Made by a program: the position numbers and the translations under genes
Notes under the pieces: generated by a model
Told to the model about the DNA's origin: nothing
Databases searched by the model: none
What the model saw: only the letters and a program-made list of their open reading frames with translations
Part shown: positions 1 through 64,000 of the stretch, piece after piece
Position numbering within the stretch: the stretch's first letter is position 1
Layout of the letters: each line of letters opens with the position of its first letter
Assembly: GCF_026988555.1 (NCBI RefSeq)
Contig: NZ_JALSLB010000013.1
Location: 1-64,000 of the forward strand
Length of the DNA: 64,000 bases
From: Thermococcus sp.
GTDB taxonomy: Archaea; Methanobacteriota_B; Thermococci; Thermococcales; Thermococcaceae
Direction of reading: 5' to 3'

Positions 1-262
1 GGGAGTTGGGGTAGAACGTCGAGTAAAGCCCTTTGAGCCGGTTCCAGATCTTAATAGTTAAAGGAACCGCTAAAACTATCGCAACCATCCAGTACCCAAG
101 TGAGACGGGTCCCCTCAGCGTGACCAAACCGTTCAACAGGTAATAAAACGCCATGACAGAGAGCCAGAGCGCGAAGTTCATCGCACTGTACATTTTCTCG
201 GCAGCTATCAACTTGCCTTCCACCCTCTCAAGGACGTCTTTAAGTTCCTTCACATCCTCCAT
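1..262 (-). CDS. Small membrane protein, 3' end cut by window edge
   Basis: The reading frame begins at an ATG at 262 (MEDVKELKDVLERVEGKLIA) and runs off the left edge, giving about 87 residues. A GGTG motif sits about six bases upstream of this ATG; an in-frame ATG at 268 would overlap that motif, so 262 is preferred. After a charged amphipathic N-terminus come two hydrophobic segments (roughly residues 27-45 and 53-70). The order resembles the protein at 2040-2621, which also starts with an acidic helix followed by paired membrane segments, so the two are probably paralogues. The function is not recognised. Because the gene is partial, its length and neighbours cannot be judged. Confidence 0.75.
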   Translation of the reverse strand, partial: MEDVKELKDVLERVEGKLIAAEKMYSAMNFALWLSVMAFYYLLNGLVTLRGPVSLGYWMVAIVLAVPLTIKIWNRLKGLYSTFYPNS

Positions 263-429
263 ACCCATCACCGTTCCAATTTGGGGGGCTCCCCTATTTA
301 TGTGGTTGAGTTTCTCTGGATTTCAGAGCAAAACCGCAACCTTCTCCTGGAATTTAACCATTGGGTATCCAAATCACCTGGGATAAAGTTAAATATCATT
401 GGATATATTAGGATTTCTGGTGAGGAACT

Positions 430-1158
430 GTGGAAGTTCTGACAACGGGTATTCCTACTCTCGATGATGCCATCGGTGGAGGTCTGCTGGAGGACAGCAA
501 CCTCCTGATAATCTACGATACGTACTCCTATGGATGGACCCTGGCCTTTGAAGTGCTCCGGAATCGGATGAAGCTGGGGGACTTCGGTGTTGTACTGGAC
601 TCCGTGATGCCCCTCTCCCACCTCAAGATGGAGCTTAACGCCATCAACTTCGATGTTGAAAAGGAGGGTAAGGAGGGAAATCTGGCCATCATGGATGTGT
701 TCTCCTCTTTCTATGGAATAACCTACCCCGGTCTGGATTTCGTTTATACCGATACCAGCATAGACTCCTCCACATTCCTTCCAAAGTACACCGGTATGTA
801 CAGGCGCATTTTAAGCGAGAGGATACTGGATAGGAGGCCCATAGGAATCGATTCTACCATAGACGGCCTCGCGTTCCTCCTGGGAGAAGAAGCCTTCGTG
901 AGGGTCTTCCAGAACATAATCGCCCTCAAGGAGAAAGCCCGGGTAACGGAGAATAGGAAGAGGCCCCTCAACATACTCCTGCTGAACAGGGGGAGGGCCT
1001 CCGAGAGTCTGATGGCGTGGATCTCTCTGTACAGCCAGTACGTCATAGAGTTCTCCTCGTCGAGTTTGGGTGTGGAGAGGATGTTCATACGAAAGTCCCC
1101 GCTTCCAGATTTTGCCCCGAAGGTGCTAATGGGTCATCCTCTTCTCTCCTGCTTTTAA
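430..1158 (+). CDS. KaiC/RadA-like protein lacking a P-loop lysine
   Basis: A 242-residue protein with GTG start, preceded by GGTGAGGAACT and a TATA-like GTTAAATATC near 388-397. The N-terminus TGIPTLDDAIGGGLLEDS is the typical KaiC/RadA entry strand, but the position of the Walker A loop reads YDTYSYGWTLA instead of GxxGxGKT, so nucleotide binding in the usual way is unlikely. A later conserved segment (RPLNILLLNRGRAS...LMAWISLYSQYVIEF) matches the core strands of the fold. A clear paralogue lies at 5447-6184 with the same YDTYS replacement. The last 12 residues differ from the paralogue. I infer a RecA-fold protein that is a catalytically dead regulator or scaffold; the actual role is unknown. 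Confidence 0.85.
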   Translation: MEVLTTGIPTLDDAIGGGLLEDSNLLIIYDTYSYGWTLAFEVLRNRMKLGDFGVVLDSVMPLSHLKMELNAINFDVEKEGKEGNLAIMDVFSSFYGITYPGLDFVYTDTSIDSSTFLPKYTGMYRRILSERILDRRPIGIDSTIDGLAFLLGEEAFVRVFQNIIALKEKARVTENRKRPLNILLLNRGRASESLMAWISLYSQYVIEFSSSSLGVERMFIRKSPLPDFAPKVLMGHPLLSCF

Positions 1159-1208
1159 GACGGTCAATCCTGCGAGATTCGCCGAGGAGTGCAAAACGAA
1201 AGCCGGGA

Positions 1209-1751
1209 TTATGCCCCAAGGGCGAAGAGGTATCCGGCGACGGAGCCAAGGATGAAGGCTCCGGCTGTTACAACGACTCTTTTCCGTTCGCTTTTCCCGT
1301 AGGCTGCCCAGTGAGGGAGCGCGAATAACATGGCCGAGAAGATTATCGCATCCCAAAAGTGGCCGTAACTCAGGAGGTATCCTTCAACTAAAGCCCTGGT
1401 GAGTGCTTCTTCGCCCAGCGGGGCGAGGAGGAGCAGGAGGAGGAGTCTTTCCATCCCTCCTGGCATGAACTCCTCCATTGGGACTGAAGGGCTTCCCTCG
1501 AGCAGGTTTATCACGAAAGAGGCCCCAAAGCCGAGGATGAACGCGGGGGGATATATTCGGTGTTCCAGACGAATCCAAACCTTTCCGATCCTCCGAGGAG
1601 CTCCCATAACGGCGAACGACAGGGGAAACATCGTTAGCTGCATCACAAAGCCCGCTTTTTTCGGGCTCCCCCTGGAGGTGAGGGATGCTATGATGGAAGA
1701 GGGCACGAAAATTAACAGCCATAGGAGCAAGGCAACGGCGAACTCAATCAT
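1209..1751 (-). CDS. CPBP-family intramembrane protease-like protein
   Basis: A 180-residue, strongly hydrophobic protein. Around residues 113-122 it carries GEEALTRALVEG, which fits the EExxxR motif of CPBP (CAAX/Abi) intramembrane glutamic endopeptidases, followed by FALPHW, which fits the second motif with its histidine. The usual third motif near the C-terminus is weak, as the protein ends soon after GSVAGYLF. The ATG overlaps the stop of the upstream HTH gene (ATGA), so the two are translated together. In Archaea such proteins often sit with small regulators and membrane proteins of unknown substrate. Family assignment is fairly safe; substrate is unknown. Confidence 0.8.
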   Translation of the reverse strand: MIEFAVALLLWLLIFVPSSIIASLTSRGSPKKAGFVMQLTMFPLSFAVMGAPRRIGKVWIRLEHRIYPPAFILGFGASFVINLLEGSPSVPMEEFMPGGMERLLLLLLLAPLGEEALTRALVEGYLLSYGHFWDAIIFSAMLFALPHWAAYGKSERKRVVVTAGAFILGSVAGYLFALGA

Positions 1752-2038
1752 TCAATGACCCCCCGAAGGATCTCCAAAACCTTCCCCAGCTCTTCAACAC
1801 CCGCATCCGTTATCTCGATAAACTTCCTCGGCCTTCTGCCGAAGCCGTAGTAGGTTCTCACGATTCCGGCCTCTTCAAGCGCTTTGAGATGGAACTCAAG
1901 GTTTCCGGCGGTGAGCTTTAGAGCCTTTCTCAGACTGGTGAATGTCGCTTTCTCCCTTGACAGGAGGTAGAGGGCTATTGCCAGCCTCGTCGGATTGCCG
2001 AGTGGCGACTTCGAAAGCTTGGCCAGTTCATCGAGCAT
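1748..2038 (-). CDS. ArsR-like winged-helix transcriptional regulator
   Basis: A 96-residue protein with a helix-turn-helix region spanning most of its length: NPTRLAIALYLLSREKATFT, then TAGNLEFHLKALEEAGIV as recognition helix and wing. This is the ArsR/DUF-type 'HTH_20/HTH_5' arrangement seen in many archaeal one-domain regulators. A GGAGTGAG ribosome binding site precedes the ATG. It begins two bases after the stop of the upstream membrane-protein gene and overlaps the CPBP gene downstream, so the three form one operon. No metal-binding cysteines are seen. It probably controls its own operon; the signal is unknown. Confidence 0.85.
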   Translation of the reverse strand: MLDELAKLSKSPLGNPTRLAIALYLLSREKATFTSLRKALKLTAGNLEFHLKALEEAGIVRTYYGFGRRPRKFIEITDAGVEELGKVLEILRGVIE

Positions 2039-2039
2039 C

Positions 2040-2621
2040 TCACTCCCTCATCGCTTTTCTCAGGCTACAGTATGCAGCAAACCCAAAAGCCACCGAAAGG
2101 ACGAGTGTGGTGTAAGCTCCCTTTGTTATGGGAACCATCCGGTATGGAATGCTGGAGAGCAGTATTACGGCTCCAACCATGGCGTTTTCCTGCCATCTCT
2201 CTTTGAACAGGACTCCCAGGACGGCGAGAGCTGTCATCCCGGCTCCTATCGACAAGAGAGGCATGAGCCATTGGTCCTTGACATTCAGCCCGATGGCGAG
2301 TATAGCGATGGGCCAGACGATTAGCTGCGCGAGGAGGTATTTTACCTTCACTCCCCTTTTTCTTCCCAGGGCGGTTTCTATTCTGATCACATTCCTCAAC
2401 GCTCTGCTCTCTTCCACAACAAAGAGCAGTATCCCAGCGGCGGAGAGGAGAACCAAACCTGAGCCCACAGACATTCCGGTATAGGCTGAAACGACGGATG
2501 AAACCACGTATATCACGGGAAAAGCAACCGCCCAGTAGAGGTAGACGATTGAGCGGTAGGCTTTCCTCGCGAAGTTGAGCTGTTTTTCAACCGCCTTTAA
2601 CGCTTCACTCAGCTCCTCCAT
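2040..2621 (-). CDS. Four-segment membrane protein, operon with HTH and CPBP genes
   Basis: 193 residues from ATG 2621, which follows GGTGGGAAC; a longer reading from a TTG at 2633 has no such site. An acidic N-terminal helix (MEELSEALKAVEKQLNFARK) is followed by two hydrophobic segments, a basic linker (RKRGVKVKY) and two more hydrophobic segments, then a final hydrophobic stretch. A TATA-like GTATTTAAGC lies just upstream near 2650-2660. It resembles the partial gene at 1-262. I do not recognise the family. The adjacent single-domain regulator and membrane protease suggest a small membrane-stress or signalling unit, which is inference only. Confidence 0.75.
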   Translation of the reverse strand: MEELSEALKAVEKQLNFARKAYRSIVYLYWAVAFPVIYVVSSVVSAYTGMSVGSGLVLLSAAGILLFVVEESRALRNVIRIETALGRKRGVKVKYLLAQLIVWPIAILAIGLNVKDQWLMPLLSIGAGMTALAVLGVLFKERWQENAMVGAVILLSSIPYRMVPITKGAYTTLVLSVAFGFAAYCSLRKAMRE

Positions 2622-2684
2622 GTTCCCACCCAAGAAAAGTTGGGGTCAAAGCTTAAATACCCGGCTGGAAGTTTGTTTTCCAGA

Positions 2685-2882
2685 CTAACCCCCGGCCCTT
2701 GCTAGTCTAAGTTTTTCCATGAAGCGCTCGATTTCCTCTGGAGAGCCTTCAATTAAGACCCTGCCAAGGGGTATGCCGTTCCTCTCAACTTTTCCGAGGA
2801 GGGTCAGTCTCACGTTAGCCCCGCTCTTCTCGCTGATTTCTTCGAGCTCGTTGAGGGAAATCGGCGTTTCAACAATCCTCAA
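2685..2882 (-). CDS. Small conserved-looking protein, TTG start
   Basis: About 65 residues (starting RIVETPISLNELEEISEK after the initiator). There is no in-frame ATG after the stop of the upstream ATPase gene; TTG at 2882 is preceded by GGAGGT with six bases of spacing, which makes it the best start. The pattern of strands and helices (short strand, helix NELEEISEKSG, strands VRLTLLGKV and LGRVLIEG, helix SPEEIERFMEKLRLA) suggests a ferredoxin-like or ACT/NIL-like fold. The longer open frame extending to 3059 is only the antisense-free shadow of the ATPase C-terminus in another frame. Function unknown. Confidence 0.6.
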   Translation of the reverse strand: MRIVETPISLNELEEISEKSGANVRLTLLGKVERNGIPLGRVLIEGSPEEIERFMEKLRLARAGG

Positions 2883-2914
2883 GGAGGAACCTCCAGAGTG
2901 TTCAAAAGAAGATG

Positions 2915-4297
2915 TTAGAGCATCAGTAAAAGGAGCTCCCTCGGCAGGAACCATACTTCGCCCTTCTTTTTCAAAGGACCATTGTGTACCACAACACCGC
3001 AGGTTAATCCCGTCTTCTTCATGGTCTTGACAACCTGACGGACGCTCTTTCTCCCCCAACCGACCTCAACCACAACTCCTGTAGTGTGCCCCTTCAGGAT
3101 AAAGTCCGCACCGCCTTTTTGGGCATCGTAGTGAAGCCCCAATTTCTTTTCCTTGGCAAGCAGGTGAAGATAAAGCGCTACGGCATCCTCAAGAAGCATG
3201 CCGAGTGTTTTTGAATCCCTTTCAAAGAGTCCAAACTCGTAAAGCACTGCACTCCTGAGCATTGGTGCCAGAAACTTATACTTCGGAGTCTTTCGAGCGA
3301 CTTTGCCCAAAGAACCGTAGGCCCTTACCGGGAAGATGACTTCGAGGTCCTCAAGCTTCTCAATCATCTTTTCTACAGTCGCCTTGGCAAGCCCCAAAGT
3401 TGAGCTCAAGTCATCGTATGCTAAGCTTTCGCCGGAGGCGAGAAGAAGTAACAGACCAAGAACCTTTTCCCGTGTCGTCTCAGAAAGCCCTTCTCTCACT
3501 AAATCAACTTCAACAATCTTTCTCAGTATCTCATAAGCATCTTCAAGCGGATTCCCGGAAGTTAGGTAAATGGGTAGCGAGCCTTGAATGAGGTAATCCT
3601 CAACGTCTCTTTCAGTGAACTTTAGCAGTACTCCCCCAAGCTTCTCCTGGATTCCGGAGAAATCACAATTGAGAAATGCGCGCTTTAGAGCCATACTAAG
3701 CTCCCCGGGAATTCTTATCCCCTTTTTCAGAAGCAGGTACTCGGTGAAGGTAAGAGGTGGCACCCTGAGCTTCTTGGCCCTTCTCATCAAGTCGGGGTCA
3801 AGCTTAAGGGGGAGTGAGGAAGATCCGGTAACCACAATCATGAGATTGCTCGCGGAGTCATGGAGGTCTTTCACCGTAGTCCCAAAGTTCTCATCATAAT
3901 GGGCTTCGTCGATGAACAGGAAGGTTGGCTGGCTGAGCTCTTCGATTCTTTCGCCGAGGAGACGCTCGTAGGCCTGAAGGAAGTCGTTCAGACTTATCCC
4001 CAACGGACGAAGCTTGTCGAGGGAGACGTAAACGAGTCTCTCCCTTGGGATTTGGGGGAGAAGTTTGAAATACATCTGGGCAAGCATGGTGGTCTTTCCA
4101 ACACCACGAAGACCGTAAAGAACCAAAAGTTTGTTCTCCCGGATTTTAAGGAATAACTCGACTTCCTCTTTAAGGTCCGTGAGGGGTTTCCTCTCAGGTC
4201 TTTTTTCTCCAGTTGGGGTAAATACATACTTTCTAAGCCTTGCCTCAGCCGTGTCAATGGTTCTTCTCACAATGCTTTCCACGAGTCTTTCCTCCAC
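2915..4297 (-). CDS. AAA-type ATPase with DUF4143-like C-terminal region
   Basis: 460 residues from GTG 4297, chosen because GGGTGAGG lies three bases upstream; a GTG at 4306 lies inside that site. Walker A GLRGVGKTT is at about residues 62-70 and Walker B FLFIDEAH at about 126-133, followed by a sensor-like VVTGSSS. A winged-helix region (about 270-320) and a C-terminal domain with YDAQKGGADFIL...VVVEVGWG, which resembles a PD-(D/E)XK-type fold, complete the usual archaeal AAA_14/DUF4143 layout. Such ATPases are common in Thermococcales and are often thought to be linked to mobile elements or DNA transactions; no specific role is known to me. A TATA-like GTATAAAACG lies near 4340. Confidence 0.85.
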   Translation of the reverse strand: MEERLVESIVRRTIDTAEARLRKYVFTPTGEKRPERKPLTDLKEEVELFLKIRENKLLVLYGLRGVGKTTMLAQMYFKLLPQIPRERLVYVSLDKLRPLGISLNDFLQAYERLLGERIEELSQPTFLFIDEAHYDENFGTTVKDLHDSASNLMIVVTGSSSLPLKLDPDLMRRAKKLRVPPLTFTEYLLLKKGIRIPGELSMALKRAFLNCDFSGIQEKLGGVLLKFTERDVEDYLIQGSLPIYLTSGNPLEDAYEILRKIVEVDLVREGLSETTREKVLGLLLLLASGESLAYDDLSSTLGLAKATVEKMIEKLEDLEVIFPVRAYGSLGKVARKTPKYKFLAPMLRSAVLYEFGLFERDSKTLGMLLEDAVALYLHLLAKEKKLGLHYDAQKGGADFILKGHTTGVVVEVGWGRKSVRQVVKTMKKTGLTCGVVVHNGPLKKKGEVWFLPRELLLLML

Positions 4298-4407
4298 AGC
4301 CCTCACCCAAGCGTAGTCTATTACAATGGGATAAAAAGCTATCGTTTTATACTATCTATTTGATATTAAATACAAGGGGAGCTGGGCTTTATTTCTCTAA
4401 ACCTTTG

Positions 4408-5379
4408 TCACCCAACCCTGAAAGTCAGCCCTTTCTCCCTGGCCTTCCTCTCCACCTGAAGTCTAAAGGCACATGCCTTGCATATCTCCCCCGTCGTCGG
4501 CTGGCCGCATATCTTACAGCGGTTCAGCTCACTCGTCTTTTTGGTGTAGGTCTTGGCTATCAGCGGGAAGAGCTTGTCGTAGCTCCTGAGAATCTGGTAT
4601 TTGGTGCCGGGGTGTTTTTCTTCCATCTCGTTGAGCCAGTCACGGATTTCGGCACGGAACGCCTCAACGGCATAGGGGCACTCACTCAGGTCAACCTCTA
4701 TGTTGTTCAGAACCGCGTAGAGAACTATCTCCTTCTCGGGAATCTCACGGAGGGGCTTTATCCTGGGGACAAGCTCCGGATGAATTTCCTCGTAGTATGG
4801 ACCCGTCCTGCCCAGTCGGGCTATGTCCCCGCGGAGGATGTTCATTATGAACATCTGGACCTCGTCATCTAAGTTGTGGCCCACCGCTAACTTGTCCGCT
4901 CCGACGTCTTTAGCCGCGTAGTTCAGAAGCCACCGCCTCCAGACGCCGCAGTAGGAGCAGGCACCCACTCTTTCCCCCTTCTCGAAGCTCCCCATTATCT
5001 TGACGGTCTCATCCAGCGTGAAGCCGATGTATTCCTTGAAGGAGTAGATACGATGCTCTATTCCGAGTTTTTTCGCGTTCTTCCTTGCTATCTCAACGCT
5101 GGGAGGCCTGTAACCGGCTATGCCTTCGTCTATCGTTATAGCAACCAGCTCGAAGGGGAACTTCTCGCGGAGCTTCGCCAGGAGGTGCATCAGAACTACG
5201 CTGTCCTTTCCCCCGGAGACCCCGATGGCTATCCTCTCGCCTCTCTTGATTAGACGGTACTTCTTCACGGTCTCCTTGAACTTCTTCTCGACCATCTCGT
5301 TGAAGTGCTTCCTGCAGTAGTACCTCCCCGTGTAACGTGCATGGTAGACCGCCGGCCTCCCGCAAACAGAACACTCCAT
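4408..5379 (-). CDS. TtuA/Ncs6-type tRNA thiolation enzyme (PP-loop, zinc ribbons)
   Basis: 323 residues from ATG 5379, which follows GGTGAGCCC; a longer frame to 5532 has no support. Features in order: N-terminal zinc site C3, C6, C22, H25; ATP-pyrophosphatase loop SGGKDS at 55-60; CSYC at 141-144 and C234, the three cysteines that hold a [4Fe-4S] cluster in TtuA-like enzymes; GHNLDDE; C-terminal CKICG...CKAC ribbon. The family adenylates a tRNA base and transfers sulfur, as in 2-thiolation of position 54. Related enzymes lie at 30907-31827 and 62842-63675. Which tRNA position this copy modifies cannot be read from sequence. It is divergent from the KaiC-like gene with a shared TTTAAAAAG promoter region. 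Confidence 0.9.
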   Translation of the reverse strand: MECSVCGRPAVYHARYTGRYYCRKHFNEMVEKKFKETVKKYRLIKRGERIAIGVSGGKDSVVLMHLLAKLREKFPFELVAITIDEGIAGYRPPSVEIARKNAKKLGIEHRIYSFKEYIGFTLDETVKIMGSFEKGERVGACSYCGVWRRWLLNYAAKDVGADKLAVGHNLDDEVQMFIMNILRGDIARLGRTGPYYEEIHPELVPRIKPLREIPEKEIVLYAVLNNIEVDLSECPYAVEAFRAEIRDWLNEMEEKHPGTKYQILRSYDKLFPLIAKTYTKKTSELNRCKICGQPTTGEICKACAFRLQVERKAREKGLTFRVG

Positions 5380-5446
5380 GGGCTCACCGAGTGAATGGAA
5401 GGGGCACCCTTTAAAAAGGTTGGTTCCTACCGGGCCCGGTGAGAGC

Positions 5447-6184
5447 ATGAACGTTGTTATAAAAACGGGTATTAAGAATCTTGACGAGATGCTGGGAGGA
5501 GGGATGCTGGACGACAGCGTGGTCCTTATCATCTACGACACCTACTCATTGGGCTGGTCCCTCGCGATTGAGCTCTTCAAGAGTTTCCTTGGGAGGGACT
5601 GCTTCGGTGTCGTCACGAGCTACTCCCTTCCCCTGAGCATGCTTGAGAAATACGCGGATATGCTGGGTTTTGATATTGAGGGGCAGGGGGAGATGAGCAA
5701 CCTTGTGGTTCTGGACATCTTCGGCGCGGTTAACGGCATACCCCCAACCCGGCCGTTCGTTCGGTCTCCGGGGAGTGTTGACTCCAGCACGTTCCTCCCT
5801 AAGGTTTCCGCGCTTTACTATGAAATCCTCCGCGATGCAGGCAACAGAAAGCCTATTGGGCTCACGGTGGCACTGGACGGCTTTGCGACCATGTTTGGGG
5901 AGGACTCCGCTATGAAGCTGTTCCAGAGGAACATCGCGATGAAGGAGATGGCCAGGGCATCGGAGGACAGACCGAGGCCGATAAATCTTATGCTCCTAAA
6001 TAAGGATCGTGTTTCCAAGAGGTTCCTCTCCTGGATATCCCACTACTCGGAGCACATAATCGAATTCGAACCAACGGACGTCCCGGGGAGGGAGAACCTT
6101 CTCGTTCGGAAGTCGCTGCTCCCAGATTTTGAACCGGGGATAGCGGAGTTCATGTTCTCTAGGGGAAAGGTGAAGGTGGTGTAG
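5447..6184 (+). CDS. KaiC/RadA-like protein lacking a P-loop lysine, second copy
   Basis: 245 residues from ATG 5447 behind GGTGAGAGC; upstream in-frame codons back to 5378 lie inside the divergent thiolase start and are not used. It matches the protein at 430-1158 along its length: TGIKNLDEMLGGGMLDDS, then YDTYSLGWSLA in place of Walker A, then SSTFLPK, RPINLMLLNKDR and LSWISHYSEHIIEF. The conserved loss of the P-loop lysine in both copies points to a shared non-ATPase function rather than decay. The C-terminus RKSLLPDFEPG is conserved and then continues longer than in the first copy. Role unknown; a dead RecA-fold sensor or adaptor is the simplest reading. Confidence 0.85.
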   Translation: MNVVIKTGIKNLDEMLGGGMLDDSVVLIIYDTYSLGWSLAIELFKSFLGRDCFGVVTSYSLPLSMLEKYADMLGFDIEGQGEMSNLVVLDIFGAVNGIPPTRPFVRSPGSVDSSTFLPKVSALYYEILRDAGNRKPIGLTVALDGFATMFGEDSAMKLFQRNIAMKEMARASEDRPRPINLMLLNKDRVSKRFLSWISHYSEHIIEFEPTDVPGRENLLVRKSLLPDFEPGIAEFMFSRGKVKVV

Positions 6185-6215
6185 GAACGGCCACCCCCTG
6201 AAGGGTGACATGGGG

Positions 6216-7349
6216 TCACCTTATCAGGTTTACGAGGGCGGGCCAGAGATTCAGGGCCAGCAGTGCCAGTCCGGTTCCTATCGTGAAGTACCTGAGGGGA
6301 TTTGCCACGCTCTTCGGCAGGTACTCCTTCAGCACGTCGTCCAGCATCCTGCCCCCGTCCAGTGGAACCAGCGGGAAGAGGTTCATGAGCCCTATCCCGA
6401 GGTTCAGCACGTATATCCAGTACAGCGTGAAGAAGAGCGGCAGGACTATCCCCTTATGGCCGACCCTGGAGACGACGTTCTGTGCCGGGTATATCCCTAT
6501 GTAACCCCTCTGAGGATCCTGAGGATGAGCTCCCAGCTTCAGTCTGACGTTGAGCTTCTCTCCGTTTCTTAGGACCGTGAGCGTGAGCTCCTGTCCTGGC
6601 TTTGTTTTGTTCATGAACTTTATGAACTGGGTCAGGTCGTTTATGCTCTGACCATCCATTGCCACTATGACGTCACCCTTGTGAAGAACACCGTAGGCCG
6701 GCCCGTTTTCCAAGACCCCTGAGACGGCTATTCCAGCCGGCTGAAGGAGTGGGCTCACGGCCAGATTGATTATCATCAGTGTTATGAGTGCGGTTACTAC
6801 GTTCGCCATTGATCCGGCGCCATAAACGCGCAGACGGGTTCTCAGGCGTGCCTTCTGGAGTTCCTCCTCGTCGGGTTCCACGAAGGCGCCGGGTATGACC
6901 GCAAGCAGGACGAGACCTACGGACTTGAGCGGCAAACCGTCAGCCCTCGCAACCACCCCGTGGCTCAACTCGTGGACCACCATGACAACTATGAGGGCGA
7001 TGAGTCCGTACCAGAGCGGGATGGTCACCCCCGGGATCACCAACTGCACACCCTGGGCGGCCCCTCTCGTCCTCAGCGCCGACATCGCCGTTCTGAAAAG
7101 CATGTAGAATACGTAGCTCATCCCTCCAAACCCCACCACTATGCCGATGTCCCCGTAGACCTTCCAGAGTTTCCTGGCCTTCTGCGCCGTTCCATCAATG
7201 AAGCCGAGGAGCCGTTTGGTACGCCACATAGCGATGAACATGTCTACGTTTATGCCCTCTTCCCTCTCTTCCCTCCTTCCGAAGAGGACGTAAAGAACGC
7301 TCCAAAATATGATAATACCCGCTATGACTGTGATCAGTGTAATGCTCAT
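6216..7349 (-). CDS. Site-2 protease family intramembrane zinc protease with PDZ domain
   Basis: 377 residues from ATG 7349, behind GGTGCAGGGT (the GTG inside that site, at 7358, is the longer alternative). After an N-terminal membrane segment and a soluble stretch, HELSH at about residues 126-130 gives the zinc-binding HExxH of M50 proteases in a membrane helix. A PDZ-like region follows (VSGVLENGPAYGVLHKGDVI, about 215-300), and the second M50 motif NLFPLVPLDGG supplies the conserved aspartate. These enzymes cut membrane-bound regulators within the bilayer. All catalytic motifs are intact. No obvious anti-sigma-like substrate is next to it, so its target is unknown. Confidence 0.92.
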   Translation of the reverse strand: MSITLITVIAGIIIFWSVLYVLFGRREEREEGINVDMFIAMWRTKRLLGFIDGTAQKARKLWKVYGDIGIVVGFGGMSYVFYMLFRTAMSALRTRGAAQGVQLVIPGVTIPLWYGLIALIVVMVVHELSHGVVARADGLPLKSVGLVLLAVIPGAFVEPDEEELQKARLRTRLRVYGAGSMANVVTALITLMIINLAVSPLLQPAGIAVSGVLENGPAYGVLHKGDVIVAMDGQSINDLTQFIKFMNKTKPGQELTLTVLRNGEKLNVRLKLGAHPQDPQRGYIGIYPAQNVVSRVGHKGIVLPLFFTLYWIYVLNLGIGLMNLFPLVPLDGGRMLDDVLKEYLPKSVANPLRYFTIGTGLALLALNLWPALVNLIR

Positions 7350-7398
7350 ACCCTGCACCGGATGTTTTTATCCTCGGGGGGTTTAAAAAGTAATCGGG

Positions 7399-8286
7399 TT
7401 ACAGCCTTCCCAGGAACTTCATGATATAAATCTTGGTTCTAACATCCGCCATTGATATTATAATGTCATGAAGATTGCTTTTCATAAGCGGGTTCAGGGA
7501 GAATGCTCTCAGTATGTTTTGAATACCTGACTTTTTTTTTCCCCCAAACATCTCTAGGAGTCCTATCTGAAGGAGGTGGTAGCTCAGTATCCGGGGGTCA
7601 TGGTTTATCTCTGCATGTGACTCTATCATCCTATACCTACCATCTAAATATCTTCCGAAGGAGAACTGGCCGGAGTGTATGGAGTAGTCAACTAGGGGTT
7701 CACCTATAGTGCCGAAAAGGCATGTTCTCGACATTCTCAGCCACATGTCCCAGTCCTCGCAGGTTATGAAATCTTCCCGAAAAGTGCCGGATCTCTTAAA
7801 ACACTCCCGTCTGACCATTATCGTGGACGTCCCTGTAATGTTGTCCTTGAGTAGGTAAGGGTAAACATATCCACTGGCAATGGGCCGTTTTGAACCCAGA
7901 ACTTTTTTATTCCTCAGATAATAGTAGTTAAAAGCTGTGTAAACAAGGCCGTACTTCCTCCCTAGATTCTGGAAGAGTTCAATCTGTGCCTCCAGTTTTG
8001 GGGCTTTCCATGCATCATCATCGTCAAGAAAAGCTATTAACTCTCCACGTGCCTTCTTAACACCAAGATTTCTTGCGTTGGCTATACCCCTTCCCTTCTG
8101 AGGTATGTAACGGAGTCTGCCATCCCCGTAAGAGCGCACAAGCTCCTTAGTCGAGTCATTCTTAGCACCGTCTATCACTAAAATCTCAAACTCGTCAAAC
8201 GTTTGGTTTAAAACGCTCTTTATAGCCCGTCTGAGCAGGACGTCCCGGTTGTAGGTGGGTACAATCACTGATACTCTGGGCCTCAC
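7399..8286 (-). CDS. GT2 family glycosyltransferase
   Basis: 295 residues with GTG start overlapping the TGA of the cytidylyltransferase gene by four bases (GTGA). The N-terminus VSVIVPTYNRDVLLRRAIKS is the classic GT-A/GT2 opening, with IVIDGA-type and FLDDDD (about residue 90, the metal- and sugar-nucleotide-binding DxD) and a later ED motif (TCEDWDMWLR) that supplies the catalytic base. It is the third gene of a run from the TagF-like gene through the TarI-like gene. It closely resembles the GT2 at 12215-13000 in organisation. It likely adds a sugar to a surface polymer or lipid-linked glycan; donor and acceptor are unknown. Confidence 0.9.
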   Translation of the reverse strand: MRPRVSVIVPTYNRDVLLRRAIKSVLNQTFDEFEILVIDGAKNDSTKELVRSYGDGRLRYIPQKGRGIANARNLGVKKARGELIAFLDDDDAWKAPKLEAQIELFQNLGRKYGLVYTAFNYYYLRNKKVLGSKRPIASGYVYPYLLKDNITGTSTIMVRRECFKRSGTFREDFITCEDWDMWLRMSRTCLFGTIGEPLVDYSIHSGQFSFGRYLDGRYRMIESHAEINHDPRILSYHLLQIGLLEMFGGKKKSGIQNILRAFSLNPLMKSNLHDIIISMADVRTKIYIMKFLGRL

Positions 8287-8972
8287 CCTCTCTCCTCCAG
8301 GATCCTTATCAAAGCCTTTGCTATTTTCACATCCTCTCTGAACGTTATCTTCAGGTTGAAGCAGTTGCAGTGCAGTGCGTGGACGTCAAAACCGGCCTTA
8401 ATCGCGAGAAGGATGTCATGTGGAATTTCGTTCAGGTAGCCCCCACTGACGGCCGTTTCAAGGGTTTCCTTTAGGGCTCTATATCTATACCCCGTGGGGG
8501 ATTCGCCCATAACGTACTTGGAGCGATCGTGTATCTCATACACCCTTCCGTTTTTCAGTTCTATTAGGTTCCCCGTTATTGGATTAACAGTAGTTACAAC
8601 GTTTTTCCTCTCTAATAGCTTTTCCATCCTTTCGAAAACCCAGGGGGGTGTGAACGGACGAACGGCATCATGAACGATAACCTTCCTTTCACCCTCCGAT
8701 ATCTTCAGGAAACCCCTATACATGGATTCATTCCGTGTTGTTCCACCTTCGGTTACTGTAGAGATCTTTGGAAAACTCTCCATAAGCTTTTTTCCCGTTT
8801 TCATAAATCCTGGATTTGATACCAGAACGATGTTATCTATAGAATCGACTTCTGAGACGTTTTCCAGAGTATACTCAATAATCATTTTCTCCTCTATCTT
8901 GAAATACTGCTTTGGTAACCCCAAATTAGCTCTTTTTCCTATACCTCCCGCCAGTAGGATTAGAGTTGTCAT
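8283..8972 (-). CDS. IspD/TarI-like cytidylyltransferase (likely CDP-ribitol type)
   Basis: 229 residues behind GGTGAATAGAA. The IspD/TarI signatures are all present: LLAGGIGKRANLGLPKQY at the N-terminus (CTP binding), GGTTRNESMYRG near 80, and HDAVRPF near 103. The reaction is CTP plus a sugar or polyol phosphate giving CDP-polyol and pyrophosphate. Archaea of this group make isoprenoids by a mevalonate route, so an MEP-pathway IspD role is improbable; the TarI role (ribitol 5-phosphate to CDP-ribitol) fits better because a TagF/TarL-like polymerase lies two bases upstream in the same operon. No TarJ-like dehydrogenase was found in the window. The substrate is therefore an inference. Confidence 0.88.
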   Translation of the reverse strand: MTTLILLAGGIGKRANLGLPKQYFKIEEKMIIEYTLENVSEVDSIDNIVLVSNPGFMKTGKKLMESFPKISTVTEGGTTRNESMYRGFLKISEGERKVIVHDAVRPFTPPWVFERMEKLLERKNVVTTVNPITGNLIELKNGRVYEIHDRSKYVMGESPTGYRYRALKETLETAVSGGYLNEIPHDILLAIKAGFDVHALHCNCFNLKITFREDVKIAKALIRILEERG

Positions 8973-8974
8973 TT

Positions 8975-10153
8975 CTATTCACCCTTTATCAGGTGCCGGT
9001 AAACCCTTTCCGATGAATGAGGATCAGCCCCAACTTCGTACAGGAGGCTCTTAACTGTTTTCCTCCATTCCATGTCCTTGGTGGGCTCCTCCAGATAGGC
9101 TTTAAGAGACTGAATCAGTTCGTCTATCGTTTCTGATTTCTTTCCAGGGGCGAAGAAGTTGTATGGAAGGAGAAAGCCACTTTTTCTCTCCAGTTCTTTT
9201 CTATCGGGCAGGTAGAATACGATTGGTCTCTCGGTTAAAATATAATCCTCGAAGATACTTGAGTAGTCGGTTATTAGCATATCAAAGGCCCCCATTATGT
9301 CGTTTATTGTTAGCAGTCTCTCCTGGAGAGGTTGGTCCCCAAGGAGGATCATGTTTTTCGTATTGACGATTGAATCTGCTATGGCTTTGCTCACGAGCTT
9401 GTGGGGTTTGATTACCAGAAGGAGGTTTTCCCTCCCGAGGAAATTGGTAAGCTTCTTGGAGAGTAGGGTTCTTACGACGTTTACACTCGCCCTATGATCT
9501 TTTAAATAGCTCGTATACCTGTAAGTGGGCGCGTAAAGAATTAGCCTATCAAAGGATTCAATGTCCAGACCAAGGATATCGGAGAGAAGGTCCCTTGATT
9601 TTTTGAGATTTGCAAACAGGCCATCGTTTCGTGGCTGTCCGAGAAGTTTGAACTTCCGGGGGTTTACCATGAACTGCCTTACAAAAGCTCCAACTACGAG
9701 CTCGGAGGTCGTTACAAAATAGCTTGTCCACCTGTCCATGTAGAGATAGAGATCCTTAACCCCAATGGGATGTTCATAACCGGTCTTTTTTCCGGGTAAG
9801 CCATGCCAGAGCTGGATTACCTTCTGGCCAGAGTGGGGTGTTACTGGCAGTACATCACTTGTAACGACGAATCTTGCCCTTATTAGTTCGTTCGGACCTT
9901 TTGCCGAGAACAGCGAGACGGTCCTTGCATCGTATTCCTTTGTAAGTTTTTCGAGTCCTGGGGGGTTATCATCTTTTAGAAGCCAGACAAGATCGTAGCC
10001 ATAGTTTTGTGAGGCTATAAACCTGAAGAGGGCCAGGGAATTGTCAGAAATGTCTGGAGTCGAGTAGAAGACTATCTTTGATTCGTCTTTAGGGAGATGG
10101 TTTACAATGGAGAGGATCTTTGAGGCTATAAGCTGTTTTTTGAGCTTGTTCAT
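8975..10153 (-). CDS. TagF/TarL-like CDP-glycerol or CDP-ribitol phosphotransferase
   Basis: About 392 residues from ATG 10153 (an ATG at 10159 is possible). The family motifs of PF04464-type enzymes are intact: QLWHGLPGKK (catalytic histidine), LYAPTYR, KPH and ITDYSSIFEDYILTERPIVFY. In Gram-positive bacteria such enzymes transfer glycerol- or ribitol-phosphate from the CDP form to build wall teichoic acid. No transmembrane segment or N-terminal glycosyltransferase domain is present, so it would act at the inner face of the membrane. It leads the operon with the TarI-like and GT2 genes and is divergent from the GT2 at 10220. In an archaeon this suggests polyol-phosphate decoration of a surface glycan. 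Confidence 0.87.
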   Translation of the reverse strand: MNKLKKQLIASKILSIVNHLPKDESKIVFYSTPDISDNSLALFRFIASQNYGYDLVWLLKDDNPPGLEKLTKEYDARTVSLFSAKGPNELIRARFVVTSDVLPVTPHSGQKVIQLWHGLPGKKTGYEHPIGVKDLYLYMDRWTSYFVTTSELVVGAFVRQFMVNPRKFKLLGQPRNDGLFANLKKSRDLLSDILGLDIESFDRLILYAPTYRYTSYLKDHRASVNVVRTLLSKKLTNFLGRENLLLVIKPHKLVSKAIADSIVNTKNMILLGDQPLQERLLTINDIMGAFDMLITDYSSIFEDYILTERPIVFYLPDRKELERKSGFLLPYNFFAPGKKSETIDELIQSLKAYLEEPTKDMEWRKTVKSLLYEVGADPHSSERVYRHLIKGE

Positions 10154-10219
10154 GTTCATCACTAAAATGCTATGGAATAAACTTTTAAGGGTTTTTAGAT
10201 TTCTATTAGCGGGATCAGC

Positions 10220-11179
10220 ATGGTTAAGGTTTCGGTTATTGTACCGGTGTATAATACAAGAAACTATATCCATAGGCTACTTGCTTCCCTTGAAAGTCAG
10301 ACTTACAGGAATTTCGAGGCTATTTTTGTAGATGATTCATCCGATGATACATATGAGATTTTGAAAAAATTTGAAAACACTTATCCTGATCAGGTTCATG
10401 TTGAAAAAGGCATCAAAAAAGGTCCAGGAATTGCACGTAATATTGGTCTTGAAATAGCTTCTGGTAGGTACGTGGCATTTATTGATTCGGACGATTGGTG
10501 GAGTGAAAATTTTTTGGAACGTACTATGGAACATATGAGAGCCCACGATGGAGTTTACACTGGCTATTGTGATGTCCTTGAGAGTGGAAAAAAGGTCTAT
10601 ATCAAACCGAAAGTAGTGGGTCACGCTGACTGGAAACCTGTTTTGGAAATGAAAGTTAGGTTTGGCATAGGGAACACCCTAATGAAAAGCTCCCTAATTG
10701 AGAATTATGGTATAAGGTTTCCCGATGGGATTGGGGTCAGTGAGGATTCCTACTTTCTCTTGGCTTACCTCTCCGTCATAAAAAGGCCTCTATTTGGATT
10801 AGAAGAGTGTATGTTCTACCATCTTGCTCGAACGTCCTCACTCTCTCGAACCTCCTTCAGTCTTCAAGAGGGAATCGATAAAATTGATCAGACCATTGAG
10901 AGCTATAGAAGATTAAGGGAGTTCGTTTTTCAGAACTCCCCCTGTCCTGAGGAATTTTGGAAGTTTATTGAGAGTGGACATTTACCAAGGTCTATTCTAA
11001 CATACATAACATCAGTTTCGGATTCCATTGGGAGAAAATATGGCAGAAAACTAATTAGGCAGTATTGGGGATACATTAAAAAGTTTAGACCAGCTCGTAG
11101 TTACATGTCCATGCTTACTTTGTTGTGGTTAGTTGATCCTTTTGTTCCTGTCAGGTTATTATTGAAAAAAATTTGGTGA
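10220..11179 (+). CDS. GT2 family glycosyltransferase, AT-rich
   Basis: 319 residues. VSVIVPVYNTRNYIHRLLAS opens a GT2 catalytic domain; IDSDDWW near residue 92 is the DxD-type metal site, and GVSEDSYFL near 170 carries the acidic catalytic residue. The C-terminal 100 residues are basic and helical with a hydrophobic end (LTLLWLVDPFVPVRLLLKK), which may attach it to the membrane. It begins an AT-rich pair with the GT4 gene downstream (seven-base gap) and shares a divergent promoter region (CTTTTAAG near 10180) with the TagF-like gene. Donor and acceptor unknown. Confidence 0.9.
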   Translation: MVKVSVIVPVYNTRNYIHRLLASLESQTYRNFEAIFVDDSSDDTYEILKKFENTYPDQVHVEKGIKKGPGIARNIGLEIASGRYVAFIDSDDWWSENFLERTMEHMRAHDGVYTGYCDVLESGKKVYIKPKVVGHADWKPVLEMKVRFGIGNTLMKSSLIENYGIRFPDGIGVSEDSYFLLAYLSVIKRPLFGLEECMFYHLARTSSLSRTSFSLQEGIDKIDQTIESYRRLREFVFQNSPCPEEFWKFIESGHLPRSILTYITSVSDSIGRKYGRKLIRQYWGYIKKFRPARSYMSMLTLLWLVDPFVPVRLLLKKIW

Positions 11180-11186
11180 GAGTACT

Positions 11187-12248
11187 ATGAAGGTTCTCGT
11201 TCACAATATAAATCAAGGAGGGGGCGTTACTGTTGTTATGGAGAAAGTTTGCAGCGTTCTTCAGGAACTCAAAAAAGAATTTGACTTTGAGGTTTGGTGC
11301 TCCATAAGAGGGCATCAAAGGATATCCACTTTTGAGTGTTGTGATAAAGTCATGACGTACCGATATTCCTCAAGACTTGACAGGCTATTTGGGTATAGCT
11401 ACACTTTTTTAAAAAACGTGCTCCTAAAGAAAAAGATTGAGAAAGATTTTGATTTGGTTTTCACTCATACCCCTTTATGGGTAAACTCAAATGTAATCTA
11501 CATTGATGGAAGAGATTGGGATAAATTTTATAAACAACACCTAAACATTTTTGGGAAAATTATCCAATATCTACCTCAAAGATATGTAAAAATGTCTGTT
11601 AGAAATTCAACTATTTTCTTGTTAAACTCGGCTGCAAGAGAATTTTACGTGAGAAACTTCCCCCGTTCAATTTATGGGAATCCAAATGGGATCGATTGGA
11701 GTAACTGGATAAACAGAGAAAAGCAGTTTGATTTTATATACGTTGGAAGATTTAGTTATGAAAAGAACCCCGAAATAGTATTCAAGGCCTTTTTGGGCAC
11801 CAAATACTGTGGAATAATGATCGGGGAAGATAAAAATACCCTTATTAGGAATATAATAGTTAAGAAATTTATGCCCCGAAAAATGGTCTTTGAATACATT
11901 TCTCAATCAAAAATTGGTATTTTGCCATCAAGACATGAAGTTTTTCCTATTACTATTCTCGAATACCTTTCATTTGGTTTACCTGTTATTGTTAGTGATT
12001 CGATAGATTCAGAAATAGTGGAATATTGCATAACGTTCAAGTGTTGTGACGAAGCTGATTTATATAATACTTTTGAACATGTCTATGAAAACTATGAATA
12101 CTATGTAAAAAAATATAGAAAAATACGAAAAATAGTACTAGAGAAGTACGATTGGGATAAGATACTTGAAGGAAACATAAGAAAAGCTCTTTTATCTTAT
12201 ATAGTTAGCCAATCTCACAAGGATGTTCCCAGGCGAATACAAATGTGA
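11187..12248 (+). CDS. GT4-like glycosyltransferase, very AT-rich
   Basis: 353 residues behind GGTGAGAGTACT. MKVLVHNINQGGGVTVVMEK is the N-terminal Rossmann strand and glycine loop of GT-B enzymes. The C-terminal half has FIYVGRFSYEKNPEIVFKAF and then GILPSRHEVFPITILEYLSFG, the E-x7-E nucleotide-sugar region of GT4. GC content is far below the neighbourhood; I count 14 G/C in the 60 bases 11521-11580. Its 3' end overlaps the convergent GT2 gene by 34 bases. Base composition and isolation point to acquisition from elsewhere; the sugar is unknown. Confidence 0.87.
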   Translation: MKVLVHNINQGGGVTVVMEKVCSVLQELKKEFDFEVWCSIRGHQRISTFECCDKVMTYRYSSRLDRLFGYSYTFLKNVLLKKKIEKDFDLVFTHTPLWVNSNVIYIDGRDWDKFYKQHLNIFGKIIQYLPQRYVKMSVRNSTIFLLNSAAREFYVRNFPRSIYGNPNGIDWSNWINREKQFDFIYVGRFSYEKNPEIVFKAFLGTKYCGIMIGEDKNTLIRNIIVKKFMPRKMVFEYISQSKIGILPSRHEVFPITILEYLSFGLPVIVSDSIDSEIVEYCITFKCCDEADLYNTFEHVYENYEYYVKKYRKIRKIVLEKYDWDKILEGNIRKALLSYIVSQSHKDVPRRIQM

Positions 12249-13000
12249 CTCTGGGCATAATTTGTAAATCCAATATCTCCATAGTGGTAGTATATTTGAC
12301 TGTACCATAGTAATCTTAGGGTGTTTTTAATTTGTGCATTTTTATTCATTTTAGGGAACCATTTATTCATAAATTTTGTTAATCCGTAAAATACCTTTTT
12401 ATAATCACTTGACAGAGTGGGTCCAGAGTATATGGATACAATGCTGTTAACACCACGAACTATATATTGTTCTGAAATTCTTAACCAATAGTCCCAGTCT
12501 TCACCGATATAGAGACTCTCGTCAAATCCTCCGATAGATTCGAAAACCTCTTTTCGTATGATGACAGTTGAAGTTCCTATGAAATTATCCCTCAACAGGT
12601 TTTCAAAAACGTTGCCTTCTATTATTTTCGGCGGGATTATCTTTCCATTGCCCATATGTTTGTACTTCCCATAAACAAGCCCAACATCGGGAGATTTCTT
12701 GAAAATCTTTAATTGTTCTTCAAGTTTATTTGGCAACCACACATCATCGTCGTCCAAGAATGCGATATACTTTCCTCCGGAAATTTTCATTCCAGTGTTT
12801 CTGGCTGTGCTGACGCCTTTCCTAGCTTCGTAGACTTCATTTATTCTGGGGTCTTCTAGGTCAAGTTTTGTTTCTTTATAATTCTTTACAATGATTATCT
12901 CAAAATCTTGGAAAGTCTGATTTAAAACACTAAGAATAGCACGCTTTAACAGGTGTTCCCTTCCCAGAAGTGTTGGGATTATTACTGAAACCATGGCCAT
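12215..13000 (-). CDS. GT2 family glycosyltransferase, AT-rich
   Basis: 261 residues from ATG 13000, behind GGTGGGAAAACT; an in-frame TTG at 13021 is less likely. It opens with VSVIIPTLLGREHLLKRAIL, has FLDDDDVWLP as DxD site and IGEDWDYWLRISEQ as the catalytic-base region, and LRDNFIGTSTVIIRKEVF, which is shared with the GT2 at 7399-8286. It follows the broken pyruvyltransferase gene and the flippase on the same strand. The last 34 bases overlap the convergent GT4 gene, which is unusual for two genes of different strands and suggests a joined boundary. Confidence 0.88.
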   Translation of the reverse strand: MAMVSVIIPTLLGREHLLKRAILSVLNQTFQDFEIIIVKNYKETKLDLEDPRINEVYEARKGVSTARNTGMKISGGKYIAFLDDDDVWLPNKLEEQLKIFKKSPDVGLVYGKYKHMGNGKIIPPKIIEGNVFENLLRDNFIGTSTVIIRKEVFESIGGFDESLYIGEDWDYWLRISEQYIVRGVNSIVSIYSGPTLSSDYKKVFYGLTKFMNKWFPKMNKNAQIKNTLRLLWYSQIYYHYGDIGFTNYAQSHICIRLGTSL

Positions 13001-13024
13001 AGTTTTCCCACCATTACTCAATTT

Positions 13025-13569
13025 TTAAATTAGACATTTAAAAATATGGTATCTGCTATCCATCTTGCTCTTTTTAGTTGTATCTCTTGATAATACTTTA
13101 TATTCTTTTCTAGGATCCTGATATTTCTTGAGTTTCTCAAAATCTTCTTTTCTGATTGTGGGTGCGCAGACACCAAAATAACTTTGAATACAATTGAAAA
13201 TAGTTGAGGTCAGATATCCATATAACCTATTTCTACAGACAGTTTCCCAAAATATTGATAATTTTCTATTATATCTCAAATCAAACGGTGCATTGTTAAA
13301 AAAACTCGGGTTACGAACCCCAACCCCCCACAATATAAATTTTCTTCTCTCTGAAATGCTCCATCTGTTAGCTTCTCGTGAGAACCATAGGGGCAATACT
13401 GTTCCTCCTCCAAAAAAGAAATGTTGGTACACTTCTTGATATTACACTCATAATATGGAACAAATCATACGTTAGCATCAATGTATCCAAACAGACTTTT
13501 TACACTTAAATATATTAGATCGTCACCAATGTTTTCTTTGTTTATATATCCATGGTATCGTATGATCAT
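13025..13569 (-). pseudogene. Polysaccharide pyruvyltransferase-like gene, broken
   Basis: Translation from ATG 13569 (behind AGGAGGGGATGA, five bases after the flippase stop) gives MIIRYHGYINKENIGDDLIY and on to DANV, then a TGA at 13465-13467. The family continues in a different frame from 13432, with YQHFFFGGGTVLP and FILWGVGVRNPSFF, which match the conserved core of CsaB/WcaK-type pyruvyltransferases. So at least one frameshift besides the stop is needed to join the halves. The combined length (about 180 residues) is also roughly half the family norm, and the C-terminus looks scrambled. The gene would have added a ketal-pyruvate to a surface polymer. It is very likely dead. Confidence 0.72.
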
Positions 13570-13574
13570 AATTA

Positions 13575-14813
13575 TCATCCCCTCCTTTTATCTGATTCAT
13601 GCCAAACGGCTAATGTTAATATTCCCTGACTCACCACCGTCGCCACCGCCGCACCGGTGGCCCCGTAGTGGAGTATGAGAATGTAGTTAAGGACTACGTT
13701 GAGCAGGGCCGTAAAGCCGGTTATCTTGGTAAAGGTAAGCTCCCTTCCTGTGGCGTTCATGTAGCTCCCGAAGAGCGAGTTCAGGAACATGAAGGGGATT
13801 GCAAAGGCCAGAATCCTGAGCACGGGGACGCTCTCCTTGAACTTCTCTCCGAATACGAAGAAGATTCCGAGCTTTGCGAAAAGGTAGTATCCTGCAGTGC
13901 CGGCAAGGCCAAGTAGGAGTAAAACCTGAAGGCTCTTCTTGAACAGAACCTCGAGGGTTTTTTGATCCTCCCTGTGCAGCCTCGCCATCGAGGGCATGGT
14001 TGTGCTCACAACTATGTTCGGAATAAATAGCGAAACCTCAATTAGCGTATAAGCCGCCCTGTAAATGCCTGTTTCGTAGTCCCCCCTGAGAAGGTTCAGC
14101 ATGACCATGTCCGTGCGGTAGTAGATGAGCGTGAAGAGCCCGATGAGCCAGAAGGGGTAGGACTTCCTGAGCAGTTCTCCCCAAACCGAAGGCCTGAACT
14201 TTACTTCGAGCTTCCCGGGGATGAATTTGCGCCCCCACCTTATCCTGAGAAGTTCCCTTATTGTGTACCCGACCAGAAGAACCGCCACGAACGGGGAGAG
14301 CTCTTTGAAATACCACAGGGCCCCCCCACCAACGAAGAAGGCCCAGAACCTCTCGACGGTTCTCGCTATGGCCTCGTACTTGGTGACCTCGTGGCCGTAC
14401 ATTATCCGAACGAACAGATAGGATATCCATGTTAGCATCGCCTCTCCGCCGGTCAGGATAATGAGAAACTTCATCCATTCCGGTTTGGGGAGGAAAAGGG
14501 TTATCCCTCCGATTATGAGAAAGTTCACCAATGCAAGCAATATCTTGAAGCCTAGGACGTCTGGGAGCAGTTCTTTAAGTTTGCCCTTGTCCCTTGCTAT
14601 TTCCCTCATGAGGTAAAATCCAACGCCGAGGTCAGAGAAAACGCCCAGAAGGCCAACGTAGTAGAAGATGAATGAGTACTGGCCGAGCCCGTCCGGGCCG
14701 AGGGTCCTGCTCAGGAGGACGATTATGCCGTATGCAAAGAGCTTGGAGACTACCTCTGCCCCGAACAGCCAGCCGGCGTTTTTGATTAGTTTAAACTTCA
14801 GGCTCTCCGTCAT
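13575..14813 (-). CDS. Oligosaccharide flippase (MATE/MOP, Wzx-like)
   Basis: 412 residues from ATG 14813. A TATA-like TTTTTAAG lies about 25 bases upstream, so the mRNA is probably leaderless; a GTG at 14846 would lie inside the promoter. The protein has the MOP-superfamily layout of about 12-14 membrane helices, beginning FKLIKNAGWLFGAEVVSKLF, with LSRTLGPDGLGQYSF in the first loop and LNVVLNYILILHYGATGAAV in a late helix pair, both typical of Wzx-type proteins. It would move lipid-linked oligosaccharides across the membrane for the surrounding glycosyltransferases. GC content is normal here, unlike the genes directly downstream. Confidence 0.92.
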   Translation of the reverse strand: MTESLKFKLIKNAGWLFGAEVVSKLFAYGIIVLLSRTLGPDGLGQYSFIFYYVGLLGVFSDLGVGFYLMREIARDKGKLKELLPDVLGFKILLALVNFLIIGGITLFLPKPEWMKFLIILTGGEAMLTWISYLFVRIMYGHEVTKYEAIARTVERFWAFFVGGGALWYFKELSPFVAVLLVGYTIRELLRIRWGRKFIPGKLEVKFRPSVWGELLRKSYPFWLIGLFTLIYYRTDMVMLNLLRGDYETGIYRAAYTLIEVSLFIPNIVVSTTMPSMARLHREDQKTLEVLFKKSLQVLLLLGLAGTAGYYLFAKLGIFFVFGEKFKESVPVLRILAFAIPFMFLNSLFGSYMNATGRELTFTKITGFTALLNVVLNYILILHYGATGAAVATVVSQGILTLAVWHESDKRRG

Positions 14814-14949
14814 CGGTGATTTTACGGGTTGAGGGCTTAAAAACACTGTGGGTTTTTTATCGTCCGGGTTATTTTTAACAACTATTTAACGGAAAACCTT
14901 ATAAACCTGGAAGTTGTTTCTTCTGTGAGTACTTTATGGGGTGGTGTCA

Positions 14950-15546
14950 ATGAAACGTGCTATGGTTGTTGGAATCCTGGCGGTCCTGATCTTTGCCGCC
15001 GGCGCCAAGTTTGGAGTTTCGTACTTCAGCGACGTGGCAAAATCGAGCGGAAATGAGATATCGACCGGGGACTTTGACGTGGGGATAAGCCGCGATGGTA
15101 GCAGGTACTACGACGACTACCGGCTCTTCTCCTTTGACAATATGAAGCCAGGTGAGAGCAGGACCTTCACGTTCTACATTAAAAACCGGGGAGACTATCC
15201 GATATCGTCCATCGAACTGCTCTTCAACGTTACTGACCTGGAACGGGGCAAGATGAGTAAAGCTGAGGCTTTGGTCGATAACACACCCGACGTGGGCGAG
15301 CTCAGCAGATACCTGATTGTTAAGGATTTCAGGGTCTCCGCCGGGGACGGTGACATTGTCCTGAACCGCTACATCGGTAAATCTCTGAGGGAGATTAACT
15401 CCACCCCTCTTGACATATTCAACGGTTCACTCCCCGAGAACGGCGTGCTCAGGGTCTCCGTCACGGTTCAGCTCTCGCCCTCGGCCGGTAACGACTGCCT
15501 GACAGACGTCTCCAACGTCGACATGATCATCACCGCAAGGCAGTGA
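14950..15546 (+). CDS. TasA/camelysin-like secreted protein, possible fibre subunit
   Basis: 198 residues from ATG 14950, behind GGGGTGGTGTCA; a TATA box CTTATAAA at about 14898 gives a start near 14925. The N-terminus is a basic MKR plus hydrophobic segment ending near AAGAKFG, followed by SYFSDVAKSSGNEISTGDFD. That 'YFSD...NxxxTGxxD' pattern is the hallmark of SipW-processed TasA/CalY proteins in Bacillus and of archaeal bundling pilus subunits of the AbpA type. The rest is predicted all-beta, with PGESRTFTFYIKNRGDYPIS as in related folds. It is monocistronic. I infer an extracellular fibre or matrix protein; the dedicated signal peptidase is not in the window. Confidence 0.78.
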   Translation: MKRAMVVGILAVLIFAAGAKFGVSYFSDVAKSSGNEISTGDFDVGISRDGSRYYDDYRLFSFDNMKPGESRTFTFYIKNRGDYPISSIELLFNVTDLERGKMSKAEALVDNTPDVGELSRYLIVKDFRVSAGDGDIVLNRYIGKSLREINSTPLDIFNGSLPENGVLRVSVTVQLSPSAGNDCLTDVSNVDMIITARQ

Positions 15547-15583
15547 TGCAAAAGTCCTTAAGGCCTCCAGCCAACTTAACCCC

Positions 15584-15640
15584 GCGATGATGATTGATGG
15601 GCGACCCGAGGGATGAGGAAGGTAAGGTGATCGCTGAGCA
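15584..15640 (+). ncRNA. C/D box guide RNA 1
   Basis: Box C ATGATGA is at 15587-15593 and box D CTGA at 15634-15637. Internal box C' ATGAGGA (15613-15619) and a degenerate D' CCGA (15606-15609) sit between. Guide stretches are 15594-15605 (upstream of D') and 15620-15633 (upstream of D). A TATA-like TCCTTAAGG centred at 15559 places the transcription start at about 15585. The D guide can pair over nine bases with CGAUCACCU at the 3' end of archaeal 16S rRNA as I recall it. The antisense frame across this region is not a gene. Confidence 0.75.
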
Positions 15641-15672
15641 TACATTTTTAACGTTCCCTTCCCACTTTTCTT

Positions 15673-15730
15673 GGGATGATGATTTCAGCCTTGCCTGAGG
15701 CTCGTGATGATGGAGTGACGGACTGACCGC
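15673..15730 (+). ncRNA. C/D box guide RNA 2, targets predicted in 16S rRNA
   Basis: All four boxes are good: C ATGATGA 15676-15682, D' CTGA 15695-15698, C' GTGATGA 15704-15710, D CTGA 15723-15726, with 12-base guides at 15683-15694 and 15711-15722. A TATA-like ATTTTTAAC centred at 15648 puts the start near 15673, and a T-run at 15735-15740 may end it. The D' guide complement GCAAGGCTGAAA and the D guide complement CCGTCACTCCA both occur in archaeal 16S rRNA from memory, near E. coli positions 902 and 1406. Confidence 0.9.
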
Positions 15731-15731
15731 T

Positions 15732-15740
15732 CACTTTTTT
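15732..15740 (+). terminator. Oligo-T stretch after guide RNA 2
   Basis: CACTTTTTT directly follows the box D end of guide RNA 2. Archaeal RNA polymerase often stops at such T-runs without a hairpin. It is the only clear candidate between the guide RNA and the promoter of the metal transporter (TATA-like CTTAAATATT near 15800). Confidence 0.5.
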
Positions 15741-15841
15741 ATTATCCTAGACATGATTAGAAAACCTAATAAAGTTAGAGCATGGAGACAGAGGGGAATG
15801 CTTAAATATTCTGTGCATAAGCACAAAATTGGGGTGATACC

Positions 15842-16702
15842 GTGGACGAGGTGTACAGACCGATATGGCTCAGTATAATTGGCAACATCCTTCTGGCCCT
15901 TATGAAGCTGGCAGTGGGTTTTCTGTACTCCAGTATAGCCCTCATCTCGGATGGGGTTCACTCGCTGAGTGACGTTCTCACGAGCGTTATCGGCTATTTT
16001 GGGATAAGGATCTCGTCGAAGCCGGCGGACGAAAACCATCCCTTCGGTCACTCGCGTTTTGAACCGCTGGTGGCCTTCCTCATTGCGGAGGCCCTTCTGG
16101 TGGTCGCCTACGAGATCGGCCGGGACGCCTTTTTTCGGGTTCACCACGAGGTCCCCCTTGTGGTGAACGGCCTCATGCTCGGCGTCACCGTCGTGTCCAT
16201 CCTGACCAAGGAGGGTATGTTCCGCTATTCGGCTCACGTGGGGGGAAAGCTCAACAACCAGATCCTGATCGCAGATGCGTACCACCACAGGAGTGACGCC
16301 CTGAGTAGCGTCGCGGTCCTTATCGGGCTGGTCGCCCAGAGGCTGGGATTTCCGTACGGCGATTCCCTTGCCGGCTTCCTTGTCGCGCTGATGCTCGCCA
16401 AGATCGCCCTTGACATGATCCTGGAGAACGTGGGCTACCTGACCGGTAGGGCCCCGCCCACCGAGGTATGCGAAAGGATAAAGAATACCGCGCTGGCAGT
16501 TTCGGGGGTCGTGGGGGTTCACGATCTGAGGGCTCACTACGTCGGAAACAGGCTCCACGTTGAGCTCCACGTGGAGGTCTCACCGGAGCTGAGTCTGAAA
16601 GAAGCGCACGACATCGGTGAGGAAGTCCGGGAGAGGCTGGAGGCCCTTTCAGAGGTGGAAGCGGCTTTTGTGCACGTTGACATCAGAGGCGTGACGAAGT
16701 GA
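15842..16702 (+). CDS. Cation diffusion facilitator (CDF) metal transporter
   Basis: 286 residues with GTG start behind GGGGTGATACC; a TATA-like TTAAATATT near 15804 fits. Six membrane helices are expected, with the metal-site pairs DGVHSLSD (helix 2) and AYHHRSDALSS (helix 5) intact, and GHSRFEPL between helices 2 and 3. The cytoplasmic C-terminal domain (from about 205: VCERIKNTALAVSGVVGVHD...HVELHVEVSPE) is the usual CDF dimer and metal-sensing domain. Such proteins export Zn, Mn, Fe or similar ions in exchange for protons. Which metal is used cannot be read with certainty. The last 20 bases overlap the convergent mfnA gene. Confidence 0.93.
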   Translation: MDEVYRPIWLSIIGNILLALMKLAVGFLYSSIALISDGVHSLSDVLTSVIGYFGIRISSKPADENHPFGHSRFEPLVAFLIAEALLVVAYEIGRDAFFRVHHEVPLVVNGLMLGVTVVSILTKEGMFRYSAHVGGKLNNQILIADAYHHRSDALSSVAVLIGLVAQRLGFPYGDSLAGFLVALMLAKIALDMILENVGYLTGRAPPTEVCERIKNTALAVSGVVGVHDLRAHYVGNRLHVELHVEVSPELSLKEAHDIGEEVRERLEALSEVEAAFVHVDIRGVTK

Positions 16703-17840
16703 TATCCTCAAGATCCTCCAAGAACTCCTCCAGGTGCTCCCTCCTCACATGGGGCATCATGACGATTCTGATGTAGCCACGATGGGCGCTTATACCCCAT
16801 CCGCGCTTTTTGAGCTCTTCCTCGACCTTCTCCAGGTTCCGGGTTCCGAAGGATACTATGTTCAGAACGGGCTCGCGAATCAAATAAACATCGGGAATTT
16901 TCTTCAGCTCATCCGCGAACCACCTGCTCAGCTTCATGGTCCTCCTCACGACCTCCCTGTAACCGCTGAAACCGAGGTGTTTCATCATGGCCCACACGGC
17001 GAGGGCGTTTGCACCGGGTCTAGTTCCGGTTATGGTGGCCTGCCATACCTTGCCGCCCGCCAGGTAAGGTGCCGGTACGCTTATCGCTTCGACGAACCTC
17101 TTCTCCCGGAAGATTATCCCTCCCGCGGGGATGGGGACCATACCCATCTTGTGGGGATCTATGGTCACGCTCTTGACGCCCTTGAGCCTGAAGTCAAACT
17201 CAGGGAGCTCGTAGCCCAAAGCCTTTGCAAAGGGTATGACGAACCCGCCGAAGGCCGCATCCACGTGAAGTGGCAGCCCGTAGTCCAGGGCCAAGTCACT
17301 CAGGGCGGGGATGTCGTCAACAACACCGAGGCCGGTCGTCCCGGCTATCCCGACGATTCCGATGGTGTTTCCGGTGATCTTGTCCTCGATGTCCCTCACG
17401 TCCACGGAGTAGTCCTTTCTGAGCTTTGCCCACACGAGTTTAACCCCCAGCATCTCCCCCGCCTTCAGAAACGAGAAGTGGGCACTCTTTGGAAGAATCA
17501 GCTCCGGCTCTTCCACGCCCGCCAGGTTGCGGAAGGCCCTGACCGCCAGGATGTTCGCCTCGGTTCCGCCCGAGACGATGTTCCCGTACCCTTTATCCAG
17601 CCCAAGAAGGTTTGAGAGCATCTCAACGGCCTCCCCCTCGACGGTTTGGCTTCCAACGTGGAGGCCCGGGTCACCCAGATTCCTGTCCAGATACTCCCAC
17701 AAGACCTTCCGGGCGAGGAGGTGGGGGTATGTGCACATAGACCCCAGGATCTTCCCGGAGTTAAAGGTTAGATCCAGGGCCGTCTTCTTCCTGAGCTCGT
17801 TTAGAACTTCCTCCTCCTCCATGCCTTCGTTGGGAAACAT
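16683..17840 (-). CDS. mfnA: MfnA-type L-aspartate/L-tyrosine decarboxylase
   Basis: 385 residues behind GGTGAGAGG. Group II PLP decarboxylase features are visible: GGTEANILAVRA (phosphate loop, about 90), HVDAAFGGFVIPF (Asp that pairs with the PLP ring nitrogen, about 195), and SVTIDPHKMGMVP, in which the lysine binds PLP (about 230). In methanogens the enzyme makes tyramine for methanofuran; in Thermococcales, which lack that cofactor, the homologue supplies beta-alanine from aspartate for coenzyme A. I therefore favour the aspartate role here, on knowledge of the family. It stands alone on its strand, overlapping the CDF gene's 3' end. Confidence 0.92.
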   Translation of the reverse strand: MFPNEGMEEEEVLNELRKKTALDLTFNSGKILGSMCTYPHLLARKVLWEYLDRNLGDPGLHVGSQTVEGEAVEMLSNLLGLDKGYGNIVSGGTEANILAVRAFRNLAGVEEPELILPKSAHFSFLKAGEMLGVKLVWAKLRKDYSVDVRDIEDKITGNTIGIVGIAGTTGLGVVDDIPALSDLALDYGLPLHVDAAFGGFVIPFAKALGYELPEFDFRLKGVKSVTIDPHKMGMVPIPAGGIIFREKRFVEAISVPAPYLAGGKVWQATITGTRPGANALAVWAMMKHLGFSGYREVVRRTMKLSRWFADELKKIPDVYLIREPVLNIVSFGTRNLEKVEEELKKRGWGISAHRGYIRIVMMPHVRREHLEEFLEDLEDITSSRL

Positions 17841-17876
17841 CCTCTCACCAGCCGGTTCATGTTTGGTCCTTTGAAT

Positions 17877-19052
17877 TTAAGCTTTTGCCCACCTGAGGTA
17901 CCTCTTGAAGAACAGGGGTGTCGTCAGCGCGGTGAGCATCGATACGGCCACTACGCTCGCGAAGAGGGCCTGGTCGATTATACCAGCGCTCAGTCCCAAC
18001 GTCAGTATGGCCATATCCAGGCTTCCACGCCCCCCCATGCCTATTCCGATCGCCGTTGCATCCTTCCAGCTCATGCCGGAGAGCTTGGCGCCGAGACCGC
18101 AGCCGAACAGCTTTCCGAGGACCGCGCCCGTGTAGAGCGTCAGGATCAGAAGAAGCTTTATATCCCTCCTGGGGGGGTTGAACATCAGCCCCACGTAGAT
18201 GAAGAACAGGGGGATAAAGAACTCGGTGAGAACCACCTGGAGGTCCTCTATCAGCTCGTTGAGCTTTATTCTGGTCACAACCATGGGGTCCTTCCTCTCG
18301 CGGAGGCGGCTTATTGTCAGACCGGCTAGGTAAGCCCCGATTATCTGGTTAAGGCCCACCTGCTCGGCCGCTATTGCCAGGGTGAACGTGAGGATGAGGG
18401 TGAAGGTGAAGAAGACGTTGAGGTTCCTCACCACGGAGTAGAACCAGCGGGAGCGCTTGAAAACGTACTCCGACAGCATCAGGGTCACCGTGATGAAGAG
18501 GGCTATCTTGACCGTCAGCGATCCAAGGGTGAGAACCGTAAGGCCGCCCCGCGTCATGCCGGTTATTATACCGATGAGGTACACCGCGATGATGTCGTCC
18601 ACGAACGCCGCACCTATGAGTATGGAGGAGACCTCCCTCTTCGTCCTTTCCTTCAGCAGCACTCCACTTGTGACCTCTATCGCCGTATTGCCAATGGTCG
18701 CCCCGACGAAGACCGCCGCCGCCAGACCGTTTCCGAAGAAATCCACAGTGAGGAACCCGAAGACGAAGGAGAAGGCCACCCCAAGGGCCGCGACAACTAT
18801 CGCCTTTTTGGTGTTCTGGGCTATCGCCGAGAAGTTGCTGGTGAGCCCCATGTAGAGCATCATCATTATGAGGCCGAAGCCGGCCAGAACCTTGAGTTCT
18901 TCACTTGGCTGGACGATCCCGAGGATAAAGGGACCCAGGAGGATTCCCGTGAGGACGTGGGCTATTATGGGATGCACCTCGATCTTCTCGAACGCCCACT
19001 CGGTGCTTTTTGCCACGACGAGAAGTATGGCGAGGGCCATCAGGTAGTACAC
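17877..19052 (-). CDS. CPA2-type cation:proton antiporter (KefB/NapA-like)
   Basis: 391 residues with GTG start; the DUF131 gene ends two bases upstream and GGAGGGGATGAG serves as ribosome site. Twelve or so hydrophobic helices are apparent. The paired aspartates of CPA2 antiporters appear in IGAAFVDDIIAVY (about 165), and the repeat element GLNQIIGAYLAGLTISRL is typical. No RCK or TrkA domain is fused. It exchanges Na+ or K+ for protons to hold ion balance and pH. A second, more distant antiporter of the same superfamily is at 34221-35372. Transcribed together with the DUF131 protein, an association worth noting. Confidence 0.92.
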   Translation of the reverse strand: MYYLMALAILLVVAKSTEWAFEKIEVHPIIAHVLTGILLGPFILGIVQPSEELKVLAGFGLIMMMLYMGLTSNFSAIAQNTKKAIVVAALGVAFSFVFGFLTVDFFGNGLAAAVFVGATIGNTAIEVTSGVLLKERTKREVSSILIGAAFVDDIIAVYLIGIITGMTRGGLTVLTLGSLTVKIALFITVTLMLSEYVFKRSRWFYSVVRNLNVFFTFTLILTFTLAIAAEQVGLNQIIGAYLAGLTISRLRERKDPMVVTRIKLNELIEDLQVVLTEFFIPLFFIYVGLMFNPPRRDIKLLLILTLYTGAVLGKLFGCGLGAKLSGMSWKDATAIGIGMGGRGSLDMAILTLGLSAGIIDQALFASVVAVSMLTALTTPLFFKRYLRWAKA

Positions 19053-19053
19053 C

Positions 19054-19302
19054 TCATCCCCTCCTCGCCAGTAGGATGCCCGCGATCCACAGAACCATCA
19101 GGAGCACCGCCAGGATCATCGCCAGCGTTGCCCCGCGCCCCGTCCCGAAGACTATGGGCACTGGGCCGATCATTATCACTCCCCCGCCTTCGACGTCGCT
19201 TTCTCCACCTGATGCGCTGAGCAGGATTCCAATGAATACCATCAGGAAACCGAGCAATATCATTCCCATGCCGAGCCCTATGAGGAGTATCCCCTTCTCC
19301 AT
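19054..19302 (-). CDS. DUF131 / TIGR00304-type small membrane protein
   Basis: 82 residues from ATG 19302. Two hydrophobic helices (LLIGLGMGMILLGFLMVFIG and LAMILAVLLMVLWIAGILLA) flank a short loop with GGVIMIGPVPIVFGT, which I recognise as the DUF131 signature found across Archaea. A longer reading to 19356 begins in an arginine-rich stretch and has no ribosome site. It is directly upstream of the antiporter in the same transcript, so it may assist or regulate it; the biochemical role of the family is not known. Confidence 0.85.
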   Translation of the reverse strand: MEKGILLIGLGMGMILLGFLMVFIGILLSASGGESDVEGGGVIMIGPVPIVFGTGRGATLAMILAVLLMVLWIAGILLARRG

Positions 19303-19388
19303 ACGATAAGGAGTTCTCCCCCTCCTTTTAAAGCTTAACCCGGCCCGGCGACCCAAAGGATTAAAACCGTCCCCTCCCAGTGATTAAC

Positions 19389-20081
19389 ATGCTGGTCCTG
19401 ATAGACCTCGACGACACCCTTTGCAACACCTGGGAGGCCGGAAAGTACACGATACTCAGGCTGATCCCGCACCTGCTCAGAAAACGGAAGTTCAGGGCTT
19501 TTCTGTACATACTGAGCGCCCGCTACCGTGAGCTTGAGCAGTCGCGGGAGCTCCACATGATGGACCTTGATAAGATCCTTGAAAGGCTCATGGAGAAGGT
19601 CTACGGCAGGGTGTCCGGGGAGGAGCTCGAGGACATCACGAATCTCGTGGACAGGGTTTTCTTCTCCAACCTCCATCTGTTCCCCGATGCGTTGCTCTTC
19701 CTGGAGAGGCTCAAGCGTATGGGTGCCAGGCTGGTTTTGATAACGGACTCCTCAACGTACTGGCAGAGGAAGAAGCTCGAGTACCTTGGGATAAAGGACT
19801 ACTTCGACGCGCTCATAATCAGCGGGGAGACGGGTCACAGCAAGCTCGAACCCCATAACTTCAGACTGGCGCTTGAGAGGTTCCCCAGGGAAAGACGGGT
19901 CTACGTGGTGGGCGACAGGGACGATACCGACATGAGGAGAGGGAAGGAGATCGGGGCGGTTACCATACTCGTTAACAGGGGGTACTTCAGTGGCAGGAGA
20001 CCGAAGTACGCTGATTACGTTGTGAAAAACCTTCTGGAAGCGCTGGAGGTGATGGAACGTGACGATAAAGGTGGAGCTTAA
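19389..20081 (+). CDS. HAD-superfamily hydrolase (phosphatase)
   Basis: 230 residues from ATG 19389 behind AGTGATTAAC; an in-frame GTG at 19380 is inside that site. Motif I LIDLDDTLCNTW (nucleophile and acid aspartates), motif II VLITDSS, motif III lysine in GHSKLEPHNF and motif IV VVGDRDDTDMRRGK are all present, so the active site is complete. A helical cap occupies roughly residues 20-105. Substrates of this class are small phosphorylated metabolites; none can be named. The 3' end overlaps the polyprenol kinase gene by 23 bases, which makes co-translation likely. Confidence 0.88.
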   Translation: MLVLIDLDDTLCNTWEAGKYTILRLIPHLLRKRKFRAFLYILSARYRELEQSRELHMMDLDKILERLMEKVYGRVSGEELEDITNLVDRVFFSNLHLFPDALLFLERLKRMGARLVLITDSSTYWQRKKLEYLGIKDYFDALIISGETGHSKLEPHNFRLALERFPRERRVYVVGDRDDTDMRRGKEIGAVTILVNRGYFSGRRPKYADYVVKNLLEALEVMERDDKGGA

Positions 20082-20685
20082 GCGCAAGGCCCTTCACATG
20101 ATGGGTCTACTGGTTCCGCTCTCCTACCTGCTCTTTGGGACGGACCTCACGCTGGCGCTCATAGGTTTTACGTTCTTCTCTTTCGTCGCCCTTGAGCCCT
20201 TCAGGATAATAGAATCCTTCAGGGACAAAATAAAGCGTAGACTCCGCCTCTATGTAAAACCCGATGTCATGGAGAGCGTTGAGCGAATTGAGAGGTTCGC
20301 GGACGAGATAGCCCGCGAGCACGAGCATCACCGTGTTGCGGCCCATATATACTTCGCGGCTGCCACCTTCATAAACCTCTACTTCTTCCCGCCGGCTATC
20401 GCGATGGGTGCGGTGACCGTCGCCACCCTGGGAGATGCAATGGCGGCAATCGTCGGCAAATCCGTAGGCAGGCACCGCTTCAGCAACGGCAAAAGCCTCG
20501 AAGGGAGTCTCGCCTACTTCATCTCGGGTGTCGCCATATTATGGCCCCTCCTGGGCCTTCCCCTTGCTGTCGTGGGTTCCCTCGCTGGTATGGTTGCGGA
20601 GTTCTACAACTTCCCGCCGGATGATAACTTCTCCAATCAGCTTACGGTCTCACTGGCCCTCTACATGGTGTCGACCATTATCTGA
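20059..20685 (+). CDS. Diacylglycerol/polyprenol kinase family protein
   Basis: 208 residues with GTG start behind GGTGATGGAAC. The protein is mostly hydrophobic with about six helices. The motif GDAMAAIVGKSVGRHRFSNGKSLEGSLA (in the C-terminal half) is diagnostic of the dolichol kinase / phytol kinase / CTP-dependent diacylglycerol kinase group, which phosphorylate long-chain isoprenoid or lipid alcohols at the membrane. In an archaeon the substrate is likely dolichol or geranylgeraniol, feeding N-glycosylation lipid carriers or lipid salvage. The RKALHM motif near the N-terminus is also typical. It overlaps the HAD phosphatase gene, perhaps an opposing activity. Confidence 0.88.
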   Translation: MTIKVELKRKALHMMGLLVPLSYLLFGTDLTLALIGFTFFSFVALEPFRIIESFRDKIKRRLRLYVKPDVMESVERIERFADEIAREHEHHRVAAHIYFAAATFINLYFFPPAIAMGAVTVATLGDAMAAIVGKSVGRHRFSNGKSLEGSLAYFISGVAILWPLLGLPLAVVGSLAGMVAEFYNFPPDDNFSNQLTVSLALYMVSTII

Positions 20686-20722
20686 TGCAGAAAAGGGGAC
20701 TTGAAAAAGAAAGGAGAAGTTT

Positions 20723-23527
20723 TCAGGAGATCACAACCTTGGCGAAGTTGCTCACGGTATCGGCGTCCGTCCACTCGTCGCCGGGGGCCTTGTCGTGGAC
20801 ACATGGATCATCCGGGAGTATGTCGACCGCCGAGTCCCCGGTGCCCTGTCCCGTTATGTAGGCCGTGATGTAGAGCTCCTTCGGCTTCCCTCCCAGCGCC
20901 TTCCATGGAATGGCTATCTCCAGGGTCTGGAGACCGTTGCTGGCCCCTCCGGTGTAGGCGTAGAAGCCGACCCACTTGAGATCCTGGTACACCCATCCGG
21001 TTCCGTTCCACAGGGCGAGCTGTGCGGTGGTTATGTTGTTGGTCCCCTTGCTCCCAAAGAACTCCCCGTTCCAGAAGAAGTACAGCTGTGCGTCGATTCC
21101 CCGCTTGAAGCTCATCTTCTTGCCCCAGCTGTCCTGGGGTCCGGTGTACCCTCCGGGTTTGTAGTCGAGCGAAATTCCGTAGGCCACCCTCCAGGATGCT
21201 TTGTTGCTCGTTGTGATGGCTATGTACAGGAACTGGCTGTCGTAGTCAACGTAGAGGGCCTTGAGGTTTGCACCCTTCTGTCCGAAGCCCGTGGTGTCCT
21301 CGGCGACTGGCTTTACGTTCCAGTCACTCAAATTGCCGTCTATCTTCTTCGTTAGGTTCTTGGCCAGTTCCTCCATCTCCAGCTGCTTCTGGAGCTCCCC
21401 GCTCTGGGCCGTTGCGAGCATTCCTTTCAGCTCCTTAACGACCTCCCTGAGTCCGGTGTATGCCCTGTATATCTCGAGCGATGCTCCAAACGCGTAGTTC
21501 GGCATGTCTATCGTGGTTCTACCCTCATCGTAGAGCTTGAGCAGTTCAGCAACTTGGGACTGGGCTTTATCCAGCCTCTCCTTCATGTTCTCGGTCAGGG
21601 GCATGTTCGAGAGCTCCTTCATGAGGTTCGTGTAGCTGGCGTAGCTCCTCTGGAAGTCCCTGATCCCGTAAAACTTGTTTATCATGACGAAGGTGTTCTG
21701 GTACGCTATGAGTCGCTGGACCTTCACGTTGACCAACGATGCTCCCTCTATAACGTTGTTCATGGTTATGTGGATGTAATAGTCGGGGACGTTGTCACTG
21801 AGCTCCATAGCCGTTGTTGGTTCTGTGGTTATCAGGTCAACTATATCGCTAATGTCGTCGTTCGCGAAGGGGTTGCCGAAGTTCCAGACCGCGTCACCGT
21901 AGCTAAATCCGGTGGCCACCTGGAAGTTGAAGCCCTTTGCCCCTCCGAAAACGCTCACTGGTATTCTGACCTCAATAGTGTTCTTGTTAAGGTTGATGCC
22001 CACGAGGGCGCCGCTCACGTTCATGATGTTCCCGTCCGGATCGACGAAGTAGAGCAGGGACCTCTTGGTGTTGCCCGCTGAAGTGATCGCCTCCCTCTGG
22101 CCGACGTACTGGTCGCTGCACAGGTTGATAACCATCTGGATGTCCCACTGGATGACGCTGTTCGTGTCCATCTCCCCTGCAAACCAGTTGGCTCCTCCCT
22201 TCTTATAGTCTATGGGGACAGCTATGAAAGTGGCCCCGTTGTCGCCTATTTTTATGTTGCTCATGTTGGCGAACTCGAAGAGGAAGTAGACGTACCTGTC
22301 GTCCTTGGTTACCCCGACCTCGGTGAGGTCAGCGTGGGAGGAAGTCCCGCCTGGAAGGTACTGATCTTTATCGTGTCTCTGGTCACCAACGGCGTCCGTC
22401 CAGAGCGCGATTCCGTTCTCAACCTTGAGGGTGTTGGGGTTTCCCGGAGTTATGTCCCAGTCACTGGGGTTGCCGTCCACGTCTATGTTACCAACCCAGA
22501 TGACGCTGACGTTCATGGAGAACTCGTTGTTGTTCTCGTTGGCCTCAGGGATGAGGTTGTACGGGTCAACAACGGCCTTGATGACGTGGATTCCCGTCGT
22601 GTTGGGTGTCCAGTTGAAGGTGAACCACTTGCTCCCTCCCGCGGTCAGGTTCGTTGTCCAGTTGGTGTACGTCTGGTTGTCAATGTACACAACGACCTCT
22701 GCACCGCTGACTGCCAGGGAGCCCTCATTTTTGACGGTTACGTTGAACGTGCCCGTCCTGTGCAGTCCCACCGCTCCCGGACCGCTTAGGGTTACGGTGA
22801 GGTCGGGCATTAGGAACCACTCGGCGGCTAGCATGTTTGTGAAGGTGTCGGTGTCGCTCCATTCGTTTCCGATGTTGGAGTAGTCTATTGCCGGGTCGAC
22901 GGGGAGGCTGTCGACTGCACTCCCGCTACCCCCCGTAACCCACGCCATCACCGCGAACTTGGGGTGCTTTCCTCCAAGGGCGCTCCATGGGATAGCTATC
23001 TCAAGGGTTCGCAGCCCCGTGGAGGTGTTTCCTGTGTATGCAAAGGTTCCTCCGACACCGTTTATACTGTTGTAGTTCCATCCGCTTCCGGTCCATGAGT
23101 TGAAGTTGTCCGTTCCCATTCCGGAACTCCCGCTCCACCAGAAGTAGATTTCGTAATCGGGGGCGTACCCATTTCCAAACCCTATATTCCTTCCCCATGA
23201 GTCCGAGGGATTGCTTCCACCGGTGTAGCCCTTCCCACTCCCTGGATCCACGTCTATTGCAAAGCCATACGCGACGTCCCAGCTTGCGGTGTTGTTGGTT
23301 TTGAGTGCGATGTAAAGGTAGTTATCGTCCCATGAGACGTACAGCTTGTCCAGGTTAGCACCGGCGAGCCCATTGTTCCGTCCAACAGCAACTAAATCAG
23401 AACTTGTCCAGTCATTGAGACTTCCATCTACGATTTTCTGCCCATACGCGGCACCAACGAGCCTCGTGGCTGGGACAAGGCTTAACAAGACTAAAAACAC
23501 GGTCAAAAATGCTATTCCCTTCCGCAT
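20723..23527 (-). CDS. Large secreted protein with three DOMON/glucodextranase-like modules and CARDB
   Basis: 934 residues from ATG 23527 behind GGGGTGAATAAA. A signal peptide (MRKGIAFLTVFLVLLSLVPA...GAA) is followed by module 1 (about 31-245, opening IVDGSLNDW), a CARDB domain (about 250-345, PDLTVTLSGPGAVG...ENNNEF), module 2 (about 350-600, IDVDGNPSDWDI), a helical linker (about 610-735) and module 3 (about 735-934, KIDGNLSDWNVKP). Modules 1 and 3 are close relatives of each other (YIALKTNNTASWDVAYG versus YIAITTSNKASWRVAYG). No membrane anchor or catalytic motif was seen. Similar modules occur in Thermococcales amylopullulanases, so it is probably an alpha-glucan-binding surface protein. 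It is divergent from the glucanotransferase across a TrmBL1-type site. Confidence 0.85.
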   Translation of the reverse strand: MRKGIAFLTVFLVLLSLVPATRLVGAAYGQKIVDGSLNDWTSSDLVAVGRNNGLAGANLDKLYVSWDDNYLYIALKTNNTASWDVAYGFAIDVDPGSGKGYTGGSNPSDSWGRNIGFGNGYAPDYEIYFWWSGSSGMGTDNFNSWTGSGWNYNSINGVGGTFAYTGNTSTGLRTLEIAIPWSALGGKHPKFAVMAWVTGGSGSAVDSLPVDPAIDYSNIGNEWSDTDTFTNMLAAEWFLMPDLTVTLSGPGAVGLHRTGTFNVTVKNEGSLAVSGAEVVVYIDNQTYTNWTTNLTAGGSKWFTFNWTPNTTGIHVIKAVVDPYNLIPEANENNNEFSMNVSVIWVGNIDVDGNPSDWDITPGNPNTLKVENGIALWTDAVGDQRHDKDQYLPGGTSSHADLTEVGVTKDDRYVYFLFEFANMSNIKIGDNGATFIAVPIDYKKGGANWFAGEMDTNSVIQWDIQMVINLCSDQYVGQREAITSAGNTKRSLLYFVDPDGNIMNVSGALVGINLNKNTIEVRIPVSVFGGAKGFNFQVATGFSYGDAVWNFGNPFANDDISDIVDLITTEPTTAMELSDNVPDYYIHITMNNVIEGASLVNVKVQRLIAYQNTFVMINKFYGIRDFQRSYASYTNLMKELSNMPLTENMKERLDKAQSQVAELLKLYDEGRTTIDMPNYAFGASLEIYRAYTGLREVVKELKGMLATAQSGELQKQLEMEELAKNLTKKIDGNLSDWNVKPVAEDTTGFGQKGANLKALYVDYDSQFLYIAITTSNKASWRVAYGISLDYKPGGYTGPQDSWGKKMSFKRGIDAQLYFFWNGEFFGSKGTNNITTAQLALWNGTGWVYQDLKWVGFYAYTGGASNGLQTLEIAIPWKALGGKPKELYITAYITGQGTGDSAVDILPDDPCVHDKAPGDEWTDADTVSNFAKVVIS

Positions 23528-23542
23528 TTTATTCACCCCAGG

Positions 23543-23572
23543 TGATACCTGTTCACCATTGATGATACCTGT
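23543..23572. repeat. Direct 10-bp repeats TGATACCTGT, 20 bp apart
   Basis: TGATACCTGT occurs at 23543-23552 and again at 23563-23572, two helical turns apart and just upstream of the secreted-protein start (23527). The pair spans the expected start site of that gene. A second regulator beside the one at 23601-23617 could bind here. Confidence 0.6.
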
Positions 23573-23581
23573 GCATAAAAT

Positions 23582-23592
23582 ATTTATATATC
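23582..23592. promoter_or_regulatory. Shared TATA region of the glucan divergon
   Basis: ATTTATATATC gives TATA-like elements on both strands. For the + gene, the start would be about 23612, inside the glycolytic motif; for the - gene, about 23560. This one AT block must therefore serve two promoters pointing apart. Confidence 0.6.
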
Positions 23593-23600
23593 TTTTCCAA

Positions 23601-23617
23601 TATCACTCACAGTGATA
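23601..23617. promoter_or_regulatory. Thermococcales glycolytic motif (TrmBL1/Tgr binding site)
   Basis: TATCAC at 23601-23606, five bases, GTGATA at 23612-23617: a perfect match to the TATCAC-N5-GTGATA site of the Tgr/TrmBL1 regulator. It lies downstream of the TATA element of the glucanotransferase gene, the position at which this regulator represses sugar-use genes until maltodextrin is present. Relative to the divergent secreted-protein gene it lies upstream of TATA, the position associated with activation. Confidence 0.9.
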
Positions 23618-23636
23618 ACAACGTGGAGGGGAAGGA

Positions 23637-25598
23637 ATGCTGAATTTTGTGTTTGGTATCCACAACCATCAACCCCTGGGGAACTTCGGATGGGTCTTTG
23701 AGAGCGCTTATGAGAGGTCATACAACCCTTTTATGGAAACCCTTGAGATGTACCCCAACATGAAGGCCGCGGTTCACTACTCAGGCCCCCTTCTTGAGTG
23801 GATAGCGGAGAACAGGCCCGAGCACATAGACCTACTCCGCTCCCTCGTGGGGAAGGGACAGCTTGAGGTGGTCGTCGCCGGCTTTTACGAGCCGGTTCTG
23901 GCGGCCATCCCAAAGGAGGACAGGATAGCGCAGATAAACCTCCTGAAGGAATTTGCAAAGAAGCTGGGTTACGACGCGAGGGGGGTGTGGCTAACCGAGA
24001 GGGTGTGGCAGCCAGAGCTCGTCAAAAGCCTCCGTGCTGCCGGGATAGATTACGTTATCGTCGATGACTATCACTTCATGAGTGCTGGCCTGAGCAAGGA
24101 GGAACTCTATTGGCCGTACTACACGGAGGATGGCGGCGAGGTGATATCGGTCTTCCCCATAGACGAAAAGCTCCGCTACCTAATCCCGTTCAGACCCGTT
24201 GAGAAAACGGTTGAGTACCTCCACTCCCTAGACAACGGTGATGAGGGTAAGCTCGTCGTGTTCCACGACGACGGTGAAAAGTTCGGCGTCTGGCCCGGAA
24301 CCTACGAGTGGGTTCACGAAAAAGGCTGGCTGAGGGAGTTCTTTGACAGGATTTCAAGTGATGAGAGGATTAATCTGACGCTTTATTCCGAGTACCTCTC
24401 CCGCTTTAGGCCGCGCGGTCTTGTCTATCTTCCGATAGCCTCGTACTTCGAGATGAGTGAGTGGTCCCTCCCGGCAAAGCAGGCAAAGCTCTTCGTGGAG
24501 TTCGTTGAGAGGCTTAAGGATGGAAACAAGTTCGAGCGCTACCGCGTCTTCGTCCGCGGCGGCATCTGGAAGAACTTCTTCTTCAAGTACCCGGAGAGCA
24601 ACTACATGCACAAGAGGATGCTCATGGTGAGCAAACTCGTTCGAGAGAACCCTGAGGCGAGGGGGTTCATCTTAAAGGCCCAGTGCAACGATGCCTACTG
24701 GCATGGCGTCTTCGGAGGGGTTTACCTCCCGCACCTTAGGAGGGCTGTGTGGGAGAACATCATAAAAGCCAATTCCAGAGTTTCCACTGGAAGCTTCATT
24801 AGGGACGTAGACTTCGACGGCCGCGACGAGGTGTTCATCGAGGACGAGAGCTTCTACGCCGTTTTTAAGCCCTCCTACGGTGGTGCACTCTTCGAGCTCA
24901 GCTCTAAGAAAAAGGCCGTCAACTACAACGACGTGCTCGCGAGGCGCTGGGAGCACTACTACGAGATTCCCGGGGCCGCGACACCGGAAGAGGGAGGAGG
25001 GGAAGGCATGGCAAGCATACACGAGGTCGGGAAACGGATTCCTGAGGAGATACGGCGCGAGCTCGCCTACGATGACCACCTGAGGGCCATCCTTCAGGAC
25101 CACTTCCTTGACCCGGAGACGACCCTTGACGAGTACCGCCTCAACAGGCACATCGAGCTTGGGGACTTCGTGACGGGTGCCTACGACTACGGCCTTTTTG
25201 AGGGTGGCGTCACACTTGAGAGGGACGGAATCGTCTCCGGAAGGCCGGCGAGGGTGGAGAAGACCTTCCACCTGACGGAGAATGGTTTCGTCGTTGACTA
25301 CGCTGTGAGGAGCGAGTCGGTGGCCCTCTTCGGAGTCGAGCTCAATCTTGCCGTCCACAGCGTCATGGAGGAGCCGGGGGAGTTCGAGGCTGGGGAGTTC
25401 GAGGTGAACGACCCCTACGGCATCGGAAGGGCGGCGGTGGAGCTCGACAAAAAGGCGAGGGTGTGGAAGTACCCGATAAAGACCCTCAGCCAGAGCGAAG
25501 CCGGCTGGGACTTCATCCAGCAGGGGGTCAGTTACACCGTCCTGTTCCCCGTTGAGGGCGAGTTGAGGTTCAGGCTGAGGTTTGGGGAGCTCCAGTAA
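23637..25598 (+). CDS. GH57 4-alpha-glucanotransferase
   Basis: 653 residues, close to the 659 of the Thermococcus litoralis enzyme; GGAGGGG precedes the ATG. HNHQPLGN (about 10-17) opens the GH57 domain; the nucleophile is E121 in WLTERVWQP and the acid/base is D212 in FHDDGEKFG, by alignment to the known E123 and D214. The C-terminal half is the beta-sandwich typical of the family (TFHLTENGFVVDYAV). There is no signal peptide, so it acts inside the cell, disproportionating maltodextrins that enter. The glycolytic motif upstream indicates induction by maltodextrin. Confidence 0.95.
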   Translation: MLNFVFGIHNHQPLGNFGWVFESAYERSYNPFMETLEMYPNMKAAVHYSGPLLEWIAENRPEHIDLLRSLVGKGQLEVVVAGFYEPVLAAIPKEDRIAQINLLKEFAKKLGYDARGVWLTERVWQPELVKSLRAAGIDYVIVDDYHFMSAGLSKEELYWPYYTEDGGEVISVFPIDEKLRYLIPFRPVEKTVEYLHSLDNGDEGKLVVFHDDGEKFGVWPGTYEWVHEKGWLREFFDRISSDERINLTLYSEYLSRFRPRGLVYLPIASYFEMSEWSLPAKQAKLFVEFVERLKDGNKFERYRVFVRGGIWKNFFFKYPESNYMHKRMLMVSKLVRENPEARGFILKAQCNDAYWHGVFGGVYLPHLRRAVWENIIKANSRVSTGSFIRDVDFDGRDEVFIEDESFYAVFKPSYGGALFELSSKKKAVNYNDVLARRWEHYYEIPGAATPEEGGGEGMASIHEVGKRIPEEIRRELAYDDHLRAILQDHFLDPETTLDEYRLNRHIELGDFVTGAYDYGLFEGGVTLERDGIVSGRPARVEKTFHLTENGFVVDYAVRSESVALFGVELNLAVHSVMEEPGEFEAGEFEVNDPYGIGRAAVELDKKARVWKYPIKTLSQSEAGWDFIQQGVSYTVLFPVEGELRFRLRFGELQ

Positions 25599-25627
25599 GT
25601 CCCCCCAGCTCAGCGTTCTCCTCTTTT

Positions 25628-26286
25628 TCAGACCCTTATAAGAACGTCCTCAAGCTCCCGGTTCAGGGACTTCACTATGTGGAACTCGGTCAGCTTCCCG
25701 GACTTTGACGTCCTGATGACGGTCGTCGCTATGTCCTCCAGGAGTTTGATGATGAACTCCTTACTCGGCGGGAGGATGTTTTTCTTCAGCAGGTAGATCC
25801 CGAGTCTGTTTGGTTTTCCAACGTAGCCAGCCAGCTGGTCCACTATCAGCTGAACCCCGCGGGGAGATATGTCCGATACAACGAAGAGCTTCTCCATACC
25901 CACGACAACCACCAAGATCTTCTGGTTGGGGTTGCTTATTATCGGTGCGTACACCTCCTTGAATTTTCTTGACAGTATTGTGGGCTCGGAGATCTCCCCT
26001 ATGTGGGCCAGCACGTTCCCCCTCTTCTTTACCCCCCCGATCTTTATGACATCAACGCTGTTTAACAGTGAAGGATCCAGGCCCATGAGCTCCGCCTTGG
26101 AAACCAGGGTGGAGTACGAGTCAAGCACGTCGATTATGAGGATCTTGAACCCTTCCGACTGCCCCCAGGTGAGGGTGTGGTACACCCCCATGCTTATGTC
26201 GCCCTCTCAATCCTCTCGAAAAGAACAGTCTCCCCTGGTTCTATCGATTCCCACATTTTTACGATGACCACATCTCGAAGCCCCAT
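25628..26286 (-). pseudogene. DUF257-like gene with a frameshift
   Basis: The main frame (stop at 25628, first ATG 26191) encodes MGVYHTLTWGQSEGFKILII and later DVLDSYSTL and VVVVGMEKLFVV, which I recognise as DUF257, a Thermococcales-specific family related to RecA-fold proteins. The family's N-terminus lies upstream in another frame: ATG 26286, behind AAGGTGGGGTAAA, gives MGLRDVVIVKMWESIEPGET and runs to a TAA at about 26197. Moving one base near 26200-26208 joins ...FERIE to GDISMGVYHTL. The gene is thus either recently broken or the base is a sequencing error. A TATA-like TTTAAAGG lies near 26330. Function of the family is unknown. Confidence 0.7.
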
Positions 26287-26382
26287 TTTACCCCACCTTA
26301 GGTGGATATTTTGACATGAACCTTTAAATCAGTTGCGCCGACGGTGATGGCGGGGAAGTAAAAAACATCGTGGTAGCTTCCC

Positions 26383-28620
26383 TTATGGACCATTGAAGCC
26401 CGAGATCCTCCTCCTTGGGAGGAACTCCGCCAGGGCGTACAGGAGCATTATAATCCAGGCGAGGAGTGAGTAGTGACGGAGCCTCATGAATGGGTCCCTA
26501 AAGGCCCCCACTACCTTTGAACTCCCATCAACCTCCAGTAGTGTCAGCCCCGTTCTGTCGTCCCTTATAACATCGGTGGGCCTCCCGTCTACCCTAACAG
26601 TCCAGTATGGGAAATACGCCTCGGAGACACGAATCAGGGTGGGTCCACCGGTCTTAATTCCAAACGAGTACCATCCCTCACCCCGTTTAACATTTTCAAC
26701 CTTCAGCCGTTTCCCGTCAGCGATCAGCCCCTTCAAGATCCTGACCTCGTACATTGAGCCTGTGTAGGTGATGTGGTAGAGGAAGTTCCCGCCGAGGACG
26801 TAGAGCCACCCCCTCCCGATTTTCCTCACCCCAATCAACGTCCAATTCCCCATCTTTATCAAGGACGTGACGTTCCTGAAAACAGGCCCGTACCATGGAG
26901 AGCTTTCGTACTCGAAGGGGGCGAAGCGGGAGACGTTGTAGATGAGGGAGCTCAGCTTGGAGAGGGATATGGGCATCATGATGGATTCCACACCGAATAG
27001 GCTTTCCGGTGTTGATGGGATCCAGATTAATGTCCCTCCGTTCTTGATGAATGCCAGCAGTTCCTCCGCGGTTCTGTTGTCGGGGTTACCGGAGTATATG
27101 ATATTCTCCACGCCTTTAAGGTTTCTGGGGAGCTCTTTAACGTAAGCGTAGTCAAGTGGGAGGTCGTAGAACTTTCCGGTCATTACGGTTGAGACCTGCT
27201 GGACGAAGCTCACGTTGGATGCGTAAACGGTGTAGCCACCAACCTTGGCGATCTCCCGATAGCCCGGTTGCTCGGCATCTACGAGGAACCTGACATCGTA
27301 GGCCCTCAGGTAAAAGCTTGCGTTTTTACCCTTTGACAGGAGGTACCAGATACGATCCATCTCCCTATCGACTGGGTTCCCCTCGTGGTACCAACCGTTG
27401 AGGGTGTCCTTTCCTGAGAGAGCGGGGAGATAGCTGCAAGTGGCATCTGCCTCGGCGATGAGAACCCGGTAGTTGTCTCCCGGCTGTTCTCTGAGGTACC
27501 AAGCCAGTTCAAGGCTCTCCTTCGGGATGGGGTTTATCGGTTTTGCCCACCCAATGAATGGTACGGTCAGGAGGAGTACCATTATTATCGCGGCGATGGA
27601 TTTCCTACTCCTCCTGGTTCCGGTTAAGGCATCCGCTGCCATCAGGGGTATGAGGAGAACCGTCATGTCAAGCCATCTATAAGGGGGTATCAGGCTGAAT
27701 GGGAGGACCGAGTACAACCGGGACGTTGGCGAGTAGCAGCCGAGGCTCAGGTAAACTAAGATGCCGATTAGGGTCAGCTTTCTGATGTCCAGAACTCCCC
27801 TTCTCCGGCTAATGAGCAAAATAAAAATGATGAGGATAATGGGGAGCAGTATCTCCGGCGTTAAAACCTTTTCTGGAGCCAAGCTGTAGGATTCAAACAG
27901 CCAGGGGGTTTCTTTCATCCTCCAAAAATCTGCCCAGTGCATATCATACAGGAACGGGACATACCAGAAGGCGGTGAGAAAAACCACCGCCCCTCCGACG
28001 CGGAGGGAGTTTCCAATCGCGTGAGCGCTCTTCAGGTCGTCCCAGTGGAGAACCAGCGCTACCAGGATGAGGGGCACGAGTATCGAATGGTGGGTTAACG
28101 AGACGAACGAGATCATCAGGGCTGAGAGCACTAGGTACCGCTCCCGGTATTCTGCTAGGTACAGGACACCCAGAAGGAAGAGGGGGGCCAGGTTAATTGC
28201 GTTCGCCCTTGGGAAGTTTCCTTCCACGTAAGCGACCCCAAGACGCCAGGGAAAGAGCAGAAACATCAGAGGGGCAACGTAGAATTCCCTCCTGAGTCTT
28301 CTGAGGTAGACGTGCAGGCCAAGGGCCCCCAGAAAAGACGTCAGCATGAGGGTCACCGCATAGCCCCTTAAATCGCCCCCGAAAAGTTTTCCGAGAATTC
28401 CCGCCATGATGTACGAAGCGGGGGGATAGAAGTGCAGGAAAGGAAAACCGGCGTACCACTCCTCAATCCAGGGTTTCCACCCCTCCGTCATCAACTCGTG
28501 GACCTTAAAGAGGTGCCCAAGACTGTCTCCACTTAGACCGGGTGGGGTAGGGGCAAGGAAAAGGGGGAGGAACTCGACCACCGAGAGAGCTAGAAGGAGG
28601 ATTATGTAGTTCCGCCTCAC
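26383..28620 (-). CDS. Large GT-C-like membrane protein (6-PTPS-related domain)
   Basis: 745 residues from GTG 28620, whose GTGA overlap with the preceding gene argues for it over TTG 28623. About 12 membrane helices fill the first 370 residues; the first outer loop has GDSLGHLFKVHEL and FPFLHFYPPASYI, resembling the '6-pyruvoyl-tetrahydropterin synthase-related' membrane family and GT-C enzymes. A soluble region (about 380-710) with beta-rich stretches follows and a final helix ends the protein. I infer a glycosyl or lipid-linked transferase acting at the outer face. It is in an operon with the small protein upstream and near a processive GT2. Confidence 0.72.
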   Translation of the reverse strand: MRRNYIILLLALSVVEFLPLFLAPTPPGLSGDSLGHLFKVHELMTEGWKPWIEEWYAGFPFLHFYPPASYIMAGILGKLFGGDLRGYAVTLMLTSFLGALGLHVYLRRLRREFYVAPLMFLLFPWRLGVAYVEGNFPRANAINLAPLFLLGVLYLAEYRERYLVLSALMISFVSLTHHSILVPLILVALVLHWDDLKSAHAIGNSLRVGGAVVFLTAFWYVPFLYDMHWADFWRMKETPWLFESYSLAPEKVLTPEILLPIILIIFILLISRRRGVLDIRKLTLIGILVYLSLGCYSPTSRLYSVLPFSLIPPYRWLDMTVLLIPLMAADALTGTRRSRKSIAAIIMVLLLTVPFIGWAKPINPIPKESLELAWYLREQPGDNYRVLIAEADATCSYLPALSGKDTLNGWYHEGNPVDREMDRIWYLLSKGKNASFYLRAYDVRFLVDAEQPGYREIAKVGGYTVYASNVSFVQQVSTVMTGKFYDLPLDYAYVKELPRNLKGVENIIYSGNPDNRTAEELLAFIKNGGTLIWIPSTPESLFGVESIMMPISLSKLSSLIYNVSRFAPFEYESSPWYGPVFRNVTSLIKMGNWTLIGVRKIGRGWLYVLGGNFLYHITYTGSMYEVRILKGLIADGKRLKVENVKRGEGWYSFGIKTGGPTLIRVSEAYFPYWTVRVDGRPTDVIRDDRTGLTLLEVDGSSKVVGAFRDPFMRLRHYSLLAWIIMLLYALAEFLPRRRISGFNGP

Positions 28621-29030
28621 CAACCATCCCCCATTAAGTCTATGAGCTCAGCGATCCCCTGAATGTTGGCTGAAAATATCCAGTTGGATCCATCCCAGCC
28701 GAGCCAAAGGCTTTCTCCGGCTCTCTGCACCTCAAGCCTCCCCACGGGGAGCTTTATGAACGCCTCTCCTGCCACTCCCCTTCCCGGTAGCGTTCCAATA
28801 AATAGGGCTCTCCCAAGGTAGTCGGTCAGGGACAGTATCCTTCGCATTATACCAACGGCCGCCTTTTCTTCAAACCATATAAAGACTTCACCTGTTCTGT
28901 ACTCATGTACGAGCCTGCACTTTCCTCCATCTATACTGAACTCCGTCAAATATCGTTCCTGCCCATCAGTGCCTCCCCCTATGAACTCCTGTGAGAACTT
29001 CCCGGGATGGGATGCTCCAATTATCTTCAT
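28617..29030 (-). CDS. Unknown 137-residue protein, likely leaderless
   Basis: Start set at ATG 29030 because it lies 26 bases from the centre of TATAAATA (29053-29060 on the other strand), which predicts a leaderless mRNA; ATG 29039 is the alternative. The protein is soluble with alternating strands (RYLTEFSIDGGKCRLVHEYR, EVFIWFEEK, RALFIGTLPG, FIKLPVGRLEVQR). No family recognised. It overlaps the large membrane protein by four bases, so the two products probably work together. Confidence 0.65.
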   Translation of the reverse strand: MKIIGASHPGKFSQEFIGGGTDGQERYLTEFSIDGGKCRLVHEYRTGEVFIWFEEKAAVGIMRRILSLTDYLGRALFIGTLPGRGVAGEAFIKLPVGRLEVQRAGESLWLGWDGSNWIFSANIQGIAELIDLMGDGW

Positions 29031-29052
29031 CCCTGCCATTTTAACCGGGGGA

Positions 29053-29060
29053 TATTTATA
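29053..29060. promoter_or_regulatory. Symmetric TATA box serving two leaderless genes
   Basis: TATTTATA reads TATAAATA on the other strand. The ATG of the - gene (29030) and the ATG pair of the + gene (29080/29083) each lie about 25-26 bases from its centre, matching the archaeal TATA-to-start distance in both directions. Confidence 0.65.
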
Positions 29061-29079
29061 CCCTCTAATTAAAACACTT

Positions 29080-30423
29080 ATGATGAGACCGTCACTCAGG
29101 TTCCAGTCGGTGCTCTACCTGTACCTCCTGTTGCTCATGGGGCTTTCAGCACTGATCCCAGCTTCTTACATCTTGGAGTTAGTTCTGGTGTTCCTCTTTT
29201 TCATGGTTTCATCCGGGATGGTCTTCTACTCCCTCCTCATCTTGGCCACCCTTCGTGGCTACCCCTTTTCGCCGATTGATGTCCCAGCAGGATTCTTTGA
29301 ACCGACAGTATACGTCCTCGTACCCGCCCGCAATGAGGAGGGAGTAATAGAGAGAACAGCTAGGGCAGTCTTGAACCAGGATTACTCCAACCTGAAGCTG
29401 TTTCTCATCAACGATAACTCCACGGATGGAACCCTTGAGGTTATGCGGATCTTTCAATCCACTCACCCCGACAGGGTCGTCGTGGTCAACGTCCCACCTC
29501 ACAGGGGGAGGAGCAAGCCCGGTGCACTGAACTACACTCTTGAACTCATAGAGAGCGCATTCAAACGGCCGGACTACGTTTTCATTCTCGATGCCGACTA
29601 TCTTCTGTCGCCGGGGGCAGTAAGGACACTCATTGGAATAATAGAAAACGCACCAAGCTATGTTATAGGCATTCAGGGCAACGTTAGACCCAGGAACTGG
29701 AACAGGAACTTTATAACCCGCTTCATAACCCTTGAGAGGCTCGTTGGTTTCAATGTTGCTATAGAGGGTGACCTGAAGCTCAACGAGAACGGCAAGTACG
29801 GCGGAACCGTGGCCCTGCTCAGGTTCTCTCACCTTATCCGTCTTGGGAAGTTTAACGAGGATTCCGTGACCGAGGATACTGAGCTGTGGGCAAGAGGCCT
29901 TATAGAAGGCTACCGTTTTATCTACTACCATGGTGTAATTGGATGGGAGGAGGCGGTTGAGACACTGAGGGACTACATAAAGCAGCGCTCTCGCTGGGCC
30001 CAGGGGCACCTGCAGGTGATGCTCGACTACTACTGGCCGGTTTTGAGGAGCTGCTCCAGCCTCGTAGAAGCATTCATAGAGCACTTCTACATGATAAGCT
30101 ACCTTGTTCCGGTTTTCTGGTTTCTCTCGGTCGTTCTCAACGGCTATCTCGTTCTATCCGGAGGTGTCCCTCTGGCTCTCGCTAGGCCAAGACTCTTCTT
30201 AGTGGCCTCGGTACTGGCTTTTCTGGTTTTCTGGTTTTCGGTTGCCTACTCCAACTGGCTGGAAAGACGCAGATTTGGTTTTGGAGTACAATGGTGGTTT
30301 GTTCTGGCTTACCCCGTATACTTTCTCGTCTTCGTGCTGGCCGGGGTCGTGTACACAATGAGGGGTCTCCTTCGTCTCTTGGTCGGGAAGCTCCACTGGG
30401 AGAAAACGAGGAGGTTTACTTAA
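29080..30423 (+). CDS. Processive GT2 glycosyltransferase, cellulose-synthase-like
   Basis: 447 residues from ATG 29080; the upstream extension to 28969 crosses the divergent gene. Two N-terminal helices precede the GT-A domain with VYVLVPARNEEGVIERTARA, NDNSTDGT (about 125), LDADYLLSPG (DxD, about 185), EDTELWARG (TED) and QRSRWAQGH (QxxRW, about 305), followed by three or four C-terminal helices. That is the full motif set of processive membrane GT2 enzymes such as cellulose or hyaluronan synthases. It would extrude a polysaccharide or make a glycolipid; product unknown. Leaderless transcription is likely. Confidence 0.9.
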   Translation: MMRPSLRFQSVLYLYLLLLMGLSALIPASYILELVLVFLFFMVSSGMVFYSLLILATLRGYPFSPIDVPAGFFEPTVYVLVPARNEEGVIERTARAVLNQDYSNLKLFLINDNSTDGTLEVMRIFQSTHPDRVVVVNVPPHRGRSKPGALNYTLELIESAFKRPDYVFILDADYLLSPGAVRTLIGIIENAPSYVIGIQGNVRPRNWNRNFITRFITLERLVGFNVAIEGDLKLNENGKYGGTVALLRFSHLIRLGKFNEDSVTEDTELWARGLIEGYRFIYYHGVIGWEEAVETLRDYIKQRSRWAQGHLQVMLDYYWPVLRSCSSLVEAFIEHFYMISYLVPVFWFLSVVLNGYLVLSGGVPLALARPRLFLVASVLAFLVFWFSVAYSNWLERRRFGFGVQWWFVLAYPVYFLVFVLAGVVYTMRGLLRLLVGKLHWEKTRRFT

Positions 30424-30910
30424 ATGGATCCTTGAGGGAGAGCCTGTCCACTTGGCCGTTCAGAACCTCGTCGTAGAGCAGTGAGGCAGTTTTAAGGTTC
30501 TCCACCAATCCCATGAGGACGTGCTCGAAGATCCCCTTCAGGATAAGAAGAATGGCCAGGACGGCGTAGTCCCCCTTTAGAATGTCCGCTATCACGAAAA
30601 CGAGACCGACCAACACGTGAAGGATCGCGTATCCCCCCAGAGGGGGTGAGTACGTACTGAAGAAGCGCCAGTACGACGTGAACCTCAGGTGCTTCAGCTC
30701 CTCCCTGAGTTCTCCGTACATAAGCGTGGACGTTGTGAAAAACGCGACCGCCGTCAGATAGATGAGAGCAGGGATTAAACTGCCCCTCCTAGTCATTAGG
30801 ACTGTTAGAATGAGCGAGAGTCCGCCCCCTGCCCACAGAAATGCGGTGTAAGCTTTCATCATAGCGAAGAACCTTCTTCGAATGGGGGGAAAAGTCGTCA
30901 TGGGCTTCAT
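30416..30910 (-). CDS. Four-helix membrane protein, unknown
   Basis: 164 residues, ATG behind GGTGATCAG and overlapping the stop of the thiolase gene by four bases. Four hydrophobic helices (about 18-38, 46-64, 92-112, 117-135) with a basic N-terminus (MKPMTTFPPIRRRFF). The last 25 residues are amphipathic. No family recognised. Its 3' end overlaps the convergent GT2 gene by eight bases. Being tied to a tRNA thiolase by overlap may only be chance packing. Confidence 0.7.
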   Translation of the reverse strand: MKPMTTFPPIRRRFFAMMKAYTAFLWAGGGLSLILTVLMTRRGSLIPALIYLTAVAFFTTSTLMYGELREELKHLRFTSYWRFFSTYSPPLGGYAILHVLVGLVFVIADILKGDYAVLAILLILKGIFEHVLMGLVENLKTASLLYDEVLNGQVDRLSLKDPFK

Positions 30911-31827
30911 CTGATCACCCTGAAATCAAGCGCTTTCTCCATGCGCCAGAACCTGCAGAACGAACATACCTCCCCGCTCGACGGCATCCCGCAGACCTCG
31001 CACTCCCTCAGCTCCTTTTCCTGGAGCTCGGCCTCGAAGAGGACCTTCTTCCTCAGGTAGCCCTTCACGAAGTTTATCTTGGTTCCGGGCCTCTTCTCCT
31101 CCATATCGTTGAGTATGCCCTTGTATTCTATGGTCGGGGCCCCGACGGCGTGAGGGCATTCCTCGATGTGGTACTCTATGCCGTTCGCCAGGGCGTACGC
31201 CACAACTTCCCTCTCAGTCAGCTCGTAGAGTGGCTTTACCTTCTTCACGAGCTTTCCGTTGAACTGGCTTGGCGTTACCGGCCCCTGCTTTGCCAGGTAC
31301 TGCGTGTTCCAGTTCATCAGGTTGGCAAAGATGAAGCTCGCCTCGTCGTCGAGGTTGTGGCCGGTAGCTACCGCGTCGAAGCCGTTGTCGTAGGCGAACT
31401 TGTTGAAGATGTAGCGCTTGGTCAAACCGCAGTAAGAGCAGGTTGGCCTTCTCGTCCTCACCTCGCCGATGCCCTTCCCGAGGAGCTCCCTGACGCGGAC
31501 GATGTGGAGTGGAACTCCCAAAGCCCCGCACTGCCTCTCCGCGTACTCCTCGCTCTTCTCCGAATACTCTCCGATGCCCAAGTTGATGTGGAGGCACTCG
31601 ATGTCGTAGCCGAGTTTCTTGAGCACAAAGGCTGTAACGGCCGAGTCTTTTCCCCCACTCACCACGACCAGAATCCTCTCGCCCGGTTTTATCAGCTTGT
31701 AGCGCTCTATCGTGCGCTTGACCTTCCTCTCGAAGTACTCGATGAAGTGCTCCTCGCAGAGGTACATCTTCGGGTAGTGGAGTTTTATAAACGCCGGCCT
31801 CTCGCAGAACCTGCACCTCATGGACAT
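30907..31827 (-). CDS. TtuA/Ncs6-type tRNA thiolation enzyme, second copy
   Basis: 306 residues from ATG 31827, behind GGTGAGAGAA. It has C5, C8, C24, H27 as the N-terminal zinc site, SGGKDS at 57-62, CSYC at 130-133 with C224 for the iron-sulfur cluster, GHNLDDE, and a C-terminal CEVCG...CSFC ribbon. It shares all key residues with the protein at 4408-5379 but differs in most surface positions, so the two probably thiolate different tRNA sites, as two paralogues do in Pyrococcus. The sequence cannot say which is TtuA proper. Confidence 0.9.
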   Translation of the reverse strand: MSMRCRFCERPAFIKLHYPKMYLCEEHFIEYFERKVKRTIERYKLIKPGERILVVVSGGKDSAVTAFVLKKLGYDIECLHINLGIGEYSEKSEEYAERQCGALGVPLHIVRVRELLGKGIGEVRTRRPTCSYCGLTKRYIFNKFAYDNGFDAVATGHNLDDEASFIFANLMNWNTQYLAKQGPVTPSQFNGKLVKKVKPLYELTEREVVAYALANGIEYHIEECPHAVGAPTIEYKGILNDMEEKRPGTKINFVKGYLRKKVLFEAELQEKELRECEVCGMPSSGEVCSFCRFWRMEKALDFRVIR

Positions 31828-31999
31828 TTCTCTCACCCCCACAGCCCTTGCTTACGCATGTTGGGACTTTTGCCTCAACACGTCGGGGCTTTGTTCCCAA
31901 CGAGCGCTGGTGGAAACCGTTTAGCTCTTGAACTCGCATCCTTCCGATGGGGTGTCTCTTTATTTGCTTTAAAAGGAAAATGAGATGACGGTTAAAAAC
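31828..31999. other. Intergenic stretch with an imperfect hairpin
   Basis: This 170-base gap upstream of the second thiolase gene contains GTTGGGA at 31860-31866 paired with TCCCAAC at 31895-31901; inside, a second stem of about eight pairs closes on a three-base loop. No good C/D boxes and no K-turn were seen, so it is not assigned to a known RNA class. The rest shows only a T/A-rich segment near 31955-31975 that may hold the promoter or end of the FAD gene transcript. Confidence 0.4.
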
Positions 32000-33475
32000 T
32001 TACTCCCCGAGCGATTCTATAACGTGCCTCCAGTTACCTGGCTTTCTGAAATCCTTCTCCGTGTAGATGCCCTCCTTCTTAAGTATTCCCCTCGCTGCTA
32101 GAAGTCCGGTGGCGGCCGCGTTCACTATGTCCCTGCTCAAACCTGCACCGTCGCCGGCAGCGAAGATTCCCTCGATGCTCGTCTCGAGGTTCCCGTCCAC
32201 CTCGACCTTCATGGCGTAGTACTTGATCTCGGGTGCATAGAGCAGGGTGTGGTCGCTCGCGACGCCCGGAAGAACGCGGTCGAGCTTCTCCAAACCCTCG
32301 ATGATGTTGGTCACGACTCGGTGGGGCAGGGCCATTGCTATATCTCCCGGTGTAACGTATCTAAGCGTCGGCTCGACGTCGCTCCTTCTTATCCTAGCCC
32401 AGGTGCTTCTCCTTCCTCTCCTGAGGTCGCCGAGGCGCTGGATTAATGGCCTTCCCCCGCCTATCGTCGTCGCGAGCTGTGCTATGCTCTTCCCGTAGGC
32501 CGTGGTGTCTTCAACCGGCTCAGTCAGCTCGATCCTCGTCAGGAAGGCGAAGTTGGTGTTGTTGCTCTTCTTCTCGTGCATTGAGTGGCCGTTCACCCCG
32601 ACGTAGCCGTCATAGCGCTCCTCAACCACGAAACCGTTTGGGTTGGTGCAGAAGGTTCTCACGAAGTCGTCGTAGGTGTCGGTGTAGATGTGGAACTTGG
32701 GGTCGTGGTTTATGCTCGTTATCGGCTCCATCACTATCACCGGAACCTCGACGCGGACGCCGACATCAATCGGCCCGTGACGGGCTTTAAGCCCTATCCT
32801 CCCAGCTACGTCGTGGAACCAGTCTGCCCCTCCCCTTCCTGGGGCGACTATGATGTAGCGGGCGTTGATTGTGAGGACCCCCTCCCCCCTCTTCACCTTC
32901 ACCCGGTCCGGTCCGAACTCCAGGGCCTTCGTCCAGAGGAGGAACTTGACACCCTTGCTTTCGAGATGCCTTTTTATGTCACCTATGACCTCCGGCGTCC
33001 TGTCCGAACCTATATGGCGCTGGATTATGGGGATGAACTTGACTCCTGCCTGCGCCGTCCTCTGCTCCCAGTACCTCACCTGCCCCTGTCTCCCCTTGAA
33101 GATGTTCTTTGGTGCTCTGTGCCTGAGAAAAATTTGATCGACCTCCCAGACGAGTTGCCAGGCGTAGTTCTCATCGTCCGTCAGTTCGGTCAGATCGCCA
33201 CCGATGTCAGGACGAAGGTTTATCGTGCCATCGCTTAGTCCCCCGGCACCGCCGACACCACTCATTATGTGGCAGGGCCGGCACCCGATGCAGTGCCCAA
33301 GTTCGTACATCGGGCAGATTCTCTGCTCGATCTCCCCGCCTTCATCTATCACCAGAACACTAAAATCGCTCCTTTCCACGAGTTCGTATGCTGCAAAGAG
33401 GCCAGCAGGGCCTGCACCAATAATGACAACGTCGTAGGTTTTTTCCTCATTCGATCCGTGTCCGTTGGAAACCAT
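32000..33475 (-). CDS. FAD-dependent oxidoreductase (COG2509-like)
   Basis: 491 residues. The N-terminal Rossmann motif VVIIGAGPAGLFAAYELVE (about 15-33) binds FAD; CPMYELGHCIGCRPCHIMSG (about 55-75) is a cysteine-rich stretch characteristic of the COG2509 group, followed by GVGGAGGLSDGTI. A second dinucleotide site (YIIVAPGRGGADWFH) and a C-terminal IFAAGDGAGLSRDIVNAAATG, which closes on the flavin, complete the fold. The physiological reaction is not established to my knowledge. A TATA-like TTTAAAAAG near 33512 gives a short leader. The promoter is framed by inverted repeats (33483-33489 and 33528-33534). Confidence 0.9.
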   Translation of the reverse strand: MVSNGHGSNEEKTYDVVIIGAGPAGLFAAYELVERSDFSVLVIDEGGEIEQRICPMYELGHCIGCRPCHIMSGVGGAGGLSDGTINLRPDIGGDLTELTDDENYAWQLVWEVDQIFLRHRAPKNIFKGRQGQVRYWEQRTAQAGVKFIPIIQRHIGSDRTPEVIGDIKRHLESKGVKFLLWTKALEFGPDRVKVKRGEGVLTINARYIIVAPGRGGADWFHDVAGRIGLKARHGPIDVGVRVEVPVIVMEPITSINHDPKFHIYTDTYDDFVRTFCTNPNGFVVEERYDGYVGVNGHSMHEKKSNNTNFAFLTRIELTEPVEDTTAYGKSIAQLATTIGGGRPLIQRLGDLRRGRRSTWARIRRSDVEPTLRYVTPGDIAMALPHRVVTNIIEGLEKLDRVLPGVASDHTLLYAPEIKYYAMKVEVDGNLETSIEGIFAAGDGAGLSRDIVNAAATGLLAARGILKKEGIYTEKDFRKPGNWRHVIESLGE

Positions 33476-33659
33476 ATTTCCCTTGCCAACTTTTATGGTC
33501 TGTCATTTAAAAAGTTTTTGGCAAATTTCTGGTAAACCATAGGAACTGCTGGCAAGAGATTGACCTTAACAAGTCAATATCCGCTGGAGTTGGATGTCGT
33601 GTTCTGTACCCCGAAATCCTTAAACGTACCTAAGGCCCATATACTGTACAGGAGGGGTA

Positions 33660-34202
33660 ATGGAGGGGAGATATGCTGTGGCCAAATCCAACAAAGTTAG
33701 GATGCTCCACACGAAGAAACGTCTTCTTCAGCTCCGAAAGCGGGAGGAGCTGAGTCACAACATCCGTTACATAGCCAAGGTTCCGGTTCGCATCGTTATG
33801 AACCGGGACGTCCTGAAGCTCCATCCCTCTGACTCCCTTTCCAAGCTCGTCCACGAGCTGAGGGGTGAACGGAGCTGTGCCGTCGTTGTCGATGAGGGGA
33901 ACCGCCTTAAGGGATTCGTTACGATGAAGGACCTGCTTCATTTCTTTCAGCCTCCCAAGAGGTACTCCATAGTCGGTATCAGCATGTTTAAGCAGTACTC
34001 GCTGAACCGTGCGTCCCGTGTCGAGGATATAATGGTGAAGCGCCCCATCACGATCTCCATCGAGGAGGGCCTCGGCAAGGCGATAGGCCTTATGATAGAG
34101 ACAGGAAAGCACCATCTGCCCGTTGTGGACGACGAGGGTAGGGTCCAGGGTATAGTGGAGGTCAGGGACATAATCAGGCTGGTGCGCATTGTATCCTCCT
34201 GA
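33660..34202 (+). CDS. CBS-domain pair protein
   Basis: 180 residues; GGAGGGGTA precedes the ATG and a TATA-like TCCTTAAACG sits near 33624. After a basic N-terminal stretch (VRMLHTKKRLLQLRKREEL) come two CBS motifs: about 48-100 (IVMNRDVLKLHPSDSL...VVDEGNRLKGFVTMKD) and about 120-175 (DIMVKRPITISIEEGLG...VVDDEGRVQGIVEVRD). Such pairs bind adenosyl nucleotides. It is 18 bases upstream of an antiporter gene on the same strand, so it may gate or regulate that transporter by energy state. That link is inference from position. Confidence 0.88.
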   Translation: MEGRYAVAKSNKVRMLHTKKRLLQLRKREELSHNIRYIAKVPVRIVMNRDVLKLHPSDSLSKLVHELRGERSCAVVVDEGNRLKGFVTMKDLLHFFQPPKRYSIVGISMFKQYSLNRASRVEDIMVKRPITISIEEGLGKAIGLMIETGKHHLPVVDDEGRVQGIVEVRDIIRLVRIVSS

Positions 34203-34220
34203 TGCTTCAGTGAACTGGGG

Positions 34221-35372
34221 ATGGAGGCGGTGGATGTCTTCCTTGAGCTGGCGTTGATACTGGTAATTGCAAAGCTGTTCGGGTACTTAACGGTTCGTCT
34301 TGGATTTCCTGCGGCACTCGGCCAGCTGGTTGGCGGGATCATCGTGGGACCATCACTGCTGGATCTGGTGGCTTACGACGAGGGCGTCAAGCTTCTGGCC
34401 GACCTCGGGGTCGTCATGTTGCTCTTTCTAGCCGGCCTTGAGACGGATATAGAAGAGTTCAAGCACGTTGGCGTTCCTGCATTTATAGTGGCGTCCATGG
34501 GCGTTCTTGTGCCCTTTGTGCTTGGGTATCTTGTTGCCATGGCGTGGGGCTATTCTGATGTCCAGTCTCTATTCCTGGGAGGTGTTTTAACGGCGACCAG
34601 CGTTGGTCTGACCACCAGCATCCTTATGGAGATGAAAAAGCTCCGTACCCGCGTTGGAACGACGATTCTGGCTGCCGCCGTCGTTGACGACATCCTGGGA
34701 ATCGTCGTGCTCACCATCCTCGTTGGGGTAAATACTCGGGGAAGCGTTTACGCCAGGGACCTCCTGATAATTCTTTCTGAAGTTGGGATTTATTTTATCC
34801 TGGGCCTTCTTGTGGGGCATCCCGCCGTTAAACGTGCCCTAAAGGCCTCTGAGAAGATAACCCTCCCTGAAACGGTCACCGCGATGGCCATAGCGATAAT
34901 GCTCATATTCGCGTACCTGGCGGAGCGTTTTCAGATAGCGGGCATAACCGGTGCCTACCTCGCCGGTATACTGGTGGCTGGAACGGATGAGGCCAAAAAG
35001 GTCACGAACAAGACGATGACGATTGGGTACTCCCTCTTCATTCCGATATTCCTCGTCAGCATAGGTGTTGAGAGCAACGTGAGGGTTCTGGCCCATGCCG
35101 GCAGCTTTGCTCTGGTCTACGCACTGCTCGCTGTGGCTGGCAAGGTCTTTGGCTGTGGTTTCGGGGCTTTCGTTTCAAAGTTCAAACCCGTTGAGTCTTT
35201 TCAGGTCGGTATCGGGATGATCCCGCGGATGGAGATCGCCCTCATCATGGCAAACGTTGCGCTCGACGAGGGCGTCTTCACAAGCGGTCTGTTCTCCATC
35301 CCCGTCACCATGGTTCTGGTGACCACCATAGTAACGCCGTTCCTTTTGAAGTGGGCGTTTTCCAGGGAATGA
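34221..35372 (+). CDS. CPA2-type Na+/H+ antiporter
   Basis: 383 residues with about 12 helices. FPAALGQLVGGIIVGPSLLD near the N-terminus and AAAVVDDILGIVVL (paired aspartates, about 155) are the classic KefB/NapA motifs, and GITGAYLAGILVAGT marks the inverted repeat. No C-terminal regulatory domain. It is co-transcribed with the CBS protein. It is distinct from the antiporter at 17877-19052 (for example GIGMIPRMEIALI here versus GIGMGGRGSLDMA there), so the cell has at least two such systems. Confidence 0.92.
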   Translation: MEAVDVFLELALILVIAKLFGYLTVRLGFPAALGQLVGGIIVGPSLLDLVAYDEGVKLLADLGVVMLLFLAGLETDIEEFKHVGVPAFIVASMGVLVPFVLGYLVAMAWGYSDVQSLFLGGVLTATSVGLTTSILMEMKKLRTRVGTTILAAAVVDDILGIVVLTILVGVNTRGSVYARDLLIILSEVGIYFILGLLVGHPAVKRALKASEKITLPETVTAMAIAIMLIFAYLAERFQIAGITGAYLAGILVAGTDEAKKVTNKTMTIGYSLFIPIFLVSIGVESNVRVLAHAGSFALVYALLAVAGKVFGCGFGAFVSKFKPVESFQVGIGMIPRMEIALIMANVALDEGVFTSGLFSIPVTMVLVTTIVTPFLLKWAFSRE

Positions 35373-35445
35373 CGCAGGAACCTGGGGGCTCCTACCGCGT
35401 GTGAGCCCCGCATAGGTTTATAAGCTCCCCTCCCTAGGTCCAGAC

Positions 35446-36060
35446 ATGCCGGATGTAAACGGGCTTCTGAGTGCCGCCCTCTTAATGCTCATAATGATAG
35501 ATCCGAGCGACAAGATACTGCTGGTGAGCTTCCTTCGTGAGGACTTCAGGATAGAGGACATAAGAGCACTCATCCTGCGTGCCAATCTCATAGGGTTCCT
35601 CTTGCTGGCGAGCTTCGCGGTTGCCGGTCAGATAATCCTTCAGGAGATATTTCACATCGATATAAACGCCCTCCGCGTCGCCGGAGGCTTTGTTCTCTTC
35701 AAAATAGGTCTGGAGGCTCTGGAAAGCGGGGGAATGTTCACCCTCAAGAGGGAGAAGAACATCCTCGCTCTGGCGGCGGTTCCGGTCGCCATGCCCCTCA
35801 TAGCAGGCCCTGCTGCGATAACCGCGGTGATAACCCTGACCGCGGAGCAGGGATACCTGGTTTCCCTATCGGCGACGGCCTTGGCGATAGGTCTTGTGGC
35901 ACTCTCGATGTTCGTGGCGCTCTACCTCATGAAATCTGTCAACAGAACCTTCCTCAGTGTCACGATAAGGATAATAGGCCTGTTCATAATGGCGATTGGG
36001 GCGCAGATGATGGTGCAGGGTGTAGTCGGCATCTACCTCCTCATGACATCCGCCGGTTAG
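35446..36060 (+). CDS. MarC family membrane protein
   Basis: 204 residues, six hydrophobic helices. [15 protein letters not shown] in helix 1 and [18 protein letters not shown] in helix 4 are the MarC/UPF0056 signatures; [16 protein letters not shown] lies in helix 3. The role of the family is uncertain (amino-acid export and antibiotic susceptibility have been proposed). TTTATAAG at 35414-35421 lies about 28 bases from the ATG, so the mRNA is probably leaderless. Confidence 0.9.
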
Positions 36061-36132
36061 TTGCCACATCGCCAATTCCGGCTGGGCTAAACTTTTAACC
36101 CCTTCCACTTTCCCAGGAAAGGAGGGCTGAAA

Positions 36133-37446
36133 ATGAAAGTTAAACTTGAGAGGGTTAAGGGAACGCGAGATTTGCTCCCCGAGGAAATGGCCAGGAGGAG
36201 ATGGGTATTTGAGAGAATCCGCGAGGTCTTCGAACGCTATAACTTTCACGAGGTTCTCACTCCGACCTTTGAGTACACAACCCTCTTCCAGCTGAGGAGC
36301 GGCGAGGAAGTTGTCGAACAGCTCTACGCCTTCGACGACAAGGGCGGGCGGAACCTCTCGCTCAGACCCGATATGACGTCCAGCGTCGCGAGGCTCTACG
36401 TGAACGGCTTCCAGAACGCTCCGAAGCCCGTTAAATGGTACTACCTGGCCAACATGTTCCGCTATGAGGAACCGCAGAGCGGCCGTTACCGCGAGTTCTG
36501 GCAGGCAGGAGTGGAGCTTATAGGAAGCGATAAAGTTGAGGCGGACGCGGAGGTCATAGCGCTCTTCGTTGAGAGCTACCTCGCGACGGGCCTTGCGGAC
36601 TTCACCGTGAACATAGGCGACCGCGTTCTCCTCGATGAGTTCGCAAAGATGCTTGGCGTTGAGGACGACGTGGGCCTGATGAGGCTCATAGACAAGAAGG
36701 ACAAGATGAGCAGGGAGGACTTCGTTGGGGCATTGAATGAGTTTGGGCTTGACGATGATGGAGTTGAGAAGGTTCTCTCGCTGATCGAGATCAAGGGGAA
36801 GCCGGATGAGGCCCTTCCAAAGGCGGAGGAGCTTTTCACGAGCGAGAAAGCTGGGGATGAAATCAAGAGGCTTTACGGGTTAATTGATCTCTTGGAGGCA
36901 TACGGCGTGAAAGAGAAGATCCTCATAGACCTCGGCATAGCGAGGGGCTTCGACTACTACACGAGCATAGTCTTCGAGGCCATCGCTCCCAACGACATCG
37001 GCATTGGCTCAATAGGCGGTGGCGGAAGGTACGACAACCTAATAGGGGTCTTCGGTGGAAAACCAACTCCCGCGACCGGCTTTGCTATAGGCGTCGAGAG
37101 GCTGATTCCAATCCTCGAGTGGGAGGGCCTCGTCCCCGAGCCGAAGCTGAGACCGGATGTCTACGTAATTCCGATCGGAAAGGAGCCGGAGCTCAAAAGG
37201 ACCGCCGTAGAGATAACCTCTTCCCTCAGAAGGGCCCGAGTTAAGGCCGATTACGAGCTGACCGGAAGGAAGCTGAGGAAGGCCCTCGACTACGCTGGAA
37301 AGCTTGGCGTCCCCTACGTCGTCCTCGTTGGGGAGAGGGACCTGGCGGATGGCAAGGTGACGGTAAGGGACATGGAGAGCGGCGAGCAGAGAGCTGTGGA
37401 AAAGGGGAGGGTTGTTGGAGTTCTCTCCGAGTCTTTGAGGGTCTGA
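36133..37446 (+). CDS. hisS: Histidyl-tRNA synthetase
   Basis: 437 residues, normal length for archaeal HisRS; GGAGGGCTGAAA precedes the ATG. Class II motif 1 (VKGTRDLLPEEMARRRW...FEYTTLF), motif 2 (MFRYEEPQSGRYREFWQAGVE, about 110-130) and motif 3 (TGFAIGVERLIPILE, about 315) are intact, with the histidine-specific ARGFDYYTSIVFEA and GIGSIGGGGRYDN. The C-terminal anticodon-binding domain starts near residue 335 (RPDVYVIPIG). Function is aminoacylation of tRNA-His. Confidence 0.97.
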   Translation: MKVKLERVKGTRDLLPEEMARRRWVFERIREVFERYNFHEVLTPTFEYTTLFQLRSGEEVVEQLYAFDDKGGRNLSLRPDMTSSVARLYVNGFQNAPKPVKWYYLANMFRYEEPQSGRYREFWQAGVELIGSDKVEADAEVIALFVESYLATGLADFTVNIGDRVLLDEFAKMLGVEDDVGLMRLIDKKDKMSREDFVGALNEFGLDDDGVEKVLSLIEIKGKPDEALPKAEELFTSEKAGDEIKRLYGLIDLLEAYGVKEKILIDLGIARGFDYYTSIVFEAIAPNDIGIGSIGGGGRYDNLIGVFGGKPTPATGFAIGVERLIPILEWEGLVPEPKLRPDVYVIPIGKEPELKRTAVEITSSLRRARVKADYELTGRKLRKALDYAGKLGVPYVVLVGERDLADGKVTVRDMESGEQRAVEKGRVVGVLSESLRV

Positions 37447-37566
37447 CTACCTTTTCACCTCCAACTTGAACTCCTTCGCCTTCTTTCTCACCCTCCACTC
37501 CTCGAAGCGGCGGACGAAGGGGCAACGGGAGCGCCACCTGAGATACGCGTTCCTCAACCATTTCAC
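37447..37566 (-). CDS. Very small basic protein (39 residues)
   Basis: A 40-codon frame from GTG 37566 to TAG 37447, directly abutting the hisS stop. GGTGATCAC lies four bases before the GTG, as strong a site as in any gene here. The product (MKWLRNAYLRWRSRCPFVRR and then a basic helix ending KEFKLEVKR) is highly basic, with one cysteine and four aromatic residues near the start, and would form an amphipathic helix that could sit on RNA or a membrane. No family is recognised. Its length is below usual gene-calling limits, which is why it may be missing from annotations. Confidence 0.6.
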   Translation of the reverse strand: MKWLRNAYLRWRSRCPFVRRFEEWRVRKKAKEFKLEVKR

Positions 37567-37604
37567 GTGATCACCCCGATCCCAAATGGTCATCGCTGAC
37601 CGTC

Positions 37605-37676
37605 TGGATCCTCTGACCTCCTGCTGAAAAAGATGTCGCCTGGATCCTCTGACCTCCTGCTGAAAAAGATGTCGCC
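37605..37676. repeat. 36-bp tandem repeat, two copies
   Basis: The unit TGGATCCTCTGACCTCCTGC continues to GTCGCC and is repeated exactly at 37605-37640 and 37641-37676, with the first bases of a third copy after it. Each unit holds two CTGA tetramers and an AGATG but lacks a proper box C, so I do not call a C/D RNA. It lies in the 165-base gap upstream of the 39-residue gene. Confidence 0.85.
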
Positions 37677-37731
37677 TGGCTGCTTGAGGGAACAGACCAA
37701 TGCCAAAAAAGAGAAAATATGGGGTTAATGA

Positions 37732-38277
37732 TTAATCGACCCAGTGGTGGTTCTCGTAAACCGCAACATCCGGCCCACTGATCGGGTACGCCGTGACCAC
37801 CTCATAGTACACGTACCCGCTGTAGTACTCCTTCTCCAGGACGACCTTCATCTCACTTATTCCATAGTCACTGTACTGGTAGTAGGGTAGGCGATAAGTT
37901 ATGACCGCCTTTGAACCGTCGAAGTAAACGTTACCGTATTCTATGGTTTCCTCTATTAAATAGACGATGTCGTAGCCGTCCATGGTCTCCGGTAGTTCCC
38001 TTCCATCGATGTACTGTCCCAGGGGGTAGAAGGTGGTCTTCTCTTTGTAGTCCATTTCGTAACCCAGAACGTGTCTGTACCAGATGTGCTCCTGGGCCCA
38101 GTCTGGAAAGTAGACGCCGTGCCCGTAGAAAGTTGCGTCGAAGTAGTACGTGGCGGCGTACGTGAACTGCCCGTAGTCCGTGCTCAGGGATGCCGCCCCT
38201 ACCCCCGGAAGATGGGAGATAGAAAGCACCATCAGCCCGAGGAACAGGGAAACAATGTATTTTATCCTGCTTCTCAT
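37732..38277 (-). CDS. Secreted protein of unknown function, tyrosine-rich
   Basis: 181 residues from ATG 38277, behind GGTGCTATCC. Signal peptide MRSRIKYIVSLFLGLMVLSI ends near GVGAA. The mature part is rich in Tyr (for example YAATYYFDATFYGHG and YYSGYVYYEVVTAYP) and is predicted beta. No family recognised. A TATA-like CCTTTAAGAATC lies near 38310. It is monocistronic and probably lies on the cell surface. Confidence 0.8.
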   Translation of the reverse strand: MRSRIKYIVSLFLGLMVLSISHLPGVGAASLSTDYGQFTYAATYYFDATFYGHGVYFPDWAQEHIWYRHVLGYEMDYKEKTTFYPLGQYIDGRELPETMDGYDIVYLIEETIEYGNVYFDGSKAVITYRLPYYQYSDYGISEMKVVLEKEYYSGYVYYEVVTAYPISGPDVAVYENHHWVD

Positions 38278-38378
38278 GGATAGCACCGTACATCATAGTC
38301 CTCTGATTCTTAAAGGTTTCGCCGGATCCAGCGATGGTGTCGGAGGATGTAGGGCGCCCGGAGGGAACGACTGGGATT

Positions 38379-39761
38379 TCAGTGCCACGTCACAACCCTG
38401 TGGGTGACCCTTCCAGCCAGCGCGTCCTTCAGGGCGGTTTCCATGACTTCCAGGCCCCTCTCCGCGAGTTCCTTTGTTATAACGAGCGGCGGCGTTATCC
38501 TGATGACGTTCCCGAACATCCCATAGCTCGGTAGGATGAGGCCCAGCTCGAAGGCGCGCCAGCATATCTTTCCTGTCAGCTCCGGGTCCGGCTTTCCGTC
38601 AGGCTTGACTATCTCTGCCCCTATCATCAACCCCCTTCCGCGGACGTCGCCTATTACATCGTAATCCTCCTGCATCTCCCTCAGGCGTTTCTGGATGAAT
38701 TCTCCAACCTTCAGAGCGTTTTCAAGGAGGTTTTCCTCTTCTATTATCTTCAGTGTAGCATAGGCGGCGGCAGAAACAACAGGGTTTGCCGCCGGCGTGA
38801 GGAGTGCCGAGCCGCTCGTAAGCCCTTCCATCAGTTTTCCTCTCCCGATGACGCCGCTGAGCCCCATGCCGCTGGCCACGCCCTTTCCAAAAGCCAGCAG
38901 GTCCGGTTTAATCCCGAACCACTCGCTCGCGAACCACTTTCCGGTTCTTCCGATTCCGGTCTGCACCTCGTCCATGGCCAGAAGGATTCCATGCTCGTCA
39001 AGGAGACCCTTCAGCCCGATGAAGAAGTTTTCGGGGGGCACGACTATTCCCGCATCCCCCTGTATCGGTTCGGCTATGAGAACGGCCGTCTCATCTGGGG
39101 GAACCACATGGGCAAAGAGGTAACTCTTAAGGTAGTCGAGGAAGCGGTTTATCAGCTCGTCGGGCTCTTCGTAGCCGTCTACCCCCCAGACGTTCCGGTA
39201 GGGGTTGGGATAGGGCACCCAGACTACGTTTGGGACGAGCGGTGAGAATCCCCTCTTCTGGGAGCTCTGAAATGCCGCTATCGATGTTGCCCCATAGGTC
39301 TGCCCGTGGTAGGCGCCTATGAAGGCTATTATCCGGGGCCTTCTTGTGGCGAAGCGGACCACTTTCATGGTCACATCCAGTGCATCGCTTCCGCTCAGGC
39401 CAAAGAGGACTTTTGGGCTATCGACCGGGGCCTTCCCAGCTAGGATCTCCGCCACCTCTATGGCCCGCTCGCTGTAAGTGTAACCCATCATTGAGTGCTG
39501 TATCCTTCCGACCTGGTCCTGTACCTCCTTCACAAGCCTTGGATGGGCGTAACCGGTGGAAGCGGCGGCGGCCCCGGCCAGAAAGTCGATGAACGCGTTA
39601 CCATCCACGTCCTCAATGATAGCCCCATGTCCCTTTTCCGGAACGAGCGGGAAGAGCTTCACCCCCAGACCCGGGGAGACGACACGTCTTTCTCTCTCTA
39701 TAAGCTCCCGAGCCTTTGGGCCGGGAGGTTCAACGATTATTTTTGGATAATCAGAAATCAT
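38379..39761 (-). CDS. Class III PLP aminotransferase or amino-acid racemase
   Basis: 460 residues from ATG 39761, preceded by GAGGCGATGAGA; ATG 39767 lies inside that site. It shows the fold-type I class III motifs: SGSDALDVTMKVVRFAT (phosphate loop), GAYHGQTYGATS, LLAMDEVQTGIGRTGKWFA (Asp contacting the PLP nitrogen) and LAFGKGVASGMG (PLP lysine). Length and the PGPKARELIERE N-terminus match the Thermococcales group that includes ornithine aminotransferase and several amino-acid racemases. It lies 39 bases downstream of an alanine/glycine symporter gene, now broken, so alanine or a similar small amino acid is a plausible substrate. Confidence 0.88.
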   Translation of the reverse strand: MISDYPKIIVEPPGPKARELIERERRVVSPGLGVKLFPLVPEKGHGAIIEDVDGNAFIDFLAGAAAASTGYAHPRLVKEVQDQVGRIQHSMMGYTYSERAIEVAEILAGKAPVDSPKVLFGLSGSDALDVTMKVVRFATRRPRIIAFIGAYHGQTYGATSIAAFQSSQKRGFSPLVPNVVWVPYPNPYRNVWGVDGYEEPDELINRFLDYLKSYLFAHVVPPDETAVLIAEPIQGDAGIVVPPENFFIGLKGLLDEHGILLAMDEVQTGIGRTGKWFASEWFGIKPDLLAFGKGVASGMGLSGVIGRGKLMEGLTSGSALLTPAANPVVSAAAYATLKIIEEENLLENALKVGEFIQKRLREMQEDYDVIGDVRGRGLMIGAEIVKPDGKPDPELTGKICWRAFELGLILPSYGMFGNVIRITPPLVITKELAERGLEVMETALKDALAGRVTHRVVTWH

Positions 39762-39800
39762 TCTCATCGCCTCGGACGCATAAAAATGAAAAACGAAAGG

Positions 39801-41333
39801 TTATGGGTTGGCGGCTATAAACTCTCTCGTGAACTTCTTGATCACAGGGTACAACAGCACCAGTCCGAGCAGGTTTGGTATCGCCATCAGACCGTTCATC
39901 ATGTCCGAGAACGTCCAAACGCTCTCCAGACCACCAACTGCGCCTATATAGATGAAGATAACCCAGAAGATGTTGTAGCCCAGGTGAAGCTTCGGGTATA
40001 TCTTCGCGAACTTCTCCGGGTCCCTCGTGATCCACTTGGTCAGGTACATTATGTTCTGTCTTCCATAGTAGTTCCACGTTATAACCGTCGAATACGCGAA
40101 GAATATGACACCAATGACGACCATCACCGCACCAACGTGTCCGAACGCCCTTGAAAATGCATCCTGTGTCAGGGCGGTGCTCGTCTTCCCTGATGTCCAG
40201 GCCCCCGTGGCGACTATCGAGATCCCGGTCAGCGAACAGATTATGAGGGTATCGATCAGCGGACCAAGCATTGTGACGTGACCTTGTCTTGACGGGTTGT
40301 CCGTTCTGGCGGCTGAGTGTGCCATTGTTGCGGTTCCGAGACCAGCCTCGTTCGAGAACAGGCCCCTGGCAACACCCCATCTTATGACAGTTCCTATGGC
40401 GCCACCGGCAACGGCCTTTCCCGTGAATGCGTCCTTGAATATCAGCCCTATGGCGTGGGGTAGCTGACCTGCGAACTTGATCCATACCCATATGGCGAAT
40501 ATGAAGTACACCACCGCCATGAAGGGAACGAAGTACCCAGTGAACTCACCGATTCTCTTGATCCCCCCTATGGTGACCAGGAACGTTAGTATCGCAAACG
40601 CGATTCCTGTCACCCAGAACGGCACGTGGAACGCCACCTTCATACCCAGGGCCAGGGAGTTTGACTGTGTCATGTTTCCAATTCCAAAGGCAGCAATAGC
40701 AGCAAAGGTCGAGAACAGTATTGCGAGGACCTTTCCCAGCGATGGCATGGCGTGCCCCTTACGAGGTAGTACGCCAACACCAGGAACAGGATCGTTATGA
40801 TCCATGCCCCGATCATTGCCCCGCCGCTGAGCCTCATGGCATCCATTCCAACGAACGCCGCGAATATCAGCACGAATATCGTGGCCAAGTACCGCGCCCC
40901 TGCGGGTATCTTTATCTCCGCGAGGCCCTTCTCCAGGGCGTTGAACGTGCCGCCTATCATGGTTCCATCGGGGAGCTTGTCCCTGAACGCAACACCCAGG
41001 AGCCCCTCGTGGCCATACCGAACAGGGCGGTCATCCACATCCAAAACAGAGCACCAGGACCGCCATGGTAGATGGCCGTTGCCACACCGGCTATGTTACC
41101 TATCCCAACGGTTCCAGAGAGGGTTGCCATCAACGCCTAGAACGGGCTGATGTCGCCCTCGCCTCGTCTCTTTCTTCCTTACCAAAAGTGTACCTAAGGG
41201 CCCAGCCAAGGCGAGTGACCTGGATTCCCCTGAGCAGGATAGTCAAAAAAATCCCCGTGCCCAGAAGCAGGATCATTATTGGGGGACCCCAGACCAGCCC
41301 GTCCAGCCAGTTAATAAAGCTCATCACTCCCAT
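39801..41333 (-). pseudogene. Alanine/glycine:cation symporter (AGCS), broken
   Basis: Reading from ATG 41333 (behind GGGGTGTGTAC), the protein begins MGVMSFINWLDGLVWGPPI, then loses frame near 41160. The family motif [15 protein letters not shown] continues in the next frame but after a TAG at 41137-41139 (CAG expected). The frame shifts again near 41010 (before LLGVAFRDK) and again near 40755 (before LAILFSTFAAIAAFGIGNMT). The last frame, back in phase with the start, carries RWGVARGLFSNEAGLGTATM and the rest to 39801. So three frameshifts and one stop destroy a Na+/alanine symporter. Downstream helices look well conserved, so decay is recent, or the sequence has errors. Confidence 0.85.
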
Positions 41334-41542
41334 GTACACACCCCCTTCCGGTCCAGGTTCGCTGCGATACTGAACGACAAAAAAATGGTTTATTGATGTG
41401 GTGCTGTACCTTTATAAAGTGGCATTATATACTCCAAAATATTTAAACCTTTGGTTGATATAATAGTGATTTTACCCGTATAATCTTGCTATATATCCAT
41501 ACCCGGAGGGATAAGCATAAAAACCTCGAAGGGGACTACCTG

Positions 41543-41600
41543 AGGGATGATGAGTCTGGAGCCCCCTGATCTGTGAAGAAAAGTCTACGGGGCTGACCGC
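41543..41600 (+). ncRNA. C/D box guide RNA 3, abutting a coding gene
   Basis: Box C ATGATGA 41547-41553, D' CTGA 41566-41569, C' GTGAAGA 41573-41579 (one change from consensus) and D CTGA 41593-41596, with guides of 12 (41554-41565) and 13 bases (41580-41592). A TATA-like GCATAAAAAC centred at 41519 puts the start near 41545, at the RNA's 5' end. The GTG of the coiled-coil gene is only six bases after box D. Guide complements are GGGGCTCCAGAC and CCCCGTAGACTTT. Confidence 0.82.
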
Positions 41601-41601
41601 C

Positions 41602-41898
41602 GTGATAAAGAACCGCCTTTGCAGGGAGTACCTCATGGAGATAGACAGGCTTGAGCGTTCGATGGTTGAGCTGGAAGAGCAGATAACCGAACTCAAGATG
41701 CAACTACAGCTTAAGGTAGATGAGGCCAACAGGCTCGCCATAGAGAACACAAGCCTGAGGCACAGGATCGAGATGATGGAGCGGCGCGAGAAACGGCTGG
41801 CTGAGTTCCTCCGGAAGTTGAAGATCCCCTTGATATACATCGACGAGGAGAGCTTTGAGGATGTTGACGTCGACCTCGGTCCAGATTCGAGGGAATGA
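41602..41898 (+). CDS. Small coiled-coil protein, start adjoining guide RNA 3
   Basis: 98 residues from GTG 41602, the first start codon in the frame. No ribosome site precedes it, as that space is taken by box D of the guide RNA. Residues 8-75 form a clear heptad coiled coil (MEIDRLERSMVELEEQITEL and on to RHRIEMMERREKRLAEFLRK); the tail KIPLIYIDEESFEDVDVDLG is acidic. No family is recognised. The sole promoter seen is that of the guide RNA, so the mRNA leader may contain the guide. The start is uncertain and expression unproven. Confidence 0.65.
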   Translation: MIKNRLCREYLMEIDRLERSMVELEEQITELKMQLQLKVDEANRLAIENTSLRHRIEMMERREKRLAEFLRKLKIPLIYIDEESFEDVDVDLGPDSRE

Positions 41899-41952
41899 GA
41901 AAACCTTAATAGCCCAACTTCCTTTTCTACTTCAGTTTAAGAGGTGAGGCTA

Positions 41953-44682
41953 ATGAGCATGGACATGACCACGAGGATGTTTAAGGAAGAGGGGTGGATA
42001 AGGAAGCAGTGCCCCAAGTGTGGCAAGTTCTTCTGGACGCTCGATCCCGACAGGAAGACCTGCGGTGACCCGCCGTGTGATGAGTACTCATTCATAGGAA
42101 AGCCGGGAATACCGAGGAAGTACACCTTGGAGGAGATGCGTGAGAAGTTCCTGAGCTTCTTCGAGAAGCACGGCCACGGGAGGGTGAAGCGCTTCCCGGT
42201 TCTTCCCCGCTGGCGCGATGATGTTCTCCTCGTTGGAGCCTCCATCATGGATTTCCAGCCGTGGGTCATCAGCGGCGAGGCCGACCCGCCGGCCAATCCC
42301 CTCACGATAAGCCAGCCCTCGATAAGGTTCACCGACATAGACAACGTCGGAATCACGGGCAGACACTTCACGATATTCGAGATGATGGCGCACCACGCCT
42401 TCAACTACCCGGAGAAGCCGATTTACTGGATGGACGAGACGGTTGAGCTCGCCTTCGAGTTCTTCACGAAAGAACTCAAGATGAAACCGGAGGACATAAC
42501 CTTCAAGGAGAACCCCTGGGCCGGTGGAGGAAACGCCGGGCCGGCCTTCGAGGTGCTCTACCGTGGTCTTGAGGTTGCCACGCTCGTCTTCATGCAGTAC
42601 AAGAAGGCCCCCGAGAACGCCGACCCAAGCCAGGTCGTCGAGATAAAGGGTGACTACTACGTCCCGATGGAGACGAGGGTTGTCGATACCGGCTACGGCC
42701 TTGAGAGGCTCGTCTGGATGAGCCACGGTACTCCAACGGCCTACGACGCCGTCCTCGGCTACGTCGTCGAGCCCCTGAAGCGGATGGCGGGAATAGAGGA
42801 GATCGACGGGAGAATCCTTATGGAGAACTCCAGATTAGCGGGTATGTTCGACATCGAGGACATGGGAGACCTGAGGTACCTCCGCGAGCAGGTGGCGGGG
42901 AAGGTTGGCATAAGCATCGCGGAGCTTGAAACGGCTGTGAGACCCTATGAATTGATCTACGCGGTAGCAGACCACACTAAGACCCTGACGTTCATGCTGG
43001 CCGACGGCGTTATCCCCTCCAACGTCAAGGCAGGTTACCTGGCAAGGCTCCTCATAAGGAAGAGCATAAGACACCTCCGCGAGCTCGGTCTGGAAATACC
43101 GCTGGCTGAAATTGTCGCCATGCACATCAAGGAGCTCTCGCCGACATATCCCGAGTTCAAGGAGATGGAAGATGTCATCCTGGATATAATAAACGTCGAG
43201 GAGAAGCGTTACCAGGAAACGCTCAGGCGTGGAAGCGACCTCGTGAAGAGGGAAATAGTGAAACTCAAGAAGGCAGGGAAGGAGGAAATCCCCCTCGAAA
43301 AGCTGATACTCTTCTATGAGAGCCATGGCCTAACTCCAGAGATAGTGGCCGAAGTGGCGCGAAAGGAAGGTATCAAGGTTGAGATCCCGGACAACTTCTA
43401 CACCTTAATTGCGGAGAAAGCAGGGAAGGCTGAGAAGAAGGCGGCTGGCGAATACGCCGTTGACTTCGAGCTCGTCAAGGGACTGCCGAACACGAGGACG
43501 CTCTACTACGAGGACCCCTTCATGAAGGAGTTTAACGCGGAAGTTCTCAAAGTTATAGACGACTGGGTAATCTTGGATAGGACTGCCTTTTACCCCGAGG
43601 GCGGTGGCCAGCCCTACGACCTCGGCGAGCTGGACGGTGTGAGGGTTCTGGACGTCCAGAAGGTTGGAAAGGTAATCCTCCACCGCGTTGATAACTCCGA
43701 AGGCTTCAAGGAAGGTCAGACCGTCCACGGGAAGATCGACTGGGACAGGAGAATCCAGCACATGCGCCACCACACCGGAACCCACGTCCTCATGGGGGCC
43801 CTCGTAAGGGTTCTCGGAAAGCACGTCTGGCAGGCTGGAAGCCAGCTCCATAGCGACTGGGCAAGGCTTGACATAAGCCATTACAAGCGCATAACCGAGG
43901 AGGAGCTCAGAGAAATCGAGCGCCTCGCGAATCGCGTCGTCATGGAGAACAGAAAGGTAACCTGGGAGTGGCTGCCGAGAACCGAGGCTGAGATGAAGTA
44001 CGGCTTCAGGCTTTACCAGGGCGGTGTCGTCCCCGGAAGGGTCATCAGGGTGCTCAACATCAAGGACTGGGACGTCCAGGCCTGCGGTGGAACGCATCTA
44101 CCTAACACCGGGCTCATAGGCCCTATTAAGATTCTCAGGACCGAGCGCATACAGGACGGTGTCGAGAGGATAATCTTTGCGGCGGGAGAGGCCGCGGTTG
44201 ACTGGATGCAGGAGACTGAGAGACTTCTCAAGAGAACCGCCGAAATCTTCCGCGTTCCTCCGGAGAATGTTCCTGAAACCGCCGAGAGGTTCTTCAACGA
44301 GTGGAAGGAGGCAAGAAAGGAGGTCGAGAAGCTCAGAAAGGAGCTGGCGAAGCTACTCGTCTACGAGCTTGAGGGCAAAGCTGAGAAAATCGGCGAGGTG
44401 GAGTTCATAGGGGCCCTCGTTGAGGGCGCGATGGACGATCTCCGCGAGGCCACCAACAAGCTCAGAAAGGTGAACAGAGTGGTTGTCCTCATCAGCAGGG
44501 AGGGCCACTTCGTCGTTGCCGTTGGTGATGACCTCGACCTTAAAGCTGGCGAGCTGGCCAGAGTAATAACCTCCGTTGCAGGCGGTGGTGGCGGCGGAAG
44601 GGAGGAGCTCGCCCAGGGCAGGATAAAGAACCCGCTGAAGGCGGAGGATGCGATAGAGGAGGTTAAGAAGAGGCTTGGCTGA
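41953..44682 (+). CDS. alaS: Alanyl-tRNA synthetase
   Basis: 909 residues from ATG 41953 behind GGTGAGGCTA; TATA-like ACCTTAATAG near 41910. The archaeal zinc motif [20 protein letters not shown] is at the N-terminus, followed by the class II aminoacylation domain ([31 protein letters not shown]), the tRNA-recognition helices, the editing domain with HHTGTHVL and [10 protein letters not shown], and a C-terminal DHHA1 domain with [16 protein letters not shown]. All editing zinc residues are intact. It charges tRNA-Ala and removes mischarged Ser or Gly. Confidence 0.97.
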
Positions 44683-44717
44683 GCTTTTTTACTCTTCTCT
44701 TGATTCAATCCCCTGAG

Positions 44718-45083
44718 GTGTCCTCAATCAAGGTCAAAACCTTAACCCGGGAAATAGCCTCCTTGGCGGGAGAGCTTGGACTCAAAGCCGTTCCCGAGTA
44801 CAGAACGCCCGACGGCACGAGGATAGACGTGGCGATTCTGAATGACGGACAAAAGCTCCTCGCCATCGAGCTTGAGGCTTCCTTCAAGTGGTTCCCCCAG
44901 AGGGTCCTCTACGACGTAGTTAAAGCCCATCGCGCCGGCTTCCCAGAGCTGTGGGTAATCACGCCCTTCAGGACCAGTCCCGGCTGGGTAGAGGGCTATG
45001 CCAAAGAGGTCGGGCTCAAATTGGAAATAAAAAGTGATAAATCCCTAATCGACAAACTCAGAGCCCGGTTGGCTCGTCTATGA
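44718..45083 (+). CDS. Small PD-(D/E)XK nuclease-like protein
   Basis: About 121 residues from GTG 44718; TTG 44700 is an alternative and neither has a strong ribosome site. The core is VPEYRTPDGTRIDVAIL then LLAIELEASFKWF, giving the Asp...Glu-x-Glu spacing of a PD-(D/E)XK-like fold, though a lysine in the last position is replaced. Later comes AHRAGFPELWVITPF. I cannot name the family. The last 26 bases overlap the convergent Nif3-like gene. Enzyme activity is uncertain. Confidence 0.65.
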   Translation: MSSIKVKTLTREIASLAGELGLKAVPEYRTPDGTRIDVAILNDGQKLLAIELEASFKWFPQRVLYDVVKAHRAGFPELWVITPFRTSPGWVEGYAKEVGLKLEIKSDKSLIDKLRARLARL

Positions 45084-45810
45084 AGAAAACGTTCACCCCA
45101 AACTTTTCTTTCACGACCTCCATCAGTGCCTTAACTCCGAGTGTCTCGGTCTTGTAGTGGCCAGCAACGAGAACGCTCTGGGGCAGGTCGATGGCCGTTA
45201 GATAATCCGCGTGGGTGAACTCTCCAGTTATAAGGAGGTCGATGTCCTTTCTGTGGGCTTCTTCCAAAGCGAAAGCCCCTGCCCCACTTATTGCCCCAAC
45301 GGTTTTAATTTTGCGCTTCCCGAACTCGTAGGTTTTAACGGTTGTATCGAGCTTTTCAGCTATTACCTGGGCGACTTTCTCTATCGGTTGCGGCTCCTCG
45401 AACTCTCCATAGAAGCCTATGCTTAAGCCTCTGTAGTCTCCAAAGGGTCCCTTTGGCTCGAGTCCTAGGAGCTTCAAAAGCCCGACGTTGTTTCCTACCT
45501 CTGGGTGGGCGTCGAGGGGCAAGTGGGCAGCGTAGAGGTTTATTCCACCCTCCATGAGGGCCTTCAGCCGTTTGTAGTGTATCCCGGTGATGTATCCAAG
45601 GCCGCCCCATATCATGCCGTGGTGGACCATCAGCATGTCGGCTTTTCCCTTAACGGCCCGCTCTATGGTTCTCAGCGTTGTATCAACCGCAAAGGCAACC
45701 CTCTCAACTTTCCCCCTCCCCTCCACCTGGAGGCCGTTGCTCGATTTGTCGGGAAAAGCCGAGATGTTGAGATACTCGTCGAGAAAGGCAACGAGCTCGT
45801 CGCGGTTCAT
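45058..45810 (-). CDS. Nif3-like dinuclear metal-centre protein (DUF34)
   Basis: 250 residues behind GGGGTGAGAGA. NIF3 motifs: ADMLMVHHGMIWGG (first histidine pair, about 57-70), AAHLPLDAHPEVGNN (about 94-108) and the C-terminal ITGEFTHADYLTA with VLVAGHYKTETLG, which supply the other metal ligands. The family forms hexamers with a two-metal site; proposed activities include GTP cyclohydrolase-like hydrolysis, not settled. The promoter lies in a 35-bp palindrome shared with the divergent elp3 gene. Confidence 0.92.
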   Translation of the reverse strand: MNRDELVAFLDEYLNISAFPDKSSNGLQVEGRGKVERVAFAVDTTLRTIERAVKGKADMLMVHHGMIWGGLGYITGIHYKRLKALMEGGINLYAAHLPLDAHPEVGNNVGLLKLLGLEPKGPFGDYRGLSIGFYGEFEEPQPIEKVAQVIAEKLDTTVKTYEFGKRKIKTVGAISGAGAFALEEAHRKDIDLLITGEFTHADYLTAIDLPQSVLVAGHYKTETLGVKALMEVVKEKFGVNVFFIDEPTGL

Positions 45811-45821
45811 TCTCTCACCCC

Positions 45822-45856
45822 ATATTCATTTGGTGAATTATTCACTAACTGAATAT
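45822..45856. promoter_or_regulatory. 35-bp near-perfect palindrome between two divergent genes
   Basis: Arms 45822-45838 (ATATTCATTTGGTGAAT) and 45840-45856 (ATTCACTAACTGAATAT) are inverted copies with only two mismatches, around a single central T; the flanking C and G (45821, 45857) extend it to 37. The core GTGAAT-T-ATTCAC is perfect. It lies 12 bases upstream of the nif3-like start and about 50 bases before elp3, whose own TATA is CTTTTAAAAC near 45876. It is probably an operator for a dimeric or tetrameric regulator. Confidence 0.7.
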
Positions 45857-45909
45857 GTCCGGCAAACCCTTTTAAAACCGAGCCTCAACTCCAGCCGAGA
45901 GGTGTTGAG

Positions 45910-47676
45910 ATGGGTGAGGGTGAGTTTAGGAAGGCCGTTGAGGAGCTCGCGAGGGCCGTCATGAAGGGCGAGATAAAGAGCCGTGAGGAGCTCAACAGGT
46001 ACAAGATAGCCGTATCCAGGAAGTATCATCTCTCAAAGATTCCCGGTAACTCGGACATCCTCAAGGCCATCCCTGAGGAGAGAAGGGAAGAGTTCAGGGA
46101 ACTGCTCAAAAGGAAGCCCGCTCGTACAATAAGCGGCGTGGCAGTCGTGGCTATGATGACCAAGCCCTTCCCGTGCCCACACGGGCGTTGCATATACTGC
46201 CCCGGCGGGCCGAGCGTTGGCTCTCCGCAGAGCTACACTGGGAGGGAGCCCTCAGCTTTGAGGGCCGTTCAGAGCGCCTATCATCCCTACATCATCATGA
46301 TGCGTCGCCTTAAACAGCTCACCGACATAGGGCACGACGTCGACAAGGTCGAGGTCATCATCCAGGGAGGTACTTTTCCAGCGGTTGATCTCGACTACCA
46401 GGAGTGGTTCGTTAAAGAGGCATTCAAAGCGATGAACGACTTCCTGCACTTCAGGGATATAAAAAACCTCGATGAGAAGCTCGTCAGGCTAATTGTTAAG
46501 GGAGATGAGTCCGTCTTTGATGAGGACCCGAAGTTTAAGGAAGCATGGGAGAAAACCCACTCAAAGCCCTACTACTACCTCGAAGACGAGCAGAGGAAGA
46601 ACGAGAGGGCCAAGGTCAGGATGGTCGGCTTGACCATCGAAACCCGTCCGGACTGGGCCTTTGAGAGGCAAATAGACAGAATGCTGAAGCTCGGAACAAC
46701 GAGGGTCGAGCTCGGCGTCCAGACGATATTCAACTTCATCCACGAGCGGACTAAAAGGGGTCACGGCGTTGAGGAAATCGTTAAGGCCACCCAGCTCCTC
46801 CGCGACGCTGGCCTTAAAATCAACTACCACATAATGCCCGGTTTACCTGGTAGTAACTTCGAGCGCGACCTCTACACTTTTCAGGCTATCTTCGAGGATC
46901 CCCGCTTCAGACCGGACATGTTGAAGGTGTACCCCACCTTAGTTACCGCCGATGCACCGCTCTATCGCTGGTGGAAGGAGGGTAAATACCGGCCATACCA
47001 CACGGAAGAAGTCGTTGAGCTTCTGGTTGAGGCATACAGGCTCTTTCCCAAGTGGGTTCGCGTTATGAGGATTCAGCGCGATATTCCAGTTCAGCTCATC
47101 GTTGACGGCGTCAAGCACTCCAATTTGGGTCAGTTGGTCTTCAACGAGCTGGTTAAGAGGGGCATAAAACCGAGGGAGATTCGCTTTAGGGAAGTCGGTC
47201 ACATGATGGAGAAGTTTGGAATCCAGCCCGAAACCGAGCACATCAAACTGCTCCGTGAAGACTACGATGCATCGGGCGGAAGGGAGATATTCCTCAGCTT
47301 TGAGGACACAAAGAACGACATCCTCATCGGCTTCCTCCGCCTCAGAATTCCGAGCGAAGAGGCCCACCGGAGGGAGATAAACTGCTGTCCCTCAGCCATA
47401 GTCAGGGAGCTCCACGTTTACGGCCCGCTCGTGCCAATAGGTGGAAAGCCGAAGTACGAGTGGCAGCACCGGGGCTACGGCAGGGAGCTGTTGGTGGAGG
47501 CCGAGAGGATAGCGAGAGAGGAGTTCGACGTCAGGAAAATACTTGTTATCAGCGGTGTCGGCGTGAGGGCTTATTACCGGAAGTTCGGCTACCGTAAAAA
47601 CGGCCCCTATGTGGCAAAGAGGCTCGATAGGGGCTACGCGGACCTTGAGAAGGAGTCCACTTCAATGGACACCTGA
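45910..47676 (+). CDS. elp3: Elp3-type tRNA U34 modification enzyme
   Basis: 588 residues; GAGGTGTTGAG precedes the ATG. A lysine-rich N-terminal helical region is followed by the radical SAM cluster motif CPHGRCIYCPGG (about 95-106) with VEVIIQGGTFPAVD and ETRPDWAF further on, then a C-terminal GNAT acetyltransferase domain (about 460-575: RELHVYGPLVPIGG, QHRGYGRELLVEAERIA, GVRAYYRKFGY). In Archaea and eukaryotes this protein makes cm5U-type modifications at wobble uridine 34 using acetyl-CoA. It is complete and solitary, as in other Archaea. Confidence 0.95.
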   Translation: MGEGEFRKAVEELARAVMKGEIKSREELNRYKIAVSRKYHLSKIPGNSDILKAIPEERREEFRELLKRKPARTISGVAVVAMMTKPFPCPHGRCIYCPGGPSVGSPQSYTGREPSALRAVQSAYHPYIIMMRRLKQLTDIGHDVDKVEVIIQGGTFPAVDLDYQEWFVKEAFKAMNDFLHFRDIKNLDEKLVRLIVKGDESVFDEDPKFKEAWEKTHSKPYYYLEDEQRKNERAKVRMVGLTIETRPDWAFERQIDRMLKLGTTRVELGVQTIFNFIHERTKRGHGVEEIVKATQLLRDAGLKINYHIMPGLPGSNFERDLYTFQAIFEDPRFRPDMLKVYPTLVTADAPLYRWWKEGKYRPYHTEEVVELLVEAYRLFPKWVRVMRIQRDIPVQLIVDGVKHSNLGQLVFNELVKRGIKPREIRFREVGHMMEKFGIQPETEHIKLLREDYDASGGREIFLSFEDTKNDILIGFLRLRIPSEEAHRREINCCPSAIVRELHVYGPLVPIGGKPKYEWQHRGYGRELLVEAERIAREEFDVRKILVISGVGVRAYYRKFGYRKNGPYVAKRLDRGYADLEKESTSMDT

Positions 47677-47693
47677 ACACGTGAGGTGACCCC

Positions 47694-48209
47694 ATGCGCT
47701 TCAAACCCAGGCCCTTCCGGGAACCGGTGTCCTTCAGGTGTCTCTACTGCCTCGACTGCTGCAGAGGGAGGCACGTGTATCTGACGCTGAAGGACATTGA
47801 GGAGATAGCGAAGACCGGCCATGACCCCCAGGATTTCGTAACGTTCTCGGTTGAGGGAAATAGGATACGCTTCGTTCTCAGCGTTAGGGAGTGGGATTTG
47901 GGCTGCATTTTCCACGACCCGGAGACCGGGAGGTGTCGGGTACACGACGCCAACCCCATAATCTGCCGTATCTATCCATTCATGGTCTCCCGCAAGCCCC
48001 TCGGCGTTGAGGGAGAAAAGCCGTTTCACTACAAAGGCCAAGAACTGTGGCTCTATTACGATGAGGGCTGCCCGGGAATAAACGCGGAGGGGTCGGACAC
48101 GACGATAACTCCTGAGGAGATAGCGGAGCTCGGCCTTGGGTTCGAGATGGAGTTCGAGCGTACTGATATGGACGGCTTTGTGAAGTTGCTCGATGGGCTT
48201 GACGACTAA
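47694..48209 (+). CDS. YkgJ-like cysteine-cluster protein
   Basis: 171 residues, ATG behind GAGGTGACCCC, 17 bases after elp3. The cysteines fall in the YkgJ pattern: CLYCLDCCRG (about 16-25), CIFHDPETGRCRVHDANPIICRIYPF (about 76-101), and a late C in YDEGCPG. Such clusters bind zinc or iron-sulfur. The role of the family is unknown. It is probably co-transcribed with elp3 and may serve tRNA modification or iron-sulfur handling; that is inference. Confidence 0.88.
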   Translation: MRFKPRPFREPVSFRCLYCLDCCRGRHVYLTLKDIEEIAKTGHDPQDFVTFSVEGNRIRFVLSVREWDLGCIFHDPETGRCRVHDANPIICRIYPFMVSRKPLGVEGEKPFHYKGQELWLYYDEGCPGINAEGSDTTITPEEIAELGLGFEMEFERTDMDGFVKLLDGLDD

Positions 48210-48239
48210 CCTTTTAAGCTCGGTACCGGGGCTGGAATC

Positions 48240-48746
48240 ATGGAGCGAGAACTTCGCTATCGGCGTGCCTCATCCTGGGAGTACGATCTAATCCTCCGCG
48301 AGACAGAGAAGTACGGCGAGCTTAGGCACAGCTTTTTTGCCGTGATTGAGGGGAAGTTCCGCGACGTTTACGCCGTGAACGAAGCTGTCTGGGAGAAGGT
48401 AGAAAACCTCAAGCTTAAGCCCTACGCCTACGGGACCTTCGTGGGCACGATAAAGGTGGATAAAAACCTGGTCGAGAAGTTCTATCCCAACGTTGAGTTC
48501 TTCTACTTCGTTGAAATCGACAGGAACTACGCCGTTCTAACGCCGAAGGCGGGCTTCCTCTTCACCACCGGAAAGGACGTGCCGAGGAGCGGCGTGAGAA
48601 AATACAGCTGGCAGGGGACGAAGAAATTAGTAATCTACGATGAGAACGGGATAATCCTCGGCATAGGGCGGATAAACCCCAAAAGTGGGAAAAAGTTCAT
48701 TCTGAACGTTACTGACATCGGTGAGCCAATACGGCGGAAGCGCTGA
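48240..48746 (+). CDS. NIP7-like PUA-domain protein
   Basis: 168 residues. The N-terminal half ([22 protein letters not shown]) and the C-terminal PUA domain ([20 protein letters not shown], then ILGIGRINP) match the NIP7/UPF0113 family, a ribosome-biogenesis factor that binds large-subunit precursor RNA. TTTTAA at 48212-48217 lies about 25 bases from the ATG, so the gene is probably leaderless, and it need not depend on the upstream operon. No ribosome site is seen, which supports this. Confidence 0.8.
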
Positions 48747-48789
48747 TTGAATAGTGCTGGATAAAGGGGTAGAAAAGTTGGGTAACCTT

Positions 48790-49215
48790 TTAGCCTTTTC
48801 CGTTTCTTCTGAGGGCCTCTTCCCAGGTCATTATCATATGTGTATATGTGTCGTCGTCCTCGTATATGCCGCGCTTTATCTCGGAGACGTGGGCGTACTT
48901 CGCCTTTATTTTATCCAGGATGTAATCAACGGCGGTCTCCGGATCGGGCCGCGTACCGCAGGTGTATACGTCTATTGCGGCGTAGCCCTCCTCCGGCCAG
49001 GTGTGGATTGAGAGGTGGCTCTCTGCGACGACCACCATCCCGCTGACACCGGTAGGGGAGAATCTGAAGAAGTGGGTCATCTTAACCTCCATCTTACCGA
49101 CCTTGGCCGCCTCTAGGAAGACCTCTCTAAGCTTTTTAGCGTCAGCCAGTATCTCAGGATCGCAGCCGGCGGCCTCAACAACGTAGTGAAATCCGATCGT
49201 CCCTATCTCGCCCAT
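48790..49215 (-). CDS. speD: S-adenosylmethionine decarboxylase proenzyme
   Basis: 141 residues from ATG 49215 behind GGTGAGAACC; GTG 49224 falls in that site. The class 1B motif ESHLSIHTWPEEGYAAIDVY contains the self-cleavage site (between Glu and Ser) that creates the pyruvoyl group, plus the essential His; CGTRPDPETAVDYI carries the catalytic Cys. Product is decarboxylated AdoMet for spermidine synthesis. In some Archaea a close homologue is an arginine decarboxylase, so the substrate should be taken as AdoMet by family length and motif, not certainty. TATA-like CTTTAAAAAG near 49252. Confidence 0.92.
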   Translation of the reverse strand: MGEIGTIGFHYVVEAAGCDPEILADAKKLREVFLEAAKVGKMEVKMTHFFRFSPTGVSGMVVVAESHLSIHTWPEEGYAAIDVYTCGTRPDPETAVDYILDKIKAKYAHVSEIKRGIYEDDDTYTHMIMTWEEALRRNGKG

Positions 49216-49529
49216 GGTTCTCACCCCTGTCCCACTATATCGTTCCCTTTTTAAAGTTAAGCCCGGAAGCTAAGAGCTGTGGTGCGGTCTTTTTAGTGTT
49301 AAGCGGTTTTAATCTGCCTGTGAATACATAAAGCTGGCATTTAGCCACGGTTTTTATCATGGGCTGCCGAGCGTTAGCTAGGACATTTTTCCAGCGTTTC
49401 TGTCCTCCTTTACTTTTATTCAAGGTTGCGATTTCCTGTACGTCCCTGAACATCCAGAACCATTAATCTTAAAACTCATGGGTCATACTAACGACAAGTT
49501 TTGCAAAAAGTCTCGGAAGGGGTGAAAGA
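49216..49529. other. 314-base intergenic stretch, no firm gene
   Basis: It holds the speD promoter (near 49252) and the secF promoter (TATA-like ATCTTAAAAC near 49471). A small inverted repeat GGACA (49381-49385) / TGTCC (49401-49405) and a few short stems are present but no C/D boxes, K-turn or tRNA shape. A 72-codon minus-strand frame (49235-49453) has no ribosome site, runs through the speD promoter and has random-looking composition, so I do not call it. It may hold a longer unknown RNA; nothing proves it. Confidence 0.5.
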
Positions 49530-50450
49530 ATGGCGAAGTCTAAAACCAAAAAGGCGCCTCAGCCCTCCGCGGGTGAGGCTGTTCGACTGAAGAAGCGGGA
49601 GAAGCTCAGGTTCCTCTCTAAGATGGGGTATAAAAAAATGATACTTTATCCACTGGCAGTTTTTGTTATTGCCGTCCTTATCCTGGCGGTTCACTTCCCA
49701 ACCCTTGGAATAGACCTTAAGGGTGGAGTTGTGGTAACCGCAACGGGGATAACCGCAAACCCCGACAATCTGGCCAAGTACATCCACGACCAGACCGGTG
49801 TAAACGTGAACGTTGAAAGCTTCACGGGACTTGGAGGCAGCGGTGTAAGGGTGTACGCCCCGGCCGGCACCGACCCGGGGGTGATCATCAGCGCACTGGA
49901 AAAGAGGTACCCAAACGCCCAGTACCAGCACAGCGATGTCTCGGCAACCTTTGGTAAACTTGCGCAGAAGCAGGGCATCAAGGCCATAGTTCTGGCGTTT
50001 ATAGGAATGGCTGCGGTGGTTTTCCTGTTCTTCCGGAACCCGGTCTCATCAACGGCAATAGTATTCTCGGCCTTCTCAGATATGGTCATAGCGGTCGCCA
50101 CGATGGGGCTGTTCGGAATACAGCTCACAACCGCAACCATAGCGGCCCTTCTGATGCTCATAGGTTATACTGTTGACAGCAACATCCTCCTCACAACGAG
50201 GGTTCTCCGCAGGAAGGAAACGGACGTGGAGAGCGCGTACCTTTCGGCGGTTTCAACCGGCTTCACCATGAGCACCACAACCCTGGTGGCCCTGATAGTC
50301 CTGCGACTTGTCTCGACATCGGAGGTCATCGACAACATAGCGGTGGTTCTCATCTTCGGTCTCCTCGCGGACTTCATGAACACGTGGATCTTCAACGCGG
50401 GCGTTCTCCAGTGGTACCTGGCCAGAAACACCGGAGGTGGTAGGGCATGA
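49530..50450 (+). CDS. secF: Protein export membrane protein SecF
   Basis: 306 residues; GGGGTGAAAGA precedes the ATG. A lysine-rich cytoplasmic N-terminus, helix 1 (about 40-58), the first periplasm-equivalent domain with IDLKGGVVVTAT, then five helices with DMVIAVATMGLFGIQLTTATI and MLIGYTVDSNILLTTR. These are the SecF/SecD RND motifs. SecF precedes secD here by a four-base overlap, unlike bacteria where secD comes first. It uses the ion gradient to help protein translocation. TATA near 49471. Confidence 0.93.
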   Translation: MAKSKTKKAPQPSAGEAVRLKKREKLRFLSKMGYKKMILYPLAVFVIAVLILAVHFPTLGIDLKGGVVVTATGITANPDNLAKYIHDQTGVNVNVESFTGLGGSGVRVYAPAGTDPGVIISALEKRYPNAQYQHSDVSATFGKLAQKQGIKAIVLAFIGMAAVVFLFFRNPVSSTAIVFSAFSDMVIAVATMGLFGIQLTTATIAALLMLIGYTVDSNILLTTRVLRRKETDVESAYLSAVSTGFTMSTTTLVALIVLRLVSTSEVIDNIAVVLIFGLLADFMNTWIFNAGVLQWYLARNTGGGRA

Positions 50451-51994
50451 AACGCAGAACCAAGAAGCTTCTTCACAACTGGAGGATACTCCTGCTTATC
50501 ATCGTGCTCGTGGGGGCGATAGCCACCCTTGCGGTTAGGCCCCTCACTTACGGTATAGACATAAGCGGTGGCGTTGCCATAGTGGCCCAGACCGAGCATC
50601 CCGTTGACAAGGGCACCATGGACACCGTTGTTCACTCACTGCAGAACAGACTCAACACCTTTGGACTGCGCGACATCAGCGTGGAAGCCCAGGGCGGTGG
50701 AGGCGGCAGCTATCAGATAGTGCTGGTGAAGGTCGCCAACGTCTCCAGTGAGGCTGAGGTGAAGGCCCTCAAGGACGTTATACAGAGCCAGGGTGTCTTC
50801 TACATGGAGTTTGATGGGACCGTCTTTGGAACGGGTAAGGACGTCGAGTACGTTGGGTATTACAAGCTGGAACCGGCTGGAAACGGCGTCCGCTGGAACG
50901 TACCGTTTAGGATATCAAAGAGCGCCGCCAGCAAGTTTGCAAAGCTCGCCAAGGGCAAGCCCAACTGGCCGGTGGACATGTACCTCGATCCCCCGGTCAA
51001 CGCGCTCCTCGTGGTTCCCCAGAGCGTGTACAAACTCATGAACAGCTCGACCTTCAACTCCCAGGCGCCTCAGGCACCCACCCTCCTTCAGAGGATCTCC
51101 TCTGCGTTCAACACCACAACCATTGCCTACGCAAACCAGACTGCTGCGGAGATAGCCAAGCTCGCCAAGGGCAAGGATAAGGTTGTTCTCGTCGGCGTCG
51201 GCGAGAACTTGGTGAAACCCCTGAAGGCCATGAACATAACGACCAGGTACATTGAGCGCGGTGTCGGAGAGACCGACAATCAGCTCATCATCCGCACCCT
51301 GGGACTCTACGGCCCTTACGCGGTGGATCCCGATCTCGCCCAGGGGATTCCTCACCAGGACGTTCAGATCACGGGAACCGCCGCGAACAGGGTGGCCGCT
51401 GAGCAGGAGGCCAACACCGTCTACACCGTCCTTAAGAGCGGTTCGCTACCGGTTAAGCTCAACGTTATAGGAACCGAGTTCATATCACCCAGGTTGGGGG
51501 AGAACTTCAAGAAGCAGGCCGCCTATGCCGGATTGGGCGCCCTGATAGCCGTCCTTTTGGTGGTCTACCTCCACTACAGGAGATGGAAGATAGCCATTCC
51601 AATAGCATCCACAAGCCTCTTTGAGGTCACGATAATACTCGGTGTCGCAGCGCTCATCAAATGGAACCTTGACCTTCCGAGTATAGCAGGTATCATCGCG
51701 GCCATAGGTACGGGCGTTGACCAGCAGGTCGTTATAACGGACGAGCTCCTTGGTGGGATGGGCCAGAGCAGGATCAGCAGAAGGTCGAGTCTCCTGAAGA
51801 GGATGGGACGTGCGTTCTTCATCATCCTGGCCTCCGCAACGACCACCATAGTGGCTATGGCGTTCCTGCTGTTCTACTTCGTGGGAACGCTTAAGGGCTT
51901 TGCCTTCACCACGATACTTGGGGTGCTCATCGGGGTTCTCATAACGAGACCCGCGTACGCCGAGATAGCCAAATACCTGCTCGGTGAGGACTGA
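50447..51994 (+). CDS. secD: Protein export membrane protein SecD
   Basis: 515 residues overlapping secF by four bases (ATGA). Helix 1 is followed by YGIDISGGVAIVAQTEHPVD, a large outer domain to about 350, and the RND membrane domain with YAGLGALIAVLLVVYLHYRR and AAIGTGVDQQVVITDELLGG. The DQ pair in the latter is a known SecD motif position. It partners SecF. The gene continues with only a one-base overlap into the TrkA gene. Confidence 0.93.
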   Translation: MKRRTKKLLHNWRILLLIIVLVGAIATLAVRPLTYGIDISGGVAIVAQTEHPVDKGTMDTVVHSLQNRLNTFGLRDISVEAQGGGGGSYQIVLVKVANVSSEAEVKALKDVIQSQGVFYMEFDGTVFGTGKDVEYVGYYKLEPAGNGVRWNVPFRISKSAASKFAKLAKGKPNWPVDMYLDPPVNALLVVPQSVYKLMNSSTFNSQAPQAPTLLQRISSAFNTTTIAYANQTAAEIAKLAKGKDKVVLVGVGENLVKPLKAMNITTRYIERGVGETDNQLIIRTLGLYGPYAVDPDLAQGIPHQDVQITGTAANRVAAEQEANTVYTVLKSGSLPVKLNVIGTEFISPRLGENFKKQAAYAGLGALIAVLLVVYLHYRRWKIAIPIASTSLFEVTIILGVAALIKWNLDLPSIAGIIAAIGTGVDQQVVITDELLGGMGQSRISRRSSLLKRMGRAFFIILASATTTIVAMAFLLFYFVGTLKGFAFTTILGVLIGVLITRPAYAEIAKYLLGED

Positions 51995-52689
51995 TGTTCG
52001 TCGTGATAATGGGCGCCGGTAGGGTCGGCTACCTCGTGGCCAAGATGCTGGAGCAGGACGGCCACGACGTCACCATAGTTGAGATGGACAAGGAGAGGGC
52101 CAAGGAGCTCTCCCTCCTTGTCAACGGTCTGGTCATAGAGGGCGACGCAACCGACCCGAAGACCCTGGAGGAGGCCAACATAAAGCAGGCGGACGCTTTT
52201 GCGGCCTTGACTGGTAAGGATGACGCTAACCTGCTCGCCTGCATTCTTGCCAAGCATCTGAACCCCAACGTCAGAACGTCCCTCAGACTCGGAAACCCGA
52301 AGAACAAGCGCATATTCGAGGAGGTCGGCGACCTGAAGAAGTACTTTGACTTCGTCATAAGTCCCGAGGAGATAGCGGCTGAGTACATCAGCAGAAACAT
52401 CGTCACCCCCGGCTTTGATAGGGTTCTGTTCCCTGGGGAAGGGGCGGAGATAGTGCGCTTCCACCTAACGGGGGACAACGAGGTGGCGGGCAAGCTTGTG
52501 AAGGACCTGAAACTTCCAAGGGACGCATTGATAGTCGCGGCCTACGATGAGAGGGGGAACCTGATAATCCCATCCGGTGACACGAAGCTCCCAGAGAGGG
52601 GGCAGATAATAATCTTTGCAAAGAACAACGTTCTGGACGATGTTAAGGGCCTTTTTGAAAAGAGAAAGTCTGAAAACGAAAAGACCTAG
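51994..52689 (+). CDS. trkA: TrkA-type potassium regulatory protein (RCK)
   Basis: 231 residues, TGATG overlap with secD. N-terminal Rossmann fold MFVVIMGAGRVGYLVAKMLE with IVEMDKER at the end of beta-2 and VIEGDATDPKTLEEANIKQAD, the NAD-binding TrkA_N signature; the TrkA_C domain follows near residue 145 (RFHLTGDNEVAGKLVKDLKL). It gates a K+ channel or transporter of the Trk/Ktr type, whose membrane subunit is not in the window. Its place after secFD may only reflect operon packing. Confidence 0.93.
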   Translation: MFVVIMGAGRVGYLVAKMLEQDGHDVTIVEMDKERAKELSLLVNGLVIEGDATDPKTLEEANIKQADAFAALTGKDDANLLACILAKHLNPNVRTSLRLGNPKNKRIFEEVGDLKKYFDFVISPEEIAAEYISRNIVTPGFDRVLFPGEGAEIVRFHLTGDNEVAGKLVKDLKLPRDALIVAAYDERGNLIIPSGDTKLPERGQIIIFAKNNVLDDVKGLFEKRKSENEKT

Positions 52690-52763
52690 ACCCATATCCT
52701 CTTTTTGTTTATCTACCCCTGCTCGGAACCATTCCATGCCCTGGTTGGGGGGTTTACCATAAA

Positions 52764-52774
52764 CTATTTAAACC
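52764..52774 (+). promoter_or_regulatory. Promoter of the ATP synthase operon
   Basis: CTATTTAAACC is the TATA-like element, giving a transcription start near 52794 and a leader of about 42 bases before subunit H. No other promoter-like element was noticed at the joints before subunit D. Confidence 0.6.
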
Positions 52775-52835
52775 GGTTAGGGAAGCCAAAAGTGGCTTAA
52801 GGGTGCCTGTTTTCAATTTCATTGGGGGGCTGATC

Positions 52836-53147
52836 ATGGAGGACGTCATCAAACAGATTGTTGAGGCCGAGAAAAAAGCAGAGGAACGTATTGAACGCGC
52901 CAAGGAGGACGCTAGGGAGATAGTTCTCAAGGCGAGAGAAGAGGCCAAGCTGATTGAAGAGAACATCCTTAAAGAAGCGGATGAGAAGGCCAGGTCCATT
53001 ATTGAAACGGCCCGACATGAGGGGGAGGATGAGGCTAAAAAGATCATCACAGGGGGGGAGGAGGAGCTTGAAAAACTCAGGTCGAAGGCGATGGCCAACT
53101 TTGAGGCCGCTGTATATGAGGGAGTAGAGCTCATAAGAGGGGGCTGA
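52836..53147 (+). CDS. ahaH: A-type ATP synthase subunit H
   Basis: 103 residues from ATG 52836; the stretch to 52803 is leader. Almost entirely charged coiled coil (EKKAEERIERAKEDAREIVL), as expected for the peripheral-stalk subunit that pairs with E. It opens the nine-gene order H-I-K-E-C-F-A-B-D. The stalk holds the A3B3 head against rotation. It ends one base before subunit I begins. Confidence 0.92.
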   Translation: MEDVIKQIVEAEKKAEERIERAKEDAREIVLKAREEAKLIEENILKEADEKARSIIETARHEGEDEAKKIITGGEEELEKLRSKAMANFEAAVYEGVELIRGG

Positions 53148-53148
53148 C

Positions 53149-55152
53149 ATGTTCAGGCCGGAGGAGATGCTTAAACTCGAGATAATAACGCTCAACCGCT
53201 ACAAGGACACCCTGCTGACCTACCTTCATGAGGAGGGTGTGGTCGAGATCCGTGAAGTGAACGTGGACATCGCCCAAAATGATTCGCCCAACGAGTTCCA
53301 TAGGAAGGCCGCCTCGTACAGTATCACGATATCCCGGCTGGCTGATTTTCTTAAAGCCTACAAGAAAAGTGCCGGTGGAGGAATTAAGAGTTTCATATTT
53401 CCCCCAGAGCCCGTAAGGAAAACCTACAGATACGAGGGTATTGAGAAGCTTATAAAGGACGTTGAGGCGTTCCTGAGTATCGTTGAGCCAGAGATCAAGG
53501 CGGTTGAGGGGAAGATAACCTCCACCCAGACTGAGATAGAGCGCATAAAGGGAGACATGGCCGTACTTGAACTTCTCTCGTGGCTCGACCTTGACGTGTC
53601 ATACCTCCGCTCAACTGATATGCTCGAAATAGTTGTTGGAACTGTGGATAAGAACAGGTTCAGGGCCCTCGTTGATGACGTCAAGGGGGCAACTGAGGGC
53701 CGCTTTACGGTGGTCTCCAAGGAGTTCAAGGACAAGGTTATGGTGGTTTTCCTCTTCTTGAAGGAGGACTACGAAAAGGCCAACCCCGTCCTGGCCAAGC
53801 ACTCCCTTGAGAGGATAGAGGTTCCCGAAGGGAATGGGACACCGAAGGAGCTTCTAAAGGTCTATGAGGAAAAACTGGAGTCCAAGGAGAGAGAACTTGA
53901 GGCCGCCAGGAAGGATGCCGAGATGCTCGCGAAGCGGTACTACGAAGACGTTAGGTTCTACCAGGAACTTATGGAGAACGAGAGGGACAAGGCCTCGGTT
54001 CTTCCGATGCTCGCCAGGACCAACATGACGTTTGCAATGACGGGCTGGGCCCCAAGGAATAGGGTGAACTCTATAATTGAGGGCATCAGACGCGTCACCG
54101 AGGGGAAGGTCTACATCCATGTTAAGGATCCCTCCGAGGAGGAGCTGGACGAGATCCCGATAAAACTCAAGAACCCGAAGTGGGCCAGGCCGTTTGAGAT
54201 GCTCACGGAGATGTACGGCGTTCCAAAATACAACGAGTTCGATCCCACCCCCATAATAGCATTTACCTATTCGTTCTTCTTCGGCTTCATGCTCACCGAT
54301 TTCTTCTACGGTCTCATAGTGGGCGTGGTAGCGGCCCTGCTCGTTAAGGGGCACCGTAGGTTCAACGACGGCACGTACAAGTTCGCGTACACCCTGCTCA
54401 TCAGCTCCCTCTTCACGATGGGCATGGGCGCCCTATTCGGCAGCTACTTCGGCAACGCTGGAGACGTGGTCCTCCAGTACATCACGGGAAACCCCAGCGC
54501 CCACTTCCCGCGTATAGCGGATGCCCTCCGGGACCCGATGTTCGTCCTGATCCTAGCGCTGGCCATAGGTCTCGCTCACCTATTCACAGGTTACACCCTT
54601 GGTTTCATCGTTCGCTGGAAGAACAAGGACAAGATGGGCGCCATACTCGAGCAGCTTCCCTGGATGATCATAATCCTCAGCATAGTGCTCTTCGCCACCA
54701 AGAACCCGGTACTTGCAATGCCGGCGAAGGGGCTGTTTGGGCTTGGTCTCATCCTCTTTGCGGTGGGCGAAATAGTCGCGAACGGTGGACTGGCTGGGCT
54801 GATGATAATCTCCGACTTCTTTGGCTTCGTTGGAACGTGGCTCAGCTACGCTAGGCTCATGGCCTTGGCCCTTGCGACGAGCGGTATAGCTATGGTCGTC
54901 AACGTCTTGGTGGCTATGGTCTGGGGCATAAAAATAAGCGCGGTTCCCCTAGGCATTGTGCTTGGCCTCATAGTGTTCATTGGAGGCCAGCTGTTTTCGA
55001 CCGCCATAAACGCCCTTGGAGCTTTCGTTCACTCTCTCCGTTTGCAGTACGTTGAGTTCTTCGGAACGTTCTACTCCGGAGAAGGCAAACCCTTTGAGCC
55101 CTTCAGGGCGAAGAGGGAGGTTTCAAAACTGGAAGTTGAGGTTGAAGCTTAA
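53149..55152 (+). CDS. atpI: A-type ATP synthase subunit I
   Basis: 667 residues. The cytoplasmic N-terminal half is alpha/beta with long coiled segments (VEAFLSIVEPEIKAVEGKIT; KVYEEKLESKERELEAARK); the C-terminal half, from about residue 360, has about eight membrane helices with FFFGFMLTDFFYGL, GFVGTWLSYARLMALALATS and GAFVHSLRLQYVEFFGTFYS. The conserved Arg (SYARLMALALA) faces the rotor and forms part of the ion path. It is the stator partner of the K ring. Length is standard. Confidence 0.95.
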   Translation: MFRPEEMLKLEIITLNRYKDTLLTYLHEEGVVEIREVNVDIAQNDSPNEFHRKAASYSITISRLADFLKAYKKSAGGGIKSFIFPPEPVRKTYRYEGIEKLIKDVEAFLSIVEPEIKAVEGKITSTQTEIERIKGDMAVLELLSWLDLDVSYLRSTDMLEIVVGTVDKNRFRALVDDVKGATEGRFTVVSKEFKDKVMVVFLFLKEDYEKANPVLAKHSLERIEVPEGNGTPKELLKVYEEKLESKERELEAARKDAEMLAKRYYEDVRFYQELMENERDKASVLPMLARTNMTFAMTGWAPRNRVNSIIEGIRRVTEGKVYIHVKDPSEEELDEIPIKLKNPKWARPFEMLTEMYGVPKYNEFDPTPIIAFTYSFFFGFMLTDFFYGLIVGVVAALLVKGHRRFNDGTYKFAYTLLISSLFTMGMGALFGSYFGNAGDVVLQYITGNPSAHFPRIADALRDPMFVLILALAIGLAHLFTGYTLGFIVRWKNKDKMGAILEQLPWMIIILSIVLFATKNPVLAMPAKGLFGLGLILFAVGEIVANGGLAGLMIISDFFGFVGTWLSYARLMALALATSGIAMVVNVLVAMVWGIKISAVPLGIVLGLIVFIGGQLFSTAINALGAFVHSLRLQYVEFFGTFYSGEGKPFEPFRAKREVSKLEVEVEA

Positions 55153-55164
55153 GGAGGTGTTTGA

Positions 55165-55653
<489 letters not shown>

Positions 55654-55690
55654 GCCCTCCAACTTTCTTTGTCTTGAAGGGGGAATGTAA

Positions 55691-56302
55691 ATGGAAGGGG
55701 CAGAGCGTATAATCCAGGAGATAAACAGGGAAGCGGAGCAGAAAATCCAGTACCTACTCAGTGAGGCCCAGGAAGAAGCCAATAAGATCCTGGAGGAGGC
55801 AAAGAAAAGGGCCGAGGTCAGGGCCGAGTGGATACTCAGAAAGGCCCAGACAGGTGCCGAGATAGAGAAACAGCGTATAATAGCCGGCGCCAAGCTGGAG
55901 GTCCGGAAAAGGCGTCTTGCCCTTCAGGAGGAACTCATCCAGAAGGTTATCACAGCGCTCCACGATAGGCTTTCCCAACTTCCGGACGAGGAGTACTTTC
56001 CAATGCTCGTTGACCTAACCTCTGAAGCGGTTAACGAACTTGGAATGCCAAAGGCCCGCATCCTCTCCAACGAAAGGACCCTTAAGCTCCTTAAAGCCAG
56101 AAGGGACGAATTCGAAAGCGCGGTAGCTGATAAAGTCGGCAGGAATGTGAAAATGGACATCGGTGAGCCTATCAGCACCATTGGTGGTGTGCTGGTTGAG
56201 AGCGAGGACCGCAGCGTTAGGGTGGATAACACTTTCGAGGCGAGGATGGAAAGGTTTGAAAGTGATCTCAGGGCCCGTATCGCCAAGGCTCTATTCGGGT
56301 GA
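55691..56302 (+). CDS. atpE: A-type ATP synthase subunit E
   Basis: 203 residues. Residues 1-95 are a coiled coil (IIQEINREAEQKIQYLLSEA; VRKRRLALQEELIQKVITAL) that pairs with H in the peripheral stalk, and the rest is the globular cap with IGEPISTIGGVLVESEDR, the conserved family signature that contacts A and B. GAAGGGGGAATGTAA precedes the start. It ends with a short overlap or near-overlap to subunit C. Confidence 0.94.
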   Translation: MEGAERIIQEINREAEQKIQYLLSEAQEEANKILEEAKKRAEVRAEWILRKAQTGAEIEKQRIIAGAKLEVRKRRLALQEELIQKVITALHDRLSQLPDEEYFPMLVDLTSEAVNELGMPKARILSNERTLKLLKARRDEFESAVADKVGRNVKMDIGEPISTIGGVLVESEDRSVRVDNTFEARMERFESDLRARIAKALFG

Positions 56303-56307
56303 GGGTG

Positions 56308-57408
56308 ATGGAAGCAGGGACGATAACCGGAATCCTTGACACGACACTTGCGCTCGTGTTTACCTGGGTAGCGTACAAAACGGGCTCCTACATATACAAG
56401 TACACCCCATACTCCTACCCCAACGCGAGGATAAACGCGATGGAGGCCAAACTCCTCACCGAGCAGAGGTTCAACGAACTCGCGGAGAGCCGGACCCTGA
56501 ACAACTTCATCGTCAGTCTTGAGGACACCGACTACAGGGAGTACTTTACCGACGTCTCCGAATACAGCCTTGAAGAGGTTGAGAGGGGACTTGAAAGGGC
56601 CTTGGCCGGGACCTACGGGATGATGTTCGACATCCTGCCAAAGAGGGCTGGCCCCTTCTTCAGGCTCCTCTTGGAGGAGTGGGACGTCAGGAACATTGCC
56701 AGCGTTGTTAAGGCCAAGAGCCTCGGAGAACCCGCAGGTGACTACGTCATAGAGCTTGGAGGCATGGTTCCCAAGGTGAAGGCGATGGTCGAGGCCAAGA
56801 GCATGGAGGAGATGCTGGTCATCTTGGAGGGTTCCCCATACGAGGAACCTTACCAGAAGTTGCTACTTGGGGAGATCAGCCTCCAGGAATTTGAAACGGA
56901 GCTGTACAGAATGCACTACTCGAAGCTCTTGGACTACGCCCTCTCAAGAAAAGGGGAGGAGAGGGTGATCCTTGAGGAGTTCGTGAGGCTCAAGATAGAC
57001 AAACTCAACATCCTGACCCTCCTGAGGGCAAAAGCGGCCCGTATGTCTGCCGAGGAAATAAGGCCCCTCCTCATAAACTGCGGGAGCTTGAAGCTTGATT
57101 CAATGCTCCACGTCGACGACCTGAGCATGGCCCTTGCTGAGCTGGACGGGACGAAGTACGGTCAGGTAATACGTGACGTCAGGGAAGAAGTCGAGAAGGA
57201 TCTCAGTTTGCTGGAGAGAACCCTTGAGGGCCACATCGTAACCCGCATGAACGAACTCACACGGTTCTATCCCCTAAGCGTTGCCACTCCCCTCAACTAC
57301 ATAGTGCGGAAGGAGCGCGAGATCAGAAAGCTCAGGGCTATTGCAAAGCTGATCGCCGATGGAATGCCTGCTGAGAGAATAAAGGGAATCGTGGGTGGTG
57401 TCGCATGA
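56308..57408 (+). CDS. atpC: A-type ATP synthase subunit C
   Basis: 366 residues from ATG 56308, preceded by GGTGAGGGTG; a GTG at 56299 would overlap the E stop. It is the mostly helical funnel subunit linking the central stalk to the K ring: [20 protein letters not shown] near the N-terminus and the repeated helix bundles of the family ([20 protein letters not shown] near the C-terminus). Length matches the approx. 370 residues usual in Thermococcales. Confidence 0.92.
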
Positions 57409-57713
57409 AGATCGCGGTGCTTGGTGACAGGGATACTGCCCTGGGCTTTAAGCTGGCCGGGGCTCATGAGGTTTATCCCTTCGATACCACTCCGTTGGAG
57501 ATCGAACGGCTCAAGAACAAGGTTGACGAGCTGGTTGGAAGGGAGGACATCGGAATCATACTCATAACGGAGGGGCTGGCTCAGAGGATTGAGTTGCCGG
57601 ACGTTACGTTCCCTATCATTCTTCAAGTGCCGGACAAGTCCGGTACTAACTACGGGGAAGAAAGCATTAAGGAGATAGTTAGAAGGGCAATCGGTGTTGA
57701 GCTGAAGAGGTGA
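57405..57713 (+). CDS. atpF: A-type ATP synthase subunit F
   Basis: 102 residues, four-base overlap with subunit [21 protein letters not shown] at the N-terminus and [15 protein letters not shown] are typical of the small Rossmann-like F subunit that binds D in the central shaft. The C-terminal helix ([15 protein letters not shown]) can move to regulate rotation. Confidence 0.93.
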
Positions 57714-57719
57714 AGGAGA

Positions 57720-59477
57720 ATGGGAAAGATAATTAGAGTTACTGGTCCGTTGGTCGTTGCGGATGAAATGAGGGGCTCCAAGATGTACGAGCTCGTTCGC
57801 GTCGGCGAAATGGGACTCATAGGGGAAATAATCCGGCTTGAGGGTGACAGGGCCGTCATCCAGGTCTATGAGGAGACCTCCGGCATAAGGCCCGGGGAGC
57901 CGGTCGAGGGAACCGGTGCTTCACTCAGCGTTGAACTTGGTCCGGGCCTTCTCACTGCCATGTACGACGGAATCCAGAGACCGCTCAACGTCCTCAGGGA
58001 GCTGAGTGGCGACTTCATAGCGAGGGGTCTCACCGCCCCGGCCCTGCCCAGGGACAAGAAATGGCACTTCAACCCGAAGGTCAAGGTTGGTGATAAAGTT
58101 GTTGGCGGAGACGTACTCGGCGTCGTCCCCGAGACGGACATCATAGAGCACCGTGTTCTCGTTCCTCCGGGAGTAGAGGGCGAGGTAGTGGAGGTAATCG
58201 AGGAGGGCGACTACACCATTGAGGAGGTTATTGTCAAGGTCAAGAAGCCGGACGGGGGCATTGAGGGACTCAAGATGTACCACAAGTGGCCCGTCCGCCT
58301 CAAGAGGCCCTACAGGACAAAACTCCCGCCGGAGGTTCCGCTCATCACCGGACAGAGGACCATAGACACCTTCTTCAGCCAGGCGAAGGGTGGAACTGCC
58401 GCCATCCCCGGTCCGTTCGGTTCAGGAAAGACCGTCACCCAGCACCAGCTTGCCAAATGGAGTGATGCCCAGGTCGTCGTCTACATAGGCTGCGGTGAGC
58501 GCGGGAACGAGATGACCGACGTCCTTGAGGAGTTCCCGAAGCTCAAGGACCCGAAGACCGGAAAGCCGCTTATGGAGAGGACCGTTCTCATAGCCAACAC
58601 CTCGAACATGCCGGTCGCGGCCAGGGAGGCCTCAATCTACACCGGAATTACAATAGCCGAGTACTTCAGGGACATGGGCTACGACGTCGCTCTCATGGCA
58701 GACTCCACATCGAGATGGGCTGAAGCTCTGCGTGAAATCTCAGGCCGTCTCGAGGAGATGCCGGGTGAGGAGGGGTACCCTGCTTATCTCGCGAGCAAGA
58801 TTGCCGAGTTCTACGAGAGAGCTGGAAGGGTTGTAGCCCTCGGAAGCGACGAGCGCATTGGTAGTGTCTCTGTCATAGGTGCCGTTTCGCCGCCGGGCGG
58901 TGACTTCAGCGAGCCGGTCGTCCAGAACACCCTCCGTGTCGTCAAGGTTTTCTGGGCCCTCGACGCGGACCTCGCGAGGAGGAGGCACTTCCCGGCCATC
59001 AACTGGCTGCGGAGCTATTCCCTCTACCTGGATGCCATACAGGGATGGTGGGAGCGGAACGTTGACCCCGACTGGAGGAAGATGCGCGACAGGGCTATGG
59101 CGCTCCTCCAGAAGGAGGCTGAGCTGCAGGAGATAGTCAGGATAGTCGGTCCAGATGCACTGCCGGATAGGGAGAAGGCGGTGCTCATAGTCACGAGGAT
59201 GATACGTGAAGACTACCTCCAGCAGGATGCCTTCGACGAGGTCGACACCTACTGCCCGCCGAAGAAGCAGGTCACCATGATGCGCGTAATCCTCAACTTC
59301 TACAACAAGACCATGGAGGCTGTTGACCGCGGTGTTCCGGTGGAGGAGGTAGCCAAGCTTCCGGTCAGGGAGAGGATAGGCCGTATGAAGTACGAGCCCG
59401 AGATTGAGAAGGTCAAAGTGCTCATCGATGAGACAAACGCTCAGTTCGGGGAGCTGTTTAAGAGGTACGGGGCGTGA
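57720..59477 (+). CDS. atpA: A-type ATP synthase catalytic subunit A
   Basis: 585 residues. P-loop [11 protein letters not shown] at about 233-243 and the catalytic GERGNEM are intact, followed by the [20 protein letters not shown] region and the C-terminal helical domain. The non-homologous 'bulge' of A subunits is present at about 120-200. It has no intein at the P-loop, where some Pyrococcus and Thermoplasma relatives carry one. It is the ATP-binding catalytic partner of B. A seven-base gap separates it from F. Confidence 0.97.
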
Positions 59478-59482
59478 TGTCG

Positions 59483-60874
59483 ATGCCGGGAATGGAGTAC
59501 TCAACCGTTAGCAAGATTTACGGGCCACTCATGATCGTTCAGGGCGTCAAGGGCGTCGCCTACGGCGAGGTTGTAGAGATAGAGACCGATAGTGGAACGA
59601 AGAGGAAGGGTCAGGTTCTTGAGGCCAGACAGGACATGGCAATCGTCCAGGTCTTTGAGGGAACGCGCGACCTTGACGTCAAAACGACGCGCGTTCGCTT
59701 CACCGGTGAGACCCTCAAGGTTCCAGTTTCGATGGATATGCTCGGCAGGGTCTTCAACGGTATCGGAAAGCCGATCGACGGTGGGCCGGAGATCATACCC
59801 GAGGACAGGCGCGACGTCCACGGTGCACCCCTCAACCCTGTTGCCCGGGCTTATCCGAGGGACTTCATCCAGACCGGTGTCTCGGCCATAGACGGTATGA
59901 ACACCCTCATCCGCGGTCAGAAGCTGCCCATCTTCAGCGGTTCCGGTCTTCCGCACAACATGCTCGCCGCCCAGATAGCCAGGCAGGCCAAGGTCCTCGG
60001 TGAGGAGGAGCAGTTTGCGGTGGTCTTCGCCGCGATGGGTATCACCTACGAGGAGGCCAACTTCTTTAAGAAGAGCTTCGAGGAGACTGGTGCTATCGAG
60101 AGGGCCGTCCTCTTCCTCAACCTCGCCGATGACCCGGCAATCGAGCGCATCATCACCCCGCGTATGGCACTCACCGTTGCGGAGTACCTTGCCTACGACT
60201 ACGACATGCAGGTTCTGGTTATACTAACCGACATGACCAACTATGCGGAAGCTCTGCGTGAGATTTCCGCGGCGAGGGAAGAGGTCCCCGGAAGGCGTGG
60301 TTATCCGGGTTACATGTACACCGACTTGGCGACCATCTACGAGCGTGCCGGCCGTGTCAGGGGCAGAAAGGGCTCCATCACGCAGGTGCCCATCCTGACG
60401 ATGCCGGACGACGACATCACCCACCCGATTCCAGACCTGACTGGCTACATCACAGAGGGGCAGATAGTCCTCAGCAGGGAGCTTCATAGGAAGGGTATCT
60501 ATCCACCCATCGACGTCCTCCCGAGCCTCAGTCGTCTGATGAAGGACGGTATCGGGAAGGGGATGACCAGGGAAGAACATCCACAGCTCAGCCAGCAGCT
60601 CTACGCTGCTTACGCAGAAGGACGCTCCCTGAGGGATCTCGTGGCGGTCGTCGGAGAGGAGGCACTCAGCGAGACCGACAGGAAGTACCTAAAGTTCGCC
60701 GACCGCTTTGAGAGGGAGTTCATTGCCCAGCGCTACGACGAAGACAGGAGCATCTTCGAGACCCTCGACCTCGGATGGGAGCTTCTCGCCGAGCTTCCGG
60801 AGAGCGAGCTCAAGCGTGTCAGGAAGGAATACATCCTCAAGTACCACCCCAAGTACAGGAAGAGGGGCGAGTGA
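59483..60874 (+). CDS. atpB: A-type ATP synthase subunit B
   Basis: 463 residues from ATG 59483, preceded by GGGGCGTGATGTCG; ATG 59477 and GTG 59474 are in frame and possible, but they overlap that site or the A stop. The regulatory subunit has [14 protein letters not shown] in place of a functional P-loop, then [15 protein letters not shown] and [20 protein letters not shown], with [21 protein letters not shown]. It is non-catalytic and alternates with A in the head. Confidence 0.95.
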
Positions 60875-60902
60875 GCCCCTATCAACCTTTTAGGTGGTCA
60901 AG

Positions 60903-61556
60903 ATGGCAGAACTGCTCAACGTGAAGCCGACACGGATGGAGCTCCTCAACCTCAAACGACGTATAGCCCTGGCAAAGAAAGGTCACAAGCTCCTCAAGGA
61001 CAAACAGGATGCCCTTATCATGGAGTTCTTCACCATCTACGATGAGGCGCTGAGTCTGCGGCATGAACTCGGTCAGAAGATGGCCGAGGCGTACGGTGTG
61101 CTTCAAATGGCGGAGATAGACGTTGGCACGCTGCGTCTCCGTGAGATAAGCCTCTCGGTCAAACCCAACCGTGAGGTCGAGATAAAAAGGCGGAACGTCA
61201 TGGGGGTTCCGGTTCCCCTCATAGAGTCCGAGTCCTTCAGGAGGAGCACCCCGGAACGTGGGTACCCCTTTGTGTCAACATCGCCGAGGGTTGACGTTGC
61301 ATCGGAGAAGTTTGAAGAAGTTCTCGACCTTGTGGTTCGCCTGGCTGAGGTGGAGGAGACCCTCAAGAGGCTCGCGAAGGAGATAGAGGTCACCAAGAGG
61401 CGCGTCAACGCGCTCGAATACATTATAATCCCGCGCATGGAAGCCACCGTCAAGTTCATAAAACAGAGACTGGACGAGATAGAGCGCGAGAACTTCTTTA
61501 GGCTGAAGAGGGTCAAGGCCCTCATCGAGGCCAGGGTCCAGGCCGAGGGCTCCTGA
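60903..61556 (+). CDS. atpD: A-type ATP synthase subunit D
   Basis: 217 residues from ATG 60903, behind AGGTGGTCAAG; the GTG at 60894 is in that site. [30 protein letters not shown] is the hallmark of the long coiled-coil central shaft, with the second helix near the C-terminus ([20 protein letters not shown]). It runs through the A3B3 core and turns with F. Last gene of the operon; a stop lies 45 bases before AlaX. Confidence 0.95.
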
Positions 61557-61601
61557 CGGAACCCTTTTATTATCCCGTTTCCTTTTCTTTCCGGTGGTTT
61601 C

Positions 61602-62840
61602 ATGACGGAGAAACTGTTCTATGCCGACGCTTATCTCAGGGATGCGGAGTCGGTGATCAGGAAGGTTGAGCTGGAGAAGGGAAGGGCAAGGGTTCTCCTA
61701 GAGGGAACGATTTTCTATCCTAATGGTGGTGGCCAGCCCTCTGACCGGGGAACGATAGCCGGCGAGGGCTTCAGGATAACCATTGAAAATGTCGAGGGTA
61801 AGGAAGATGTATGGCACGAGGGACGGCTTGAGGGCAGGGTTCCGGAGCCTGGTGAGGGTGTTAGGCTGATCCTCGACTGGGAACGGCGTTACGAGAACAT
61901 GAAGGCTCATACCGGTCAGCACATCCTTTCTGCCGTCATAAAGGACCTGCTCGATGCCAATACGACCGGCTTTCAGATATTCGATACTTACAACAAGATC
62001 GAGATAGACTACCCGGGCGAGCTCACTTGGGATACCGTACTGGAGATCGAGAGGGTGGCCAACGGGGTCGTGTGGCGTGACCTTCCAGTTGAGGTGGAAG
62101 TTTATGGGGAACTCCCCTATGAGCTCAGAAAAAGGCTCAGGAAGGAGCTCTCCGATAAAGTCAGGCCCCCGATAAGGATAGTCTCCATTCCAGGGGTTGA
62201 CGTGATACCCTGCGGCGGGACGCACGTGAGGAGCACCCGTGAGGTCGGTATCATAAAGGTCGTCGACTTCTACCGGAAGAGCAGGAAGCTCTGGCGCATC
62301 GAGTTCGTCTGTGGAAACCGGGCGCTGAAGTACCTGGACGGGCTTATGGCGGACTACTGGCTGAGCCTCGATGAGATGCCGAACAAGAACCGTCCGCTCG
62401 TAGAGCGAGTGAGGGAGCTTAAAGCTGAGTTGGAGGCTCTGAAGGCTCAAAAAGATTCCCTTAGACGGTCCCTTTTGGAGTGGAAGGCAAAGGCACTGCT
62501 GGAAACGGCGGAGGAGGTTAAGGGACTGAGGGTGATTGTTCATCTGGAGGAGGCCCAGCTGAAGGACGCCCAAGCGTTTGCAGTTTACCTCGTGGACAGA
62601 AATCCGAACACCGTTGCCTTAGTAGCCGGTAATAACTACGTCATCTTCGCTAGAAATCGGGAGGCCGGGAGGGTCTCTATGAGCGAACTGTTGAAGGACG
62701 TCCTCTCAACGGTGGGTGGGGGAGGTGGCGGCAGCGAGGTCCTCGCCCGTGGCGGTGGGTTCAAAGTAGCGCCGGAGAAGGTGCTTCGGCTGGCACTGGA
62801 GGCTCTGAAGGGTAAGCTTGAGGAGGCTACCTCCCCGTGA
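61602..62840 (+). CDS. alaX: AlaX-type trans-editing alanyl-tRNA hydrolase, long form
   Basis: 412 residues; GGTGGTTTC precedes the ATG and CTTTTATTATCC is a TATA-like element. N-terminal domain FYPNGGGQPSDRG, editing zinc motif HTGQHILS and CGGTHVRST are intact, with DHHA1-like C-terminal GGGGGGSEVLARGGGF preceded by a coiled coil (about 260-300). This is the AlaX-L arrangement, which deacylates Ser-tRNA-Ala or Gly-tRNA-Ala freed by AlaRS (alaS at 41953). The gene is not the ATP synthase operon's but has its own promoter. Confidence 0.92.
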   Translation: MTEKLFYADAYLRDAESVIRKVELEKGRARVLLEGTIFYPNGGGQPSDRGTIAGEGFRITIENVEGKEDVWHEGRLEGRVPEPGEGVRLILDWERRYENMKAHTGQHILSAVIKDLLDANTTGFQIFDTYNKIEIDYPGELTWDTVLEIERVANGVVWRDLPVEVEVYGELPYELRKRLRKELSDKVRPPIRIVSIPGVDVIPCGGTHVRSTREVGIIKVVDFYRKSRKLWRIEFVCGNRALKYLDGLMADYWLSLDEMPNKNRPLVERVRELKAELEALKAQKDSLRRSLLEWKAKALLETAEEVKGLRVIVHLEEAQLKDAQAFAVYLVDRNPNTVALVAGNNYVIFARNREAGRVSMSELLKDVLSTVGGGGGGSEVLARGGGFKVAPEKVLRLALEALKGKLEEATSP

Positions 62841-62841
62841 G

Positions 62842-63675
62842 TCATCTCCCTTTGAATGGTTCCTCCAATCCCAGTCTCTTGAATACGATTCTCCTCTGTT
62901 CCTCGTGGATGGAGGGGTGTCTCAGCTCCTTCTCCGCCTTATCTCTGCTCATGAGACCGTACCTGACGAGGGCCGCTATCCTTCGCTGTTCAAAGCTGTG
63001 TCCGTGCTTCTCCCAGTAGCGCTCCAGTGCGGGCCCGAGGATGAGACAATTTGTCGTGTAGCCTGGCAGCTCAGGGAATTCGAAGGGTAATTTTTCTAGT
63101 ATCCCAAAGCGCTCTCCCTCCGTCATCATTGAGAGGAGTCTTATCTGGACCACACCTCCTCTCATCTCCCTGTACGGATGGTGGCCGAAGGGAAGTTCGT
63201 GTCCCGTGATTATGTAACGGTACCCTTTTCCAACCGCGTACTTCCTTAACCTCTCCATAGTTCTTTTGGAGCAGGCCCGGCAGGGACTCTGACCTTTTAG
63301 GAGGGCCTCGCGGAAGATGTCGGAGTAATCATACCTCAGGAGCGTGAACGGGACATCCAGGTGCCTGGCTATTTTTCGGGCGTTCTCTATGGCCTCCTCA
63401 GCCATCAGCCCGTGGTCTACCATCACCGCCTCCAGCTCTCGAACCTCATAAACTTTTTTTGCAAGGTACAGGGCAACGACGCTATCCTTCCCCCCAGAGT
63501 ATGCCACCAGGGCTTCATCGACCCCCACCATGATCTCTTCGAGCTCCTTCCGCACGTCCGCTATGTTCGGGGGGTGCCTTAGGTAGATCTGACATTCCCT
63601 GCAGAGCGGCTTCCCATTTATGATGTCTATCTTTGCGGTTCTTTCGTCGTGAACGCAGAGTGAGCACTTCAGCAT
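62842..63675 (-). CDS. PP-loop tRNA thiolase-like protein, third family member
   Basis: 277 residues from ATG 63675; TTTTAA lies about 25 bases upstream, so a leaderless start is likely, and the longer reading to 63918 crosses the divergent gene. Zinc-type C4, C7, C25, C28; ATP loop SGGKDS at 60-65; CRAC at 132-135 and C210 give the same Cys triad that holds the [4Fe-4S] cluster in TtuA/TtcA. The C-terminal zinc ribbon of the other two copies is absent. It is a PP-loop enzyme for a distinct base or substrate. Convergent with AlaX, one base apart. Confidence 0.82.
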   Translation of the reverse strand: MLKCSLCVHDERTAKIDIINGKPLCRECQIYLRHPPNIADVRKELEEIMVGVDEALVAYSGGKDSVVALYLAKKVYEVRELEAVMVDHGLMAEEAIENARKIARHLDVPFTLLRYDYSDIFREALLKGQSPCRACSKRTMERLRKYAVGKGYRYIITGHELPFGHHPYREMRGGVVQIRLLSMMTEGERFGILEKLPFEFPELPGYTTNCLILGPALERYWEKHGHSFEQRRIAALVRYGLMSRDKAEKELRHPSIHEEQRRIVFKRLGLEEPFKGR

Positions 63676-63760
63676 GAGGCCGGTTGAGTGGCTCCTCTTA
63701 AAAGGGTAACCCAAACCGCAAATTTCAAAAGTGCCCCTGTGGAGATAGGCCGGTGATCGT

Positions 63761-64000
63761 ATGAGAGTCGTGGGGGTTGATCCAGGTACTAAGAGCTTTG
63801 ACATCATCGGACTTGAGAACGGTAGGATACGGCTTGATCTGAGCTTTCCAAGTGAGGTGGTCGCTGAGGATCCTAGAAGAATAGTGAAGGCGATAGAGGA
63901 TTTTGAGGCGGACTTCATAATAGGCCCATCAGGCTACGGCCTCCCGCTTAAGCGTATAACCGACCTAACCGAGAGGGATCGCTTTGAGATGACCCTTGTT
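63761..64000 (+). CDS. DUF1464-family protein, 5' part
   Basis: First 80 residues of a gene that leaves the window on the right. GGTGATCGT precedes the ATG. MRVVGVDPGTKSFDIIGLEN is an actin/hexokinase-fold (ASKHA) phosphate-1 loop, and FEADFIIGPSGYGLPLKRI matches the DUF1464 family as I remember it. These resemble sugar or acetate kinases, but no reaction is known. Partial, so nothing more can be said. Confidence 0.75.
   Translation, partial: MRVVGVDPGTKSFDIIGLENGRIRLDLSFPSEVVAEDPRRIVKAIEDFEADFIIGPSGYGLPLKRITDLTERDRFEMTLV

Follow-up and report, generated by a model that had tools for sequence, protein, structure and literature searches.

Polymers of polyol phosphate at the cell surface are characteristic of bacteria, and mammals, too, carry ribitol phosphate, on dystroglycan. 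Two adjacent genes in an archaeon, Thermococcus sp., raise the question of whether glycans like teichoic acids are also made by archaea, and which polyol they would contain. The window analysed here is a stretch of 64,000 nucleotides in which the gene of an IspD/TarI-family cytidylyltransferase lies beside that of a TagF-family CDP-polyol phosphotransferase. We propose that this pair, one of a group of loci called type A below, is a nucleotide-activated polyol-phosphate module that decorates a surface glycan, and we put the probability of this reading at about 0.75. No report of polyol phosphate in the surface glycans of Thermococcales was found in the open-access literature.

An operon of transferases in a variable glycan slot

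Read on the minus strand, from position 10153 down to 7399, the TagF-like gene (8975-10153) is followed by the IspD/TarI-like gene (8283-8972) and this by the gene of a GT2 glycosyltransferase (7399-8286, PF00535). An earlier note on this DNA had described a spacing of two bases and an overlapping GT2 gene, and both are confirmed: the gap is formed by positions 8973-8974, and the GT2 gene shares four nucleotides (GTGA) with the IspD-like gene. A sigma-70 promoter scan, whose model is bacterial and not applicable to archaea, returned matches at chance level. By its substitution pattern the IspD-like gene is under strong purifying selection; against its nearest relative (G064) dN is 0.11 and dS 4, which is near saturation, so that dN/dS is approximately 0.03.

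The cytidylyltransferase (P0001, 229 aa) matches PF01128 with 114 bits. Its scores against the more specific models fall below the curated cut-offs, with 124 bits for IspD (TIGR00453, cut-off 181) and 104 bits for the NCBIfam TarI model (NF001183, cut-off 166). The same pattern is seen for the phosphotransferase (P0002, 392 aa), which matches PF04464 with 198 bits (Pfam cut-off 22), and the equivalog models TarF, TarL and TarB with 85, 69 and 38 bits (cut-offs 550, 1000 and 500). AlphaFold models of both proteins were built with archaeal relatives alone as input, and reached a pLDDT of 89 (P0001) and 87 (P0002). The first resembles the structures of IspD, TarI and human ISPD with Z-scores of 23-29. 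The second resembles TagF (Z 36), Cps3D (34.5) and TarL (30), with another capsule multienzyme within the range of 30-36, before the next matches drop to 20. In P0002, H117 is aligned to H300 of TarL, and the segments W116 H117, K249-P250-H251 and T295-DYSS are invariant across 14 archaeal relatives. P0002 is thus a member of the PF04464 family by the Pfam cut-off, by its fold and by its catalytic histidines H117 and H251.

Could the cytidylyltransferase simply be a true IspD, serving the MEP pathway of isoprenoid synthesis? Its family name, its similarity to TIGR00453 and the presence of IspD among its best structural matches would suit this role. That said, none of the 94 Thermococcaceae genomes in our sample has IspF, DXR was not found in the window's own genome, and HMG-CoA reductase is present there. 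We reject the MEP role on these grounds, in agreement with the earlier note, which had not expected this pathway in Thermococcales. The score below the IspD cut-off and the constant company of a TagF-like gene also speak against a true IspD, and the chance that it is one is negligible.

The surroundings of the pair are those of a surface-glycan cassette. On the plus strand lie a divergent GT2 gene (10220-11179, PF00535) and a GT4-type glycosyltransferase gene (11187-12248, PF00534), and on the minus strand a further GT2 gene (12215-13021, PF00535) and the gene of a Wzx/MurJ-type polysaccharide flippase (13575-14846, PF01943, 111 bits). Inside the cassette there is also an open reading frame of 135 aa (13025-13432) that has no Pfam or NCBIfam match and may not be a gene. 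The whole forms a variable slot (7399-14846) between the genes of an S2P protease (6216-7358) and a cation-efflux protein (15842-16702); for most of the slot the GC content is 0.34-0.48, compared with 0.50-0.58 in the DNA flanking it. In other Thermococcus genomes the same flanks enclose differing glycan cassettes, mostly with a match to a Wzx-like flippase. For example, in five genomes a GT2 gene whose product is 64-73% identical to the window's adjoins S2P in a slot that lacks the pair. Elsewhere, in G032 (L097:12395-17958) and similarly at L099, L103 and L104, the slot holds genes for ATP sulfurylase and APS kinase, together with those for TauE and a phosphodiesterase-family protein; this set may supply PAPS for sulfated glycans.

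How might the type A genes work together? The cytidylyltransferase would join CTP and a small phosphorylated polyol, or a similar compound, to give a CDP-polyol, with release of pyrophosphate. From this CDP-polyol the TagF-family enzyme would transfer polyol phosphate, as a single unit or as a chain, to a glycan that is probably a lipid-linked oligosaccharide. The neighbouring GT2 and GT4 enzymes would build that oligosaccharide, and the Wzx-type flippase would export it to the cell surface.

Distribution and three types of pair

We searched 94 Thermococcaceae genomes for matches to the window's cytidylyltransferase and to PF04464. The former were found in 15 genomes and the latter in 18, and each of the 15 with an IspD-like match also has a TagF-like gene (hypergeometric p of approximately 9e-15 for the 94 genomes, with relatedness ignored). 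The pair that the earlier note had proposed to look for in other Thermococcales is therefore there to be found. In 14 of the 15 genomes the genes are immediate neighbours or, in G006, separated by a single FkbM-type methyltransferase gene; in G066 they are split over two contigs, at the ends of both (C4 and C69). Among the three genomes that have PF04464 and lack a clear IspD-like match, the contig of G063 ends inside the TagF-like gene, and G083 has a weak and partial IspD-like match. The PF04464 gene of G085 (L062:7940-9282), also at a contig end, lies beside that of an NTP_transferase protein with weak similarity to IspD, which suggests that TagF-like enzymes in this family of archaea may have other partners. 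Contamination, or an isolated oddity, can be ruled out, as the pair is present in 15 Thermococcaceae genomes and the window's flanks are Thermococcus genes.

The pairs are of three types. Type A is found in ten genomes (the window's, G064, G024, G069, G049, G006, G058, G020, G066 and G011), and here the order is TagF-like, IspD-like and GT2, with the GT2 gene following the IspD-like gene in all ten. The IspD-like proteins are 61-82% identical to the window copy, and most loci have a divergent GT2 gene upstream of the TagF-like gene. These loci occupy differing chromosomal sites; in G024, for example, the type A genes lie near 1.507 Mb, with the TagF-like gene at C1:1506358-1507476, and the S2P slot near 1.63 Mb, from which we conclude that the genes move as a unit. 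We take G024 to be T. kodakarensis KOD1, G006 to be P. horikoshii OT3 and G078, mentioned below, to be T. sibiricus MM 739. As T. kodakarensis is genetically tractable, the presence of a type A pair in what is apparently this species makes the question of an archaeal teichoic-acid-like glycan testable.

Type B is found in three genomes, G075 (L050:9716-11608), G079 (L060:10031-11923) and G090 (L052:9725-11617). Its genes are convergent and its IspD-like proteins are 33-35% identical to the window's. The neighbours differ from those of type A, and by inspection, mostly without a profile scan, they look like genes of sugar metabolism. In the type B proteins D106 (E. coli IspD numbering) is replaced by I or L, and there are further changes in the pocket.

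In type C a single protein combines the IspD domain with a C-terminal short-chain dehydrogenase (SDR), and a TagF-like gene adjoins each of the two fusion genes, in G078 (L049:9792-11210) and G030 (L051:9115-10527). Every TarI residue that was checked is kept, and the SDR motifs NxAG and YxxxK are present. Over 96% of its own length the fusion shares 47% identity with a Parabacteroides protein. This protein is annotated as 'bifunctional cytidylyltransferase/SDR family oxidoreductase' and is encoded in a surface-polysaccharide cluster with LicD. The tree groups type C with bacterial fusions (99/94), and types A and B in one clade (100/99) that is separate from TarI (99/96) and joins the fusion clade with 82/83. 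Bacterial fusions of this kind, Acs1 and Bcs1, have been shown by experiment to synthesize CDP-ribitol from ribulose-5-P (PMC4873967, PMC10299916). The residues shared with TarI and the resemblance to these bifunctional enzymes make CDP-ribitol plausible for type C, whose two fusions are strong candidates for CDP-ribitol synthases of Thermococcales.

The polyol pocket and the likely substrate of type A

Does the same hold for type A? The proteins were aligned with E. coli IspD, with TarI of S. aureus and S. pneumoniae and with bacterial relatives, and the pockets were compared by this alignment alone. The earlier note had both enzymes keeping all their catalytic motifs. This is true of the TagF-like protein and, in the cytidylyltransferase, of the CTP side, where A14, G16, R20, K27, G82, R85, S88, D106, R109, R157 and K213 are kept in all ten type A proteins, as are H105, just before D106, and N211. 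It does not hold for the polyol side, where the ten proteins agree on a different set of residues: T140N, T165A/S, Q167T, T189P and D190H. We take positions 140, 165, 167, 189 (T or S) and 190 to form the methylerythritol/ribitol-binding side, going by E. coli IspD structures. The original residues are kept in type C and in bacterial TarI, some of which have the conservative S189, and the type A set is shared by none of the ten bacterial relatives examined. Type A also lacks the YQGQTPQ motif of TarI. A replacement common to all ten proteins makes it probable that the sugar alcohol differs from that of the textbook enzymes, and suggests a specificity that is new to this well-studied fold.

The supply of the polyol is a second consideration. 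The earlier note had seen no TarJ in the window, and the observation extends to the 15 pair-bearing genomes, the window's own included, where no match of useful similarity was found. An SDR like that of type C, i.e. a ribulose-5-P reductase, had no match at 1e-8 in the window's genome, a distant reductase being conceivable, and no gene of the type A cassette is an obvious one for forming a polyol phosphate. Nor did a TagD-type CDP-glycerol synthase score above the cut-off there (58.6 against 165 bits), and the donor of the TagF-like enzyme is therefore most simply made by its partner cytidylyltransferase. The 58.6-bit match is most likely another PF01467-type enzyme, and a TagD-type origin of CDP-glycerol was rejected on this score.

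It is against this background that CDP-ribitol has to be weighed. The pair may still make and use it, provided that the enzyme tolerates its altered pocket and that some unrelated reductase converts ribulose-5-P to ribitol-5-P. Membership of the IspD/TarI family would fit, and so would G163, at which type A agrees with TarI. In a relative (G030) the S2P/cation-efflux slot is occupied by a type C pair, very probably one for CDP-ribitol, and mammalian ISPD functions without a known dedicated reductase (PMC4873967). However, the five polyol-side residues are replaced in every type A protein and kept in type C and in bacterial TarI, and neither TarJ nor a type C-like SDR is found in the window's genome. 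We consider CDP-ribitol unlikely, if far from negligible, for type A. The earlier note had expected CDP-ribitol or another CDP-polyol; a pair for CDP-polyol activation and transfer in a surface-glycan cassette stands as it proposed, but ribitol is less likely than it supposed, is no longer the leading guess, and suits the type C pairs of the two other genomes far better.

Another alternative is that the type A protein is a nucleotidyltransferase for a sugar phosphate or another non-polyol, which the TagF-like enzyme then transfers. The replaced polyol-side residues would be as expected, and the NTP_transferase protein beside the PF04464 gene of G085 would provide a parallel. To our knowledge, however, and judging by PDB titles, the PF04464 enzymes whose donors are established use CDP-glycerol or CDP-ribitol, and we regard this alternative as rather improbable.

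For our preferred reading, that of a polyol-phosphate module, it is fairly likely that the type A substrate is something other than ribitol-5-P. A glycerol phosphate is possible, if doubtful, and a compound that is neither of these is a candidate at somewhat under even odds. In archaea sn-glycerol-1-P is always at hand. We tentatively suggest, as a bolder idea with clearly more chances against it than for it, that an IspD-fold enzyme has changed its specificity and now activates a polyol phosphate foreign to teichoic acids, e.g. sn-glycerol-1-phosphate, and that its TagF-like partner attaches this to the surface glycan in Thermococcus and Pyrococcus. If true, these archaea would have a counterpart to the chemistry of teichoic acids, with a building block of its own.

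Comparison with known systems

Each half of the type A pair has well-known relatives. With IspD of the MEP pathway the cytidylyltransferase shares the fold and the CTP site, although Thermococcaceae are without that pathway. With TarI (S. aureus, 6xhp; S. pneumoniae, 2vsh) it shares the fold, the CTP-side residues and a PF04464 partner, but differs in the polyol-side residues, the YQGQTPQ motif, the missing TarJ and its separate clade. The bifunctional Bcs1 and Acs1 have their match in the type C proteins of G078 and G030, with the same two-domain make-up, the checked TarI residues and the SDR motifs, whereas the window's enzyme is without the reductase domain.

The phosphotransferase shares its fold with TagF, TarL and Cps3D (Z 30-36), and likewise the catalytic histidine regions WH(G/A) and KPH, at an identity of approximately 20-23%. 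With 392 aa it is of the size of TarF and TarB and not of the long polymerases, and its acceptor is presumed to be lipid-linked and archaeal. Among the scanned cassette genes no TagO/TagA linkage-unit enzymes, TagGH exporter or peptidoglycan anchor were seen; a Wzx-type flippase is found there instead. In its organization the slot between S2P and the cation-efflux gene resembles the capsule or O-antigen loci of bacteria, with exchangeable chemistries at one fixed address.

Follow-up and report, generated by a model that had tools for sequence, protein, structure and literature searches.

The dual-guide C/D box sRNA found in the 64-kb stretch of Thermococcus DNA analyzed here (the window) is a real and complete sR60, and with a probability of roughly 0.8 we consider it to be a box C/D guide for methylation of G902 and U1406 in 16S rRNA and one half of an sR1-sR60 pair, the members of which would act in order and delay assembly of the decoding site. 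An Rfam cmscan of the whole window identified sR60 (RF01309) at full length with 65.3 bits and an E-value of 8.7e-14, the gathering cut-off of the family being 50 bits. Since the RNA belongs to a family that is already curated, it is known and ordinary, and the novelty of sR60 itself is low. Its name did not appear in the open archaeal papers searched. The initial annotation had placed the RNA at 15673-15730, which was right to within 2 nt but missed the exact ends; its description of complete C, D', C' and D boxes with 12-nt guides was borne out by the sequence (Table 1). In accordance with archaeal box C/D guides, 12 nt separate box C from box D' as well as box C' from box D, and a terminal stem closing the C/D k-turn is present. 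Upstream of the RNA, which starts with GGGATGA, an AT-rich block at positions -27 to -22 is conserved among 70 aligned copies, and a T run lies on the 3' side, which suggests that sR60 in Thermococcus has its own promoter and its own end. On one side of sR60 is a cation-efflux gene and on the other a small gene (14941-15546) for a camelysin-like protein, whose match to camelysin/Peptidase_M73 in Pfam is weak (E 7.5e-06) and here occurs in an archaeon. A search of the plasmid collection returned no match.

Table 1. Coordinates of the sR60 and sR1 features in the window.
Feature	Position	Strand	Basis
sR1 C/D box sRNA (RF01152)	15583..15639	+	Rfam cmscan
sR1 D' guide TTGATGGGCGAC (family form GTGATGGGCGAA)	15594..15605	+	pairs with 16S, E. 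coli 1400-1408
sR1 box D' CCGA, variant of CTGA	15606..15609	+	sequence; CCGA in most Thermococcus copies
sR1 D guide ending AAGGTGATCG	15620..15633	+	pairs with 16S 3' end
sR1 box D CTGA	15634..15637	+	sequence
TATA-like element ATTTTTAACG, likely sR60 promoter	15644..15653	+	AT-rich block in aligned copies; inference
sR60 C/D box sRNA (RF01309)	15672..15728	+	Rfam cmscan
sR60 terminal stem, 5' side GG	15673..15674	+	pairs with CC 15727-15728
sR60 box C ATGATGA	15676..15682	+	sequence
sR60 D' guide TTTCAGCCTTGC	15683..15694	+	12/12 pairing with own 16S 845-856
sR60 box D' CTGA	15695..15698	+	sequence
sR60 box C' GTGATGA	15704..15710	+	sequence
sR60 D guide TGGAGTGACGGA	15711..15722	+	11/12 pairing with own 16S 1352-1362
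sR60 box D CTGA	15723..15726	+	sequence
sR60 terminal stem, 3' side CC	15727..15728	+	conservation across genera
T run directly 3' of sR60, possible terminator	15735..15740	+	sequence; inference

Alignment of both sR60 guides to the 16S rRNA of this genome, in which one 16S gene was detected, was the check proposed with the initial annotation, and complements to both were recovered. The 16S gene contains GCAAGGCTGAAA in helix 27, complementary to the D' guide at all 12 positions, and CCCGTCACTCCA in helix 44, which matches the D guide at 11 of 12, as the initial annotation had expected. The sole mismatch is N1, located beside box D, which faces C1402 unpaired. Counting to N+5 leads to G849 (E. 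coli G902, helix 27) for the D' guide and to U1355 (E. coli U1406, helix 44) for the D guide, with Watson-Crick pairs at both sites (C-G902 and A-U1406); the annotation had named U1406 and a G near 902, and its interpretation of the pairing and of the predicted methylation sites is supported by these alignments. When 16S and 23S rRNA were scanned, both guides scored best at these sites, the next best matches being 10/12 for the D' guide and 9/12 for the D guide. By comparison, none of 1500 random 12-mers drawn from the window matched 16S or 23S rRNA at 12/12, and 19 (1.3%) matched at 11/12. The E. coli numbers of the sR60 and sR1 targets rest on conserved 16S motifs. As a check of this numbering, P. 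abyssi C1376 and U1467, aligned to E. coli 1402 and 1498 (PMC7005279), landed as expected.

Within the Thermococcaceae sR60 is nearly ubiquitous: RF01309 was found in 91 of 94 genomes at E <= 0.001, and 90 matches exceeded the cut-off. The D core GGAGTGACGG and the D' core TTCAGCCT were unchanged in 89 parsed copies; the parsing pattern itself contained both cores and two of the 91 stretches failed it, so that the invariance concerns these 89. Among them N1 was A in 85 and T in four, and both D' positions 1-3 and the D'-C' spacer varied. No difference in the target of either guide was seen among 30 16S genes taken from 29 genomes. The terminal stem differs by genus (GG/CC, CC/GG or AA/UU) with compensatory changes in all three pairs, and 96.7% of its cells were paired, a value reached by none of 500 shuffles and compared with at most 57% in slid controls. 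Such two-sided change from one genus to another gives direct evidence that the RNA is under selection. The copy studied here matches the family at full length with all boxes, both guide cores and the terminal stem, but, like its close relatives, has a D'-C' spacer that is two bases longer; its D' guide is paired throughout its 12 positions, while in several Pyrococcus copies the pairing is incomplete over positions 1-3. By exact pattern in a phylum search the U1406 guide was retrieved from 60 of the 94 family genomes, the rest having box C' GTGACGA or other small differences. One draft genome (G063) contained two sR60 copies on separate contigs (C51 and C226), one of them with N1 = T; with a completeness of 85% and a contamination of 4%, this assembly may be a mixture.

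A second C/D box sRNA, sR1 (RF01152), missed in the initial annotation, lies 32 nt upstream of sR60. It scored 51.3 bits when the window was scanned but 38.6 bits when the whole genome was searched, values on opposite sides of the gathering cut-off of 45; its boxes, both guide cores and its position agree with the copies of relatives. In contrast to the family, its box D' is CCGA and not CUGA, and its D' guide falls one base pair short of the family form: it forms 9 bp including one G-U, with C1402 in helix 44 at N+5, while the family form GTGATGGGCGAA, present in 72 of 99 counted sR1 stretches (some genomes counted twice), forms 10 bp with 16S 1400-1409, again with one G-U and C1402 at N+5. 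In a scan covering 16S together with its 3' flank, nine base pairs were found between the sR1 D guide and CGATCACCT at the 3' end of 16S (E. coli 1529-1537), with C1533 at N+5, a target that overlaps part of the anti-Shine-Dalgarno; AGGTGATC was present in the D guide of every parsed copy. When a dedicated second C1402 guide was sought elsewhere in this genome, the interpretable match was the neighbouring sR1.

For the sR1 D' guide an independent observation is available. In P. abyssi 16S rRNA, Cm1376 was reported by cryo-EM with LC-HRMS support and aligned by the authors with E. coli m4Cm1402 and eukaryotic Cm1639/Cm1703 (PMC7005279, Tables 3-4), and this is the site predicted for sR1 D', so that the observed Cm1376 agrees with the D' guide encoded beside sR60. 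Eukaryotic U43-type snoRNAs direct modification of the same nucleotide (18S Cm1639/Cm1703/Cm1645, E. coli Cm1402) by the same C/D mechanism as sR1 D' would; unlike them, sR60 itself is aimed at U1406, four bases off. For G902 and U1406, methylation by sR60 is predicted from sequence. The modification table of the P. abyssi 30S subunit includes neither Um1380 (U1406) nor Gm873 (G902), but the underlying map is at 3.2 Angstrom and very few ribose methylations were modelled overall (PMC7005279), so that the absence of both sites says little. A 2.1 Angstrom P. abyssi ribosome (PDB 9SRE) is accompanied by a supplementary table of modified nucleotides (PMC13324472).

The sR1 and sR60 genes adjoin in most Thermococcus and Pyrococcus genomes, and genome G004 likewise has the same sR1 D' guide with sR60 side by side. 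The gap from the end of sR1 to sR60 was 9-41 nt in 66 of 91 stretches, 142 nt in one and about 750 nt in two, while 19 stretches, those of genera g2 and g4 among them, yielded no sR1 match around sR60. As whole-genome matches placed the two RNAs about 24 kb apart in genome G078 of genus g4, and a nearby sR1 was detected in neither g2 nor g4, adjacency is not required. In Pyrococcus, where the gap can be as small as 9-21 nt and leaves no room for a separate promoter, the two RNAs are probably co-transcribed. It is probably the sR1-sR60 pair as a whole, and not sR60 by itself, that forms the unit of interest. A search of the open literature, a scope that older subscription papers fall outside, yielded no account of this arrangement with overlapping targets.

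Outside the family, the exact-pattern phylum search detected no U1406 guide in 21 genomes of other families of the class. Instead, eight of these possess another C/D sRNA; its D guide GAGATGGGCGGT forms 10 bp in the region of C1402 and shares the G-U pair at G1405. Weak sR60 matches in outside-family genomes were this different sRNA and were rejected as sR60. C1402 guidance thus looks older or more widespread than U1406 guidance. A broader contig scan for U1406 guides returned Thermococcaceae plus scattered bacterial matches attributable to chance; no complete archaeal chromosome was among the matches, and its silence on other archaea is therefore not evidence. In seven surveyed archaea from outside the Thermococcales, predictions in helix 44 were sparse (A1408 and G1494), and helix 27 was part of a hot spot (PMC4644070). 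Like sR15/sR17 of Nanoarchaeum equitans and other long-range dual guides described there, sR60 combines two guides for distant 16S sites joined in the fold; unlike these, which bind both strands of one helix (h28, h30), it binds h27 and h44. A further C/D sRNA in the window, sR23 (41545-41598, 68.4 bits), has a D guide AAAGTCTACGGGG with two equally good 10-pair matches, at 16S 153 and 23S 365.

Short boxes are common in any genome, but a chance resemblance of sR60 to a C/D RNA has negligible probability, being refuted by conservation: the Rfam E-value of 8.7e-14, the occurrence in 91 of 94 genomes and the compensatory stem changes all speak against it. It is also very improbable that the guides act on other RNAs such as 23S rRNA and that the 16S match is incidental. 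The D guide does have a 10-pair alternative with two G-U pairs at 23S 1137-1148 of this genome, and the D' guide reaches 10/12 at 16S 955 and 23S 499, yet the proposed targets match better (12/12 and 11/12), lie both in 16S rRNA and are invariant across genera.

A more serious alternative, which we nevertheless regard as unlikely, accepts sR60 as real but holds that one or both pairings serve mainly to chaperone the folding of 16S rRNA, U1406 and/or G902 receiving hardly any stable methylation or none. Such roles have been proposed for guides directed at distant but spatially close sites (PMC4644070), and the P. abyssi table lists Cm1402 and neither sR60 site (PMC7005279), although a table so poor in Nm overall is a weak argument in this respect. 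Against it, both sR60 guides combine Watson-Crick pairs at N+5 with the 12-nt box spacing that a catalytic guide needs.

Under the preferred reading, that of a methylation guide acting as part of the sR1-sR60 pair, sR60 would be bound by L7Ae, Nop5 and fibrillarin in an sRNP. Its D' guide would direct 2'-O-methylation of G902 in helix 27 and its D guide that of U1406 in helix 44, two nucleotides about 500 nt apart in the 16S sequence. For sR1, the expected products are Cm1402 in helix 44 (D' guide) and a methylated C1533 close to the 3' end of 16S rRNA (D guide). All four guides thus converge on h27, h44 and the 16S 3' end. The sR60 D guide pairs with 16S 1403-1413 and sR1 D' with 1400-1409, and both need 1403-1408; these helix 44 pairings exclude each other, so that the two RNPs would have to act in turn on each molecule. 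The strand of h44, h27 and the 3' end may be kept open until methylation is done, so that the decoding site would form later in the course of assembly. In P. abyssi eL41 is located between h27, h44 and h45 (PMC7005279), indicating that these parts of 16S rRNA are close in space, and the guides might plausibly serve to hold h27, h44 and the 3' end apart while 16S rRNA matures, in line with the chaperone idea (PMC4644070). More tentatively, and with considerable doubt, sR1-sR60 may be viewed as a conserved two-gene cassette with four guides at the junction of h27, h44 and the 3' end (G902, C1402, U1406 and C1533), in which competition of two guides for h44 would order methylation and the anti-Shine-Dalgarno would be masked until maturation is complete.

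The arrangement of neighbours with overlapping targets is more interesting than sR60 alone. Together, sR60 and sR1 offer a testable account of the origin of archaeal Cm1402, a modification conserved in bacteria, archaea and eukaryotes. Moreover, sR60 predicts Um1406 in the Thermococcaceae, a modification without report in helix 44 in the survey of seven other archaea (PMC4644070), and points to a possible role of guide RNAs in ordering the late folding steps of the decoding site.
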